Under the pieces are notes generated by a model. It was given only the letters and a program-made list of their open reading frames with translations. It had not been told where the DNA came from and did not search any database. DNA of 64,000 nucleotides, from the NCBI GenBank assembly GCA_027488845.1, contig JAIYBC010000060.1, positions 186,001 through 250,000 of the forward strand, written 5' to 3'. This DNA comes from Verrucomicrobiales bacterium. Lineage in GTDB: Bacteria > Verrucomicrobiota > Verrucomicrobiia > Limisphaerales > UBA9464. Below are positions 1 through 64,000 of the stretch, piece after piece. Position 1 is the first letter of the stretch; each line of letters opens with the position of its first letter. Position numbers and translations under genes: made by a program.

Positions 1-550
1 TGTCGCATGCCTGGAGTAGCCGGAAGTTCTCGAGCAACGTCTGCGCGGTGACATCCTCGTCCCGATAACGGCCGGAGACCGCGCAGTGGAGCCGGAGTTC
101 GCCCTGGCGTTCCTCCTGACGCTCGAGGAAGGCGTCCAGCAACGGGAGATCGGAAGGCCGGATCGTGCTGCGGTCCGCATGGACGGTGAGGAGGTTGCAC
201 GTGTGCATCGAGATGAGGATCGCGGCGTAGGGGTTGTCCGCGGCCACCACCTCCATCGCCCGGCACCGCACGCCGAGGTAGTCGGCGAGGTCGATCTCCT
301 CGAAGGCGCTGTACTTGCCGACCAGGTCCACCCCGAACGCGCTCGGCTTCCCCTCGCGGGTGAGCAGCGGCTTCACATCGCGCGCGGACCAGCCGTCGTC
401 GTGCCTGCGGATGCCCGCGAGGACGTCTTCCCTCGGAAACGGCGCACGGAAGAGAGCGTTGCCCCAGGCCTTGGCGAACTCGCCGGCGATCCGGGCGTGC
501 TCGGGATGCGTCAGCAGGAACCAGCCTTCTTCGGTGCGGTAGCGGAGCAT
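1..550 (-). CDS. DUF3891 family protein (partial, runs off left edge)
   Basis: Minus-strand reading from ATG at 550: MLRYRTEEGWFLLTHPEHARIAGEFAKAWGN...; open to the window edge. Resembles the DUF3891 N-terminus. Confidence 0.7.
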   Translation of the reverse strand, partial: MLRYRTEEGWFLLTHPEHARIAGEFAKAWGNALFRAPFPREDVLAGIRRHDDGWSARDVKPLLTREGKPSAFGVDLVGKYSAFEEIDLADYLGVRCRAMEVVAADNPYAAILISMHTCNLLTVHADRSTIRPSDLPLLDAFLERQEERQGELRLHCAVSGRYRDEDVTAQTLLENFRLLQACD

Positions 551-560
551 GGGGATCGGA

Positions 561-1493
561 TCAGGGATTCTTGGGGAAGAGGCTCTTCGCCAGCGTCCCG
601 GTGATGGTGACCATCGGGGTGTTGACGATCTGGCTCAGGCGGAGGTCCAGGGTCACGCTGCACAGGGTGTAGGCCAGTTCCGGCGTGAGTCCGAAACGGG
701 CCACCAGGAAATCGATCGCGTGGTGGATGACGTTCTTCGCCGCATCCATCGCGTTGGGCGCACTGGCGATGAAGGCCCAGGAGCCGAGGTCGTTGGCCGG
801 AACCCTTCGCGGAGGCAGCTCCGCGAAGGGTTCGTCCAGCCGGAAGTCCTTGCGCACGGTCAGGCGGAACTCCGCCTGCATCGGGGCCTCGATGCCGTTG
901 ATGCAGACCTCGCCGTCCCCCTGGGCCGCGTGGCCGTCGCCCGCGCTGAAGAGCGCCCCTTCGTTGAAGACGGGCAGGTACAAGGTCACGCCGGGAACCA
1001 GGTCCTTCACGTCGAGGTTTCCGCCGAACGGGCCCGGCGGGCGGGTGCGATGCTCACCCGGCTCGGGGGGAGCCACGCCCACGATCCCGAGGAACGGAGC
1101 CAACGGCACCCTCGCCGGCGCGAGCGAATCGCTGTGGTCCCCCTCGAGTTTCCAGAGGAACAGGTGCGGATTGCCGAAGCGTTCCGGTAGGCTTCCCAGT
1201 CCCTGGATGATGCTCGTCCATCCCCAGCCCTTGTGGTCGACGCGCCGGATGTCGATCTGCAGCACGTCCCCCGGCATGGCGCCCTTCACGAACACCGGGC
1301 CGGTGATGGTATGGATCTTCCCGCGGTCCATCCGGACGAAATCCTCCACGGTCGCCGACGGGAACATCTGGGCGCCGCTCGAATCCAGGCAGTCCATCAC
1401 GACGACGTCGCCGGACTCGATCTCGGCCACCGGCGGCAGGGCGTTGTTCCAACGGTCGTGGTTCCTCGAATCCGGGATGTGGTGGGTACGCAT
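561..1493 (-). CDS. acetamidase/formamidase family protein
   Basis: MRTHHIPDSRNHDRWNNALPPVAEIESGDVVVMDCLDSSGAQ...; FmdA/AmdA-like. Start moved to the internal M of ORF 561..1640. Confidence 0.85.
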   Translation of the reverse strand: MRTHHIPDSRNHDRWNNALPPVAEIESGDVVVMDCLDSSGAQMFPSATVEDFVRMDRGKIHTITGPVFVKGAMPGDVLQIDIRRVDHKGWGWTSIIQGLGSLPERFGNPHLFLWKLEGDHSDSLAPARVPLAPFLGIVGVAPPEPGEHRTRPPGPFGGNLDVKDLVPGVTLYLPVFNEGALFSAGDGHAAQGDGEVCINGIEAPMQAEFRLTVRKDFRLDEPFAELPPRRVPANDLGSWAFIASAPNAMDAAKNVIHHAIDFLVARFGLTPELAYTLCSVTLDLRLSQIVNTPMVTITGTLAKSLFPKNP

Positions 1494-1948
1494 GGATGGA
1501 AACCTCGGAGGAAGCGGGGCCGCCGGCAAAGCCGGAAAGTCCACCGCCGCCCAATCGGGCACCGCAACCGACAAACACGGCCGCCCCGGAATGCACCAAG
1601 GCGGCCGCGCCGATGATCGTTTTCCATCATCACCGGGCACCGCAGCTCAAGCGGGGCCCGGCGGGTTGTTCGGGTGATTCCCAAAAGCAGAGGGCTTGCC
1701 AGACGTCCCGGCCACGCCCTCCGGCCGCCATCCCTGTCCAAAAGCACCGCCGCTGGGCAAAGAGAGACAATCCCCGGGGATGCGATGGTCGGAACGCGAC
1801 CGGATCCGGATCGCCGTCAGGATTCGACTCGCCGGAGTTGGCCATCCGCCGGCCAAGCCCGGCACATCCGGATCCCGACAGGTCGCCTCGACGCCTGAAC
1901 AAACGCTCGCCGCCGGTCGTCGGCAGGAGCACGTTTCCATCCCGTCCC

Positions 1949-2824
1949 ATGAACCGATTCCTCAAGCCACTGGCCGCGCTGCTCCTCGCCACCCATTGGG
2001 TCCGGGTCCTCGCGGCCGACACCTCGATCGTCCTCGTCGCCGGCAACCCCAGCCATGGCCGCGGCGACCATGAGTTCCGAGCCGGCGCGATGCTGCTGGC
2101 CGACGGTCTCAACCGGCTCCCCGGAATCCGCGCCACCGTGGCCAGCAACGGCTGGCCTGCCGACGTGACGGTCCTCAAGTCCGCCCAGGCGGTCCTGCTC
2201 TACGCCGACGGCGGCCAGGGACATCCGGCGATCCGTCCGGAGCGTTTGAAGCTGCTCAACGAACTCGCCTCCAAGGGTGTCGGCATCGGTGCCGCGCACT
2301 ACGGCGTCGAGGTGCCGGCCGGCGACCCCGGCTTCTCCATGCTCGATTGGACCGGCGGCTACTTCGAGATGTTCTGGAGCGTCAACCCGACGTGGACCGC
2401 CTCCTTCACCTCCCTTCCGGAGCATCCGGTGACGCGCGGGGTGAAGCCGTTCTCGGTCCACGACGAGTGGTACTACCACATGCGCTTCGCCCCGGACCGC
2501 AAGGGAGTGACCCCGATCCTCGCCGTCGTCCCGCCCGCCTCGACGCTCGACCGCCCCAACGGACCGCACAGCGGGAACCCGTTCGTCCGGACCGCCGTGG
2601 CCAAGGGCGAACCCCAGGTCCTGATGTGGACCTACGACCGCCCCAACGGCGGACGCGGCTTCGGCTTCACCGGCGGCCACTACCACAAGAACTGGGCCGA
2701 ACCCAACTTCCGCAAGATCGTGCTCAACGCCCTGCTGTGGATCGCCAAGGTCGAGGTCCCGGAAGGCGGGGTCGAGTCGTCGTTCACCGACGCGCAGCTC
2801 AACGCCAACCTCGACGCGAAGTAG
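1949..2824 (+). CDS. secreted ThuA-like domain protein
   Basis: Signal peptide MNRFLKPLAALLLATHWVRVLAAD, then ThuA-like VLVAGNPSHGRGDHEF...GFGFTGGHYHKNW. Confidence 0.8.
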   Translation: MNRFLKPLAALLLATHWVRVLAADTSIVLVAGNPSHGRGDHEFRAGAMLLADGLNRLPGIRATVASNGWPADVTVLKSAQAVLLYADGGQGHPAIRPERLKLLNELASKGVGIGAAHYGVEVPAGDPGFSMLDWTGGYFEMFWSVNPTWTASFTSLPEHPVTRGVKPFSVHDEWYYHMRFAPDRKGVTPILAVVPPASTLDRPNGPHSGNPFVRTAVAKGEPQVLMWTYDRPNGGRGFGFTGGHYHKNWAEPNFRKIVLNALLWIAKVEVPEGGVESSFTDAQLNANLDAK

Positions 2825-3045
2825 CCCCGTTCGGAACCCGCGATTCCGGATTCCGGATTTGCGTGGAGCCTCGCCAACCCGCGCGAACCGGCCGAAAGGA
2901 ACTCGGAAACCACCGGGGACGGACGCGCCTTCGACCCCGCTGAATCGCTGCTTCCCGTGGCGCCTCGCGGTGGCCGGAATCCTCAGCCCCGCGCGGCAGT
3001 CCCCTGCGGCCTTGGCCTGGAACGGCTTCGGAGCATCTTCCCTGC

Positions 3046-5814
3046 GTGTCTGTCACGGCCGAGTTCCCATCCGAGTCCGCCGCTGCCGTTCCGCGCGGCG
3101 GATGCGCCCATTGCGGGGGTCCGCTGCCGGTGGAGGCCACGCCGACCGGCCCTGACCAGACGGCGTTCTGCTGCTACGGCTGCCGCGTGCTCGGCGCGCG
3201 TCCGGAGACGCTCCGCGAAGACCGCATCGACGCACCCCGCAACCCGAATCCCTGGGTGCGCATCGGTCTCGGAGCCGCCATCGCCGGTCAGGCCATGGTG
3301 CTGGGCCTGACGGTGAACCTCTCCGAGACCGAAGGCACCGTGCGTTGGGCCCTGCACGGCGCCCTCATCGCCTCGGCGCTCGCCGTCACCGTCCTCCTCG
3401 GCTGGCCGCTCTTCCGGGCCGGCTGGGATTGCGCCTGCCGACGCACGGTCGGCGTCGAATGGCTGTTCCTCTCCGGCGTCGTCGGCGCGTTCGGGGCCTC
3501 GCTCTGGTCCACCTTCTCCGGAGTCGGGGCCGTCTACTACGAAGTCGTCGCGGTCCTCCTCACCGTCTACACCGGCGGAAAGGCCCTCACCGCGGCCGCA
3601 CGGTCCCGCGCCCTCGCCGGCACCCGAAGCCTCGGTGACACCTTCCGCACCGCCCGGCTGGAAGACGGCCGCAGCGTGCCCGTGGAGACGATCCGGCCCG
3701 GAGACCGGGTCCGGATACGGCCCGGGGAGGTGATCCCGGTTGACGGACGTGTCCTCGCCGGCGAGGCCTTCGTCCGGGGCACGCCGCTCACCGGGGAACC
3801 GGATCCGGTGGTGGTCCGACCGGGCGATGCGGTCCACGCCGGGGACTTCTCCGAGGATGCCGAGCTCCTCGTGGAGTCCAGCGCCTCCGGAACCGCGCGA
3901 CGCATCGACCAACTCCTCGCGTCCGTCGAGCAGGCGCGGGGAACGCTCGACGGAACCCGTTCCCAGGCCCAGGCGGACCGCCTCGCCGGCGTGTTCCTGC
4001 CCCTGGTGCTCCTGACCGCGCTGGGGACCTTCGGTTGGTGGACCTGCCAGGGACAATGGCGGGAAGGCCTGTTCCACGGACTCTCCGTGTTGCTCGTGGC
4101 CTGTCCTTGCGCGTTGGGCCTGGCCACGCCGCTCGGACTCTGGCAGGCGCTCGTCCAACTCGCCGCCCACGGCGTCACCGTCCGCGACGCCGCCGTCGTG
4201 GAGCGCTTGGCGGAGATCGACACGGTGGTCCTCGACAAGACCGGCACGATCACCGAGGGCCGCATGTCGCTGGTGGACTTCGTCTCGCTGGGCGACGCCA
4301 CGGAACGACTGCGTCTGCTGCGGATCGTCCAGGCCGTCGAACAACGCAGCGGCCATCCCGTGGCCCGCGCCTTCCACCGGGACGAAACCGCGCCGGAGGA
4401 TCCGTCCATCGTGGTCGTCTCGTTCCGCGCGGTCCCGGCCCGCGGCGTCGAGGCGCTCGTCCAGGAAGGGAGCGATGGCACCCGGCGGATCCGGATCGGC
4501 ACCGCCGACTGGATCGTCGGTGGGAGCGACTCCGCCGTCGCCGGCCCACTCCTGGCCAGGATCCGCGCCGTGCCGGGGACGTCGACGGTCTGGGTCTCGG
4601 TCGACGACAAGCCGGCGGCGATCGCCTCGGTGCGCGAACGGGTCCGCGACTCCGCCGCGGAAGCCGTGCGGGAGTTGCGTGGCATCGGCGTCGCCGTGGA
4701 GGTGCTCTCCGGCGACCATGCGACACGGGTCGCCGCGGTCACCCGCGAGGTCGCCGGCCAGGACGCCCCCTTGGAATCGCGGGGAGCCCAGGACCCCATG
4801 GAGAAGGCGACGCGGCTCCGCGAGCTGGCCGCCGCCGGACGACGGACGCTGTTCCTCGGAGACGGTCTCAACGACGCACCGGGCCTGGGAGCCGCCCATG
4901 TCGGGCTGGCGGTCGCGGAAGGCGCCTCGCTCGCGGTGGCCACGGCCGACGGGGTGCTCCACGGCGGCGACCTTCGGTCCGTGTTCCGTGCCGTCCGTGT
5001 CGCCCGCAGTGTCGCCGAATCGATCCGGGGCAACCTCCGGTTCGCCGCCGCCTACAACGGCGTGGGCATGGCCCTGGCCGCCACCGGACACCTCCACCCC
5101 ATCGCGGCGGCCCTGCTCATGGCCGGCAGCAGCGTGGTGGTCGGCTGGCGCTCCTGGCGACACGACGGCTGCCACGCCGCGGCGGAACCGGATCGGCCCA
5201 CCGCACGCTGGTGGATCCCGGCGACGCTCCTCCTCCAGATCCCGATGTTGATGGGCCTCGGCCGCCTGGCCTCCGGCCCGTCCTTGGCGATCGCCCTGCT
5301 GATGGCCTCCTTGGCCGCGGGCGCACTCGTCTGGAGTCGACGGCGTCCGGAGATGGGCGGAGGAGTGCGGGCCACCGGCGACATGACGCTGGCGATGCTC
5401 GGACCCGCGGGTCTGGGAATGCTGCTGGGATGGTGGGTGGAAGCCGGTTTCCAACCGGTCATGCGGGACGGCGTGTGCCTCTGCTGTTCGGGACACGCCT
5501 ACTTCGGCGCCGGTTGGAAGATCCCCTGGATGCCGTTGGGAATGCTGCTCGCCGGCATGCCGGGAATGTGGGGCACGCTTTCCCGCTGGGACGGCCGTTG
5601 GGGCAGGATCACGGCGGCCGGCATCGTCGCGGCAGGGATGACGGCAGGGATGTCGGGGGGGGCGACGCTGGCGCTCCGCATCGCCGGACCGATGCATCCG
5701 TGGCAGTTCCCGGCGGTGTTCCTCGGAATGACCGTCGGGATGCTGGCCGGCATGTACTTCGCATGCGCGCTGGCCGAAGCGGCGCGACCCGCCTGGAAGG
5801 AAATCGGACGCTGA
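3046..5814 (+). CDS. heavy-metal (Cu) P1B-type ATPase, CcoI/FixI-like, with long C-terminal membrane extension
   Basis: GTG start; CAHCGGPLP...FCCYGCR N-terminus, ACPCALGLATP, DKTGTITEG, GDGLNDAPGL motifs. Confidence 0.9.
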   Translation: MSVTAEFPSESAAAVPRGGCAHCGGPLPVEATPTGPDQTAFCCYGCRVLGARPETLREDRIDAPRNPNPWVRIGLGAAIAGQAMVLGLTVNLSETEGTVRWALHGALIASALAVTVLLGWPLFRAGWDCACRRTVGVEWLFLSGVVGAFGASLWSTFSGVGAVYYEVVAVLLTVYTGGKALTAAARSRALAGTRSLGDTFRTARLEDGRSVPVETIRPGDRVRIRPGEVIPVDGRVLAGEAFVRGTPLTGEPDPVVVRPGDAVHAGDFSEDAELLVESSASGTARRIDQLLASVEQARGTLDGTRSQAQADRLAGVFLPLVLLTALGTFGWWTCQGQWREGLFHGLSVLLVACPCALGLATPLGLWQALVQLAAHGVTVRDAAVVERLAEIDTVVLDKTGTITEGRMSLVDFVSLGDATERLRLLRIVQAVEQRSGHPVARAFHRDETAPEDPSIVVVSFRAVPARGVEALVQEGSDGTRRIRIGTADWIVGGSDSAVAGPLLARIRAVPGTSTVWVSVDDKPAAIASVRERVRDSAAEAVRELRGIGVAVEVLSGDHATRVAAVTREVAGQDAPLESRGAQDPMEKATRLRELAAAGRRTLFLGDGLNDAPGLGAAHVGLAVAEGASLAVATADGVLHGGDLRSVFRAVRVARSVAESIRGNLRFAAAYNGVGMALAATGHLHPIAAALLMAGSSVVVGWRSWRHDGCHAAAEPDRPTARWWIPATLLLQIPMLMGLGRLASGPSLAIALLMASLAAGALVWSRRRPEMGGGVRATGDMTLAMLGPAGLGMLLGWWVEAGFQPVMRDGVCLCCSGHAYFGAGWKIPWMPLGMLLAGMPGMWGTLSRWDGRWGRITAAGIVAAGMTAGMSGGATLALRIAGPMHPWQFPAVFLGMTVGMLAGMYFACALAEAARPAWKEIGR

Positions 5815-5823
5815 GGAGCGTCC

Positions 5824-5857
5824 AGGCGCCGACCCTCCACGCGGACGGTCGGCGCCT
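5824..5857. terminator. perfect 11-bp stem hairpin between convergent genes
   Basis: AGGCGCCGACC-ctccacgcggac-GGTCGGCGCCT; no strong T-tract. Confidence 0.5.
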
Positions 5858-5892
5858 CGGAACCGGCAATGGAGGCTCTCGCCGTGGGCCGA

Positions 5893-8010
5893 CTAACGGA
5901 CCGCGGCGGCGGACATGCCCAACTGCTTGGCGACGAAGGCCAGCTGATCGGCCCGTTCCTCGATCTGCTTCGAGACCGGCTTGCCGGCCCCATGACCGGC
6001 CTTGCTCTCGATGCGGATGAGCACCGGATTGGGACCTTGGTGGACCTCCTGCAGGCGCGCCGCGAACTTGAAGCTGTGGGCCGGCACCACGCGGTCGTCA
6101 TGGTCGGCCGTGGTGACCAGCGTCGGCGGATAGCTCACCCCGGGCTTGAGGTTGTGCAGCGGCGAATAGGCATGCAGGGCCTTGAACTCCTCCGGGTTCT
6201 CGCTGCTGCCGTAGTCGCTGGTCCACGCCCATCCGATGGTGAACTTGTGGAACCGCAGCATGTCCATGACGCCCACCGCCGGCAGGCAGGCCCCGTAGAG
6301 GTCCGGACGCTGCGTCAGGCAGGCCCCGACCAGGAGTCCGCCGTTGGAGCCGCCCTGGATCGCGACGCGACCCTTGCGGGTGTAGCCGTTGGCGATGAAC
6401 CACTCGGCCGACGCGATGAAGTCGTCGAACACGTTCTGCTTCCTGAGCTTCGTCCCGGCCTTGTGCCATTCCTCGCCGTACTCCCCGCCGCCGCGGAGGT
6501 TCGGCACGGCGTAGATGCCGCCCATTTCCAGCCACACCAGGTTGGCGACGCTGAAGCTCGGGGTGAGCGAGATGTTGAAGCCGCCGTACGCGTAGAGCAG
6601 CACCGGCGTGTTGCCGTCCGGCTTCAGTCCCTTCCGGTGGGTGATGAACATCGGCAGCTTCGTGCCGTCCTTGCTGGTCACCCAGACCTGCCGCGTCTCG
6701 AAGGCGTCGGGATCGAAGCCGACCTTCGGCTGGCGCCACAGCGTGCTGGTGCCCGTGGCGAAGTCGTAGCGGTAGACCCGTCCGGGAACGGTGAAGCTGG
6801 TGAAGGAATAGAAGGTCTCCTTCTCCGCCCGCTTCCCGCCGAACCCGCCCGCGCTGCCGATGCCGGGAAGTTCGATCTCCTTCTCGAACGACCCGTCCAA
6901 CCGGTGCAGTCGCACCTGGCTCCGTGCATCCTTCAGGTATTCGCACACCAGCCGTTCACCGACGACGTTGGCGCCGGTCAGGGTGGCCTCGGCTTGCGCG
7001 ACCAGCTCCTTCCACTCGGCCCGGGCCGGCTTGCGGGTGTCGATGGCCACCACCCGTCCGCGCGGCGACGAAAGGTCGGTGAGGAAGAGGAAAACCGGAC
7101 CGTCGTTGCCGACGAAGTTGTAGCTCGCGTCGAAGTCGTTCAGCAGCTCGACCACCTTGGAGTCCGGCGTGGCGAGGTCCTTGAAGAAGACGCGGTTCCG
7201 GGTGTCGGTTCCCTGGCTCACGTTCAGGATCAGGTAGCGCCCGTCCTCCGTGACGCCCGCACCGAGTCCCCACTTCGGCTGGTCCTTGCGCTCATAGACC
7301 AGCATGTCCTCGGACTGCGCCTGCCCCAACCGATGCAGATACACCTTCTGGTACTCGTTCACCTGGGTCAGCGCCGCACCCGCCTTGGGGGCGTCGTACC
7401 GGGAGTAGAAGAATCCCGAACCGTCCTTGAGCCAAGCGATGCCGCTGAACTTCACCCATTCGATCCGGTCCGGAAGCTCCTTGCCGCTGGCGACGTCCCG
7501 CACCCGGATCTCCTGCCAGTCGCTGCCGCTCTTCGACACCTGGTAGGCCACCGTCCGGCCGTCGTCGGACGGGATGGGGGCCCCCATCGAGACCGTGCCG
7601 TCCGGACTGAAGGTGTTCGGGTCCACGAGCAGCACGGGCTCGGCATCGAGGTTGGAGGCGGTGAACCAGACGTTCTGGTTCTGGAGGCCGTTGTTGCGGC
7701 TGAAGAAGTACCGCTCGCCGGCGCGATACGGCGCGCTGTACCGCTCGAAGTTGAACAGCGCGGTCATCCGGTCGCGGATCGGCTTCCGCTGTGGGATCTG
7801 GTCGAGGTAGCCGAAGGTGACCCCGTTCTGGGAGGTGACCCAGTCCTTGGTCTCCGCGGAGTTGTCGTCCTCCAGCCAGCGGTACGGATCGGGCACCGCG
7901 GTCCCGTGGTAGGTGTCGACGGTGTCGGACTTGCGGGTGGCCGGATAGACGGTCTGGGCATGGGTGCCGGTCATGGAAAGCAGGACGGCGAGGGAGAGGA
8001 TGCGGATCAT
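5893..8010 (-). CDS. prolyl oligopeptidase family protein (S9A), secreted
   Basis: MIRILSLAVLLSMTGTHAQ signal; YRWLEDDNS, GGSNGGLLVGA catalytic serine motif. Confidence 0.92.
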   Translation of the reverse strand: MIRILSLAVLLSMTGTHAQTVYPATRKSDTVDTYHGTAVPDPYRWLEDDNSAETKDWVTSQNGVTFGYLDQIPQRKPIRDRMTALFNFERYSAPYRAGERYFFSRNNGLQNQNVWFTASNLDAEPVLLVDPNTFSPDGTVSMGAPIPSDDGRTVAYQVSKSGSDWQEIRVRDVASGKELPDRIEWVKFSGIAWLKDGSGFFYSRYDAPKAGAALTQVNEYQKVYLHRLGQAQSEDMLVYERKDQPKWGLGAGVTEDGRYLILNVSQGTDTRNRVFFKDLATPDSKVVELLNDFDASYNFVGNDGPVFLFLTDLSSPRGRVVAIDTRKPARAEWKELVAQAEATLTGANVVGERLVCEYLKDARSQVRLHRLDGSFEKEIELPGIGSAGGFGGKRAEKETFYSFTSFTVPGRVYRYDFATGTSTLWRQPKVGFDPDAFETRQVWVTSKDGTKLPMFITHRKGLKPDGNTPVLLYAYGGFNISLTPSFSVANLVWLEMGGIYAVPNLRGGGEYGEEWHKAGTKLRKQNVFDDFIASAEWFIANGYTRKGRVAIQGGSNGGLLVGACLTQRPDLYGACLPAVGVMDMLRFHKFTIGWAWTSDYGSSENPEEFKALHAYSPLHNLKPGVSYPPTLVTTADHDDRVVPAHSFKFAARLQEVHQGPNPVLIRIESKAGHGAGKPVSKQIEERADQLAFVAKQLGMSAAAVR

Positions 8011-8255
8011 GGTCGCGATTCCGGGTACCGGGAGGCATCCCGGCGCCAAGGGCTGCGGAAATCAACCACGCCCCCGTCGATGGGCTACAAGGAAAAAGCC
8101 GGCGAGCCGGAGGACACCGCCGGGTTTCGAGACGGCCGGAAGACCGGATCCGGCGCGCCGCTCACCAGGGCACGCAGCGAATCCTGTCGAAGGCGTTCCC
8201 GTTCAGACCACCCTCCGTGGCCGGGGTGGAAGTCGCCGGTGCGCAAATGGAGCAG

Positions 8256-8298
8256 CCGGAAACGAGAAAGGGGAGCGACCCTCCCCGGGCCGCTCCCC
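8256..8298 (-). terminator. Rho-independent-like hairpin downstream of the SAM hydrolase gene
   Basis: Minus strand GGGGAGCG...CGCTCCCC followed by TTTCTCGTTT. Confidence 0.55.
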
Positions 8299-8542
8299 CG
8301 ACTTCGGTGGCCGGCACCTCCTTGTTGGCGCCGACCCAAGCCGACTTCCGCCGCCTCCAAACCCCACCTTTCCCCACTCACCTCACATGGCAGCGAAGCC
8401 GCGCTCCACAAGCAGCCCGGGTGCCAATGTCAGGACTCCACTTCCAGCGATGCATCCTACTGGCCACGAGGCTCTTTCAAGAAATGCCAGAACTGAGAAC
8501 CGAGATGGCCCGGACGTCGGCGACGGGAAAATCGCCGGAAGT

Positions 8543-9469
8543 TCAGGGGCGGCGGACCTCGAGGCTCCACTCCGGACCGGAACGGATGCCGTGGGTACGG
8601 GCGAAGTCTCCCTGGTTGAGGGCCACCGCCAGTTCGAGAAGGCTGTTGATGAACAACAGCGGCCGACCCTCCGGGACGTTCCCGAAGCTTTCCGCGAAGG
8701 GCACGACGCCGGACCAGACCACGCGGTCCTTCTCCAGGATCCGGACCTCGAAGCGTTCGCCGACCCGTGGAGCCAACCGAGAGTGCACCGACTTCCCGAT
8801 GCCGCTCCAGACGTTGCCGTAGTTGGGATCGAGAACCGGGATGTTCCCGCGCGCGACGCCGTCGCGGAACTCCGGCTTCTGATAGGGCAGCTCCACCACG
8901 CCGTTCGTGGCCAACGGCCCGACGTCCGCCATGCGGATGCGGCCGGCCGCCAGACGCGCGGCCACGTAGGCGAACAGGTCGCGGCCGTGGAAGGTGTAGC
9001 TCTCCTCGCTGCCGCGAAGACGCTGCTTCGCGATGTCGATCACCCGAAGCTCGGCGACGCCCAGCGACTCGGCGACGAAGGTCAGCGTTCCGTTGTCGGG
9101 CGTGACGAAGCGGTGGCCGCTGCGCGTCCGCAGCACCACCGCACGCCGCTCCGTGCCGACTCCGGGGTCGCACACGCTGACGAACACCGTGTTCGAAGGC
9201 CAATAGGCCGCCGTCTGCTTCAGACGGTAGGCCGCCTCCCAGATGTTGAAGGGCGGGATCTCGTGGGTGATGTCGAACAGCGGGATCGACGGGTCCACGC
9301 CGAAGGCGACGCCCTTCATCGCCGACACCGCACCGTCCTTGAGCCCGAAGTCGGACTGGAAGACGACCGCGGCGCGGTCCTTGGCCGAGGCCATGAAGCC
9401 GGAGGCGGACCACGCCAAGGCGAGGAGCACCACAGAGACGACGCGGAACAGGGGGAGGGAAGGTCTCAT
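8543..9469 (-). CDS. SAM hydroxide adenosyltransferase / DUF62 family (S-adenosylmethionine hydrolase-like) with signal peptide
   Basis: [57 protein letters not shown]-terminal hydrophobic leader. Confidence 0.85.
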
Positions 9470-9512
9470 TCGTCGGAGGATCTTGGGGCAGGAATGGTCG
9501 GTCCGCATGGAC

Positions 9513-10286
9513 TCAAAGCCGCACCGGGATGCCGCGGCTCCTCAGGTGTTCCTTGGCCTCCCGCACCGTGTGGGTGCCGAAGTGGAAGATGCTGGCCGCC
9601 AGGACCGCGTCGGCGCGGCCTTCCAGGAGGACCTCGGCCAGGTGTTCGAGTCTGCCGGCGCCGCCGCTGGCCACCACCGGAACGCCGACCGACTCGGCGA
9701 CGCGTCGCGTGATGACGAGGTCGAAGCCGTTCTTCGTGCCGTCGGCGTCGATCGAGTTCAGCACGATCTCACCGGCCCCGAGGCGACAGGCCCGCTCGGC
9801 CCATTCGACCGCCTCCATTCCGGTGGCCTTGCGGCCGCCGGCCACGAACACCTCCCAACGGTCGGGGCCCGTCCGCTTCGCGTCGATGGAGACCACGATG
9901 CACTGGCTGCCGTACTTCTCCGCGCCCTTGCGGATCAGTTCCGGGTCCTGCACCGCGCTGGAATTGATGCTCACCTTGTCCGCCCCGGCCTTCAGCATCT
10001 GCCCCATGTCCTCCACCGACCGTATCCCGCCGCCGACGGTCAGCGGCATGAAGCACTGGTCCGCGGCGCGTTCGATGACGTCCACCATCGAGGCCCGCCC
10101 GTGCGCGCTGGCCGTGATGTCGAAGAACACCATCTCGTCGGCCCCCTGCTCGTTGTAGCGCAGGGCCAGCTCGACGGGATCGCCGACAGAACGCAGTTCA
10201 CCGGCTTCGGCACGTCCGAACTGGACGCCGCGGGTGACCTTGCCGTCGTGGACGTCAAGGCAGGGGATGACACGTCGGGCTAACAT
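9513..10286 (-). CDS. hisF: imidazole glycerol phosphate synthase cyclase subunit HisF
   Basis: [23 protein letters not shown]...[14 protein letters not shown]...VVASGGAG. Confidence 0.95.
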
Positions 10287-10295
10287 GTGGGTGCA

Positions 10296-10317
10296 CAAAA
10301 GCCCGCCTGGGGCGGGC
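10296..10317 (-). terminator. GC hairpin followed by TTTT on the minus strand, just upstream of hisF
   Basis: GCCCGCC-tgg-GGCGGGC (10301-10317) with AAAA at 10297-10300 (TTTT on minus). Confidence 0.6.
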
Positions 10318-10340
10318 CGTGGCAACTCGGAAATGTGGGA

Positions 10341-10766
10341 TCAGGCGAGGGAGATGACCCCGGCCTTGGCGTTGAAGATCCGGCGGTTCCCGTAGACCAG
10401 GGTGCTCAGGGAGTTGAGCGGGTCGGCCGCGTTGAAGACGTATCCGCCGGCCACGACCGCCTCGAGGAGGTCCTTCCGGCTGAGGCTCTTCTTCTCCTTG
10501 AGGACCGCGATCACGGCGTCCTTCAGCGAGACCGCGTTCGCCGCACGTTTGCGGCGTCCGCGAGCCGGCTTCGGCGCCTTGGCCGAAGAGGCGGGCTTGG
10601 ACGGCCTCCCGCGACGGCGCGGAGACGTCTTTGCTCCCTCCACCAAGGCCGGTGCGGCCACCCCGAGCGCCTCGTTGATCTCGGCAAGACGGGATTCGAG
10701 TTCCACCTTCTCCTTCAGCAGTCCGTCCCGAAGGAGCACGAATTTCTTCAGTGTGTCCGACCTCAT
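10341..10766 (-). CDS. small basic DNA-binding-like protein: coiled coil, AT-hook-like linker, HARE-HTH-like C-terminus
   Basis: MRSDTLKKFVLLRDGLLKEKVELESRLAEINEAL...SPRRRGRPSKP...LSRKDLLEAVVAGGYVFNAADPLNSLSTLVYGNRRIFNAKAGVISLA. Confidence 0.65.
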   Translation of the reverse strand: MRSDTLKKFVLLRDGLLKEKVELESRLAEINEALGVAAPALVEGAKTSPRRRGRPSKPASSAKAPKPARGRRKRAANAVSLKDAVIAVLKEKKSLSRKDLLEAVVAGGYVFNAADPLNSLSTLVYGNRRIFNAKAGVISLA

Positions 10767-10891
10767 GACGCTGCGGTTCATATGGAAAGGACCGCAATCC
10801 CACAAGCGCGTGTTCCCCTTCGACGGCTCAGGATTCGACCGGGACCATTTCCGCTCGCGCCGCCCCGCGGATCGTCCTCACGCTTCGATCC

Positions 10892-11566
10892 ATGGGACCG
10901 CTTCTCATGGTGACGGGCACGGGCACGGATGTCGGCAAGACGGTGTTCTCGGTCCACCTGGTCCGACGCGCGGTGCGTCTCGGATTGCGCCTCGCGGTGT
11001 TCAAGCCGTTCTGCAGCGGAGGCCGTGGGGATGCCCAGGCCCTCCGGGAGGCCGCGGGCGGTGCGACCCCGCTCGACGTCATGAACCCCTGGCATTTCCG
11101 GCCGCCAATCGCCCCGGCGATCGCGGCGGCCGCCGCCGGACGGCACATCCGGATCGCCGAGGTCGTGAAGCATGTCCGGGAACATGCGTCGGACGCCGAC
11201 CTCGTGGTGGTGGAGGGCGCCGGTGGATTGCTGAGCCCATTGGCCGCCGACGGCGACGCCCCGGCCCTGGTCCGCAGGCTCGGCGCCGTCGCGGTCGTCG
11301 TGGCCGTGGACCGTCTCGGCGTCCTCCACGACGTGCGGGCCACGCTGGCGTCCCTGCCTGCGGGGGACGCCTCCAACGCCCGGCTCGTGCTGATGGATCC
11401 CGCCCGGCGCGACGCCTCCTGCCGCCACAACCGCGCCTACCTGGAGCGCCTTCTCGGTCCGGACCGCGTCTTCCGGTTTCCCCGGTTGAACGCACGGCAT
11501 CTCCGGGAAGGCGTCCACCCGAAGGCCGAGCCGGAGATCGACCGCCTGCTCGCCGGACTCGGCTGA
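10892..11566 (+). CDS. bioD: dethiobiotin synthase
   Basis: MVTGTGTDVGKTVFS P-loop; VVEGAGGLLSPL. Confidence 0.9.
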   Translation: MGPLLMVTGTGTDVGKTVFSVHLVRRAVRLGLRLAVFKPFCSGGRGDAQALREAAGGATPLDVMNPWHFRPPIAPAIAAAAAGRHIRIAEVVKHVREHASDADLVVVEGAGGLLSPLAADGDAPALVRRLGAVAVVVAVDRLGVLHDVRATLASLPAGDASNARLVLMDPARRDASCRHNRAYLERLLGPDRVFRFPRLNARHLREGVHPKAEPEIDRLLAGLG

Positions 11567-11651
11567 TCCGGCGGAAGCGAGGTCGCGCCGTGCGGTCGAA
11601 CTCCCGGTTGCGCACGCCATGGGCCGTTCGCTAGGTTCGCCGGACGACTTT

Positions 11652-13025
11652 ATGACGCTGACTGAAAAGCTGCTCGCCCGCGCCGCCGGCAAGGCCCGTG
11701 TCACGGCCGGCGAGAACATCTGGGTGAACGCCGACGTGTTGATGACCCACGACGTGTGCGGTCCGGGGACCATCGGCGTGTTCAAGCGGGAGTTCGGCAA
11801 GGACGCGAAGGTGTGGGACCGCAACCGCGTGGTCATCATCCCCGACCACTACATCTTCACCGCCGACTCCAAGTCGAACCGCAACGTGGACATCCTCCGC
11901 GACTTCGTGCGCGAGCAGGGCATCACCTACTTCTACGACGTCATCGACGACCCGGCCGGTTCCTGGAAGTTCGACACCACGAAGGGCCTGCTGAAGCGCC
12001 AGTACGGTTCGCAGTACGCGGGCGTCTGCCACGCCGCGCTCCCCCAGAAGGGCCACACCCGCCCGGGCGAGGTGCTGTTCGGCACCGATTCCCACACCTG
12101 CATGGCCGGCGCCTTCAACCAGTTCGCGACGGGCATCGGCAACACCGACGCCGGCTTCGTGCTCGGCACCGGCAAGCTGCTGATCAAGGTGCCCGAGACC
12201 ATGCGCTTCCGCCTCGAGGGCCGGCTCCAGCCCGGCGTGATGGCGAAGGACGTGATCCTGCACATCATCGGCGAGATCGGCTTCGACGGCGCGACCTACC
12301 GGGCGATGCAGTTCGACGGCTCGGGCATCGCGACGCTGTCGATGGACGACCGCATGACCATCGCCAACATGGCGATCGAGGCCGGCGGCAAGAACGGCAT
12401 CTTCCCGTTCGACTCCCGCACCGCGGAGTACGTCGACTCCCGCATCCGCCTCAACGGCACCTTCCAGAACTACGAGCCGGTCGAGGCCGACGCCGACCAG
12501 ACCTTCAGCCATGAACTCACGGTCGACCTCTCCAAGTTGGAGCCGACCGTCGCCTGCCATCCCGATCCGGGACAGCGCAAGTCGGCCAAGGAACTCGAGC
12601 ACGTGAAGCTCGACCGCGCCTACGTCGGCTCCTGCACCGGCGGCAAGACCAGCGACTTCATCGAGTTCGCCCGCATCCTCCGCGGACGCCGCGTGGCCAT
12701 CGACACCTTCGGCGTGCCCGCGACCCCGGAGATCGTCCACGACCTGCAGAACACCCGCTGGGGAGGCCAGACGATCTGGGACATCCTGCTCTCCGCCGGC
12801 GTGCAGATGACCGAGAACGCCGGCTGCTCCGCCTGCCTCGGCGGACCGGTCGACACCTTCGGCCGCATGAACTCGCCGATGAAGTGCATCAGCGCGACCA
12901 ACCGGAACTTCCCGGGCCGCATGGGACACAAGGACAGCCAGGTGTTCCTGGCCTCGCCGGCCACCGTCGCCGCCAGCGCCCTCGCCGGCCGCGTCGCCGA
13001 TCCCCGCGAATACGTCACGAACTGA
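11652..13025 (+). CDS. leuC: 3-isopropylmalate dehydratase large subunit / homoaconitase family
   Basis: MTLTEKLLARAAGK; GTDSHTCMAGAFNQFATGIGNTD; YVGSCTGGKTSDF; NAGCSACLGG. Confidence 0.9.
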   Translation: MTLTEKLLARAAGKARVTAGENIWVNADVLMTHDVCGPGTIGVFKREFGKDAKVWDRNRVVIIPDHYIFTADSKSNRNVDILRDFVREQGITYFYDVIDDPAGSWKFDTTKGLLKRQYGSQYAGVCHAALPQKGHTRPGEVLFGTDSHTCMAGAFNQFATGIGNTDAGFVLGTGKLLIKVPETMRFRLEGRLQPGVMAKDVILHIIGEIGFDGATYRAMQFDGSGIATLSMDDRMTIANMAIEAGGKNGIFPFDSRTAEYVDSRIRLNGTFQNYEPVEADADQTFSHELTVDLSKLEPTVACHPDPGQRKSAKELEHVKLDRAYVGSCTGGKTSDFIEFARILRGRRVAIDTFGVPATPEIVHDLQNTRWGGQTIWDILLSAGVQMTENAGCSACLGGPVDTFGRMNSPMKCISATNRNFPGRMGHKDSQVFLASPATVAASALAGRVADPREYVTN

Positions 13026-13038
13026 ACCCACGGAACAG

Positions 13039-13088
13039 GGCCCGCCGCGTCCGGATCACCCGATCCGGCTTCGGCGGGCCTTTTCCTT
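13039..13088 (+). terminator. Rho-independent terminator downstream of leuC
   Basis: GGCCCGCCGcgTCCGGATCacccGATCCGGcttCGGCGGGCC followed by TTTTCCTTT. Confidence 0.85.
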
Positions 13089-13132
13089 TCCAGGGCCCGG
13101 TTCGAAAGACTCGGACCCCGTCGCGACCCACC

Positions 13133-15724
13133 TCACGCCGCAACCGGCTGCCCCAGGACGGAGCGGACCGCCCTGCCCAGCTCGCCGATGCCATAGGGCT
13201 TGCCGAGCATCGCCGCAAAATGACGCTCCGCGCCGTCCGCCAACTCGCCGCGGGCGGCGTATCCGCTGGCCAACACCACCGGCAGACCGGGCGCGATCCG
13301 ACGGACTTCCGCCGCCAGCTCCGCGCCGCTCAGATGGGGCATCGTCAGGTCGGTCAGGACCAGGTCGAAGCCGGTCGGCCCGGCCTTCAGCCGCTCCAGC
13401 GCCAGCACCGGATCCAGGTAGGCCTCGACACGGTACCCGAGCCGTTCCAAGGCGGTCTGGGAGAAGTTGAGGACACCCTCCTCGTCGTCCACGAGCAGGA
13501 TGCGCTCCTCGCAGCCGGCCGGGGTCTCCGAGGAACCGTCCGGTTCCTGTTCCGGGACCGCTTCGGGACCGACGGGGAACTCGATCTCCATGCGCGTGCC
13601 CTCGCCCGGTGAACTCACGATGCGCACCGCGCCCCCATGGGCGGCAACGATGCCGTGAACCACCGCCAGTCCCAACCCGGTGCCCTTGCCGGGAGGCTTG
13701 GTGGTGAAGAAGGGCTCGAACAGCCGACGCAACACCTCCGGGCTCATGCCGCAGCCGTTGTCCTCCACCGTCAACCGCACCGCCGGTCCCTCGGGAAGGC
13801 TTCCGAGGAGATACGGTTGGGACGGATCGGCGAGGACCGTCTGCACCCCGATCCGCAGGACCCCATCCGGCCGTTCTTCCATCGCGTGCGCCGCGTTCGT
13901 CATGAGGTTCATCAGCAGCTGGCGCAGCTGCGCCGGGTCGCCGAGCACGCACGCCTCGTCGGACGCCACCTCGATCCGCACGTCGAGTCCGGGCGCAAGG
14001 CTCACGCGCACCAGCTGCAACACGTCGCCGACCACCTGGGTGAGCCGGACCGGCACCTGGGTCATCGACTGCGGCCGGCTGAACACCAGGATCCGCGACA
14101 CCACCTCGGCACCGCGACGGGCCGCGGCGACGATGTCCTCCAGGCGTCGGCGGTTCTCCTGCCCGTGGACGTCCCCCTTCAGCAGCTCCGAGTTGCCGAG
14201 GATCATCGCCAGCACGTTGTTGAAGTCGTGGGCCACGCCACCGGCCAGCGTCCCGAGGGACTCCATCTTCTGGGACTGCCGCAGCTGGGCCTCCAGCAGT
14301 TCGCGTCTCTGCGCCGACTCGCGCTCCGCGGTGATGTCCGCGAACGAGACGATCCGCGAACCGGCGAGACGTCCGGAGGAGGACTGGAGCCGCCGCACGT
14401 GGCCGGAAAGCCAGACGGTCCGGCCGTCGGCCCGGACCAGGCCCATCCGCCAGTCCTGGGCTCCGCCGTCCTCGCGGAGCGCCGCGCAGAGGGGACTTGC
14501 GGTCCAGGGGACCTCGACGCCGGCGTCGTCCTGCAGTCGGACACCCCAGTCGCCGAAGCCGGTGCCGACCATGTGGTGGACTGCGATGCCGGTGATCCGC
14601 GCCGCCCCGTCGTTGGCGCTGAGCACCCGGCCCTCGGGATCGAGGACCAGCACGCCCTCGGCGAGGGCGGAGAGCACCAGGCGGTGTTGCTCCTCGCTCT
14701 CCGCAAGAAGCCGCGAGGTCAGCCTTTCCAGGGTCACGTCCTGCACCAGCGAGGTCACGCCGACGACCCGCCCCTCCGGGCTCACCAGCGGCGTGTGGTG
14801 CCAACGGCACTCGATGTTCCGGCCGTCGCGGGTGAGGTTCTGCTCCACCGATTCACGGCGGTCGGGGTTCTCGACCACACCCCGCCAACGCCGGTCCAGG
14901 GTGCGGCGCGCGGCGGACGGATGGAGGAACTCGGCGGTCCGGCCCAACGCCTCGGCCGGACTCCAGCCGAAGAGCCGCTCCGCCGCCGGGTTCCACGCCG
15001 AAACCTCGAAGCGCTCGTTCCACTCGACCACCCCCAGCGGCGTGTTCTGCACGTGGATGCGCTGGCGCAGGATGGCCTCGCGGGCCGCCGCCTCGATGCG
15101 CTTCCGGGCGGTGATGTCCCGGGCGATGCACTGGATCTCCGGCGGACCGCCGTCCAATCCGCAGGCCCGCACCACCACGTCGAGATCGAGCTGCTGTCCA
15201 TCCGGCCGCGGCAGACGCACCTCGAACGGCGCCGGCTCGCCGCCGCGCAGCACCTCGCCCACGGCGGCCTCGAACGGCGCCCGATCCGCGGTGTTCCAGT
15301 GCGCGGCAAGGGAACGCCCGATCGCTTCGCCGTCCGCACCCTCGATCCACTGCTTCCCCGCGCGGTTCAGGGACGTGATCCGTCCCGCCGCATCGAGCGT
15401 GGCGATGAGGTCGGCCGCGTTCTCGGTCAGCTTGGTGTACCGGCGCTCCATCGTCCGCTCGCGCTCCAGGCGCACACTCAGGCGCGCCTCCTCCCGGAGC
15501 CGACGACGCCACCGGACCACCGCCCCGAGCGCCGTCATCGCGGCCACGAACCCGACCAACACCCAGGCTTCCATGGCCGATCCCTTGGCCAAGGTCGGAT
15601 CCGCCGCCGCGGCTGAAACCGAAGTGGCAACCAGCCACCACGGCGACGTCCACGCGGCCCGACGCAACCCGCTCCCGGGAGAAACCCGGGGCGGAGTCGG
15701 ACTCGGCTGGCGCGCGGAACCCAT
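13133..15724 (-). CDS. multi-PAS hybrid sensor histidine kinase with C-terminal receiver domain
   Basis: Several PAS repeats; GVAHDFNNVLAMILGNSELL (HisKA); DNGCGMSPEVLRRLFEPFFTTK; ILLVDDEEGVLN...VLTDLTMPHLSG receiver. Confidence 0.92.
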   Translation of the reverse strand: MGSARQPSPTPPRVSPGSGLRRAAWTSPWWLVATSVSAAAADPTLAKGSAMEAWVLVGFVAAMTALGAVVRWRRRLREEARLSVRLERERTMERRYTKLTENAADLIATLDAAGRITSLNRAGKQWIEGADGEAIGRSLAAHWNTADRAPFEAAVGEVLRGGEPAPFEVRLPRPDGQQLDLDVVVRACGLDGGPPEIQCIARDITARKRIEAAAREAILRQRIHVQNTPLGVVEWNERFEVSAWNPAAERLFGWSPAEALGRTAEFLHPSAARRTLDRRWRGVVENPDRRESVEQNLTRDGRNIECRWHHTPLVSPEGRVVGVTSLVQDVTLERLTSRLLAESEEQHRLVLSALAEGVLVLDPEGRVLSANDGAARITGIAVHHMVGTGFGDWGVRLQDDAGVEVPWTASPLCAALREDGGAQDWRMGLVRADGRTVWLSGHVRRLQSSSGRLAGSRIVSFADITAERESAQRRELLEAQLRQSQKMESLGTLAGGVAHDFNNVLAMILGNSELLKGDVHGQENRRRLEDIVAAARRGAEVVSRILVFSRPQSMTQVPVRLTQVVGDVLQLVRVSLAPGLDVRIEVASDEACVLGDPAQLRQLLMNLMTNAAHAMEERPDGVLRIGVQTVLADPSQPYLLGSLPEGPAVRLTVEDNGCGMSPEVLRRLFEPFFTTKPPGKGTGLGLAVVHGIVAAHGGAVRIVSSPGEGTRMEIEFPVGPEAVPEQEPDGSSETPAGCEERILLVDDEEGVLNFSQTALERLGYRVEAYLDPVLALERLKAGPTGFDLVLTDLTMPHLSGAELAAEVRRIAPGLPVVLASGYAARGELADGAERHFAAMLGKPYGIGELGRAVRSVLGQPVAA

Positions 15725-15852
15725 CGCTTCGCTGCATCGGCAGGTTCCGCCCCAAACCCAAGGAACGAAGTGGCGGGCCGCACGGCCGGACGCCACCGGG
15801 CCGGGTCCGTTGCGGCCTTGATTCGCGCGGCCCGACGTCGAGGCTCGCCGCC

Positions 15853-16518
15853 ATGCATCTGCCCCCAAGGGTGAAGGTCTGCTGCATCGCGTCCGTGGAG
15901 GAAGCCCGTCTCGCAGCCCAGGCCGGAGCCGACGTCCTCGGCCTCGTCTCCGCCATGCCCAGCGGCCCCGGGCCGATCCCGGAGTCCGACATCGCCGTGA
16001 TCGCCGACGCCTTGCGCGGTCACCGTGAGACCTGGCTCCTGACCTGCCTGCGTTCACCGGCGGAGATCGCCGACCAATGGCGCCGCTGCCGCACCACCGG
16101 CGTACAGCTCACCGACACCGTCGACGGAGGCGGAATCCGGGAGCTGCGCCGACTCCTGCCCGCCACGGTCCTGATCCAGGTGATCCACGTCACCGGACCG
16201 GAAAGCGTCGCGGAATCCCTGGCGGCCGCCGAATGGGCCGACGTTCTGCTGCTCGACTCCGGCAATCCGTCGCTGACGGTCAAGGAACTCGGCGGCACCG
16301 GCCGTGTCCACGACTGGTCGGTGAGCGCGGAGATCGTTCGCCGGAGCCCGCGTCCGGTGTTCCTCGCCGGCGGCCTGCGCGGCTCGAATGCCGCCGAGGC
16401 CCTCCGCGCCGTGGCACCGGCCGGGCTGGATCTCTGCTCCGGCGTCCGGACCGACGGCCGGCTCGACCCCGCGAAGCTCGCCGCCTTCATGCACGCGGTC
16501 CGGGGAGGCGCCCGATGA
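15853..16518 (+). CDS. trpF: phosphoribosylanthranilate isomerase-like protein
   Basis: VKVCCIASVEEARLAAQAGADVLGLV...DVLLLDSG...PVFLAGGLRGSNAAEAL...LDLCSGV. Confidence 0.8.
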   Translation: MHLPPRVKVCCIASVEEARLAAQAGADVLGLVSAMPSGPGPIPESDIAVIADALRGHRETWLLTCLRSPAEIADQWRRCRTTGVQLTDTVDGGGIRELRRLLPATVLIQVIHVTGPESVAESLAAAEWADVLLLDSGNPSLTVKELGGTGRVHDWSVSAEIVRRSPRPVFLAGGLRGSNAAEALRAVAPAGLDLCSGVRTDGRLDPAKLAAFMHAVRGGAR

Positions 16519-17777
16519 ACCCGGCGACGGCGTCGACCCCGGCGCCCGAAGGGTTCCGCCTGCGGGCCGCCACCCACGCCGACGGACCGGAGGTCCAACG
16601 GCTGATCTTCGGCGTCCTGCGCGAGTTCGGCCTCTGCCCGGAGCCGGCGGCGACCGACGCCGACCTGCTCGACATCGAGGTCGCCTACGGGAGCCGTGGC
16701 GGATGGTTCATGGTCCTCGAGGAGGAGTCCACCGGCTCCCTCGTGGGCTCGGTCGCCCTGCTGCCCCGGTCAGCCTCGGAGGTGGAACTCCGGAAGATGT
16801 ACCTGTCGCCGGCCCATCGCGGCCGCGGGCTCGGACGCTTCCTGCTCGGAACCGCCCTCGACGAGGCCCGCCGTCGCGGTTTCCACCGGATGGTGCTCGA
16901 GACCGCCGCGGCCCTCGAACGGGCGGTCCGCCTCTACGAATCCGCCGGCTTCCGGCGCTCCGACGCCGCGCCGCACGCCTGCCGGTGCGAGATCGTGATG
17001 TCCCTCGACCTCCAGGACGCCTCCCTGGAAGACCTCGGACGGCGATCGATGGAAACCCACTACGAACGCCTGCTCGGCCCGATCTACGGCTGGATGGTCG
17101 GCGACTTCGAGGCGGCCGTCGAAAGGGCGACCCGGTCCTTCCAGGAACTCCGGATCGGAATGCCGGGACCCGGGGGACCGGACACCGTCTTCGACCTCGG
17201 CTGCGGCCACGGCGTCCATTCGGTGGCGCTCGCGCGGATGGGCTGCCCGGTGACCGCCGTGGACCTCTCGGACGCGCTGCTGCGGGAGGTCTCGGAAAGG
17301 AGCCGCGGACTGCCGGTCCGGACGGTGCGTTCGGACCTCGTCGGCTTCCTCGCTTCGGCCAGCGGACAACCGGCGGGGATCGTGTGCCTCGGGGACACCC
17401 TGCCTCACCTGCCCTCGGTGGCCGAGGTGCGCCGGATGCTGGACCGCGCGGCGGCGCTGCTGGGGTCCGGCGGTTTCCTGGTGTTGGGATTCCGGGACTA
17501 CTCCGGGACGCCGCCGGAAGGCGATGCGCGGTTCATCCCGGTCCGTTCCGACGCGGACCGCATCCACACCTGCTTCCTCGAATACCTTGGGACGACGGTG
17601 CGCGTGCACGACCTCGTCCACACCCGCGGACCGGACGGCTGGACGCTCCAGGTGGGATCGTACACGAAGCTGCGCCTGGATCCGGCGGAGGTCTCCGGCT
17701 GGATGCGGTCGGCGGGATTCGCGGTCGAGGATGCGGGCGCGGCGCGCGGGATGCGGACGCTGGTGGGGAGACGCTGA
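16515..17777 (+). CDS. GNAT N-acetyltransferase fused to class I SAM-dependent methyltransferase
   Basis: GNAT: ELRKMYLSPAHRGRGLGRFLLGTALDEAR; MTase: TVFDLGCGHGVHSVALARMGCPVTAVDLSDALL; ATGA overlap with trpF. Confidence 0.85.
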   Translation: MNPATASTPAPEGFRLRAATHADGPEVQRLIFGVLREFGLCPEPAATDADLLDIEVAYGSRGGWFMVLEEESTGSLVGSVALLPRSASEVELRKMYLSPAHRGRGLGRFLLGTALDEARRRGFHRMVLETAAALERAVRLYESAGFRRSDAAPHACRCEIVMSLDLQDASLEDLGRRSMETHYERLLGPIYGWMVGDFEAAVERATRSFQELRIGMPGPGGPDTVFDLGCGHGVHSVALARMGCPVTAVDLSDALLREVSERSRGLPVRTVRSDLVGFLASASGQPAGIVCLGDTLPHLPSVAEVRRMLDRAAALLGSGGFLVLGFRDYSGTPPEGDARFIPVRSDADRIHTCFLEYLGTTVRVHDLVHTRGPDGWTLQVGSYTKLRLDPAEVSGWMRSAGFAVEDAGAARGMRTLVGRR

Positions 17778-17784
17778 AAAGACG

Positions 17785-17815
17785 GACGCCCCGCGACCTT
17801 GCGGTGCGGGGCGTC
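17785..17815 (-). terminator. hairpin between convergent genes, likely gnd terminator
   Basis: GACGCCCCGC...GCGGGGCGTC; CTTTT follows on the minus strand. Confidence 0.55.
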
Positions 17816-17861
17816 GTCGAAGCCGGCCCGCCGGCGCGGGGCCGGCGGGAAGGAACGCCGA

Positions 17862-19334
17862 TCAGGCGTTGTAGGTGCTGGAGCTGACGTTGCCGCCGCG
17901 TCCGGTCCAGTTGGTGTGGAAGAACTCGCCGCGGGGCTTGTCGACGCGCTCGTAGGTGTGGGCACCGAAGTAGTCGCGCTGCGCCTGGAGCAGGTTCGCC
18001 GGCAGCGAGGCAGAGCGGTACTGGTCGTAGAACGCCAGGGCGGTGCTGAACGCGGGGACCGGGATGCCCTTCTTGGCGGCCGAGGCCACGACATTGCGCC
18101 AGCCCTTCTGCGACTTCTTGATCTCGCCGCGGAAGTAGTCGTCGAGGAGCAGGTTGGCCAGCTTCGGGTTCTTGTCGTAGGCCTCCTTGATCTTGCCGAG
18201 GAAGCGGGAGCGGATGATGCAGCCGCCGCGCCACATGAGGGCGATGCCGCCGTAGTTCAGCTTCCACTTGTACTCCGCCGCCGCCGCCCGCATCAGCATG
18301 TAGCCCTGGGCGTAGCTGACGATCTTCGAGGCGTAGAGCGCGCTCATGATGTCGGCGATGAAAGCCTTCTTCGCCACGGGGTTCTTGGCCGCCGACAGGG
18401 CCGGACGGGGACCCTTGAGCTTGCGCGACGCCTTCACGCGCTCGTCCTTCATCGAGCTGACGCAGCGGCTGAACACCGCCTCGGCGATGAGCGTGACCGG
18501 CTGGGCGAGGTTCGCGGAGTCGATCACGGTCCACTTGCCCGTGCCCTTCTGGCCGGCGGTGTCGAGCACCTTGTCCACCAGCGGCGAACCGTCGGTGTCC
18601 TTGAAGGCGAGGATGTCGCGGGTGATCTCGATCAGGAAGCTGTCCAGCTCGCCCTGGTTCCACTCGGCGAAGACCTGGTGCATCTCGTCGGCCCCCATCC
18701 CGAGGCCGTTCTTCATGATGTTGTACGCCTCGCAGATGAGCTGCATGTCGCCGTACTCGATGCCGTTGTGGACCATCTTGACGTAGTGGCCCGAGCCGCC
18801 GTCGCCGACCCAGTCGCAGCACGGCACGCCGCCGTCCACCTTCGCGGAGACGCCCTGGAAGATGTCCTTCACGGCCTCCCAAGCCTTCACGGAGCCGCCC
18901 GGCATGATGCTCGGTCCACGGCGCGCGCCCTCCTCGCCGCCGGACACGCCGGTGCCGATGAAGAGCAGGCCCTTGGTCTCGCAGTACTTCACCCGGCGCT
19001 CGGTGTCGCCGTAGAGCGAGTTGCCGCCGTCGATGATGATGTCGCCCGGTTCCAGGTGCGGGATCAGCTGCTCGATGAAGTCGTCCACCGCCTGGCCGGC
19101 CTTCACCAGCATCATGACGCGGCGGGGCCGCTTCAGCTTGGAGACCATCTCCGCGATCGAGTGGGCGCCCTGGATGCGGGTGCCCTTCGCCTCGTTGGCG
19201 AGGAACTCGTCCACCTTCGCGGTGGTGCGGTTGTACGCCACGACGTTGAAGCCGTGGTCGTTCATGTTGAGGATCAGGTTCTGGCCCATGACCGCGAGAC
19301 CGATCAGGGCGATGTCACCATTGGGAGTGCTCAT
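17862..19334 (-). CDS. gnd: 6-phosphogluconate dehydrogenase, decarboxylating
   Basis: MSTPNGDIALIGLAVMGQNLILNMNDHGFNVVAYNRT; GGEEGARRGPSIMPGG; C-terminal GRGGNVSSSTYNA. Confidence 0.93.
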   Translation of the reverse strand: MSTPNGDIALIGLAVMGQNLILNMNDHGFNVVAYNRTTAKVDEFLANEAKGTRIQGAHSIAEMVSKLKRPRRVMMLVKAGQAVDDFIEQLIPHLEPGDIIIDGGNSLYGDTERRVKYCETKGLLFIGTGVSGGEEGARRGPSIMPGGSVKAWEAVKDIFQGVSAKVDGGVPCCDWVGDGGSGHYVKMVHNGIEYGDMQLICEAYNIMKNGLGMGADEMHQVFAEWNQGELDSFLIEITRDILAFKDTDGSPLVDKVLDTAGQKGTGKWTVIDSANLAQPVTLIAEAVFSRCVSSMKDERVKASRKLKGPRPALSAAKNPVAKKAFIADIMSALYASKIVSYAQGYMLMRAAAAEYKWKLNYGGIALMWRGGCIIRSRFLGKIKEAYDKNPKLANLLLDDYFRGEIKKSQKGWRNVVASAAKKGIPVPAFSTALAFYDQYRSASLPANLLQAQRDYFGAHTYERVDKPRGEFFHTNWTGRGGNVSSSTYNA

Positions 19335-19418
19335 GTTCTGGTCGAAAACCGAGCCCACACCCTACCGGCGCCCCGGAATCGCGGGCGAGAGGGAATTTGG
19401 GAGCGGCGGAGGGGGTGT

Positions 19419-19500
19419 TGGCCACGGAGACACGGAGGGCACGGAGGGGGGATGGCCGTGGCTTGTTGTCCGTTGTCCGTGGCCCGTCGTTCGTTGCCGC
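19419..19500 (-). repeat. dispersed intergenic repeat, copy A (inverted relative to B and C)
   Basis: TTGGCCACGGAGACACGGAGGGCACGGAG...TTGTCCGTTGTCCGTGG; reverse complement aligns by eye with 29637-29699. Confidence 0.75.
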
Positions 19501-19556
19501 GGTCGCGAGGCTTGCCCCGGCGGATTGTGTCGGCAGTGTCCCGCGGAGGCCCGGAC

Positions 19557-22025
19557 ATGAACTACCATCTCCATCATCAGGGACAGGATCTCGGCGTCCA
19601 TCCGGAGGAGGTCCTCCGCCAACGCCGAGACGTCGGCGAACTCCCCGGTGACGCCTTGGTCTGGCGCCCGGGCATGCCCTCATGGAGGCCCTTGGACGAA
19701 GCCCTGCCTCGCGTCGAGGCACCTCCCTCGTTCACCCCGGCCACGCCGCCGCCGCTCGCGGACAGCGCGGCTTCATCGCAGACCAGCCACGCCAACGCGA
19801 TTCCCTCCCGCACCCAGGGTCCGGCGTTCTGGATCACCGTGGCGGTCGCCATCGTGGTGGGGTTCATGGGAATGGTCTTCCTCGTCGTCGGCGCGGTGGC
19901 CACCAGCAAGGTCGGCCGCAACGCCAACGTCGGGGAGTCCGACCCGGCCGTGGCGGGTGAAGACGCTTCGGAGGACGAGGACGCCGAGGCCGTGGCCGCG
20001 CGGCCGATCGTGGTCTCCACCAACTCGGAGACCTTCCTGGACTTCGAACGTCGCACGGAGGACTTCCGTCGGCGTCACTACCTCGAGGCCTACCGCCGCC
20101 ACGCCGACCGCAAGGCGCCGGGATTCCAGGCCGGGGAGGATCTCATCGAGTCCTGGCTCCGCAGCAGTTTTGGAACCCGGACCTCGGAGGACGACTCGGC
20201 TTTCCTTGCGAAGACCGACCTCATCGCCCGCGACGCCTCGGTCCGGGATCCCATCGTCCTGCTGGTCACCGCGGTCCGCTGTCCGGAGCAGCATGAACGC
20301 ATCCGGCGATATCAGCGCGCGGTCGACGCCTTCCCGGGCACGGATTACGGACCGTATCCCAGGTTCTTCGCGGTGACGGACCTCGCCAAGGTCCTTCCCG
20401 CCGAGGATTCCCGGATCGAACCCCTGCTCGAGAAGGCGGTGGGGCTCTTCGGGGAAGTGCTCGGGCCGGACGGCATCCGGCCGGACGAACAGGAGCAACT
20501 CGGCGAGGTGCTGCTCCACGGTTGGGGCGACCGTCTTTTCCGTCGTCATGGAGAGCGCCTGAAGGACAAGGCCGCCGAGGCCGGCGACCCGTTCGCCTGG
20601 CTGGCCTTCCTGTTGGAGGGCGAATACCACATCCAGCAGGCGTGGAAGGCGCGGGGCGGCGGCTTCGCCGGCTCCGTGACCCGGAAGGGCTGGGAGGGCT
20701 TCAACGAACACTCGAAGCGGGCGGAGACCGCGTTGGAGGCCGCGTGGGACCTGAACCCGGAACGCCCCCAGGCCGCGGCGCGGATGGTGTACGTGAGCCT
20801 CGGACTCCACGGCATCGGCCGGATGCGCCTGTGGTTCGACCGGGCGCTGGAGGCGCGCATCGACTACCACGACGCGTGGACCCAGCTCCGTTGGGGCCTG
20901 CGTCCGCGTTGGCACGGAAGCGTGGACGCCCTGCTCACGTTGGGCCGCACGGCGGTCGCCACGGGACGCTTCGACACCGATGTGCCGCGGAAGCTCTTCG
21001 ACTGCATCGAGGACGCCGAGTCGGAGGCGAATCCGGCACCGGGACGACGCCTGTTGACCCGCGCGGACATCTGGGACGACCTGGAGAAGATGTACCGCGG
21101 CTACATCGCGAACCGGAAGGGCACCCCGGAGGAACGCGGCTGGCGCTCGGTCTTCGCGGTCATCGCGCGGCTGTCCGACCGGATGTCGGTGGCCCGGGAA
21201 CAGCTGGAGGCCGTGGACTGGAACCCGGAACCGACCCGGCTCCTGGGTTGGGACAAGGACCTTTCGCTGATGGTGCCCGAGGTCGCGGCGCTCACCGGAA
21301 CCGCAGGACGCGACGTCGCCCGCGCCGAACAGGAACGGAAGCGTGGGCATCCCGAGGAGGCGGTCGAACGCTTCACGGAGATCGCGGCACGCACCGACGT
21401 CGACGACCGGACCCGCGGGTACGCGCGGATCCTCGCGCGGATCGTGGCCTCGGAAGGACGGCTGGCCCGCGGCGAATGGATTCCCCTGATGCCGCAGACG
21501 GCCGACGACCCGGAGTGGGTCACCGCCCGCGGCGAGATCCGGAAGTGCGAACCCGGGATCCTCGAGGTGAAGTCCGGTCCGACCGGGCACCTGATCCACA
21601 GCCGGGTCCAGGTCGGGACGAACTTCGCCGTGCGGGGCGAGTGGGAATCCGTGAGCAGTTCGAACGGGGACATCCAGGCCGGGATCGTCTTCGGCATGAC
21701 GGACCTGAGCCGTTCCCGCTTCCTCGGTTTCCGGATGAAGAACACCCGTGACGAGGACCAGATCGCCTCGGTGGGCTACGGTTGGGGGCGGAGCCAGATC
21801 AAGGGACCGGCGCTGGTGTACACCGGGAAGACCAACCGCTTCGAACTCGAGTTCCGGAACGGCCTCGCGACGGTGAAGGTGAACGACATGATCATCTTCC
21901 ACGACAACCCGGTGCCGCGGTTGCCGCCGTTCGAGGCCGGCGAGTTCCGGCTCGGGATCGGCGCCTTCAACGACATCAACGAGACGGTGATCCGCTACCG
22001 CAACGTCGAGGTCCGCCGGCTTTGA
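19557..22025 (+). CDS. GYF_2/DUF4339 domain N-terminus, TM segment, large uncharacterised region, concanavalin-like C-terminus
   Basis: MNYHLHHQGQDLGVHPEEVLRQRRDVGELPGDALVWRPGMPSW; hydrophobic FWITVAVAIVVGFMGMVFLVVGAV; C-terminal RFELEFRNGLATVKVNDMIIFHD. Confidence 0.7.
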   Translation: MNYHLHHQGQDLGVHPEEVLRQRRDVGELPGDALVWRPGMPSWRPLDEALPRVEAPPSFTPATPPPLADSAASSQTSHANAIPSRTQGPAFWITVAVAIVVGFMGMVFLVVGAVATSKVGRNANVGESDPAVAGEDASEDEDAEAVAARPIVVSTNSETFLDFERRTEDFRRRHYLEAYRRHADRKAPGFQAGEDLIESWLRSSFGTRTSEDDSAFLAKTDLIARDASVRDPIVLLVTAVRCPEQHERIRRYQRAVDAFPGTDYGPYPRFFAVTDLAKVLPAEDSRIEPLLEKAVGLFGEVLGPDGIRPDEQEQLGEVLLHGWGDRLFRRHGERLKDKAAEAGDPFAWLAFLLEGEYHIQQAWKARGGGFAGSVTRKGWEGFNEHSKRAETALEAAWDLNPERPQAAARMVYVSLGLHGIGRMRLWFDRALEARIDYHDAWTQLRWGLRPRWHGSVDALLTLGRTAVATGRFDTDVPRKLFDCIEDAESEANPAPGRRLLTRADIWDDLEKMYRGYIANRKGTPEERGWRSVFAVIARLSDRMSVAREQLEAVDWNPEPTRLLGWDKDLSLMVPEVAALTGTAGRDVARAEQERKRGHPEEAVERFTEIAARTDVDDRTRGYARILARIVASEGRLARGEWIPLMPQTADDPEWVTARGEIRKCEPGILEVKSGPTGHLIHSRVQVGTNFAVRGEWESVSSSNGDIQAGIVFGMTDLSRSRFLGFRMKNTRDEDQIASVGYGWGRSQIKGPALVYTGKTNRFELEFRNGLATVKVNDMIIFHDNPVPRLPPFEAGEFRLGIGAFNDINETVIRYRNVEVRRL

Positions 22026-22084
22026 GCGGAAGGCAGCTGGCGCCCACCGTTGTCGGGTACGGGGAAGCCGGCTACGCTGACTTC

Positions 22085-22333
22085 ATGGGCTTCGACTACC
22101 ACTCCGCCTTCGAACGCCGCACCGACGTGTGCGGCGGGGCGCTGGTGCTGAAGGGCACTCGTGTGCCGGTTCGCACCGTATTGGCCAGCCTGGCCGAAGG
22201 CGCCTCCGAGGCGGAGCTACGGGCCGACTTCCCGACGGTCTCTGCCGACGGTCTCCGCGCAGTGATCGCCTTCGCCGCCACCTCAGCCTCGGAAGACCTG
22301 CCGCTGCCACCGGTGCCCGCCGTTGTGGCGTGA
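22085..22333 (+). CDS. DUF433 antitoxin-like protein
   Basis: GGALVLKGTRVPVRTVLASLAEGASEAELRADFPTVSADGLRAVIAFAA. Confidence 0.8.
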   Translation: MGFDYHSAFERRTDVCGGALVLKGTRVPVRTVLASLAEGASEAELRADFPTVSADGLRAVIAFAATSASEDLPLPPVPAVVA

Positions 22334-22695
22334 AGATCAAGGTCGACGAGAACCTTCCCGAGTCCCTCGTGGAGGAATTGTCCCGCTTCGGCCACGATGT
22401 GGACAGCGTCCGCGAGGAAGGCCTCACTGGCCGGAGTGACGACGAAGTATGGAAGGGTGCCCAAATGGCGAATCGGTTCTTCGTCACCCAGGATCTGGAC
22501 TTCTCCGATCCGGACCGTTTCTCGCCAGGCTCCCATCATGGAATCCTCTTGGTGCGACTGCCCTACGCGGGACGTTCCGCCTTGGTCCAGAGGATCCAAG
22601 CTGCCTTCGAAACCGAGGGAGCGGAGTCTTGGAACGGCTGTTTCGTGGTCCTGAGTGATCACAAGATCCGGGTGTTGCGGGCCAAGGGAACCTGA
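22330..22695 (+). CDS. DUF5615 PIN-like toxin
   Basis: GTG start overlapping DUF433 stop (GTGA); VKIKVDENLPESLVEELSRFGHDVDSVREEGL...FFVTQDLDFSD. Confidence 0.8.
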   Translation: MKIKVDENLPESLVEELSRFGHDVDSVREEGLTGRSDDEVWKGAQMANRFFVTQDLDFSDPDRFSPGSHHGILLVRLPYAGRSALVQRIQAAFETEGAESWNGCFVVLSDHKIRVLRAKGT

Positions 22696-22737
22696 ACCGC
22701 ACAATCCATGCGGAACTGGAGGGCTTCAACGCTGGAA

Positions 22738-22965
22738 CACCAAGACGCGAAGGCGCCACGATTCCGTTGGAGCGGAGATTCACCTCACGCCAACGCGCCA
22801 AGTCTCCAATGAGGGCTGGAACCTCCCGGAAGCTCCCTCTTGGCACCCTTGGCACCCTTTGTTGTGAACTTCGGCTCGGCAACTCCAAGGGTCGGGAATT
22901 TGGGCCTTTCGCGGATCCGTGGAGGTCCGTGCCAATCCGTGTCTCCCGTAAAGCGCGAGCGGACT
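22738..22965. repeat. mosaic of short intergenic repeat motifs
   Basis: CACCAAGACGCGAAGGCG; CTTGGCACCCTTGGCACC; GGATCCGTGGAGGTCCGTGCCAATCCGTG; hairpin GCGCGAGcggaCTCGCGC. Confidence 0.5.
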
Positions 22966-23158
22966 CGCGCACTCCACGACGCTCGCGCGACCGGCACGGG
23001 CGCGGGTTGGTGACGGTTGAGGTCCGTGGACAACACCATTCCACTGCCCGGTCCGGTCGCTTGCCCCCGGGCGGTCCCCTGCTAACCTGAGCGGACTTTC
23101 CGGGATCCGGACTTTCGGACTGCCCGGGGAACACACAGCACGACTCACGACAAACCCT

Positions 23159-23782
23159 ATGGCTCACGAACTCGCCCCCCTGCCCTACGCGAAGGACGCC
23201 CTCGAACCCCACATCGACGCCCTCACGATGGAGATCCACCACGGCCGCCACCACAAGGCCTACGTGGACAACCTCAACAAGGCCATCGCCGGCACCCCGC
23301 TCGAAGGGAAGTCCATCGAGGCGCTGATCGCCGACATCCCGGGCGTGCCCGAGAACATCCGCGGACCGGTCCGCAACAACGGCGGCGGCCATTGGAACCA
23401 CACCTTCTTCTGGAACATCCTCGCCCCCGGCAAAGGTGGCACGCCCACCGGCGATCTCGCCGCGGCCATCAACGCCGCGTTCGGCTCGTTCGCCGAATTC
23501 CAGGCCAAGTTCGAGGCGGCCGGCGTCGGCCGGTTCGGATCCGGATGGGCCTGGCTCGTGGTCAACGGCGGCAAGCTGGAGGTCGTCTCCACCGCCAACC
23601 AGGACAACCCGCTCATGGGCAAGGCCGTCTCCGGCACCGAAGGCAAGCCCCTGCTCGGCGTCGACGTCTGGGAGCACGCCTACTACCTCAAGTACCAGAA
23701 CCTCCGCGCCGGCTACCTGAAGGCGATCTGGAACCTGGTCGACTGGGACAAGGTCGCCGCGCTCTACGCCGCCGCGAAGTAA
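23159..23782 (+). CDS. superoxide dismutase (Fe/Mn family)
   Basis: [55 protein letters not shown]. Confidence 0.95.
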
Positions 23783-23800
23783 CCCTTCCGCCCCGACTCG

Positions 23801-23830
23801 AAAGGCCGCGCCCCCAAGGCGCGGCCTTTT
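23801..23830 (+). terminator. Rho-independent terminator downstream of sod
   Basis: AAAGGCCGCGCC-cccaa-GGCGCGGCCTTTT. Confidence 0.9.
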
Positions 23831-23892
23831 CCATTCCGAAACCCCGTTTCCTCCTTCACCCCTTCCGCTGACCTGCTCCCCTGTCACTTGTT

Positions 23893-24099
23893 TGGTGAAA
23901 GGTTGGAGGGTTGAAAGGTTGGAGGGTTGAAAGGTTGAAAGGTTGGAGGGTTGAAAGGTTGAAAGGTTGAAAGGTTGAAAGGTTGAATCGTTGAATCGTT
24001 GAATCGTTGAGTCATTGCGTCCTTCAGTCCGTTCAACCCCTTTAACCCTTTAACCCTTTAACCCTTTAACCCTTTAACCATTCAGCCCTTCAACCCTTC
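23893..24099. repeat. octamer tandem array, GGTTGAAA-type drifting into CCCTTTAA-type (palindromic overall)
   Basis: ggttggag ggttgaaa ... ggttgaat cgttgaat cgttgagt cattgcgt ccttcagt ccgttcaa c ccctttaa x6 ccattcag cccttcaa cccttcat. Confidence 0.9.
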
Positions 24100-25069
24100 A
24101 TCGCCTCACCCCCCTCCCCCAGCGGTCGGCGAGGATGCCGCAGACGATGAGCTGGAGCGGGTGGTAGAGCAGGATCGGCAGCAGGATCAGGCCGAGACCG
24201 GGATGGGTTCCGAACAGGATCTTCGCCATCGGCACACCTGAGGCGAGGGTCTTCTGCGGGGCGCAGAAGGCGGCGGCGATGCGGTCGGCGGGATCGAGCC
24301 GGAGCAGTCGGGAAAGGGCCTCCACCGCGGCCATGGCGATCACGAAGACGAGCAGCACCCCGGCGGCCGCGAGCAGGGTGACGCCGGCGCCGTGCTGGGA
24401 CCACAGGCGGGACTTCACCGAGTTGCAGAACGCGGCGAAGACGATGAACAGGATGATGCCGCTGGCGATGTTCCCGAGCGGCTTCTTGCGGGCGTCGGCA
24501 AACTTCGCGAACGGCAGGCGGAGGAGCTGTCCGACGGCGAGCGGCAGGAGGAGAAGCAGGACGATCTCGAGGATGACCGGTCCGAGCGGTTGTCGGCTGC
24601 CGCCCTTCTCCATGAGCCAGGTGATCCAGAGGGGCGTGATGAACACGCCGAGGACGTTGGAAAGCACCGCGTTGAAGATGGCGCCGACCGTGTTGCCGCC
24701 GGCGAGACCGGTGAGCACGACAGAGGTGGAGACGGTGGACGGCAGGACGCAAAGATAGAGGAAGCCGAGGGCGAGGTCGGGCGGAAGGAAGCGTCCGAGG
24801 GCCTTGTCGAGGAGGATGCCGATCAGCGGGAACAGGCCGAACGTGAAGGACTGCACCAGCAGGTGCAGGCGCCATTGGGAGACGCCCTTGCGCAGGGCGG
24901 CCGAGGGCAGGGTGAGGCCCTGGAGGAGGAAGATCAGTGCGACCCCGGCCTTGGTGGTGACCTGGGATTGGAGCCATCCGCCGGAGGCGCCGGCCTCGGG
25001 GACAAGGAAGGCGAGGACGACGGCGAGAGGCAGGGACAGGACGAACCAGTTGCGTGCGAGGAAGGCCAT
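24098..25069 (-). CDS. bile acid:sodium symporter-like (SBF/BASS) transporter
   Basis: MAFLARNWFVLSLPLAVVLAFLVPEAG...FLLQGLTLPSAAL...VLPSTVSTSVVLTGLAGGN...APQKTLASGVPMAKILFG. Confidence 0.85.
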   Translation of the reverse strand: MAFLARNWFVLSLPLAVVLAFLVPEAGASGGWLQSQVTTKAGVALIFLLQGLTLPSAALRKGVSQWRLHLLVQSFTFGLFPLIGILLDKALGRFLPPDLALGFLYLCVLPSTVSTSVVLTGLAGGNTVGAIFNAVLSNVLGVFITPLWITWLMEKGGSRQPLGPVILEIVLLLLLPLAVGQLLRLPFAKFADARKKPLGNIASGIILFIVFAAFCNSVKSRLWSQHGAGVTLLAAAGVLLVFVIAMAAVEALSRLLRLDPADRIAAAFCAPQKTLASGVPMAKILFGTHPGLGLILLPILLYHPLQLIVCGILADRWGRGVRR

Positions 25070-25171
25070 GGCGGCTTGGGTTTGGCCTCCGGGAGGGATG
25101 CCGCCGCGAATGGGCCCCAGCGCCCCGGTGCTTGGCAAGCGCCGGGTGGAGGCAAGTCGAGATGCGCCGGA

Positions 25172-25840
25172 TCAGCGGGCGGCGCGGCGACGGCGCAGGA
25201 AGACGACACCCGCGAGGCCGAGACCGGAAAGCAAGGCATACTCGGCGGGCTCGGGAACAGCCGTGGCCTCGATGGAAAGCAGATTGGGATCTCCGGATGA
25301 GACGGTCCAAGGAGCCACGCCCGCGCTGTAGCTTTGCGCGTAGTTTCCGTTCAGCGCCCAGCCTCCATCGGACGCGAACGTGCCAGAGCTCGCGAAGTTC
25401 CAGTGGTAGGTGCTGATTCCGGCGGTAACCCTCGCAACAACCCAGTAGCTGGTCGAAGGGTTCAACGACACGCCCGATGCGTCATACCGGTAGACACCGG
25501 TATCTGAAGGGTTGGAGGTCCCAGAGAGGACGGCCCTCACAGTACCCGGGGCGGTTCCGTCGTGGTTGTAGATTGAAAGGGTGAAATTGCCGTTGGCGAC
25601 GGTGGTTCCGGGGACGTTTCGGATCGATATCCGGACATTCTCCAGTACATAGCCTCCCAAATTGGGGCCTGTAGTGAACTGGACAGCGTGGCTGACCTCG
25701 GCGGATTCCGGACCGGAAACAAGGTCGTAGTCGTTTGACGTTTGACCCAGGTTGCTCAGGACGACCGCGGCCCGGCCGGTTCCAGCGGCGGCGAACAGGC
25801 CGAGGACTGCGGAAAGGACTGCGGAGTATTGCGACTTCAT
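25172..25840 (-). CDS. PEP-CTERM sorted secreted protein
   Basis: Signal peptide; C-terminal VPEPAEYALLSGLGLAGVVFLRRRRAAR. Confidence 0.85.
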   Translation of the reverse strand: MKSQYSAVLSAVLGLFAAAGTGRAAVVLSNLGQTSNDYDLVSGPESAEVSHAVQFTTGPNLGGYVLENVRISIRNVPGTTVANGNFTLSIYNHDGTAPGTVRAVLSGTSNPSDTGVYRYDASGVSLNPSTSYWVVARVTAGISTYHWNFASSGTFASDGGWALNGNYAQSYSAGVAPWTVSSGDPNLLSIEATAVPEPAEYALLSGLGLAGVVFLRRRRAAR

Positions 25841-25908
25841 GGTGTGCCGAGATGGGATAGGGAGGTTCGGTGGACCTTCCCCGGGGATCCCATCGGCACA
25901 TCGCCCCA

Positions 25909-28900
25909 TTACTTGAGCGTCCCGAGGAACTCCAACAGATCCCGCAGCTCGAACCGGTTCAACTGGTCGCCGAAACCCTCGGGCATGCCGCTCACGCCGC
26001 GTTCCCGGGTCTTGATGTCGGACTTCGCCAGCTTCACGTCGCCTTCGTCCGGGGTCGCGATGGTCAGCGAGGACGCATCCTCGGACTTCACGACGCCGAC
26101 ATGGAGACCTCCGGACCGGGTGGTGATCATCGTCGTCTCGAATCCTTGGGAGATCTGCCGGTTGGGAAAGACGACGCTCTCCAGGAGGTGTTCGGCGGTG
26201 ACGCGGCCGGCGATGCCGTCGAGCTTCGGGCCGGCATTGCCGCCGGAGTCGCTCCCGATCTGGTGGCAACGGGTGCAGGCGACCGCGGCGTGCTCGTAGA
26301 AGAGCTTCCGTCCGCGCGCCGCATCACCGCCGGACAACGCCTCGCGGTAGGGCGAGAGGTGGTCCTTCGGAAGCTTCCATTCCTGGTAGGCCGCCAGACG
26401 CTGGGTGACCGCGGGAGCGGTGCGTTTCCGTGCCGCCTCGACGAGGTCCAGCATCACCTCGTTCGCGACCTCGCGCTTCATCAGGCGCTCCAGGGCGTCG
26501 GCGAGCAACGCGTCCGCGGCGTCGGACTTGAGGTCGCCGAGGCTGGTGTAGGCGGCCTGCTGTTCGGGGATCGTGCCGCCGGTGATCCGGAGGCGCAGGG
26601 CGCCGGCGGCGTCGTTGGGATCGAGTTCCGCCTGGAGCCGCGACGCTTCGAGCCGCAGTTCCTCTGACCTGTCTGCCGCGGCGAAGGCCGAGAGCGTGCG
26701 GACCTCGGCAGCCGTGGCGCCGCCGCGATGGAGGGAACGCAGGGCCGAGGCCCGGACCCGTACCGGGGCCGAGGCGTTCCGGACCAGCGAGGCAAGGACC
26801 GGACGGGCGGCTTCGAGCCGGAGGTCGGCCGCGGCGACGGTGGCGGCCATGGCGACGGCTTCGGAACCGTCGGCGAGGAGATTCCCCAACGACGACAGCA
26901 GCGCGGCACGCGCCGGGGCGGCGTCGCGGGCCGGCAGCGGACGCCAGACGCCGACGATGCGGTCGCGGGCGGGCGGCTTCTCCCACGATCCCAGGGCCTG
27001 AAGCGCCTCGATGCGGACCGTTTCCGGGAGATCAGCCCGGATCGTCAATGCACCGAGCCGGATCGCCGCGTCCGCGTCTCCGACACGGAAGTTCGCGTCC
27101 ACGATCCGCAGCAGCAGCGGCCCAGCGAGGTCCACGGGCGCATTGGTCCACGGGAGCGGCTGGTCGGCACGGACGTCCCGGATCGCGTCGGACGGGTTCG
27201 GAGTCGGCGGCAGGGTCCGCTGGGCCACCTCCAAGCGGTCGCGCAGGGATTTGAGCACCGCATCGTCCCCGAGCGCGGCCAACGCGGACATCGCGCCGGG
27301 GACGGGGACGTCGTGGATGGCGCGAGCCGCTTCGACGACGATCCGGACGTCGGAATCCTTGAGGAAGCGGGCCAAGCCCGGAGAGGCCCCGCGGCGCCAG
27401 GCCAGGACCGCGGCGAGCCGGACCTCGAACGCGGGGTCCGCGACGAGGGTCCCGACGAAGGCGGGGTCGGTGGCCGACAGCGCCTGCACCAGTGCACCGA
27501 AGAGCACCCGGTCGGCTTGCAGTCCGGGTCCGGCGTTTCGGATCGCTTCCACCACGCGGCGGGACTCGGACGCATCCGGCAGCGCCCGGGCCAGTCCGAG
27601 TGCCGCTGCCGCCTGGATCCGGGCGGGCGTGCGTTCGAGCGAGGCGGCCAAGACGGTGCGGACGCCCAGGTGACGGGCGATGGCATCGGAGGAACCGAGA
27701 GCGCGGAGGGCTTGGACCCGCAGTTCCCCTTGGCCTGCCTGCGCTGCAGGCAACAAGGCGGAAACCGCCAGCGACGGGTCCCTTCGGGCGATCTGGCCAA
27801 GAGCCCGCGCGGCATGGACCGCCGATGGGCCATCCCCCTGGAGCAGGGCCTTGAGCCGCGGGACCGAGGCCGCGCCCCGTGCGGCGAGGGCGTATTGGGC
27901 CTCCTGCCTCACCCTCAGGTCGCGATGGGCGAGCAGCGGGACCAGTTCCGCTTCCGGCCGTTTCGAGAAGCCTTCGCCCAACAGCCGCGCGGTTTCCTTC
28001 GAGACCGGATCCGCGAGCACCTCCGGGAACCACGCGCGGTAGATCCGCCCCTTGTTGCTCTTGGGCCAGCCTTCATGCCAGTCGGCGAAGAGGATCGAGC
28101 CGTCCGGCGCGAGATCCACGTCCGGCACCAGGCTGTTCCACACGAACTCGTCATGGGCGACCAGCTCGTAGCCGGCACCCTTCTGCCGGACCGCGAGGGA
28201 ATCGACGCCGCTCCGCGCGCTGGTGCCCTTGAAGTAGGCGAGGAGGAACCGGTTCCCGCCGGCGGATCCCAACGGAACGCCCCCCATGTACACGAGGCCG
28301 GACGGGCCGTCGGCGATGTTCGCGATGGGCGGATGGACATACGCGGCCTGGCCCTCGAAGTGGGGAACCCAGAGGCGTTCCAGGTTCCACATCCCGGCAT
28401 TGCCGAGCGGCGCGTGCTGGTGCCCGACCCGCCAGCCGGAATCCGCGCCCTCGACGACCTGGACCCAGCGTTCCCGGTCGCCCTGGTCGGAATCGTTGTC
28501 GCCGGTGAACAGGTCGCCCTGGTCGTTGAACGCCAGTTCCTGGGGATTCCGGAGTCCACGGTGGACCACCTCCATGTTGGTGCCGTCGGGTTCGCAGCGG
28601 AACACCGCCCCCTCGTCGGGCAGGTCGATCACCCGGCCCTCCCGCGTGACGACATGCGCGCCACGGTCGCCGACGCTGAAGTAGAGCCGCCCGTCGGGCC
28701 CGAGGATCAGGCCGTGGAGGTCATGGCCCGTGAAGCTGAACCGCACGCCGAAGCCGCGGAGAAGTTCCTCCGCCTTGTGTCCGGGCGCCGTGTGCGGGGA
28801 CGCGGCCAGCGGGGATGCGGGGGACGAAGCCGAGGCCGAGGCTGCGGCACCTTCCGTCGGCCGGATGCGCCAGAGGCTGGGGATCTCGGTGAACCAGACC

Positions 28901-29499
28901 TCCCCGTCGCGGGCCAGGACGCCGCTGCCGATGCCGCTCAGCGGACTGTTGAATCCGTCGGCGAACACCGAGGAGACGTCCGCCTTGCCGTCGCCGTCGG
29001 TGTCCTCGATGCGGCGGATGACCTCGGTCTCCGCCGAGAGCGCCTTCTCGCCGCCGGGACCGAACCACTTGCGGATGATCTCCAGGCGGTTGGTGATGTT
29101 CCGCGAGGCGAGGTCGTCCTCGAGCATGAACATGTAGTGGCGGATATCGAGCACGCTGGACCGGTAGCGGTAGGTCTCGCTGGTGAAGACGCGGCCCCGG
29201 CCGTCGACGCTGAAGGCGACGGGATTGGCGAGCATCGGCTCGGCGGCCCAGAGGTCCACCTTGAGGCCGGGCGCGAGCTTGAACTGGCGGATCCGGTTGG
29301 TGCCCTCGGACGAAGCCGGAGCCAGCACGGGGGTCCCGGAGCGGTCCGCCGCGACGAGCGGCTTGAAGCCGCCGCCCGACGGCTGGGATCCACCCGCCGC
29401 CTCGATCTCCGCTCCGAACAGCGGCTGCCCGAGGAACAGCGCCGAGGAAGGCAACAGGGCGAGCATCGAGGCACGCCGAAGCGCGAAGCGAAGGGGCAT
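25909..29499 (-). CDS. PVC-type membrane-bound dehydrogenase with HEAT-like repeats and C-terminal heme-binding domain
   Basis: RIRQFKLAPGLKVDLWAAEPMLANPVAFSVDGRGRVFTSETYR; HEAT-like Ala/Leu region; CTRCHQIGSDSGGNAGPKLDGI. Confidence 0.9.
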   Translation of the reverse strand: MPLRFALRRASMLALLPSSALFLGQPLFGAEIEAAGGSQPSGGGFKPLVAADRSGTPVLAPASSEGTNRIRQFKLAPGLKVDLWAAEPMLANPVAFSVDGRGRVFTSETYRYRSSVLDIRHYMFMLEDDLASRNITNRLEIIRKWFGPGGEKALSAETEVIRRIEDTDGDGKADVSSVFADGFNSPLSGIGSGVLARDGEVWFTEIPSLWRIRPTEGAAASASASSPASPLAASPHTAPGHKAEELLRGFGVRFSFTGHDLHGLILGPDGRLYFSVGDRGAHVVTREGRVIDLPDEGAVFRCEPDGTNMEVVHRGLRNPQELAFNDQGDLFTGDNDSDQGDRERWVQVVEGADSGWRVGHQHAPLGNAGMWNLERLWVPHFEGQAAYVHPPIANIADGPSGLVYMGGVPLGSAGGNRFLLAYFKGTSARSGVDSLAVRQKGAGYELVAHDEFVWNSLVPDVDLAPDGSILFADWHEGWPKSNKGRIYRAWFPEVLADPVSKETARLLGEGFSKRPEAELVPLLAHRDLRVRQEAQYALAARGAASVPRLKALLQGDGPSAVHAARALGQIARRDPSLAVSALLPAAQAGQGELRVQALRALGSSDAIARHLGVRTVLAASLERTPARIQAAAALGLARALPDASESRRVVEAIRNAGPGLQADRVLFGALVQALSATDPAFVGTLVADPAFEVRLAAVLAWRRGASPGLARFLKDSDVRIVVEAARAIHDVPVPGAMSALAALGDDAVLKSLRDRLEVAQRTLPPTPNPSDAIRDVRADQPLPWTNAPVDLAGPLLLRIVDANFRVGDADAAIRLGALTIRADLPETVRIEALQALGSWEKPPARDRIVGVWRPLPARDAAPARAALLSSLGNLLADGSEAVAMAATVAAADLRLEAARPVLASLVRNASAPVRVRASALRSLHRGGATAAEVRTLSAFAAADRSEELRLEASRLQAELDPNDAAGALRLRITGGTIPEQQAAYTSLGDLKSDAADALLADALERLMKREVANEVMLDLVEAARKRTAPAVTQRLAAYQEWKLPKDHLSPYREALSGGDAARGRKLFYEHAAVACTRCHQIGSDSGGNAGPKLDGIAGRVTAEHLLESVVFPNRQISQGFETTMITTRSGGLHVGVVKSEDASSLTIATPDEGDVKLAKSDIKTRERGVSGMPEGFGDQLNRFELRDLLEFLGTLK

Positions 29500-29551
29500 T
29501 GGTCGAGTTTGGGAAATCCGGACTTCGAGGCAAGGAGGCAGGCGGGGGGGG

Positions 29552-29700
29552 TGAAGCGTTGAAAGGTTGAAAGGTTGAAGCGTTGAAGCGTTGAAGCGGT
29601 GGATAGGGCGGCAAGGAAGCTAGCCGCGGCAGTGACCCGCAACGGACAACGGACAACGAACAGCAATCTCCGTGTCCTCCGTGCCTCAGTGGCCAATCCG
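29552..29700 (+). repeat. dispersed intergenic repeat, copy B
   Basis: Octamer stub GTTGAAAG then CCGCAACGGACAACGGACAACGAACAGCAATCTCCGTGTCCTCCGTGCCTCAGTGGCCAATCC (29637-29699). Confidence 0.85.
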
Positions 29701-29810
29701 CGGTAGGTTCGAGATGTTGAAGGGCTGAAGCGGTGGAGGTTTCGGCAAGGATTCCAGGGACCGCTCCCTACCCGTGCACGCCGTAGGTGACGAGGGCGCT
29801 CGGATCCGGG

Positions 29811-31166
29811 CTATTGGCTTCGCACGCGGAAGAAGACCGGGCGGGAATCGTTGCGGGAATGCCACGTTCCCAACGGGAACTCGAAGTCGGCGAACCGGCT
29901 CACCCCGTCGGGGTCCCACATTGCTCCACAGGAACCCGGAGCCTGTATGGGAATACACATGGGAAAACCCACTCGGTAGTCGGCCATCGTCTGCCAGGAC
30001 GCCAAATCATAGGACCTCTGGAGGGCATGACTGCGGCCGCTCTCCAGCCGCAGCTTCAAAGACGGACGGGCCCCAGAGGAGAGGGACACCCGCGTCGGCG
30101 TCCGAGAGGGCTTCACATCCAACACGATTCTCCGCGGAAAAGACCGGCACCCGCCGGACAACGGTGGGTCCTGCAACGGATAGCGCATCTCCAACTCCAC
30201 CCGCCCTACGAAGGGCCGTTTCAGGCGGATGGTCGTGTGACCGATGGTGCCTTCCACGGAGACCAGCGACGTCTCCGCGGACAACTGCCCGGGATCGAGC
30301 GTGACCGATTCGGTGGAGCCCGCGACGACGACCTGAGGCAAACCTCCGGTGGACGGACCCGTGAGCGACATCGGATTGCCCGTGGTGACACGGCGAACCG
30401 CCGATCCGACGGGCTCGTCTCCCGTGGTGTCCGGCGGGAACTCGACGGGAAGCGGCGGCGGGATCAGGAATCCGGTTTGAGGCGGGATCGCCATGAGATC
30501 CACCGTCACGGACGGGGTATCCTCCGTCGTCTCAACCACCCGAAGCCACCGGCCACCCAGTTCGTCGTCAACATAGGCATCGGGCCAGATCGACGAATTG
30601 AGCAAGATAATCGACCGGAAGTTGACCAACTGGAGGCTGGATGGATCCGACGCCGAGCCAACCCGGTAGGTGAAGGCTCCAGATGCTCCGAAAGAGGGAC
30701 CAGAAATCCTGCAGGTCCATAAATCCCAACCGCCCCTGGCCTCCTCCAGTCCCGAATACAAGGCGGTGTTCCACACATAGACCTGCATGAAGACGGTCTG
30801 TCCTTCGACATATCCCACAAGCGTCCGGATGCCGTTGGCCCCCGGGATCCCCCCTGGGATCCAAGTCCCGGGAAAAGCCGTCGTCGAAACCCGGAACGGC
30901 ATCGGATCCCCCAGCTTGTTGGTCAGCGAGCCGGGAGCCGGACCGTAGACGATCTGGGCGACCCACTGGGTTCCCGTAAGAGGAACTCCGTCCTGTGTCA
31001 TGACCAACTGCGGAGGAACAAGCCCCCGGTTGTTCACGTTCACCAACCCCTGCGCGGCGAGACGGCCACCGGAAATCAGACCCAGGATCAGGAGCATCCA
31101 GCCCAGCACCCTCAACGCACCCGGCCGAGGAGTGCCCCGGGCGAAGTCTTGGAACCCGATTTTCAT
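29811..31166 (-). CDS. secreted hypothetical protein with C-terminal beta-rich 'LQRSYDLASW...FFRVRSQ' domain
   Basis: MKIGFQDF...VLGWMLLILGLISGGRLAAQ signal; start ATG at 31166. Confidence 0.75.
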   Translation of the reverse strand: MKIGFQDFARGTPRPGALRVLGWMLLILGLISGGRLAAQGLVNVNNRGLVPPQLVMTQDGVPLTGTQWVAQIVYGPAPGSLTNKLGDPMPFRVSTTAFPGTWIPGGIPGANGIRTLVGYVEGQTVFMQVYVWNTALYSGLEEARGGWDLWTCRISGPSFGASGAFTYRVGSASDPSSLQLVNFRSIILLNSSIWPDAYVDDELGGRWLRVVETTEDTPSVTVDLMAIPPQTGFLIPPPLPVEFPPDTTGDEPVGSAVRRVTTGNPMSLTGPSTGGLPQVVVAGSTESVTLDPGQLSAETSLVSVEGTIGHTTIRLKRPFVGRVELEMRYPLQDPPLSGGCRSFPRRIVLDVKPSRTPTRVSLSSGARPSLKLRLESGRSHALQRSYDLASWQTMADYRVGFPMCIPIQAPGSCGAMWDPDGVSRFADFEFPLGTWHSRNDSRPVFFRVRSQ

Positions 31167-31248
31167 GGCGAGATGACTTGGCCGGAGTCGAAACCTGCCG
31201 TCTTGGAAAGGAAAGCGGTCAATGGCCCCAGCATTCAGCGTTCGGTGT

Positions 31249-33510
31249 TCACCGCTCCCCCCGTTCCACCCACTCCGCATTGACCACCTTCTCGACGAGG
31301 TCGAGGGGCGTGTAGAAGTACTGGTTCGAGGCCTCGAACCCGAACCTGGCATCGCGGCTTTGCAGTGCGTGCATCCGCACGGCGAGGACCGACTCCGCCC
31401 GGGCGATCCGCCGCACCGACTCGCGGTCGCCCACCTTGCGGGCCATCACGAACCGCGCCTGGTTCGCCACGCTGGCATAGTGGATCGCCGCCGCCTCGAT
31501 GCAGCCCGCCTCCTCCGCCAGCGCGGCCGGCCAGCGCGGCACCGCGGACCGCAAGGCCGTCAACGCCGCCTCGAACCCGGCCGCCACCGTCTCCAACTGG
31601 CCCAGGAACACCTCCGCGGGATACACCGATCGCCAGGCGTCGAGGTCGTCATACGGGATGCCAACCATGGCGGCGTGGAAGCCGGTCGGCTTGGACCAGA
31701 GCGGGTTCGCCGGTCCCATCTGCAACGGCGCCGAGTACACCGTGCCGCCATGGAAGGGGAACTCCCGGTAGGCCGCACTGCACGCCTTCCAGAATTCCAC
31801 CGCGGCTCCCGCGTGGTCCGGTCCATGACGCCGCAGCGCCAAGGATTCGAGGGACCCGCCCGCGGCGATCTCGGCCACGGCCTGGAGGTTCGGGGACGGA
31901 TGGCCGCCGAGGGTCCAGCCGAGCATGAGGTTCCCGACCCCGGCTTCCTTCAGCGCCGCGGCATGGCGGGCGACGTTTTCCAGCACCGGCAGGTAGGGCA
32001 CCGCCGCGATCTCCCACGTCACCCCGAACTGCACCTTCGCCGCCACCTCCAGTCCACGCGCCTTGGCCGCCGCCCAATGCCGCTTCGCCCGCGGCCCCGG
32101 GCCGATCGCGCTGAGGCAATACTCGCCCACCGTGGTCTTCACCCCGCCGCGCTCGATGGGCAGCCCCCACTCGCTGACGCTCATCAGGGTCGCGCCCTCG
32201 GGCAGCAGGCGGATCACCTCCTCGGCCCACGCGTCGGCCCATCCCCAGTCCCAGGCCAGGAGGCGCTGCGAGCCACCGGCCGCCCGGATGCCGCCGAGGA
32301 AGGCGGCGTTGACCTCGGCGATGACCTCCGCCGGACGCCGCGCACGGCACCGCGGACATTCGCCACCACGGCCGTGGGACCAGCAGTTCGTCGGGTTCTC
32401 CGAAGCGGTGATGGTGAGGAATCCGCCGAGGCCGGGAACGGCCCGGACCAGGTCGGCCACGCCTTCCCGAAGTCCCGCACGGACCTCCGGAACGCTGGTG
32501 CAGACGCAGCGGAATTCGCCGTCGGGGGTCCCCTTCCAATCCGGATGCGCGGTGAACACCGCGGAATCCGCGCGCAATGTCCGCGGCTCGTTGAGGTAGA
32601 GATAGACCTTCACCCCGTGACGGGCCGCGCGGGTCACCAGCGCGCGCAGGGCGGTGCGCCGACGCTCGATGTCCTTTTCCCGGGCCCAAGGCAGCGGAGT
32701 CAGACGCGCCAGCACGCCCTGGAGCCACACCGCGTTCACCCCGGTCTGCGCCAACCGCGCGAGGTAGCCATCGGGATACGGATCAAGCGCGGGATCGAGC
32801 AACGGATCGCCGTACAGCGCGAAGTACGAGTAGCCGAGACGGAGCGCTGCGGAAGGGCCGGAAGCCGCCGGCGTCGACGCCTCGGGCTTCGGCGGACGAC
32901 TCAGGCGGTCCACGAAGGCGAACAGTCGGTCCCGGCCCTCCAGCGGTTCCTTGCCAAAGGCGACTTGGACGGTGCGGGCGATCTCCCCCGCCCGGCGATT
33001 CTGGGCTTCGGACGACTCGGCCCAGCGGAGCGTCTCCACCTGGGGCTTGAGCAGGCCGAGCTTGTGGAAGAAGAAGTCATCCTCGCGCAACGTGTAGGCC
33101 AGTTCCTCCGCGTCCCATCCGAGCAGGGCCAGCAGTTGGGGATAGGGAAGGAGGTGCCAGTTGGCGCGGATGAGGGTGAGGTTGGCCCGCTTGCGCTCCT
33201 CGACCGTGAACGGCTTCACCGGCTTCAGTCCCAGGCTGCGGCCGAGACGCCGGATGTCCCTTGCCCGGGCCCCGACCACGGCGGCCATCCGTTCCGGCGA
33301 GGCGAGCAGCCAGTTGCGCCAGACGAAGGCGTGCAGGCGGCTGGGGAACCAGGGGAAGTCCAAGGCCGCCGGCGCGGAACCCGACGGAAGGACCGCGGCG
33401 ACCTCCGCGGCCTGGGCCCTCTCCGGCAGGAACGGCAACACCCCGAGCACGGCCGCGGTGCCGCAGAACCTCCGACGGGAGATCCGGGGCGGGAGGGAGG
33501 AGGGATTCAT
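31249..33510 (-). CDS. Tat-exported putative glycosidase-like TIM-barrel protein (unassigned family)
   Basis: Tat-like PPRISRRRFCGTAAVLGVLPFL; GVKVYLYLNEPR, ITASENPTNCWSHGRGGECPRCR, LAWDWGWAD, MLGWTLGG. Confidence 0.6.
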   Translation of the reverse strand: MNPSSLPPRISRRRFCGTAAVLGVLPFLPERAQAAEVAAVLPSGSAPAALDFPWFPSRLHAFVWRNWLLASPERMAAVVGARARDIRRLGRSLGLKPVKPFTVEERKRANLTLIRANWHLLPYPQLLALLGWDAEELAYTLREDDFFFHKLGLLKPQVETLRWAESSEAQNRRAGEIARTVQVAFGKEPLEGRDRLFAFVDRLSRPPKPEASTPAASGPSAALRLGYSYFALYGDPLLDPALDPYPDGYLARLAQTGVNAVWLQGVLARLTPLPWAREKDIERRRTALRALVTRAARHGVKVYLYLNEPRTLRADSAVFTAHPDWKGTPDGEFRCVCTSVPEVRAGLREGVADLVRAVPGLGGFLTITASENPTNCWSHGRGGECPRCRARRPAEVIAEVNAAFLGGIRAAGGSQRLLAWDWGWADAWAEEVIRLLPEGATLMSVSEWGLPIERGGVKTTVGEYCLSAIGPGPRAKRHWAAAKARGLEVAAKVQFGVTWEIAAVPYLPVLENVARHAAALKEAGVGNLMLGWTLGGHPSPNLQAVAEIAAGGSLESLALRRHGPDHAGAAVEFWKACSAAYREFPFHGGTVYSAPLQMGPANPLWSKPTGFHAAMVGIPYDDLDAWRSVYPAEVFLGQLETVAAGFEAALTALRSAVPRWPAALAEEAGCIEAAAIHYASVANQARFVMARKVGDRESVRRIARAESVLAVRMHALQSRDARFGFEASNQYFYTPLDLVEKVVNAEWVERGER

Positions 33511-33578
33511 GCGGAGGAGGAGTACGTTCAACTTCCGACGCTCGACGCTCAACGCTCAAGGAAGGGAGGGAAGCGGAC

Positions 33579-33992
33579 TCAGACGGACGGCAGGACGAGG
33601 GTCTTGGCCAGCTTGTTCGCCGCCTTCTCGAAGGTGACGAGCGTGTGGCCGTCCGTCTGGCTGGCGCCATGGATGAGCCGGTCCACGAATCCGGGTTTGG
33701 CCGTGGCCAGCTTCGGAAGTCCCAACACCTCCAACGCCACCGGCGTGACGGTGACGCCGCTATGCCGGGCGAAGAGGGTCAGCGCCTGGAGGGCGTCCGG
33801 CTTGGGCAGTTGGTAGAATCCCTGCAGCGCGAAATAGGCCTCCGCCAACACCAGGTCGCTGACGTGGACCACACGACCGGCAGAGAGCTGTCCGCGGAGG
33901 AATTCCATGGCACGCCGGTACTGGTCCGCGGGCTGGCCGACGAGCAACCGGATGACGACAGACGTGTCGAGGCTGGTGCCGCCTTGGATCAT
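33579..33992 (-). CDS. PIN-domain toxin (VapC-like)
   Basis: GGTSLDTSVVIRLLVGQP...VSDLVLAEAYFALQGFYQL...GFVDRLIHGASQTDGHTLVTFEKAANKL. Confidence 0.85.
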   Translation of the reverse strand: MIQGGTSLDTSVVIRLLVGQPADQYRRAMEFLRGQLSAGRVVHVSDLVLAEAYFALQGFYQLPKPDALQALTLFARHSGVTVTPVALEVLGLPKLATAKPGFVDRLIHGASQTDGHTLVTFEKAANKLAKTLVLPSV

Positions 33993-34300
33993 GCCCGCTT
34001 TCCCTGACGTCCCGCCGGGGCGGCATCCGCGGCATCGGCCACCCAGCCGGCAACGATGGAACCACGGATGGATTCCAGGTCATGACCCTGTCCCGGCCGC
34101 AACGCGCGCCGGGTGATGGCCAACCAAGGGGCCTCGTCCTCCGAGGCCGTCGGCACCGACGGAACCGATGACGACGCCGGGGCATCCAGCCAGGCTTGCA
34201 GCAACTCCACCGCGACCGAACGGAGCGGACGCCCCTCCAGCGCACTGCGGGCCTTGACCCGGCGGTACAGCTCATCCGGAATGTCCAGGGTGGCTTTCAT
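33989..34300 (-). CDS. ribbon-helix-helix-like antitoxin partner
   Basis: MKATLDIPDELYRRVKARSALEGRPLRSVAVELLQAWL; ATGA overlap with PIN gene. Confidence 0.8.
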   Translation of the reverse strand: MKATLDIPDELYRRVKARSALEGRPLRSVAVELLQAWLDAPASSSVPSVPTASEDEAPWLAITRRALRPGQGHDLESIRGSIVAGWVADAADAAPAGRQGKRA

Positions 34301-34368
34301 GTTTTACAGCTTCCCGTATTCCCTGAGGGCGTCAAGGGGGGCGCTGGCCGACCCCTGCCTTGGGGCGG

Positions 34369-34505
34369 GTTGAAAGGTTGAAAGGTTGAAAGGTTGAAGG
34401 GCTGAAGCGGTGAATGGGGCGGCGATGAACCGCCGCAGCGATCCGCAACGGACAACGGACAACGAACAGCAATCTCCGTGTCCTCCGTGCCTCTGTGGCC
34501 AATCC
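34369..34505 (+). repeat. dispersed intergenic repeat, copy C
   Basis: Octamer stub plus 63-bp core at 34443-34505, 62/63 identical to copy B by eye. Confidence 0.85.
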
Positions 34506-34585
34506 AAGTGAAGGTCGAGGGGTTGAAAGGGGGCCGAATGCGGCGGCGACGGACAACGGACAACGGGCGACGGACCAACACCCCA

Positions 34586-37500
34586 TCACCTCCCAACACC
34601 GATCGGCACTTCGCAGAAAGTCAGCGCGGCGATGCCGTTGGTGCCCCGGAGCACCCGTTTCGGACTCCACGCACTCCCGGTCAGATACGTGAGCCGTGTC
34701 GCCTCGGACGGCCCGGCCAACCGCAGTCTCAGAGTGTTGTCCACCGCCTCGCCGCCAGCCACCCGGCCGGTCGCTCCGTCCAGACGGAACTCTCCCACCA
34801 GCGAATCGTCCCACGTCACCGGCTGATCGAACTCCAGCACCAGTGTGTCGCGACGCGGACTGCCATAGACGGCCCGGACCAGGTTGGGAGGTGTGATGGA
34901 GCCCGATGGCTTCACGCCGTGGACGTCGCGTTCGACCAGCGGAAGAATCAGACGGGCGAACTCGGCGTACCCGGCCGCCGGATAGTGGCATTCCCCCGGC
35001 GGCGTGATTCCCAAGGTGGACATCAGGCCGAGATGCGAGAACGCCGAGGGCAGGTTCCGTTGGACCTCCCGCAGACGGTCGTCGGAACCGTCGATGCCCA
35101 TGGCGCAGGACTTCGGCCAGATCTGGAAGAGGTAGCGATGACGGAGGTTGGGGTAGTCCCGCTGCCATCCGGCCGCCATCTCCAGGAAGTGGCTACGGTA
35201 GTTCTCCCAGCCGAACCCGCCGTCGGGTCCGTCCGCACCCTGGTCGTTCTCGCCCTGATGCCAGAAGACGCCGCGCACGCCATGCGTCAACCGGGCCCGG
35301 CGGACGCGATCGAGCAGATGGCCGTACAGGGTCTGGCGATCGGCCGGGTTGGACAACGAACGTTGGTGCTGGTCGATCCGCGTGCCGCCGACCGCGCCGT
35401 TGAGAAGACACACCGGAATGCGGTGGCGCTCGACCAGTTGTCGCGCCAGTTCCATTCCCCAATAGCCGATCTGGTGACGGCCGCCTTCCGATGACCGGTA
35501 GAGGGCGTTGCCCCAAACCGGCTGGTCGTCCGTCGCATCGGACCGCGCACCGAAGGTCCGGATCCAATCGCTGCGGAACTCCGGTTCCTCCGGTCCCCAG
35601 TCGGTGGCCACCGCGTTGGACTGCCCGTCGATGAGGAACACGTCGCCGCACACGAGATTGGTCGCGGTGCCGAGCGGGGTCTCCCGACCGGCGGTCACCG
35701 TCCCGAACTCCACGCGGTACCGGATGAGGCCGGGCCGGAGCGTCACCGACAGGACATAGGATCCCGAGGCGTCCGGCCGGACCTGCCGACGTTCAACCAC
35801 ACCCTCCTGGTTCGACAGACGCAGGTACACGGCGTCGGCCGGCGACGTCAGCCGGCCGGACCAGAACAGGAGTCCCCGGTTCCGCTCGTCCCGGGCGAAG
35901 AACTGGTTGTCCACCGGTCGCTCCTCCGGATCCGGTGTCCGTTCGATCCAGCGATCGCGGGCGGGTTCCCGGATCTGGATCGTCACCGACTGCGTGGTCC
36001 GCGTCCCGCCGTTGTCCGCCGTCGCGGTCACCACCAGCGTCCCGCTGTTCAGGGCGCGCACCAGACGCAGACGTTCGCCGTCGACATCACGGACCACGGC
36101 CAGGTTGGAGACGGCCCAGGTGATGCGCAGCGGACCCGCACCCGGGGTCGACAGCGCCGCGCGGTTGGAGAAGTGCGGCACGATCTCGATCGGCGTGCGC
36201 CCGTTCCATCGACGTGGGGCTTCCAGTCGGAAGACCGGATCCGGGATGCGTTCCTCGATCTCGAGCGGGATGTCCTGCGACTTCCAGCCTCCACGTCCCA
36301 ACGCCTGGAAGCGCAGCACCCGCGACCGCGGACCCGCGACACGTCCGGCATCGACGGTGAGGCGGAGCCGATCGGTGGCGAGCAGGGTTTCCCGGCCGTC
36401 TTCCCGAAGCAGCCAACGGACCTGCATCGCACCACCGGCCTGCGCATCGAAGGTAACGGAAGTCCCCTCGGCAATCCGGGCTGCGGCGGGTGTCACCCCA
36501 AAAGTCTCACCGGCCTGGACCACAGGACCGACCACCGTCTGGAGCGGACGTTGGTTCGCATGCTCGAGCCGGATCCATTCGGCGGAACGGGCCACATTCG
36601 AGAGCCGGACCTCGTCGAGATCGCCCACGAAGTCGTAGTGGTCGTACCAGCCGCCGATCCAGAAGCGGCCCGGACTGCGGATCGCCAGACGCGGCGTCGC
36701 CGACGAATCGAGGACCCCGTCGACATAGAGGCGTCCTTCCCGGCCGTCGTAGGTGTGGACCACGTGGACCCATTGGTGGAGGGGGATCCGGTTTCGGCCG
36801 CGGACGTCGGAGAAGTCGCTGTCGACGTGGAAGTGCGACGGACTCCGCAATTGGAGGCGGATCTTGCTGCCACGACCGCCGCCTTCGTTGCCCCAGCCCA
36901 ACAGCGTGGTGTTGGGGCGCTCGGCCCGGACCCACGCCGCGGAACTGTGGGGTTCCGCACCCTGGGGAAGACCGGTGATCCGATCCCCGGCGAAGAGTCC
37001 CACGTTCCCGCGGAAGTGCCGGGCCGAGCCGATCACACCCTGGGTGGACGTCGTGCCGGTATCCACGGCATCCCGGCCGATCGGTCCTTCCGCCGTGGAA
37101 CCACCCAGATGCCAGACGCTGAGATGGCCGTTGGAGGGATTGAAGACGGCGGCACCATCCGAACGGGACACCGCCTTGGGATTCCCCCAATGCAGCCGGA
37201 GTTCCTGGCGGTCATTACCACGGATCTCCGGCACACGAACCCAGACCGACGCCGTGCCCTCCGCTGGATTCCATTGCTCGATCTGGAACGGCAGCGGCAC
37301 GCCGCCCACGGTGGAAACCCGGAGGTCTTCACCCCCAGGCTGGGCTTGGTCGAAGGGGAAGAAGTCCCGGTGCAGCCGCACCAGCAAGGGGAAGGACTGG
37401 AGAACCGTCCCCGCGGGCAGATCCGCGCCGTCCGGAGTGGTGAGGACGAACACCGAGCCGGAATGCTTCCAGCCGGTGGTCGGTTCCGGAAGGTCCCGAT

Positions 37501-39082
37501 GCGCCACCTCCGAATGCACCGTGTCGAGGCGGGCCCACTCCGCGGCGAGTTCCCGGACCTTCGCGGGCTGGGACGCCGCCAGGTCGGTGGACTCGGACCG
37601 GTCCACGGTGAGGTCGTAGAGTTCCCACGGCGCGTCCTTGCCCGCGGCGACGATCTTCCAGTCGCCGACCCGCAGCGCCCGGTTGCCTTCGTGACGCCAC
37701 CACAGGGTCCGAACCTTGGAGACTTCATCGGCCTTCAATTCCGGAACCAGGCTGCGGCCGGGAGCGGGCGGAAGCGGTTTGCCATCCCACGCGTCCGGAA
37801 CCCGGCCGCCCGCCACTTCGAGCACGGTCGGGACCAGGTCCACCAAATGGCCGGGACTCCTGCGGAGTTCCCCGCGTGCGGCGATCCCGCGGGGCCAGCG
37901 CACCACCAGCGGCGTGGAGATGCCGCCTTCGTGGACCCAGGTCTTGTGCCGCCGGAAGGGAGTGTTGGCCATCGTGGACCAGCCGGGGCCAAGGCTGAGG
38001 AATGTCGCGCCGGTGCCGCACATCGCCTCGGGATCGTGACCGTCCCCGCGCACCATCATCTCGGCGCTGGCGCCGTTGTCGGACAGGAACAGCACCAGCG
38101 TGTCCTCGGCCGCCCCCATCGACCGGAGCTGCCCGAGCATCCGTCCGATCTCGCGGTCCATGCGGTCCACCATCGCGGCGTGGACGGCCATCTTGTCGGC
38201 CTGGAACCGGCGTTGGGAATCGTTGAGGTCGTCCCAGGCCAACGGACGGTTCACCTCGTCCGGCCCGAGGCGTTCAAGGTCCTTCGGGAAGGCGTAGGGA
38301 GGTCCGACGGTCCGCTCGACGGCGGACAACGTCGTTCCACCGATTCCCAGGGCCTGCATGCGGCTCCAGCGTTTCGCCCGGAGCGCATCCCATCCGGCCC
38401 GGTAGGGCTCGCGGTAGCGGTCGACGTCCTCGGCCGGGGCCTGCAGCGGGAAATGCGGGGCGGTGAAGGCGACGAAGCTGAAGAACGGCCGGCCTGGGTG
38501 GTTGGTGGCGTGGTCCTGCAGGCACCGGATCGCGTGGTCGGCGATGGCGGTGCTGGAGTAGTAGCCGGCGTTGGTGGCCACCGCCGGCAGGCGCGCGCCG
38601 TCCTCCGAATGCAGACGGGGAAAGAAGTGGCGATCGTGGTCGTCGAGGCTGTAGGAGCGGTCGAATCCGTTCTCCAACGGCCTGCCGTCCACGTGCCACT
38701 TGCCGGAGTGGTAGGAGCGGTATCCCAGGGGACGCAGCAGCTCGGGCAACAGTCGGGCCCAAGGCTGCCGGGTGCCCGTTGTTCCACTGGGCACGTCCTC
38801 CACGGCGTCGCGGCGGACTTCCTGGGCGTAGCGCCCGGTGAGGATCGCCGCCCGCGAGGGCCAGCAGCGGGCGGTGTTGTAGAACTGGGTGAACCGCAGA
38901 CCGTCCCGGGCCAAGGCATCGAGATTGGGAGTGGCGATCTCCCCGCCGTAGCAACCGAGGTCCGAGTACCCGAGGTCGTCGGCGACGATCAGCAGGACGT
39001 TCGGCCGGGTCGCCGACGCCGCCTTCGAGGCGCCTGGAAAGAGGGCGAGCAACGGAACGAGGAGGAGCAGGAGTCGGGTCAT
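34586..39082 (-). CDS. multidomain secreted protein: arylsulfatase + DUF2341-like + LamG + sialate O-acetylesterase (SASA/SGNH)
   Basis: RPNVLLIVADDLGYSDLGCYGGEI; CWPSRAAILTGR; LVRLHRDFFPF...ELRLHWGNPKA; LamG-like; DVFLIDGQSNAVATDWG and GVFWHQGENDQ. Confidence 0.9.
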   Translation of the reverse strand: MTRLLLLLVPLLALFPGASKAASATRPNVLLIVADDLGYSDLGCYGGEIATPNLDALARDGLRFTQFYNTARCWPSRAAILTGRYAQEVRRDAVEDVPSGTTGTRQPWARLLPELLRPLGYRSYHSGKWHVDGRPLENGFDRSYSLDDHDRHFFPRLHSEDGARLPAVATNAGYYSSTAIADHAIRCLQDHATNHPGRPFFSFVAFTAPHFPLQAPAEDVDRYREPYRAGWDALRAKRWSRMQALGIGGTTLSAVERTVGPPYAFPKDLERLGPDEVNRPLAWDDLNDSQRRFQADKMAVHAAMVDRMDREIGRMLGQLRSMGAAEDTLVLFLSDNGASAEMMVRGDGHDPEAMCGTGATFLSLGPGWSTMANTPFRRHKTWVHEGGISTPLVVRWPRGIAARGELRRSPGHLVDLVPTVLEVAGGRVPDAWDGKPLPPAPGRSLVPELKADEVSKVRTLWWRHEGNRALRVGDWKIVAAGKDAPWELYDLTVDRSESTDLAASQPAKVRELAAEWARLDTVHSEVAHRDLPEPTTGWKHSGSVFVLTTPDGADLPAGTVLQSFPLLVRLHRDFFPFDQAQPGGEDLRVSTVGGVPLPFQIEQWNPAEGTASVWVRVPEIRGNDRQELRLHWGNPKAVSRSDGAAVFNPSNGHLSVWHLGGSTAEGPIGRDAVDTGTTSTQGVIGSARHFRGNVGLFAGDRITGLPQGAEPHSSAAWVRAERPNTTLLGWGNEGGGRGSKIRLQLRSPSHFHVDSDFSDVRGRNRIPLHQWVHVVHTYDGREGRLYVDGVLDSSATPRLAIRSPGRFWIGGWYDHYDFVGDLDEVRLSNVARSAEWIRLEHANQRPLQTVVGPVVQAGETFGVTPAAARIAEGTSVTFDAQAGGAMQVRWLLREDGRETLLATDRLRLTVDAGRVAGPRSRVLRFQALGRGGWKSQDIPLEIEERIPDPVFRLEAPRRWNGRTPIEIVPHFSNRAALSTPGAGPLRITWAVSNLAVVRDVDGERLRLVRALNSGTLVVTATADNGGTRTTQSVTIQIREPARDRWIERTPDPEERPVDNQFFARDERNRGLLFWSGRLTSPADAVYLRLSNQEGVVERRQVRPDASGSYVLSVTLRPGLIRYRVEFGTVTAGRETPLGTATNLVCGDVFLIDGQSNAVATDWGPEEPEFRSDWIRTFGARSDATDDQPVWGNALYRSSEGGRHQIGYWGMELARQLVERHRIPVCLLNGAVGGTRIDQHQRSLSNPADRQTLYGHLLDRVRRARLTHGVRGVFWHQGENDQGADGPDGGFGWENYRSHFLEMAAGWQRDYPNLRHRYLFQIWPKSCAMGIDGSDDRLREVQRNLPSAFSHLGLMSTLGITPPGECHYPAAGYAEFARLILPLVERDVHGVKPSGSITPPNLVRAVYGSPRRDTLVLEFDQPVTWDDSLVGEFRLDGATGRVAGGEAVDNTLRLRLAGPSEATRLTYLTGSAWSPKRVLRGTNGIAALTFCEVPIGVGR

Positions 39083-39119
39083 CGAAGGGGTTCCGTTGCG
39101 GGATGGAAGCGTGCGGATC

Positions 39120-40661
39120 TCAGGGCGCGAACTCGGACATCCAACCGATCTGCGGCCACGGCCGGCTCAGGTCGTTGGTCCTCTCCGGACCCGCCGTGCT
39201 GCGGCCGCGCTCGATGATCCGGCGCAGGGAGAGGCCGAGGCGCCGGACGATCTCCGGGTGGTTGCCGACGAGGTTGGTCCGCTCCGCGGGATCGGTCCCC
39301 AGGTCGTAGAGCTGGAAGCGGGGAAGCGCCGCGGCGCCCGCCTCACCGGGACGAGGCGCGCTCCATCCGCCGGAATCCGGCGCCAGCAGCAGCTTCCAGC
39401 GTCCTTCGCGCACCGCGAACGAGCCGTTGATCGAATGGTGGACCAACCCTTCGCGGCCGGAGGGTGCGGAGTCTTCGCCGCGCAGCTGGGCCAGGAAGCT
39501 GACGCCGTCCAATCCGGCCTGCTTCGAGATCCCGCGATGCAGCGCCTCGGCCACGGTGGGAAGGATGTCCACCTGCCCGACCGTCGCCGGGCAGCGCGTT
39601 CCGGGAGGGATCTGTCCCGGCCACCGCACGATCAACGGGACACGGTGGCCGCCCTCGAAGAGGTCCGCCTTGTGGCCGCGGAACCCGGCGCTGGGATCGT
39701 GGTGATGACGGCCCAGGGCCGCGAGGTCCGCGGCGGGCGAGCAACCGTTGTCCGCGGTGAAGAACACCAGGGTGTCGGCCGCCTGGCCGGTGCGGTCCAG
39801 CAGGTCGAGCAGGCGTCCCACCGAGGCGTCGAGCTCGGTCACGAAGTCGCCGTAGGGCGTGGTGCCGGTCCGTCCCGCGAAGCCGGCGGTGGGGACGATC
39901 GGCGTGTGGGGCGAGGCGAGGGCGAGATGCAGGAAGAACGGCCGTCCGTCGGTGGCCCGCGCACGGCCTTCCAGGAACGCGGCGGCCCGATCGAAGAAGC
40001 GGGCCTGCACCTCGGCATGGACGAAGTCGGGCGCCACGACCCCCGCACGCCACATCGCCGGCGCCTTGCCGGCCTCGATCCGGCGGTCCGGTGGCACCGG
40101 CACGCGGTCGCCTTCCAGGTGGACGTAGGGCGGCATGTCGAGCGACGCGGCGATCCCGTGGAACGTCTCGAACCCGTGCGCCAGCGGACCGCCGCCGAAC
40201 GGCCGGCCGAAGTCCACGTCCTCGCGTCCCCCATCCTTCTTCACCCAGTCGAGTCCGAGGTGCCACTTGCCGACCATCGCGGTGGCGTAGCCGTGGGACT
40301 GGAGGAACCGGGCGAGGTTCGGACGCCGCGGCTCGAGCAGCGCCGGATCGTAGCCGTCGAGCACGCCCGACTTGAGCCGTCCGCGCCAGGCATGTCGCCC
40401 GGTCAACAGGGCGTAGCGGCTGGGCGTGCAGACCGACGACGCGGAATGGGCGTCGGTGAACACCCGTCCCTCACGCGCCAACCGGTCGAGGTTCGGCGTC
40501 TTCCAGGCGCTGTTCGTGTTGAGGCAGGAGAGGTCGCCGACACCGAGGTCGTCGGCGAGGATCAGCAGCACGTTCGGACGCAAGGCGGCCGCGGCGCGGG
40601 GCACGAACCCCACGAGCAGGATCAGGAGGGCCGGGAGGAATCGGAGGACGGCGGACGCCAT
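39120..40661 (-). CDS. sulfatase (S1 family)
   Basis: RPNVLLILADDLGVGDLSCLN; SSVCTPSRYALLTGR; GKWHLGLDW. Confidence 0.92.
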   Translation of the reverse strand: MASAVLRFLPALLILLVGFVPRAAAALRPNVLLILADDLGVGDLSCLNTNSAWKTPNLDRLAREGRVFTDAHSASSVCTPSRYALLTGRHAWRGRLKSGVLDGYDPALLEPRRPNLARFLQSHGYATAMVGKWHLGLDWVKKDGGREDVDFGRPFGGGPLAHGFETFHGIAASLDMPPYVHLEGDRVPVPPDRRIEAGKAPAMWRAGVVAPDFVHAEVQARFFDRAAAFLEGRARATDGRPFFLHLALASPHTPIVPTAGFAGRTGTTPYGDFVTELDASVGRLLDLLDRTGQAADTLVFFTADNGCSPAADLAALGRHHHDPSAGFRGHKADLFEGGHRVPLIVRWPGQIPPGTRCPATVGQVDILPTVAEALHRGISKQAGLDGVSFLAQLRGEDSAPSGREGLVHHSINGSFAVREGRWKLLLAPDSGGWSAPRPGEAGAAALPRFQLYDLGTDPAERTNLVGNHPEIVRRLGLSLRRIIERGRSTAGPERTNDLSRPWPQIGWMSEFAP

Positions 40662-40677
40662 GGCACGCAGGCGAGGC

Positions 40678-43137
40678 TCAGGGTTTCGGGATGCGGTTCA
40701 CCGTGTAGTAGGCGACTTCGTGCAGCAGGGCCTCACCGGAGCGGTCCCGCAGGCCGGGAAGGTTCAGCTCGTGGATGTGTCCCGGGATCAGGCGGTCGAC
40801 CACCAACCGGACGCGAAGGCCGTCGGGGGACGGCGTCGCCGACACCACCCGTTGTTCGGCCTGCTCGATCTCGGGTCCGCCGTACGCGCCGTAGAAGTGG
40901 TGGGTGTAGGTCTCGAGCTGGTAGCTCTCGGGATCGGCGGCGGTGGCGGGGTCGACGGGACGCGTGAAGCGCAGTTCGAAGCCGTCGGGCCGGATGCGCA
41001 TCGAGTGGACCTCGAACGGCACGACCCCGGTCCAGTCGAGCCGCTGGAACGACCGGGCGGAAAGCCCACGCACGGGCCAACCGCGCTTGCTGCCGCCCAC
41101 GAACAGATGTCCGTCGCGGGTGAGCGTTCCGCCGATCAGGCCGGTGGCGAAGCCCTGACGGAAAGGGAAGCAGGCGCCCTGGTAGACGCCGTCCACCCGC
41201 TCCATGTCTACCCGGGACACGAGGCTCAGCGTGTAGTCGGCCACGAAGATCTGGCCGGTGAACGGACCGAAGCGGCCGCCCGAGCGGTCCGGCATCAGGG
41301 CCGAGGCGCTCTGGCCCATCTTCTTGTACGGAAGCAGGACCGCGGGGAGGACGAAGGCGGGTTCGGCCTCGGCATACGGGATGCGTCGGCTGGCCTCGTC
41401 GCCCGGCGGATCGACGGGACGTTTCCCCATTCCCGGCGCCTGGTCGTACCAGCGGTTGCCGGCGGGGTGTCCGTGGAATCCGCCGGGTCGCAGGTGCTTG
41501 ATGGAACACGAGCTGTTCCAGGGTCCTTGGCTCTCCGCGTAGAAGGCGTCGCCGGCGTCGTTGAAGGCGATTCCACCGGGACTGCGCAGTCCGCTTCCCA
41601 TGACCTCGAACCGTCCGTCCGGGAAATGCCGCAGCGCCCATCCGCGGAAGAGCCGCTCGGAGGTGTAGCTGTCGGTGAGCCCATGCACGGTCCACACCGC
41701 GCCGTCCCGGTCGAAGTCCGAGCCGAAGGTGTACTCGTGCTCGCCACCCCAGGCCCAGGCGTCGCTGACCGTCTCGTAGCGGTCCGCCCGGCCGTCGCCG
41801 TCGGTGTCGCGCAGGCGGGTCAGTTCGCCCTGCTGCGTGGCGTACAGTTCCCCGTCGCGCCACGCGAGCCCGAGCACCTCGGTCAGGCCACCCGCGAAGA
41901 GGGTCCACTTCGGCGCGGGCGGCGTCGACGCGGCCCCGGTCGCCAGATGGACCTCGCCCCGGCGCGTGCCGACCGCGAGCCGGCCGTCGGGAAGTTCCAG
42001 GACGCTGCCCGCCTCCAGCACCGCCTCGGGCGGCAAGGGGATGTCCACGATCCGGTAGAATCCCGCTTCACGCCCGTTGAAGGGCACGTCGGCGAGGTCG
42101 TCGGTGCTCAGGTTCTGCTGGAGGTCCGCCGGCCGCACTCCGCGTCGGAATCCGCCGAAGTCGCTCTTCCGCGGCGCGTAGTTGCCCACGGTGGCCACGT
42201 CGGACTTGGCTGGGATCTTCGCCTCGAGTCCCACGCACCAGTAGCAGGCGTTCACCAGCAGGCGCCGGATGGACTCCTCACGGAAGTCGTCGCCGTAGCC
42301 CAGGGTCGTGGTGAAGACGCGGGCCGCCTTGCCCGATTTGCCGGTGAAGGTCTTGGTCCACGCGATCGGCACCGGCGCCTTGCCGGGATCGGGGGCGTCG
42401 TCGGGACGCAGCCCCATCAGCGGCTGTCCCATCAGCAGCGGCTGGCTGTCGCCTTCCAGCTTCGTCACGGCGTAGGCGTGGGACGGACCCCACAGCGGAT
42501 CGACACCGCGCAGGATCGGATGCGCCTCCTGGCCGGGCACGACGATTCCGCGCGTTCCCTGGCTGCGGTAGCCGCCGTAGTGGTCGACCCAGGTCTCGCC
42601 GAGCACCTGGCGTCCGAAGCCGCCCTGGAACCTCGGATGCGGTCCCCGCCAGGCCCATTCGGCGAAGCGTTCCTTCGGCGAACGGTCGTAGTCGAAGGCG
42701 TGGGTCGCGGTGCGGATGCCGATCACCGGACGCCCCGAGTTCATGTAGTCCACGAAGTGCGCCATCTGGTCCTCGGGCAGATGCCGGTAGCGGGTGAACA
42801 CCACCGCGAGGTCGGCGTCCTTGAGGGCCTCGAGTCCCGGGATGTTGTCGGCGACGGCGGGATCGATCTCGCCGGTCTCGCGGTTCACCGAGAACAGCAC
42901 CGTGCAGCGGAAGCCGTGGCGCTTGGCGAGGATGCGCGCCAGGGCCGGCATCGATTCCTCGGAGCGGTACTCCTCGTCGCCGGTGATGAAGACGATGTGC
43001 TTCCCCTTCCCCGGCCCGCGGCCCGCGCGCAGCGACATCCAGGGTTCGTCCTCGGCGCGGACGGACAGACCTCCGGCGGCGAGGAGGGCGAGCGCGAGGA
43101 GCCAGCGGCGAAGCGCATGAAGGCGGTTACCAGACAT
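40678..43137 (-). CDS. ThuA domain plus beta-propeller dehydrogenase-like protein
   Basis: KHIVFITGDEEYRSEESMPALARILAKRHGFRCTVLFSVN (ThuA); GLAWRDGELYATQQGELTRLRDTDGDGRADRYETV. Confidence 0.85.
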   Translation of the reverse strand: MSGNRLHALRRWLLALALLAAGGLSVRAEDEPWMSLRAGRGPGKGKHIVFITGDEEYRSEESMPALARILAKRHGFRCTVLFSVNRETGEIDPAVADNIPGLEALKDADLAVVFTRYRHLPEDQMAHFVDYMNSGRPVIGIRTATHAFDYDRSPKERFAEWAWRGPHPRFQGGFGRQVLGETWVDHYGGYRSQGTRGIVVPGQEAHPILRGVDPLWGPSHAYAVTKLEGDSQPLLMGQPLMGLRPDDAPDPGKAPVPIAWTKTFTGKSGKAARVFTTTLGYGDDFREESIRRLLVNACYWCVGLEAKIPAKSDVATVGNYAPRKSDFGGFRRGVRPADLQQNLSTDDLADVPFNGREAGFYRIVDIPLPPEAVLEAGSVLELPDGRLAVGTRRGEVHLATGAASTPPAPKWTLFAGGLTEVLGLAWRDGELYATQQGELTRLRDTDGDGRADRYETVSDAWAWGGEHEYTFGSDFDRDGAVWTVHGLTDSYTSERLFRGWALRHFPDGRFEVMGSGLRSPGGIAFNDAGDAFYAESQGPWNSSCSIKHLRPGGFHGHPAGNRWYDQAPGMGKRPVDPPGDEASRRIPYAEAEPAFVLPAVLLPYKKMGQSASALMPDRSGGRFGPFTGQIFVADYTLSLVSRVDMERVDGVYQGACFPFRQGFATGLIGGTLTRDGHLFVGGSKRGWPVRGLSARSFQRLDWTGVVPFEVHSMRIRPDGFELRFTRPVDPATAADPESYQLETYTHHFYGAYGGPEIEQAEQRVVSATPSPDGLRVRLVVDRLIPGHIHELNLPGLRDRSGEALLHEVAYYTVNRIPKP

Positions 43138-45817
43138 AGTTGAACTCCAGTTGGCCGACGCCGTCTAGGGTCTGAACCGGGATCCGCAGCTCGTGCCAGT
43201 TTCCTTCACCGACGAAGTTGGCCTGCCACGTTCCCTGCCTCTCGATGGTGTACTGGCCGGGAAGCTCCCATCCGGAATCCGGCCTGGACCGGAGATCCCC
43301 GGCCGCCACGCGGAGGTACAGGCCCTCGGGTGCCGTACCCGAGAAGCGGAGCGTGCGGTGCAGTCCCGACCGGCCGCCCTCCGCGTACGGGACAATGCGG
43401 TCCTCCACCCCGAGCGAACCGATCCGGTAGAGGAGGACCGGGCGCTTCTGCGGATCGAGTTGGTATCCCGAGAAGCGGATCCCCCGTTCGCGCGCCGAGT
43501 TGGTGGGCCAACGCGTCCGGAAGTCCGGCAGCACCGCGAACGCCGGGCCCTTGGGCAGGATCACGACCGGGTTGCCCAACGGACGGATCTGGCCCATGCC
43601 CTGGACGCCCCAGTGCGGTCCCGCGTTGAGGAAGCGACCGCGCCAGAGCAGTGCGAGACGCATCTCCTCGGCGTCGAAGGCGGCGTTGAGTTCGCCCGGG
43701 AATCCGACCGCGAACGCGCGGAACCCGGCTTCCCACAGCTTGCCGCGATAGACCACCGGCTCGCCGCCGACCACCAGTTCCATGTTCTCCCGGCTCAGGC
43801 CGGCCGGGAACTTCGCCCGCGGGCCGTCGGCGAGGTAGGTCCAGATCGCGGCGTGCTGCCGGTCCACGTTCCCGCCGAGCAGGTCGGGGAGCGGACTGAC
43901 GCCGTCCGGCCAGAACGCCGGCATGCGGGTGCCCGGATGGAACCGCTCGGGATTGCGCAGGAACCGACGGAACCAGTCCCCGTTGAGACGGCCGGTCACC
44001 GTGGTGAGGTCCAGAACCTGCAACGCGTGGGCGGGCTGCCGGTTGAAGCGGTGGCAGGCGATGCACGACAGGCCGTCGGTGCCGACGAGGCGTCGGCCGG
44101 CCTCCCGCAGGTCCTCCGGCGAGTCGGCCACCGGGGCCACCGGTTCCTCCTGGCGGTCGAGGGTGACGAACAGCGGCGCCAAGCGTGCCACCGCGTCGTC
44201 GTGGAAGCGGGGCATGCGGGTGTTGAGGTACGGACGGACAGGAGCGCCTTGGGCGAGCACCCGGGCGATCCATTCCGGACGGAGACGGTCCCCCACGCCG
44301 TCCAGCGACGGCGGCACGCGGCCTTCGTCGCCGAGGTCCTCGCCGTTGGAGGTGAAGAACGCGTCGCGCGCCGCATCCACCCCACCCGCGCCGTCCCGCA
44401 CATGGCACGCGGTGCAGCGGAAGGCCGCCATCGTGTGGGCGACCTGCTCGCGTTCCGACGGCTTCGGGAGCGCGGTCCGGTTCAGGTCCGCGAGCGCGGC
44501 CCGGAAGGCGTCCCGCCGCGCGGCGTCGAGGCCGAAGTCCGGGGACCGCGCGGACGGCGTCGAGGCGAGGCATCCGCGTTCCGCATCGAGCGACATCAAC
44601 GGCTTGCCGGTGGGCTTCCACGATTCGGGTTCATGGCAGGCCGCACAGCCGTAGGCGACGGCGTGGGCCTTCCCCTTCTCCGCCAGCGCCGGGTCGTGGC
44701 GGAAGCGGACGGGTTCGGGAACCGCCTCGCGCGTGGCGCGAAGCCGGGAGGCGGCGAACGCCTCGCGGGGAACGCCGGGGCCTTCCCATTCGAGTCGGAA
44801 GGCCGGTGGCTTCGGCCCGCGCCGGACATGGTCGATCACCAGCGGGTACCAACCCGGGTCCAGCCGCATCGTGGTCGAGGCATCCACCCGCTCGCGCTGC
44901 CAGCTGTCCATGCCCAGGCGCCAGCCGTCGGCGATCGACAGGCGGCACGCGCCGTCGGCCACAAGCCGGAAGGTGTAGCGTCCCCCTTGCACGACCTCGA
45001 ACCAGCCGCTGAACCGGACCGCCCGGACCGCGCCTTCGCCGACCGCGGACATCGAGAGGTTCGTCGCCGTGCCGGTGCGGAACGGCTTCGCGGCGTCGAG
45101 GTCCTCCAACGACTCCAGCCGATCCCGGTACTGCGCCACCTCCAACACGGCCGGGACCCGGGTGTCCCGGAGCAGGTATTCGGCGATGTCGCGGGCCTCG
45201 GCCTCGGACAGGTTCAGCGAGGGCATCCGGCCCGACGGCCGCACCGACCTCGGATCGTGCAGGAACCGCTGGAGCCCATCGAGCGACCACTTGTCGGCCA
45301 TCGCCGGCAACGGAACCGAACCCGTGGCGGCCGCCGCGCCGTTCTGCGGCGGATGGCAGGCGACGCAACCGACGGAATGGAACAACCCCTCGCCGCGCGC
45401 CACCGCCGCGCGATCCGGCAGGACCGGCTGGAAGCCCTGCGGACGGTCCGACATCAGGAAATGGGTCAACGCCTCCGCCACCTCGGCCCGGGAATCGGCG
45501 GGGAGCCCATGGAGGACGTGCGGCATCGCCGTGCCGGGATGCGTTCCGCGGGGATCCGCGAGGTACGCCTTCAACCACGCGGGCGAGACCCGTTCGCCGA
45601 GTTCCTTCCAACGCGGCGCCGCCTTCGGCACGAGCCATCCGGACTGCGCGGCGGAGGGCGTGTGGCAGGCGATGCAGTTCGCGTCCTCCAACAGCCGGGC
45701 CGAGTCGACGGGCCCCGCCCGCAGCGCGGCCGCCATCCCAACGACGGCCACCGCCGAGGCGATCCGACGGAAGACCGATGCGCGGGACCGGACGTCGGAC
45801 GGAGGAAGGGAGTTCAT
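43127..45817 (-). CDS. multiheme c-type cytochrome with PA14-like domain (5 CxxCH)
   Basis: CIACHTPSA, CVACHPPQN, CAACHEPES, CTACHVRDG, CIACHRFNR; PA14-like FSGWFEVVQGGRYTFRLVADGACRLSIADGWRL. Confidence 0.85.
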   Translation of the reverse strand: MNSLPPSDVRSRASVFRRIASAVAVVGMAAALRAGPVDSARLLEDANCIACHTPSAAQSGWLVPKAAPRWKELGERVSPAWLKAYLADPRGTHPGTAMPHVLHGLPADSRAEVAEALTHFLMSDRPQGFQPVLPDRAAVARGEGLFHSVGCVACHPPQNGAAAATGSVPLPAMADKWSLDGLQRFLHDPRSVRPSGRMPSLNLSEAEARDIAEYLLRDTRVPAVLEVAQYRDRLESLEDLDAAKPFRTGTATNLSMSAVGEGAVRAVRFSGWFEVVQGGRYTFRLVADGACRLSIADGWRLGMDSWQRERVDASTTMRLDPGWYPLVIDHVRRGPKPPAFRLEWEGPGVPREAFAASRLRATREAVPEPVRFRHDPALAEKGKAHAVAYGCAACHEPESWKPTGKPLMSLDAERGCLASTPSARSPDFGLDAARRDAFRAALADLNRTALPKPSEREQVAHTMAAFRCTACHVRDGAGGVDAARDAFFTSNGEDLGDEGRVPPSLDGVGDRLRPEWIARVLAQGAPVRPYLNTRMPRFHDDAVARLAPLFVTLDRQEEPVAPVADSPEDLREAGRRLVGTDGLSCIACHRFNRQPAHALQVLDLTTVTGRLNGDWFRRFLRNPERFHPGTRMPAFWPDGVSPLPDLLGGNVDRQHAAIWTYLADGPRAKFPAGLSRENMELVVGGEPVVYRGKLWEAGFRAFAVGFPGELNAAFDAEEMRLALLWRGRFLNAGPHWGVQGMGQIRPLGNPVVILPKGPAFAVLPDFRTRWPTNSARERGIRFSGYQLDPQKRPVLLYRIGSLGVEDRIVPYAEGGRSGLHRTLRFSGTAPEGLYLRVAAGDLRSRPDSGWELPGQYTIERQGTWQANFVGEGNWHELRIPVQTLDGVGQLEFNYVW

Positions 45818-48072
45818 CGGGGGCCGGGGGGAAGCTTCTCGTGGAGGAAGGCGGTCATCAGCTCCCGAAGGTGGCGCGAGGTGTTCACGCCTTCGCTGAT
45901 GGAATGGGAACGGTTGGGATAGGACATCATGCGGAACGGGAGGTTGTTCCGGATGAAGGCGTCGACGAGCGCCTCGGCGCCCTGGTAATGGCAGTTGTCG
46001 TCGCCCGTGCCGTGGATGAGCAGCAACTCGCCCTTGAGGCGGTCGGCGAAGGTCAGCGGCGAACCCTGGAGGTAGCCCTCGGCGTTGTCCGACGGCAGGC
46101 CCATGTAGCGCTCCTGGTAGATCGTGTCGTAGAGCCGCATGTTGGGGACCGACGCGATGGAGATGCCGACCTTGTAGAGGTCCGGATGCCGCAGCAGCGC
46201 GTTCAGGGTCATCGAGCCGCCGCCGCTCCAGCCCCAGATGCCGACGCGGTCGGGGTCGAGGTAGGGGCGGTTGGCGAGCAGGTGCCGCAGCGCCGCCGCC
46301 TGGTCCTGCGAGGCGAGCACGCCGACCTGGCGGTAGATCGACTTGCGCCATTCCCGGCCGCGCGGCGTGGCGGTGCCGCGGTTGTCGATGCTCATCACCA
46401 CGTAGCCCTGCTGGGCCAGCATCCAGTGCCACAACAGGCCGGTCCCACCCCACTCGTCCTTCACCGTCGAACCCGCCGGCTCCCCGTACACGTGGACCAG
46501 CAACGGGTACTTCTTCGACGCGTCGAAGTCCGGCGGACGCAAGCACCAGGCGTCGAGCTCCACGCCGTCCCCGACCGGGATGCGCAGGAACTCGGACGAA
46601 GGCTTCTTCAGGGCCGCGAGTCGTTCCTTGAGACGGGTGTTCTCCTGGAACACGCGCACCGTCTTGTGGTCGGCGAGCGTGATCAGCTCGATCCGCGGCG
46701 GCTGGTCGAAGCGGGACCAGGTGTGCACCGCCCAACGTCCGTCGGGCGACGCGGAGTAGGAGTGGGTCCCGGGCTCGTTCGTCGGCGATAGGCGTTCGGT
46801 GGAACGCCCGTTGAAGCGCGTCCGGTAGAGGTAACGCTGGGTGGGGTCGTCCGGCGACGCGATGTAGTAGACCCACTTGCCCTTCTCATCGAGGTGGACC
46901 AGCTGGACCGCGTCGAACTTGCCGCGGGTGACCTGCTTCCGCTTCCCGTCGAGGGAGACCAGGTAGAGCTGCTCCCAGCCGTCCCGTTCGCTCGGCAGGA
47001 CGAAGCGCTTCCCGTCGCGGGTCCAGCGGAGGTCCAGGTGCGCCTCCACCCAGGCGGCGTCGGTGTCGGTGTGGAACTGTTCGACGGCGCCGGTGAAGGG
47101 GTCGGCGAGGAAGAGTCGGTTGGTGTTCTGCAGGCGGTTGAGCTGCTGGACCACGAACCGCGCGGAACCCTCGGGCCAGGTGAGGTCGAACGGGTAGTGG
47201 TTCCGCGGATCGCCCGGCAGCGCGACCGGTCGGACCGTCTTGCCCTCGACCTCGACGGTGAGGATCCGCACGGCGGAGTTCCGTTCGCCGGTCTTCGGGT
47301 ACTTCACCCACTGGACCTTCGGGTAGAGGCTGTCGGTGTTGTTGACCAACGCCACCTCGGGAACGCCTTCCGTGTCGAACTGCCAGAAGGCGATGAACCG
47401 GCTGTCCGGGCTCCAGCGGAACGCGTCGCGCAGGTAGAGTTCCTCCTCGTACACCCAGTCCGAGGTGCCGTTGACGATGTGCGGCGTCGGGGTCTGGGTC
47501 AGCGTCTCGATCCGGCGGGACTGGAGGTCCTGGACGTGGATATTGCGGTCCCGGACGTAGGCCACCTTGCGGCCGTCGGGCGAGAACTTGGCGAACATCA
47601 GCGACGACGGCGGCGCGTCGCCCCCGATGCGGAACAGCTCGTGGCTGGTGCGGTCGAGCACCCAGTAGTCGCCGCGGCTGTTGGTGCGCCAGACGCGGCG
47701 CGAATCGGTGTAGATCAGCAGGCGCGACCGGTCCTTGGACCAGGCGAAGTCCTCGACCGACAACGGCGACGAACGGCCCGCCGGGACGAGGTCCGCCGCG
47801 GACACCAGGATGTTGGTCGCGCCGGTGGCGGGGTCGTGCCGGACGAGGTCGCGTCCGCCACCCGGCGCCGTGGCCGTCTCCCACGTCGTGTAGCCCGAGC
47901 CGTCGTCCAGCCACCGCAGGGACGGCCCGCCTTCGCCCCCGAACTCGCCTGAGCCATAAAGCCGTTCGAGGGTGAGCAGCGGAGAATTGGTCTCGGCGGC
48001 GAAGGCCGGGACCGCGACGAGCACGGCGGCCAGGCCGGACAGCAGGCGGGCGAGGACGGGGGAGGTTCTCAT
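45814..48072 (-). CDS. S9 family peptidase, dipeptidyl peptidase IV-like
   Basis: Signal peptide; DWVYEEELY; GIWGWSGGGSMTLNALL; GTGDDNCHYQ. Confidence 0.9.
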   Translation of the reverse strand: MRTSPVLARLLSGLAAVLVAVPAFAAETNSPLLTLERLYGSGEFGGEGGPSLRWLDDGSGYTTWETATAPGGGRDLVRHDPATGATNILVSAADLVPAGRSSPLSVEDFAWSKDRSRLLIYTDSRRVWRTNSRGDYWVLDRTSHELFRIGGDAPPSSLMFAKFSPDGRKVAYVRDRNIHVQDLQSRRIETLTQTPTPHIVNGTSDWVYEEELYLRDAFRWSPDSRFIAFWQFDTEGVPEVALVNNTDSLYPKVQWVKYPKTGERNSAVRILTVEVEGKTVRPVALPGDPRNHYPFDLTWPEGSARFVVQQLNRLQNTNRLFLADPFTGAVEQFHTDTDAAWVEAHLDLRWTRDGKRFVLPSERDGWEQLYLVSLDGKRKQVTRGKFDAVQLVHLDEKGKWVYYIASPDDPTQRYLYRTRFNGRSTERLSPTNEPGTHSYSASPDGRWAVHTWSRFDQPPRIELITLADHKTVRVFQENTRLKERLAALKKPSSEFLRIPVGDGVELDAWCLRPPDFDASKKYPLLVHVYGEPAGSTVKDEWGGTGLLWHWMLAQQGYVVMSIDNRGTATPRGREWRKSIYRQVGVLASQDQAAALRHLLANRPYLDPDRVGIWGWSGGGSMTLNALLRHPDLYKVGISIASVPNMRLYDTIYQERYMGLPSDNAEGYLQGSPLTFADRLKGELLLIHGTGDDNCHYQGAEALVDAFIRNNLPFRMMSYPNRSHSISEGVNTSRHLRELMTAFLHEKLPPGPR

Positions 48073-48091
48073 CGGGGCTCGGGGTTCGGGG

Positions 48092-49195
48092 TCAGCGGAC
48101 TTCCACGACGACGGGGCCGAGGACCTCGGGTCGCGGCGTGATGCCGAGTCCGGGACCGGTTCCCGCCTTCATGTAGCCGTCCACGCGTTGCGGCGCCCCG
48201 GCGGCGGTGCTGACGGTGACGTAGCTGTTGAAGTCGGTGCTGGTGAAGCGGAACGACTCGGGTGTGCTGTGCGCGAGGTGGGCGATGGCGGCGGTGGTGA
48301 TGTCGCCGCCCCAGCTGTCCTCGAGGGTCATCGCGATGCCCATGCTCACGCAGAGGTCCCGGGCCTGCTTGGTGCGGGTCAGGCCGCCGAGCTTGCTGAT
48401 CTTCAGGTTGACCACGTCCATCGCCAGGTCGGCGCGGGCGCGCAGCAGCAGGTCGAGGTTGTCCACGTTCTCGTCGAGCACGAACGGGTGGTCGGTGTTG
48501 CGCCGCACGGCGAGGCATTCCTCGTAGGAGAGGCAGGGCTGCTCGATGTAGACGTCGAGGTCCCGCACCGCGCGCACCACGCGCATCGCCTCGTGCTGGG
48601 TCCAGCCGGTGTTGGCGTCGGCCACGAGGCGGTCGGTCGGCTGGAGGATGCCGCGCACCGCGCGGATGCGGGCGATGTCGACGTCGGGATCGCCGCCGAC
48701 CTTGAGCTGGAAGCGCGTGTAGCCCTCGGCGCGGTAGCCGGCGACCTTGCGGGCCATCGTCTCCGGATCCTCCTGCGAGATGGCCCGGTACAACCGCACC
48801 GCCTCGCCGTAGCGGCCGCCCATCAGCACGCACACCGGCAGCCCGGTCGCCTGTCCCAGAAGGTCCCAGCAGGCGATGTCGATGCCCGACTTCACGTACG
48901 GATGCCCCTTGAGCGCGGCGTCCATGCGGTGGTTCAGCTTGAGCAGCTCGCGGGGATCCTCGCCGATCAGGTGCGGCCCGAGTTCCCGCAGGCCGGCGCG
49001 GACGCCCTCGGCGTAGGCCGGCAGGTAGAACGGCCCGAGCGGGCAGACCTCGCCGTAGCCGACATGGCCGGTGTCGGTCTCGACGCCCACGATCGTGCTG
49101 TCGAACACCGTGACCGACTTGCCGCCGGACCACTTGTAGGTGGTTTCGTGGAGGGGGAGTTCGACGCGGTGGGCGAAGATGCGGGAGATTTTCAT
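48092..49195 (-). CDS. mandelate racemase/muconate lactonizing enzyme family (hydroxyproline-type subgroup likely)
   Basis: [52 protein letters not shown]. Confidence 0.85.
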
Positions 49196-49570
49196 TCGAT
49201 CCGGGCGAGGAAGGACGGTTCGGGCCTTCCGCCGTGGCAACGGTGTGGATCGCGGAGGATCGAGGGAAGCGAAACCGTCACCGGCGCGTCACTCGACACG
49301 GATTCCCGGGGATTCCCGGGGATCCGCGATGGGGAAGGGTCTGGAACCAGGCCCTGGGCGGAACGGGCCGCCGTACGGGATGAGACCGCCAGCGACCGGG
49401 CCAAAGGACCTCTGGCGCCCGAAGGAAGGATCCTCGAGACGGTCGCCTACCGATCCATGCCCATCCGTGGAATCCGTGTCGAAATGGCGAGTGGGCCAGA
49501 ATTCGGCCCGGTTCAGTCGACGTCCGCTGCAGGAGGTCTTGGTTGGCAGACCTTCGCGGAGGCTCGGGTA

Positions 49571-51070
49571 TCAGCGGCCGGGCCGGGCCCGGGCAGGAAT
49601 CTCCATCCGATCCGTCACGTCTCCGGTGCGCCTGCTCGGGGACTCGGCGGCGTCGGGATAGGCCCGGACGTATTCCATCCGCGCGGCTTCCGGCGAGACC
49701 CGGACGCGAAGGATGCCAGAAGGCCCCTGGATCTCCCCTTGCCGGTACCCGTACTCCGCGGCGCTGCGAGGAGGGTCGTATCGGCGGTGTCCGGGTTGGG
49801 GGACGAGGACGTAGAGCATCCCGTCCCGCTGCTGGCGGGCGTAGAAGTGGTCGTGTCCATGGAACACCGCGGTCACGCCGTTTCGGACCAGGAGGTCATG
49901 CACCGGCAGATTCCATCCGGGACGATGGGTCGCGAAGCCGTCCTTCCCATCGGGTTCCAGGCCACCCCATTCGAAGAGTCGGGACGCCTCGGCGCCTCCC
50001 CGGCCCTCCCGGGATTCGCCACCGGCGAGGTGATGGAGAAAGACAAAGCGAAAGCGGGCCCGGCTGGTCTCCAGGGTTTGCTGGAGCCAGCGGTATTGGC
50101 GTTCGCCCAGGGTCCGGGACCAGTTGTCGCCGCCGCGGGTCCGGGTGGAGAACCAGAAGGGATCCAGCACCACGAACAGGGCGTCTCCCCAGTGCCACGC
50201 ATAGTAGTCCTGAAGCAGCCCGGCCACCGGGTGGGGCACCTCGTTGCCCGTGTAGAAGCCGTCGGGAACCGGGTTGGGGAAGTGGCGCTTCCGCTGCAGG
50301 TTGGACCAGACCGGCATGGAATCCGCGCCCGCCCCGCCGCGTCCCGGTTGCTCGCCGTCGTGGTTGCCCAACACCAGGAACACCGCCGCCTGCCTTCCCA
50401 CCTGACCCAGCCAATGGCGCTGGGCCCGGTACTGGGGAAGCGCCTCATGGAACTCGGCGTACTTGTCGGTCATGAAGGTGTCGCCCAGGTCGACGTGGAA
50501 GTCGGTCCCCGAGTCGACCGCATTCCGGAGGGATTTCCCGTACACCGCGAGGTCGGTCCCGTAGTCGAGATGGGGGTCCGCCTGGACCGTGAAGGTGAAG
50601 GCCTCGCCCAGAGCCCGTGCCGTGGTGAACCGGCGGGTCTCGCCCAAGGTCCAGTCCGCCTCGCCCGGACTCCGGGTGCGGACCCGGTAGTGATTCGTGC
50701 CGGCCGGCAAGCCGCTCAGCAGGAATTCCAACGGTTCGCCAGCCCGGAGCATCCGGACCGGAGTGGATTGGGTGAGGGCGTCGGACCGGACACCGTGGTC
50801 GACACAGACCTCGAGTTCCCGGCGAGCCAAGAGACTGAGGGTGATCGAATCGCGGGTCGGCCTTCCAAGGACCGCGTTCCAATCCTCGGGCGGCACTTCG
50901 GTCTGGAAGGCCGGGGTCGGCATCCGCACGCCACCTTCCTGTCCGGACGGCGGACGTCTCGCGGGGGATTCCTTCGCGGTCTCCGTCGCCGCGAACACCG
51001 GAAACGTCGAAGCCAGCGGCACCGCCGCCGCGAGCACCCACCGGAGGAGGCGCATCGGGAGCCTTCTCAT
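49571..51070 (-). CDS. secreted metallophosphoesterase with N-terminal Fn3-like domain
   Basis: FTVQADPHLDYGTD, HVDLGDTFMTD, LVLGNHDGEQ, FHGHDHFYARQQ. Confidence 0.88.
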   Translation of the reverse strand: MRRLPMRLLRWVLAAAVPLASTFPVFAATETAKESPARRPPSGQEGGVRMPTPAFQTEVPPEDWNAVLGRPTRDSITLSLLARRELEVCVDHGVRSDALTQSTPVRMLRAGEPLEFLLSGLPAGTNHYRVRTRSPGEADWTLGETRRFTTARALGEAFTFTVQADPHLDYGTDLAVYGKSLRNAVDSGTDFHVDLGDTFMTDKYAEFHEALPQYRAQRHWLGQVGRQAAVFLVLGNHDGEQPGRGGAGADSMPVWSNLQRKRHFPNPVPDGFYTGNEVPHPVAGLLQDYYAWHWGDALFVVLDPFWFSTRTRGGDNWSRTLGERQYRWLQQTLETSRARFRFVFLHHLAGGESREGRGGAEASRLFEWGGLEPDGKDGFATHRPGWNLPVHDLLVRNGVTAVFHGHDHFYARQQRDGMLYVLVPQPGHRRYDPPRSAAEYGYRQGEIQGPSGILRVRVSPEAARMEYVRAYPDAAESPSRRTGDVTDRMEIPARARPGR

Positions 51071-52542
51071 GGCCGTTCCTCCTTGGCTTTCCGGCGGTCG
51101 TTCCGGCCCGGCCTGCCCTCGCGAAGTCCGCGGCGCTCGCCGGGGAGCGTGTCGGCCGACGCCTTGGGATCCGCGTTGCCATTCACCCGCGGGAGCGCGG
51201 CCTTCGCCGACGCGAGCGCCTCGGTCAACCGGCGGTCGAGGTCGTCGACCACCTCCGGACGGTCCCTCGCCAGGTTCACCCGCTCGGAGGGATCGGTCGC
51301 GAGGTCGTGGAGCCTCCGTTCCCCGGTCTCGTAGATCCGCACCAGCTTCAGGTCCCCGTGGATCAGCGCGGACGCCGGGCCGAGCGGGTCCTTGTCGTAG
51401 TGGGGCACATGGACCAGCCAATCCTCGCGGGCACGCCGGACTTCTCCCGAGCCACCGGCCCGGAGGAGCGGGACCAGGCTGCCCCCTTCGAGGCCCTCGC
51501 GGCTTCCCGGGTCCACCCCGGCCAATTCAGCGACCGTGGGGAAGAGGTCCACCGAGGTGGTGAAGGTCCGGGCAAAGGTCCCCGCCGAGACACCGGGTCC
51601 ACGGATCAACAAGGGAACCCGCAGGCCGCCTTCCGAAACCATGCCCTTGCCACCGGAGAACGGCGGGTTCCTTCCCGGGGCACCGTGGTCGGTGGTGTAG
51701 ATCACGAAAGTCGACTCCAGGACCCCGAGGGATTCCAGCGTCGCGAGGATGCGTCCATAGGAGTTGTCGGCGTCCTCCGCCACCGCGGCCGCGGCGGTCT
51801 CGACCGGGTTCCTTCCGGCCGCCCGGGCTCGGACCCGTTCGAGGGTCTCCGGCAGGACGTCGAGGGCGCTTCGGCCGGCGTACTGGGCGATCTGGAGATA
51901 GAACGGCTGGTGTTCCCGGACCGCACGGGTGATGAAGTCGACCCCGAGGTCGGCGCTGCGGAACGCCTGCTTCGGATTCGGGTTCGACACGTTGTCAGGC
52001 CCCCCGTTGGAGGTGGGACCGGTGCTCTCGTCGAAGCCATGCGCGGCCGGATCGGTCCGCCCGAGGTGCCACTTGCCGAAGTGGGCGGTGCGATATCCCG
52101 AGGTCTTGAGCCGCTTCGCCAACGTCGTGACGGAACGGGGCAGCTCGGTGGTGGACTCCGCCGGAAGCAGGCGTGTCCGCAGTCCACCCTTGGCGTCCCC
52201 GTCGCCGCCTCCCTCGCTGACGAAAGTCATGCGGAGCGCCGCCGGGCTGCGGCCGGTGAGGAGGGCGGCCCGGGTCGGGGTGCATCGGGGAGAGGCGGCA
52301 TGGAACCGGGTGAACCGCATTCCCTCCCGGGCGATCCGGTCGAGGTTGGGCGTCCGCACCAACAGGCTGCGCGACTCCGCGATCCGGTCGTCCATCGGGG
52401 CGGAAAGGGACGACCACCCCTGCCCTTCGCCGATCAGCACGATGAAGTTGGGACGGGCCGGATCGGCGGCCTGGGCCGCGAAGGCGAGGAGCAGAAGCCC
52501 CAGGAACGACCATCCCGGGAGACGCGTTCGGAGTCGGTTCAT
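51067..52542 (-). CDS. divergent sulfatase-like protein
   Basis: RPNFIVLIGEGQGWSSLSAPMDD; ASPRCTPTRAALLTGRSP; HFGKWHLGRTDP; YTTDHGAPGRNPPFSGGKG. Confidence 0.85.
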   Translation of the reverse strand: MNRLRTRLPGWSFLGLLLLAFAAQAADPARPNFIVLIGEGQGWSSLSAPMDDRIAESRSLLVRTPNLDRIAREGMRFTRFHAASPRCTPTRAALLTGRSPAALRMTFVSEGGGDGDAKGGLRTRLLPAESTTELPRSVTTLAKRLKTSGYRTAHFGKWHLGRTDPAAHGFDESTGPTSNGGPDNVSNPNPKQAFRSADLGVDFITRAVREHQPFYLQIAQYAGRSALDVLPETLERVRARAAGRNPVETAAAAVAEDADNSYGRILATLESLGVLESTFVIYTTDHGAPGRNPPFSGGKGMVSEGGLRVPLLIRGPGVSAGTFARTFTTSVDLFPTVAELAGVDPGSREGLEGGSLVPLLRAGGSGEVRRAREDWLVHVPHYDKDPLGPASALIHGDLKLVRIYETGERRLHDLATDPSERVNLARDRPEVVDDLDRRLTEALASAKAALPRVNGNADPKASADTLPGERRGLREGRPGRNDRRKAKEERP

Positions 52543-52550
52543 GAAGCGGT

Positions 52551-54239
52551 TCAGCGGGGTTGAGACTCGGACGTGTTTCGGTCGCGACGGGGATTCCGGG
52601 CATCCTGGGAGTCGCGGGAATCGGCGTTCCGTGTGGCCACCACGGCCAGCTCGGCGGTGTCGAGGACCAGGCCCTCCATGGCTTCGAGGAGCCCATCGCG
52701 GCTGACGTCCGACGCCGATACCGGGATCCGGGGCGGACCGGAGAGGGCATACAAGGTGAGGAGGTAGGTCTTCGCACCGGGCCCCTTGGAATGGGGCGGC
52801 GCATAGGCGTTCTTCCGGTTCACGCTGTTGCTGCCGAGGACGCCGATGCCCCCGCCGCCCTTCGGCAGGCCCCGGGCCGAAGCGGGGATGCCGCGGACAC
52901 TCCAGTACCACTTGGCCTTACCCTGGGGATCCAGGTGGTGCATGAGGACCACCCATTCCCGGGTTCCCTCCGGCATGCCGGTCCACTCCAGCGGCGGGCT
53001 CACCCCGGCTCCGTCTCCGGTGAATTCGACGGGAAGCTCCCCTCCCTCCGCAAAAGCGGTGCTGCCCAGGCGGAGCCGACCACTGCGCCGAGGGGCGGGG
53101 CGCGACGCGGCGTCCGGCGCGCCGGCAGAAGGGGGAGTCCCGACGGACCGCCCCGGACCCTCCCGCGGGGCGCGCCTGGGACCATCGGACGGCGTCGTCC
53201 CCGCCCGATGGAGTTCGCGACGTTCCGTCCCGTCGGGCTGGCGGTAGACGAATGTCCAGACGCCCTCCGTCGACTGCTCGTAGGCCACCGATCCCGGGCG
53301 GCCACCGACGGTGTATCCGAGCTCGTACTTGCGGGCGGACTCATCCGCGGAGAACGCCGTGATACGCGCGCCCCGCAGCGGCGTCAGCGACGGACGCACC
53401 GGCCGGGCCCGGGGCTGTGGATCCACCTGCCCCTCGCGTTCCGCCACCTCCCCGTGGAATCCGCCCTGGACGAAGGGATAGGTCCGGGACGCATGGTAGT
53501 GGTAGCCCAGCGACGCGGTCTCATGTCCGTGGAACTCGTCCAGCTTGCCGGTGGAGGTCCCATCGGGTTCCTCCAGCCCGTAGATCGGGTAGCCATCCAG
53601 GGCGAAGGCGATCGGGCGGGATTTCCCAACCGTCTGCTGCAGGTGGAACGGGGCCGCATGGTAGTGGTAGTCGTCGGCCCGGCCGCAATGGCCGCCCCAC
53701 TGGTCCAGTTCGCCGATGTCGTTGGAGATCTCGCCCCGGTTGTTCTGCGGGTTGAAGATGGGGATGCCGTTGACCGCGACCGCGATGGCCCCACGGAGGA
53801 ACTGGTTGCGGATGGACCGGGGTTGGGTTGCAGGGACCGGATGCCGTGGAATCCGCCAGGCGTTGTCTCCGGTGTAGTCCTGCGGCAACGGCACCTGCTG
53901 TTGCCAGGCGGTGATTCCCACCATCATCCCGTGGTCCGGCATTCCCCGGTTCTCCACGTACAGGAACCCGTCGTCCCAACGGACCCGGACCCGTGGGGAG
54001 AAGGCCAGGAACGCCTCCGCCTGGATCGGCGCATCCGACGTGGATCCGGTGGACTTGGATTTGGAGACATCCGGCCCCGGCGTCGCCGCCGCCATCGTCC
54101 GAACATGGGAATGAACCGGGGTCGACGTTCCGTGCACGTGCGGCCCTGAAGAAGTCCCGCCGATGTCGTGGGCCGGCACCGGGGCCGTCACAGCCACGAG
54201 ACACCACGTCCACCGGAGAAGGAATCGGGTCCTGTTCAT
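52551..54239 (-). CDS. YHYH-domain protein fused to PEBP/YbhB-like domain
   Basis: DDYHYHAAPFHLQ, GYHYHASRTYPF; PEBP: GDGAGVSPPLEWTGMPEGTREWVVLMHHLDPQG...GPGAKTYLLTLYAL. Confidence 0.85.
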   Translation of the reverse strand: MNRTRFLLRWTWCLVAVTAPVPAHDIGGTSSGPHVHGTSTPVHSHVRTMAAATPGPDVSKSKSTGSTSDAPIQAEAFLAFSPRVRVRWDDGFLYVENRGMPDHGMMVGITAWQQQVPLPQDYTGDNAWRIPRHPVPATQPRSIRNQFLRGAIAVAVNGIPIFNPQNNRGEISNDIGELDQWGGHCGRADDYHYHAAPFHLQQTVGKSRPIAFALDGYPIYGLEEPDGTSTGKLDEFHGHETASLGYHYHASRTYPFVQGGFHGEVAEREGQVDPQPRARPVRPSLTPLRGARITAFSADESARKYELGYTVGGRPGSVAYEQSTEGVWTFVYRQPDGTERRELHRAGTTPSDGPRRAPREGPGRSVGTPPSAGAPDAASRPAPRRSGRLRLGSTAFAEGGELPVEFTGDGAGVSPPLEWTGMPEGTREWVVLMHHLDPQGKAKWYWSVRGIPASARGLPKGGGGIGVLGSNSVNRKNAYAPPHSKGPGAKTYLLTLYALSGPPRIPVSASDVSRDGLLEAMEGLVLDTAELAVVATRNADSRDSQDARNPRRDRNTSESQPR

Positions 54240-54261
54240 GGACCGACCCTGACCGACCCTA

Positions 54262-54334
54262 CCTGAAGCCAGGATGAATGGACGGTCCCGCCCTTCCGCG
54301 GTTTGGCTGGTCTTCCATTCATCCTGGCTTCAGG
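54262..54334. promoter_or_regulatory. perfect 21-bp inverted repeat in divergent promoter region
   Basis: CCTGAAGCCAGGATGAATGGA (54262-54282) / TCCATTCATCCTGGCTTCAGG (54314-54334), 31-bp spacer. Confidence 0.85.
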
Positions 54335-54366
54335 AAGTCCCGGTCATCTTCCAGCTGCCCGTCGCC

Positions 54367-55017
54367 ATGAGGCTCCTCGTTGTCGAAGACGAACCCGACC
54401 TGCTCTCCGGACTGGCCCGCGCGCTCCGGAGGGAGGGCTATGCCGTGGACACCGCCGTGGACGGGGAGGAAGGCCTCTACAAGGCCAGTTCGACCGACTA
54501 CGACGCCATCCTGCTGGACCTCCAGATCCCCAAGCTCGACGGATGGACCCTGTTGTCACGACTCCGTGAGGCTCGGAACACGCCCGTGCTGGTCCTGACC
54601 GCGCGGGACGCGCTGGGGGACCGGATCCGCGGGCTGGACGGCGGGGCCGACGACTACCTGGTGAAGCCCTTCGACATGCCGGAACTGATGGCCCGGCTCC
54701 GGGCGGTCATCCGGCGCGGGGCCCGACAGGCCCGGGCAGTGATCGAGGTTGGGAACCTGGAGGTGGACACGGCTTCCCGAACCGTCCGCCAGGCGGGGAA
54801 CCCGGTTCCGCTCACGGCCCGGGAGTACGTGCTCCTGGAGTACCTCGTGCTCCACCGCGGCGAGGTGGTGAGCCGCACCGAGCTCTATGAGCACCTGTTC
54901 GACGAGAACGACGCGACGTTGTCCAACCTGCTCGACGTCCATGTCTCCAACCTGCGTCGGAAACTGGGGGCGGACCTGATCCAGACACGCCGCGGCCTGG
55001 GGTATTCCGTCGAATGA
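54367..55017 (+). CDS. OmpR/PhoB-family response regulator
   Basis: MRLLVVEDEPDLLSGLARALRREGYAVDTAVDGEEG...DDYLVKPFDMPELMARLRA...winged-helix C-terminus. Confidence 0.95.
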   Translation: MRLLVVEDEPDLLSGLARALRREGYAVDTAVDGEEGLYKASSTDYDAILLDLQIPKLDGWTLLSRLREARNTPVLVLTARDALGDRIRGLDGGADDYLVKPFDMPELMARLRAVIRRGARQARAVIEVGNLEVDTASRTVRQAGNPVPLTAREYVLLEYLVLHRGEVVSRTELYEHLFDENDATLSNLLDVHVSNLRRKLGADLIQTRRGLGYSVE

Positions 55018-56417
55018 GGTGCTTCCAATCCATCGGCTGGCGACTCCAGCTCTGGCACGGGCTGCTGCTCGCGGTGATCCTCGCGGGATTCGGCGTCACA
55101 GCACACCGCTTCGAGCGGGCCCGCCTGATGCGCCGGATCGACGACGAGCTGGAGCAGCGGATTCCGGTGCTGGTGGAGTCCCAGCGGCCGGTCCGGGGGG
55201 AACGGGAACGCCGGGTCTTCTCCTTGGCGCCGCGACACGCGGGGCTCTTCGACGGGGACGGTCCCCAACCCTTCTACCACGTCGTCTGGCTCAAGCATGG
55301 GGTGGAACCGGTGACCCGCTCCGCCGCGTCCCCGGCGGAGGTCCCCATGCCGCGTCCCGGGGAGCCGACTGTGCGTCAGCGGGGCAGCCTGCGGGAGGCC
55401 TTCCTTTTCCCCGGGCCCGGCGACTGCGTGCTGGTGGGCCGTCGGGTGGACCAGGACCTCGACGGCCAGGACCAACTGGCCTGGAAGCTGGCGGCGGTTG
55501 GAATCGGGGTGCTGGCGCTCGGTTTGGCGATCGGATCCTGGCTGGTGCGGCGGGCCCTGATGCCCATCCACGGGATCAGCGACGCCGCGGTGCGGATTGC
55601 CTCCGGCGACCTGACACGGCGGATCCCTGCGCCGGAATCGGCGGATGAACTGGGACAGCTCGCCGAGGTGCTGAACTCCACCTTCGACCGCCTGGACGCG
55701 GCCTTCGCCCGACAGACCCGGTTCACCGCGGACGCCGCGCACGAACTCCGGACCCCGGTCGCCGTGCTGCTCACCCAGACCGCCAACGGCCTCGCCGCCG
55801 AGGGGCTCGGCGAGGACCAGCGGGAGGCGCTGGAGGCGTGCCAACGGGCGGCCCAGCGGATGCGTCGGCTGATCGATTCCCTGCTTCTGCTCGCCCGCCT
55901 CGACGCCGGGCGCACGGGTGGACGCCGGGAACCCTGCGACCTGTCCAGCCTGGCGCTGGAAACACTGAAGCTGATCCGTCCCCTGGCGGACCGTCGCCGC
56001 ATCGGGATCGATGCCGACCTCCCGCCGGCGACCTGCCTGGGCGATCCCGCACAACTGGAACAGGTCCTGGCGAACCTCGTCTCCAACGCGGTGGATCACA
56101 ACGAGGACGACGGCCGGATCCGGGTGACCACGGGGATGGCGGGAGGAATGGCCGTGGTGACCGTTTGGAACTCCGGGCCACCGATTCCGCAGGGGGATCT
56201 GCCGAGGATCTTTGAACGGTTCCATCGTGTGGACCGCTCGCGGACTTCGGGTCATGGACACACCGGGCTCGGACTGGCCATCGTCCAAGGCATCGTACAG
56301 GCCCATGGCGGGCGCGTTGAGGCTCGCAGCGGCATCGGGGACGGAACCCGGTTCCGGGTGGAGCTTCCCGCCGCCCACGGCGAAGACACGGTCCAAGGCG
56401 GACTGGAGCGGGCCTGA
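55014..56417 (+). CDS. sensor histidine kinase (HAMP, HisKA, HATPase)
   Basis: ATGA overlap with RR; FTADAAHELRTPVAVLLTQT; NLVSNAVDHNE; GLGLAIVQGIVQAHGG. Confidence 0.95.
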   Translation: MRCFQSIGWRLQLWHGLLLAVILAGFGVTAHRFERARLMRRIDDELEQRIPVLVESQRPVRGERERRVFSLAPRHAGLFDGDGPQPFYHVVWLKHGVEPVTRSAASPAEVPMPRPGEPTVRQRGSLREAFLFPGPGDCVLVGRRVDQDLDGQDQLAWKLAAVGIGVLALGLAIGSWLVRRALMPIHGISDAAVRIASGDLTRRIPAPESADELGQLAEVLNSTFDRLDAAFARQTRFTADAAHELRTPVAVLLTQTANGLAAEGLGEDQREALEACQRAAQRMRRLIDSLLLLARLDAGRTGGRREPCDLSSLALETLKLIRPLADRRRIGIDADLPPATCLGDPAQLEQVLANLVSNAVDHNEDDGRIRVTTGMAGGMAVVTVWNSGPPIPQGDLPRIFERFHRVDRSRTSGHGHTGLGLAIVQGIVQAHGGRVEARSGIGDGTRFRVELPAAHGEDTVQGGLERA

Positions 56418-56512
56418 AGGACGGCCCTTTCGGCTCCCCGATTGGAGGGCGCGCCTTGGAGGCCTCCGTGGAACCCGTGTCCAAAAAGGCGCGAGAGGCC
56501 GCTCGGGCGGGC

Positions 56513-57241
56513 TCAGCGGCGGCGACGGCGTTCCCGCAGCAGCACCACGCCGGCCAAGGCCCCAGCCGCCACCAGCAGCGTGGAGTCGTGCTCCGGCACG
56601 GCGCTCACGGTCATGCCCCACGCGGCCACCCGGGCGAGGCCGCCCGACTCGAGGTCGGTGACGGACAGCGTCCATTGCCCGTCCGGCGTGCCGTTGACCG
56701 ACAGGAAGGCGCCGATGGCATCCGCCAAGGTGGCGTCGCGCGGGGAGAACGCGCCGACCAGGGAGGGATTCGCCGAACGGCCATCCGCCTGGAAGGTCCC
56801 GGAAAGGGCGCCGCTCCCGGCGGACACGTGGACGTCGTCCAACGCCGCGCCGTCGAAGCGGACATCGATCCCGCTGCCCGGGGATCCATACGGATTCGTG
56901 GCCGTGCGGCCGACCCGGTTCATCAGCACCACCGAGACGCCACTCTCGTGGGACAGGCGCACGCTGAGGTCGCCGTTCCACATGGTGCCCGAGCCTCCGG
57001 CGCCGTCGCTGCCGACGACCTGGACCCAGACCGAGATGTCCTCGACCTGGGTGAGGCCCGGGAGGTAGCCGGTGCGGATGGTCCGGGTGTCGGAGACGGT
57101 GGTGGGGTCGCCGAAGTACGGGGCATCCGGCACCTCGAGGTTCACGCCGGCCCACTCCCAGTTGAAGATCGCGGCGCCCGCCGGAAGCGCGCCCGCCGCG
57201 AAGGCCAACAGGACGGGAGCGAGGATGGATTGGAGTTTCAT
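56513..57241 (-). CDS. P-domain (proprotein convertase P-like) protein with PEP-CTERM-like tail (VPEH variant)
   Basis: Signal; MWNGDLSVRLSHESGVSVVLMNRVGRTATN...TPDGQWTLSVTDLESGG; C-term VPEHDSTLLVAAGALAGVVLLRERRRRR. Confidence 0.8.
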   Translation of the reverse strand: MKLQSILAPVLLAFAAGALPAGAAIFNWEWAGVNLEVPDAPYFGDPTTVSDTRTIRTGYLPGLTQVEDISVWVQVVGSDGAGGSGTMWNGDLSVRLSHESGVSVVLMNRVGRTATNPYGSPGSGIDVRFDGAALDDVHVSAGSGALSGTFQADGRSANPSLVGAFSPRDATLADAIGAFLSVNGTPDGQWTLSVTDLESGGLARVAAWGMTVSAVPEHDSTLLVAAGALAGVVLLRERRRRR

Positions 57242-57270
57242 GGACTTGATGGGAAGCGGACTCGGTTGGG

Positions 57271-59001
57271 TCACTGGGCCGGAAGGCAGCGGTAGAAGCC
57301 GGACTCGGAGGGGGCGGCGGCGTGGGCGTGGTCGACGAAGCCGCTGCCGGCGGTCGCGGCCACCCGCGCCAACTCGGTCCAGGGCCCGGAGAGGTCGGCG
57401 GAGAACTGGACGGAGTACGGACGGCCGGGAAGACCCACGAACCGCAGGTCCATGCCGGACGCCGGGGCGGCCGCGGGCCGGAGGAACACGAGGTTGACCG
57501 GGATCTGCGAGGACGCCCGGACACGGATCGTCACCGTCCCCTGCACCGTCCGACCGCCCGCGGTGAGCGTGTAGCGGAAGGTGTCGGTGCCCACGTAGGC
57601 CGCCGGCGGCGTGTAGCCGACGACGCCCGCCGAAAGCGTCACCGAACCGCCCCGGGCGGAGGTGGCCTCGACCGCGGTGAGCGACAGCGACGCACCGTCG
57701 GGATCGGTGTCGTTGGCGAGGAGACGGTCCACGCGGAAGGCGGTCGGGACGTCGTTCACCGTCTCGCCGAAGTCGGCGCCGGCGGACGGCAACCGCACCA
57801 CGGTCACCGCCACGAGGCACAGGGACTCGTTGCCCGCGGCGTCGGAGACGGTGACGGCCACCGAGGTGACGCCGGAGGTCAGGAGGGTTCCCGCGGCCGG
57901 CGATTGGCGGAAGGTGAGCGCGCCCGGTTCGACGTCGGTGGCGGAGACGGAGGCGGTCAGGTCGGGCAACGCCACGCCGTCCGGCCCGGACTGCACGAGG
58001 GTCAACGGTGCGGCGCAGGCGGTGATCGTGGGGGCGTTCCCGTCGACGATCCCCGCCACCGGGATGCGGAAGGTCCCCTCGTCGGAATCCGAGGTGGAGA
58101 CGACGACGTCGCCGGTGAAGGAACCGCCGGAGGCCGCGGTCAGGACCGCGGAGAAGCGCAGGTTCGCGCCGGCGGCCAGCCGGACCGGGAACGTCGGGGC
58201 GTCCACGAGGCGGAATCCGGCCGGAACCGAGACGTTGGAGACGTCGAGAGCGTCGTTGCCGACGTTGGAGACGCGGAAGTCGCGGAAAACCGGGACGCCG
58301 CCGCCGGTGACGCCGAAGTCCACCGGGGCGACCTGGCCGGAGGAGACCTCCAACGGCGAGGCGCCGGTGACGTCGTGGACCGCCACCTCGGCGGGGGCGG
58401 TGTAGGAGAACTCGAGTCCCCAGGAGACGAGCGTGGCCTCGTCGCCGACGGCGGAATCGATGACCGTGAGGGACCATTCGCCGTCGGGGCTGCCGACGAC
58501 CATCCCGGACAGCGGCGCGGTGCGCGGGTCGGTGTCGAGGGCCAGCTCGGGATCGACGTCGCGGGCGTCGGGACGCCAGCGGCCGGTGAGGGTGCCGCCC
58601 AGCGGGTTGAGGACGTTCCGGTACAGGTGGATGTCGCCGTTCAGGGCGTCGTCGTCGAGGACCACGTCGAGTCCGGCGTCGCCGTAGCCGTTGTCCCGCG
58701 TGGCGGTGCGGCCGGGACGGTTCAGGAGCACGGCGAAGTTCGTCCCGTGTTCGAGGAGCACGTAGAGGTCGCCGTTGTATCCGCCGGCGGTCTGGAGGCG
58801 GACCATCACGCCCTTCCATGCGGAGCCCGGGACGACGCCGAGGATCCCGTTGGTGTAGGTGATGATGTCGCCGGTACCGGACTCGGGGACGTCGGGGATC
58901 GGGCGGTTCACCTCCTGGGTGACGGACTCCGTCAGCGCCGCGCGGGCGACGAGGCCGACGGTGGCGAGGAACACGGCGAGGAGGCTGTGGAACGGTTTCA
59001 T
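57271..59001 (-). CDS. secreted P-domain protein with choice-of-anchor-D-like, HYR-like and cadherin-like modules
   Basis: YNGDLYVLLEHGTNFAVLLNRPGRTAT...SPDGEWSLTVID; TDPDGASLSLTAVEATSARGGSVTLSAGVVGYTPPAAYVGTDTFRYT. Confidence 0.8.
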   Translation of the reverse strand: MKPFHSLLAVFLATVGLVARAALTESVTQEVNRPIPDVPESGTGDIITYTNGILGVVPGSAWKGVMVRLQTAGGYNGDLYVLLEHGTNFAVLLNRPGRTATRDNGYGDAGLDVVLDDDALNGDIHLYRNVLNPLGGTLTGRWRPDARDVDPELALDTDPRTAPLSGMVVGSPDGEWSLTVIDSAVGDEATLVSWGLEFSYTAPAEVAVHDVTGASPLEVSSGQVAPVDFGVTGGGVPVFRDFRVSNVGNDALDVSNVSVPAGFRLVDAPTFPVRLAAGANLRFSAVLTAASGGSFTGDVVVSTSDSDEGTFRIPVAGIVDGNAPTITACAAPLTLVQSGPDGVALPDLTASVSATDVEPGALTFRQSPAAGTLLTSGVTSVAVTVSDAAGNESLCLVAVTVVRLPSAGADFGETVNDVPTAFRVDRLLANDTDPDGASLSLTAVEATSARGGSVTLSAGVVGYTPPAAYVGTDTFRYTLTAGGRTVQGTVTIRVRASSQIPVNLVFLRPAAAPASGMDLRFVGLPGRPYSVQFSADLSGPWTELARVAATAGSGFVDHAHAAAPSESGFYRCLPAQ

Positions 59002-59044
59002 GGCCGGAGGGATCATGGGGCTCTGTTGGGGTGTTCCGGTCGTG

Positions 59045-62000
59045 TCAGAGGAAGCGGTAGTGTCCCGCCGCCGGGGTCGTGTAGTAGATGACGAAGGTGC
59101 GGCTTCCGGTGGCGCCGATGGTGCCGAGGTGGCGCCAGGTGACGCCGTTGTCGAGCGACTGCCAGACCTCGCGGGTGATGTAGCGCTTGAAGCGGGCCAC
59201 CTCGAACCGTGCGCCCCGCACGTAGAACGTGGCGCCCGCCAGGTCGCCCTGCGGCGCGGTGACGTTGACAGCGACGGTGTCCACCACCTCGGCGCAGCCG
59301 CCGTCGGTGACGTTGACCGTGAAGCTGTCGCCGCCCACGAAGCCGGCCGGCGGCGTGTAGACGATGTTGGTGCCGTTGTAGGCGACCGTTCCGCCCTGCC
59401 GGCTGCGCGTGGCGACCGAAGTCACCGCCACCGCGTCCCCGTCGGGGTCGTTCACCGTGCCGAGGAGGCGCGAGACGGACAGCGTGACGTTGGTGTTGTT
59501 GACGACGGACAGCGAGTACGGCGCGGCGACCGGCGGGCGGTTCACCCTCACCCGGAAGGTGGTGGTGGCCCGGTTGCCCGAGGCGTCCTCGGCCGTGACG
59601 GTCACCACCGTGGTGCCGACCGGGAAGACGGAGCCGGAGAGGCGGTCGGAGGTCACCGCCGGCACCGAGCAGGAATCGGTCGCCGTCGGCAGAGTGAAGG
59701 ACGCCACGGCACCGGCGCCGTTGGTGGAGCAGACCACGACGTCGGCGACGCCCGAGGCGAAGACCGGCGCGACGCGGTCGACCACGCTGAAGACGTTGGT
59801 CTGGCGGGTGGCGTTGCCGGAGGGGTCGGTGGCGGCGACCACGACCGACCATTGGCCGGCGCCGACGCGGGTACCGGCGGCGGGCGACTGGACGAGGGAC
59901 ACCGTTCCGCCCGCGTCGGAGGCGGTCAGGCGGGAGAGCAGGTCGGGGACGGCCGCACCGCAGTCGGCGTCGGCGTCGACCGTGGACGGCAGGGCCGGGC
60001 CGGCGGCGGCCTGGGCGAGCTTCCAGACGAGGACGTCGGCGCCGCGGCTCGGCTCGTAGATCAGGCCGGCGAGGACGACCGATCCGCGGCCGTCGACGGC
60101 CATGGCCCGGGGCAGGACCTCGTTGCCGTCGGCGCCCGGGACGCGGTGGACCCAGAGGTTGGTGCCGGTGGCGCGGTCGATCTTGCGGGTCACGAAGTCC
60201 ATCGAGCCGAGGTTGGTCCCGGCGTTCCCGGCTCCGAAGGCCACCACGCCGCCGTCGAAGTCGACCTCGAGGGCCGAGACGAGGTTGTAGCCGAGCGGCA
60301 GGAACTGGAACCGGTTGGTCCAGGCCGCGGTGCCGTTGTCGCGGGAAAGCGCCAGCGTCGTGGCCGCGGTCTCGCGGTCGATGCCCGTGGCGTAGCCGCC
60401 GACATAGGCCTCGCCGCCCGCGCCGACGGCCACCGCGTACGGCAGGTCGGTCTGGTTGCCCGGGCCGTTGTGGCGGCTCGTCCAGAGACGCGCGCCATCG
60501 GCGGCCCGGTAGCGGATCGTGAGCATGTCGAAGCGTCCGGAAGCCGGGGTGGAGCCGCCGGTGACCAGCAGGTCGCCCGCGGAACCGACCGCGATCGAGA
60601 CGCCCCGGTCATCCTGGGCGGCGCTGTCGTAGAGGTCCGACCAGCGGACCGAACCGTCCACGCCGGAGAACTGGACGGTCAGGATGTCCGCGTTGGACGA
60701 GCCGCCCTGGCCCACCACGGTGGGGTTGCCGGCGGCGTCGACGACGACCTTCGCCGCGGCCTCGGTGCCACCGCGGTCGAAGGTGCGGCGCCAGAGCGGT
60801 GCGCCTTCCGCGGCGTCCAGCTTGGCGACGAGGAGGTCGACACCCGTGGCCGCGGCCGTGGTGGAGGCGATCACGAAGACGTTCCCGGCCGCGTCGGTCG
60901 CCAGGCCGGCGGCGCGGTCGTCGAGGCCGTCCGCGCCGTCAAGCAGGGTCTGCCAGAGCAGGTCGCCGGTGGCCGGGTCGATCCGCTGGACCACGACGTC
61001 CTGGCGGCGTGCGGCGTTCCGGAAGGTGCCGGTGACGAACACGCCACCGCGGGAGGAGACCGCGATGCCCGCGGCCTCGTCGGCGCCGTTGCCCGGACCG
61101 TTGTAGGAACGGCTCCAGAGCAGCGTGCCGTCGAAGGCGTACTTCAGGAGGAGGATGTCGTTGTTGCCCGCGGCGCTGGAGTCGCCGAGCACGTACACGT
61201 TGCGGTCCGCGTCCAGCGCCACCTGGCGGGGGCTCTCCGAGGACTGGCCCGGACCGGCGAACCGCTGGATCCACTGCTGGACCACCGGTTCGGTTCCCGT
61301 GGCCGCGAGGGTCGGGGAGGTCACGTCCCGGACGACGAGCGTGGCCACGCAGACGGCCTCGTTCCCGGCCGCGTCGCGGGCGGTCAGGGTCACGGTGTTG
61401 GTGCCCAGCCCGACGGACGTGCCGGCCGCGGGATCCTGGGTGCGGACGGTGACGGCCACGTTGTCGACCACGGTCGAGGCGGAGAGGAAGTCGGGGACGA
61501 CCGCCCGCGCCGAGGCGTCGGCATCCAGCCTGAGCGACGGCGCGCACACGGTGAACACCGGCGGCTGGCTGTCGGACACGCGCACGGTCACGTCCGCGGT
61601 GGCGCGTCCGCCGAAGCCGTCGACGACGGTGTAGGTCAGGAGGTCCGTGCCGACGAAGCCGTCGGCCGGGTCGTAGACGATCCCGGCGCCGCCCGGGGCG
61701 AGGGAGACGGCCGCGTTCGCGGACTGCGAGACGACCTCCACGGTGAGCGCGTCGCCGTCGCCGTCGGCGTCGTTGACGAGGACGGAGAGCGTGGTCGGGC
61801 CGGCGGCGGAGAGGTCGTAGGCGTCGGCCACGGCGACCGGCGCGGTGTTGAGCGTCTCGAAGCCGCGGACAGCGCCGCGGACCACGCCGTCGGCGTTGGT
61901 GGCCACGGCGCGGAAGAAGTAGGCGGTGTGCGGACGGAGGCCCGGGACCGTCAGCGACAGCTCACGGGCCCCGACGGCGGAGCCGGCGTCGACCGGGGAC

Positions 62001-64000
62001 GAGACCGAGGCGCCGGCCAGGTCCGAGTCGGTGCCGTACTCGAAGAGGAGGACGGTGGGCTGGGACTGGGCGTCGACCCGGGCGAAGAGGCCCGCCGAAT
62101 TCGTGGACGGCGAACGGGCGGGCTCGGTGGAGACGAGCGGAGGCGCGACGACGTCGACGGTGACGGTCCGGTCGGTGGAGCCGCCGTCCTTGTCGGTGAC
62201 CCGGGCCTTGAACGTCCGGAGACCGGCCGGGGCGAGGAACTGGGGCGGAACGGTCGCCGAGGCGGCCACGACGCCGCCGGCGTAGGAGCCGTCGCCGGAG
62301 TCCCAGGTGCCGTCGTTGTCGAAGTCGAAGCTGTGGCGGAAGCCCGCGTCCGTGTCGGCACCGGACGGATCCGTCGTACCGGAGAGGGTCAGCGTGACGT
62401 CGGCCGCGTGGAGACCGGATTCGGTCCTGCTGGAGGAGAGGGCCGCAGTCGGCGCGATGTTGGTGACGACCAGGTTGAAGGTCTGCACGAGCGGCGCGTT
62501 CACACCGTCGTCGGCGGTGAGGGTGACCACGGTCTCGGACGGGCCGTCGGTGGTCCCGAGGGACCAGGTCCAGGTGCCGGCCGCGGAGGCCAGCGAACCG
62601 GAACGGGTGTCAAGGAAGAGGCCGCCGATGCCGTTGGACCCGAATCCCGGATCGTTGGCGCCGGAGATCTCGAAGACGTCGCCCGCCTCGGCCGTGAGGT
62701 CGAAGAAGTAGTAGTCGACCGAGCGGTTGCGGGAGGACGGCGTGCCGGCCTGCGTGTGGCCGGTGTCGAAGGCGGCACCGGAGGTCCGGCGGACGCGCAA
62801 GGTCGTCGGGGAGATGGCGGAGAAGTCCGCGTTGTCGACGAGGACGCCCAGCCGGACGCTGGCCGCCTGGCTGAAGGTGACCGTGGCGAAGACGGTCACG
62901 TTCGTTCCGCCCGGCTGGTTGTACACCACGCCGGTGCGCCGGCGCGGCCCGGCCGGATTGGCGGCGTCGTCGATGTCGACGTAGGGCACGCCGGAATAGC
63001 CGCCGAAGAACGCGAGGGCCGGGTTGCGCCGGATGACGGCGTAGGCCGGGTTGCTGACGGTCTCGACGCCGTTCACGCCCCAGAGGGCGTAGCCGTCGGT
63101 GCCGTAGACGTTGTCGCCGTCGGCGTCCTGGGCCTTGACGACCGAGGCGGTCCTCCAGGCGGGACCGGTGGACTCGTCGACCGTTCCGGCGACGCCGCCG
63201 CGGGTCAGCGTTCCGACCGAGGCGGAGAGCGTGACCGCATCGCCGTCGAGGTCGCCGAACGCGCCGGTGTTCATCGCGGTGCGGCCTTCACCGACGACGA
63301 TCGAGGCGAGGTCGACGGTCTGGGTCGGACGGGTGTTGGCCACGCCGACGACGGGGAAGTCGAAGTCCGCCTCGTCGGCGTCGTCGCTGCGGACCACGAC
63401 GCGGCCGGAGAAGGCGCCCGCGGCGGCGGCGTTCATGCGGACCTGGAAGACGGAGGAGCCGCCGGCGGGAACCGAGGCGGGGAGGAAGGCGACCTGGAAC
63501 CCGGCCGGCGCGGAGGCCCCGGAGAGGGCCAGCGTGGAGGAACCGCGGTTGCGGAGGACGAGGCTGCGGACGACCGGCGTGCCGACGGAGGTGAGGCCGA
63601 AGTCGATCGGGGTCGCCTGGCCGTCGACCAGCTCGACGCCGGCCTGGGTGGCGATGGCGATCTCGGGCCGCGGGGCGATGGAGCCGAGGACCACGTCGTT
63701 CCCGGAGCCGCCGCTGTAGGTGACGGTGAACAGGCCGCCGCCGACCGCGACGACCGATCCCTCGGGCAGGTCGCGGAAGGTGCCGACCACGGGTTCCATC
63801 CCGTCGTTGGCGACGAGCAGGTAGGACGTGCCGACGACCGGGGCGAACCCGCCGTTTTCGAGGTCGAGCACGGCGTCGCCGAGGCGGACCTCGCCGGAGA
63901 CGTTGAGCGTCCGGACCGTGGTCGGCGAGGTGAGGGCCGGGCGGAAGAGGTCGCCGGCGGAGAGCTGGAGCGAGGCGACGTTGACGGCGGCGCCGGGCTG
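59045..64000 (-). CDS. giant secreted multidomain protein (partial, N-terminus beyond right edge): anchor-D-like, PKD-like, HYR, SBBP-type propeller, cadherin-like
   Basis: Minus frame open to window edge (...QPGAAVNVASLQLSAGDLFRPALTSPTTVRTLNVSGEVRLGDAVLDLENGGFAPVVG...); repeated propeller blades; DPDGDAVAVTSVATRSRQGGTVAYNGTNIVYTPPAGFVGGDSFTVNVTD. Confidence 0.85.
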   Translation of the reverse strand, partial: QPGAAVNVASLQLSAGDLFRPALTSPTTVRTLNVSGEVRLGDAVLDLENGGFAPVVGTSYLLVANDGMEPVVGTFRDLPEGSVVAVGGGLFTVTYSGGSGNDVVLGSIAPRPEIAIATQAGVELVDGQATPIDFGLTSVGTPVVRSLVLRNRGSSTLALSGASAPAGFQVAFLPASVPAGGSSVFQVRMNAAAAGAFSGRVVVRSDDADEADFDFPVVGVANTRPTQTVDLASIVVGEGRTAMNTGAFGDLDGDAVTLSASVGTLTRGGVAGTVDESTGPAWRTASVVKAQDADGDNVYGTDGYALWGVNGVETVSNPAYAVIRRNPALAFFGGYSGVPYVDIDDAANPAGPRRRTGVVYNQPGGTNVTVFATVTFSQAASVRLGVLVDNADFSAISPTTLRVRRTSGAAFDTGHTQAGTPSSRNRSVDYYFFDLTAEAGDVFEISGANDPGFGSNGIGGLFLDTRSGSLASAAGTWTWSLGTTDGPSETVVTLTADDGVNAPLVQTFNLVVTNIAPTAALSSSRTESGLHAADVTLTLSGTTDPSGADTDAGFRHSFDFDNDGTWDSGDGSYAGGVVAASATVPPQFLAPAGLRTFKARVTDKDGGSTDRTVTVDVVAPPLVSTEPARSPSTNSAGLFARVDAQSQPTVLLFEYGTDSDLAGASVSSPVDAGSAVGARELSLTVPGLRPHTAYFFRAVATNADGVVRGAVRGFETLNTAPVAVADAYDLSAAGPTTLSVLVNDADGDGDALTVEVVSQSANAAVSLAPGGAGIVYDPADGFVGTDLLTYTVVDGFGGRATADVTVRVSDSQPPVFTVCAPSLRLDADASARAVVPDFLSASTVVDNVAVTVRTQDPAAGTSVGLGTNTVTLTARDAAGNEAVCVATLVVRDVTSPTLAATGTEPVVQQWIQRFAGPGQSSESPRQVALDADRNVYVLGDSSAAGNNDILLLKYAFDGTLLWSRSYNGPGNGADEAAGIAVSSRGGVFVTGTFRNAARRQDVVVQRIDPATGDLLWQTLLDGADGLDDRAAGLATDAAGNVFVIASTTAAATGVDLLVAKLDAAEGAPLWRRTFDRGGTEAAAKVVVDAAGNPTVVGQGGSSNADILTVQFSGVDGSVRWSDLYDSAAQDDRGVSIAVGSAGDLLVTGGSTPASGRFDMLTIRYRAADGARLWTSRHNGPGNQTDLPYAVAVGAGGEAYVGGYATGIDRETAATTLALSRDNGTAAWTNRFQFLPLGYNLVSALEVDFDGGVVAFGAGNAGTNLGSMDFVTRKIDRATGTNLWVHRVPGADGNEVLPRAMAVDGRGSVVLAGLIYEPSRGADVLVWKLAQAAAGPALPSTVDADADCGAAVPDLLSRLTASDAGGTVSLVQSPAAGTRVGAGQWSVVVAATDPSGNATRQTNVFSVVDRVAPVFASGVADVVVCSTNGAGAVASFTLPTATDSCSVPAVTSDRLSGSVFPVGTTVVTVTAEDASGNRATTTFRVRVNRPPVAAPYSLSVVNNTNVTLSVSRLLGTVNDPDGDAVAVTSVATRSRQGGTVAYNGTNIVYTPPAGFVGGDSFTVNVTDGGCAEVVDTVAVNVTAPQGDLAGATFYVRGARFEVARFKRYITREVWQSLDNGVTWRHLGTIGATGSRTFVIYYTTPAAGHYRFL

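Follow-up and report, generated by a model that had tools for sequence, protein, structure and literature searches.

The octamer tract that separates a superoxide dismutase gene from a convergent transporter gene in a Verrucomicrobiales genome belongs to a family of octamer repeats that is dispersed among the intergenic regions, and it is built of two oppositely oriented arms with a joining core rather than of one gradually changing array. The tract was examined within a window of 64,000 nucleotides (the whole stretch of DNA analyzed, to which coordinates without a locus name refer) from a genome, here called G000, of 5.39 Mb in 69 contigs. The explanation that we favor, with a probability of about 60%, is a slippage-driven repeat family that is confined to gene edges, where it is tolerated rather than used.

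A preliminary description of the window had reported an octamer array at this place, in 8-bp phase with one slip, and had read it as drifting stepwise to its near reverse complement. The periodicity was borne out: the printed units of 23893-24100 (208 bp) comprise 26 octamers in 8-bp phase with a single 1-nt slip, and the lag-8 identity of the tract is 0.81, the best of 2000 mononucleotide shuffles reaching 0.35. Tandem Repeats Finder (TRF), the period analysis that had been proposed, also found the phase to hold, in the form of two period-8 arrays (23896-24003, 13.5 copies; 24038-24098, 7.6 copies). The stepwise drift did not survive; instead, arms of the types (GGTTGAAA/GGTTGGAG)n and (CCCTTTAA)n stand in opposite orientation around a 26-bp core, which recurs at a second locus. 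The features of the locus, and two further arrays of the family in the window, are as follows.

23159-23782, + strand: superoxide dismutase gene (sod; Mn/Fe type), left neighbor (gene call; NCBIfam NF008177, E 5e-77, below cut-off)
23801-23830, + strand: likely intrinsic terminator of sod, a GC-rich hairpin followed by four T (read in the sequence)
23868-23892, + strand: 25 bp, CTGACCTGCTCCCCTGTCACTTGTT, putative relic of the end of an IS481-like transposon (match to the outer end of the element in G013, a related species)
23893-24004, + strand: left arm, 14 octamers, GGTTGAAA / GGTTGGAG, then GGTTGAAT / CGTTGAAT
24005-24030, + strand: core A, CGTTGAGTCATTGCGTCCTTCAGTCC, 26 bp, itself in octamer phase
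24031-24100, - strand: right arm, chiefly CCCTTTAA (on the - strand GGGTTAAA, a G3N5 quadruplex motif)
24098-25069, - strand: SBF-type transporter gene, right neighbor, convergent with sod (gene call; family name from the preliminary description)
29549-29605, + strand: 7-unit array of the family, the second in the window, ahead of a start codon
34368-34407, + strand: 5-unit array of the family, the third in the window, ahead of a start codon

As had been stated, the array ends in the stop codon of the transporter gene, which the outermost right-arm unit contains (24098-24100), and it is non-coding. In the left arm, the G strand carries stop codons in all frames and the opposite strand carries none. 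Core A was found again at L103:151 and, as an altered copy, at L207:483. The transporter had no match in the NCBIfam search; its relatives, 36-44% identical, occur in many bacteria. Elsewhere in the window, two short overlapping open reading frames (22022-22695, + strand) resemble, by eye, a toxin-antitoxin pair (DUF433-like and DUF5615/PIN-like).

The genome-wide search that the preliminary description had suggested revealed a sizeable family. About 57 places in G000 resemble the window tract, and near-exact two-unit matches number 212, versus 1 for a reversed control pattern. In 1.18 Mb of G000 we found 60 runs in about 47 clusters, with the GG end mostly at gene edges; this sequence consists of fetched regions around the listed array loci with their flanks and was selected largely for arrays, so that it gives no estimate of density, but the array-rich choice should not bias counts of orientation. 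All but three of the runs (57/60) lie outside called genes. An element has either a single arm or two opposed ones, built from about 4-20 units of the GGTTGAAA type, and many loci are one-armed. Most of the cores between arms are unrelated to each other: core A occurs at two loci, core B at five and as a partial copy, and core C at one, plus two in a relative. At five or more unrelated loci, all of them at contig ends (L104, L106, L107, L109, L112, L110), the copies of core B (CGGAGATAGTTCTGGACTTTTCGCCTG...) between the arms are nearly identical, and this near-identity suggests that arrays may recently have been copied from one to another.

The arrays are oriented with respect to genes. In 32 of 40 runs in G000 the GG end is the one nearer its own gene (p 2e-4, a value that is somewhat optimistic, given some dependence among arrays of the same family). 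The typical position of this end is no more than about 20 nt from a stop codon, or else 25-80 bp ahead of a start codon, although individual distances may be off given that the genes were called with a simple self-made frame model. A stop codon lies inside the run in 10 of the 33 stop-side cases. Stop codons as the cause of the orientation were considered and rejected: they cannot explain the arrays upstream of starts, or the stop-free heptamer of Xanthomonas. The other short tandem repeats of G000 do not follow the gene-edge orientation (36:41), so the G-strand rule is not one that short repeats obey in general. Among such sequences, period-7 repeats (GGCATCA, GCCTGAC, CAACGGA) and a CTCCGTGTCCTCCGTG motif are common in the intergenic regions of G000, also without an orientation rule (for example L110:2767-2867, L128:13100-13235, and window 29640-29700 and 34446-34500).

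Where two arms are present, their order is fixed: GGTTGAAA precedes TTTCAACC at 13 of 13 two-arm loci, and the reverse order was not seen at any G000 locus with both orientations. Because each arm points away from the gene next to it, a two-arm locus forms an inverted repeat with a short core in the middle. Both regularities recur in G144, a genome of another class, in which the gene-edge rule is followed by 14 of 14 runs and the pair order by six of six pairs, with unrelated cores. The remaining families sampled, which yielded few loci and in which gene calling was poorly trained, again had a constant pair order (5/5) but no clear gene-edge rule (9 near vs. 10 far).

Does the inverted arrangement serve as a hairpin? 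That either strand could fold into a long hairpin had been anticipated, and was confirmed: as RNA, the + strand of the tract folds end to end with -104.5 kcal/mol (z -11.2) and the - strand with -83.2 (z -7.7); as DNA, the + strand reaches -45 (z -6.7). The great stability of the end-to-end fold would suit a selected RNA hairpin, a terminator or a REP-like stabilizer of mRNA ends, in which the paired arms would stop RNA polymerase or 3' exonucleases, here on the sod and transporter transcripts. The concentration of arrays within 20 nt of stop codons agrees with such a role, as does the lack of any other listed terminator-like site on the transporter side. Yet the arms do not appear to be kept complementary. 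In an arm-swap permutation over the 13 two-arm loci, a locus's own arms paired no better than swapped ones (outer 32 nt, p 0.92; inner 32 nt, p 1.0), which lends no support to a selected hairpin; several of these loci have core B in common and three span assembly breaks, and in so small a sample weak selection on pairing could escape detection. Moreover, many loci are one-armed, arrays also occur upstream of starts, no T run follows the array, and sod has a terminator-like hairpin of its own ahead of it, in keeping with the earlier placement of the sod terminator. A scan of 23700-24300 for a stem followed by a U tract listed no site; the consensus used requires five T, and the sod hairpin, with four, was unlisted. 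We therefore consider a selected hairpin unlikely as the explanation of the family, while a terminator or mRNA-end role is possible at single loci, including the transporter side of the window locus. The proposed bidirectional transcription block fared likewise: such a block may still operate, but the arms show no sign of kept complementarity.

Rfam 15 returned nothing above the gathering score for the tract; only eukaryotic miRNA and snoRNA models appeared, far below cut-off, as is to be expected of a long hairpin. A three-tetrad quadruplex motif is present in 20 of 60 runs, compared with 0.8% of control segments; at the window locus, the left arm has none and the right arm has one.

Comparison between species speaks to how the arrays change. 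The window locus is present in a close relative, a Loclat metagenome-assembled genome (L009; G005 carries the identical sequence) with the same core A and the same relic, a shorter right arm, and four left-arm units where G000 has 14. The DNA flanking the arrays has a mean aligned identity to G000 of 95% in G013, 92% in G012 and 90% in G005. In 24 other orthologous comparisons the array has kept its place and its flanks, and the number of units is different in 23 of them; nearly all of the compared genomes are drafts, and several contigs end inside arrays, so some of these unit numbers are lower bounds. Such contig ends could mean that some lengths are truncated or collapsed, and assembly error had been named as a possible refutation of the array. 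This is contradicted by the orthologous arrays that three other species, each assembled separately, have at the corresponding positions, and we regard an assembly artifact as very improbable.

At one locus the core itself has changed direction: core GGGGATGCGGGAACGCAGGCATCGGCGCCGATTTCCCGC of G000 L134:9999-10131 is, with the exception of one base, the reverse complement of that at G005 L221:4908-5038, and hence was inverted between the arms. With this inversion, and with insertions of an IS481-like element into units (below), the suggestion that the array is prone to recombination holds; that it might be a replication hotspot or a nucleoid-protein site gained no support, evidence being found neither way. 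According to the explanation that we prefer, unit number would change mainly through strand slippage, the core inversion would arise by recombination between arms, and the hairpin would be a by-product. The arrays would be tolerated at gene edges rather than needed there, presumably surviving only where genes stay undamaged.

The fixed arm order, the recurrence of cores A and B at unrelated loci, and the dispersal of elements confined to spacers are also features that a two-arm, MITE-like mobile element would display, its octamer arrays serving as inverted termini for a transposase acting in trans and later shortening or lengthening. This we judge improbable. Most cores are unrelated, and the 24 orthologous comparisons revealed neither a target duplication nor an empty site, nearly all loci being full in both species. 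Y1 transposases, the domain of RAYTs, show no enrichment in carriers: matches number 0-2 in the four carriers of the genus and 1-11 in five non-carriers, and a RAYT was accordingly discarded as a candidate. Nor does the IS481-like element fit the part, as arrays are its insertion sites and not its cargo, and most carriers lack it; with its insertion into arrays, and with its intact form limited to G013, it was also rejected as the source of the octamers.

That element is intact only in G013 (L213:3755-5266; transposase at L213:3817-5205, NF033577, E 2e-13, well below the model cut-off), and G000 has one broken relative with stops (L238, L308). Octamer-type sequence was present at every junction of the G013 element that was read (L213; L237-L252). 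The 7-mers flanking it (CTTCAAC, GTTGAAG/A, TTTTAAC, GATGAAG/A), read by eye and partly from junctions on separate contigs, suggest that the element enters the unit at a single point and duplicates 7 bp there (GTTGAAG/CTTCAAC and variants). The flanks of L213 match two different G000 loci, and some G013 copies appear to have recombined or to have been misassembled. The 25-bp relic beside the window tract fits an old end of an IS481-like element.

The family is distributed unevenly. Within a genus of 19 species, a burst is confined to G000, G013, G012 and G005 (68-212 matches), the other species having 0-7, and a comparison of accC groups the four carriers (92-97% to G012; next 87-88%). A three-unit pattern occurs in 14 of 388 genomes of the phylum, scattered over several families; the richest of the 388 is G144, with 282 matches, while three relatives from its family have none. 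The motif GTCAYTGCGTC occurs in array cores of two classes (L274:9940 and L277:10096 and 10111 in G144; window 24011 and L103 in G000; L207 in G013), and all six occurrences in the fetched sequence of these three genomes lie within octamer arrays. Small arrays of the related octamers TTGAATGG and TTGAAGGG were seen in G040 and G042 (same order) and in G023 and G029 (same family). None of the papers searched contains GGTTGAAAGGTTGAAAGG, and the literature search returned nothing relevant on such repeats in Verrucomicrobia.

Neutral slippage alone gives no account of the same octamer in distant families or of an arm order that is never reversed. Both observations, the latter as a strict G-outward order at two-arm loci, would agree with sequence-specific addition of octamers, for example RNA-templated at broken ends, that leaves the G strand directed outward from the gene edge on either side; the synthesis of tandem-repeat DNA by bacterial reverse transcriptases has been reported (DRT10; PMC12632851). 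However, RVT_1 had no match in 9 of 12 carrier genomes, which disqualified a resident reverse transcriptase as the repeat maker, and runs of variant units resemble slippage of mutated copies. Such sequence-specific addition seems to us quite improbable. A broader reading, and a long shot, is that in several lineages of Verrucomicrobiota distant from one another the GGTTGAAA octamers are produced or propagated by some sequence-specific activity that directs the G strand outward from gene edges; if true, it would explain the recurrent 8-mer and the opposed-arm layout while close relatives have none.

The closest known kind of repeat is that of the Xanthomonas and Nostoc heptamers, GGGAATC and GGGGA(C/T)T, which are intergenic, G-rich, single or in inverted pairs, conserved in place, variable in length, generally not associated with mobile elements, and of unknown function (PMC4692102). 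Under the Xanthomonas-type strand rule, the G strand near a gene is the coding strand downstream of it and the non-coding strand upstream (PMC4692102). Like GGGAATC, the octamers are intergenic, single or in inverted pairs, kept in place and variable in length, and the strand rule for both gene ends is followed in G000 (32/40) and G144 (14/14). Unlike the heptamers, the unit is 8 bp (GGTTGAAA and variants), the phylum is Verrucomicrobiota, cores lie between arms, an insertion sequence targets the units, and a three-tetrad quadruplex motif is limited to 20 of the 60 runs. The STRR heptanucleotide repeats of cyanobacteria are short tandem units dispersed in the spacers of certain lineages. The octamers share all of these traits and differ in unit length and sequence; a Calothrix example of STRR is mentioned in PMC4692102. 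Octamer arrays are extragenic, often lie downstream of genes and can form hairpins. The same is true of REP sequences and REPINs, but REPs are single short palindromes, whereas the octamer arms are tandem arrays, without the enrichment of Y1 transposases in carriers. With MITEs the elements have in common that they are short, non-coding and dispersed, with inverted ends; they differ in their variable arm length, mostly unrelated cores, and the lack of a visible target duplication or empty site.

For work on Verrucomicrobiota, the arrays matter in that they break short-read assemblies of these genomes, and the repeat-targeting IS481-like element is worth a separate study. Species about 5-10% apart allow the turnover of units, the inversion of cores, the targeting by the IS and the orientation rule all to be traced. 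The gene-edge repeats of Xanthomonas and Nostoc lacked a cause; the same layout, with another unit and in a recent burst with control relatives, makes the origin of such repeats testable.
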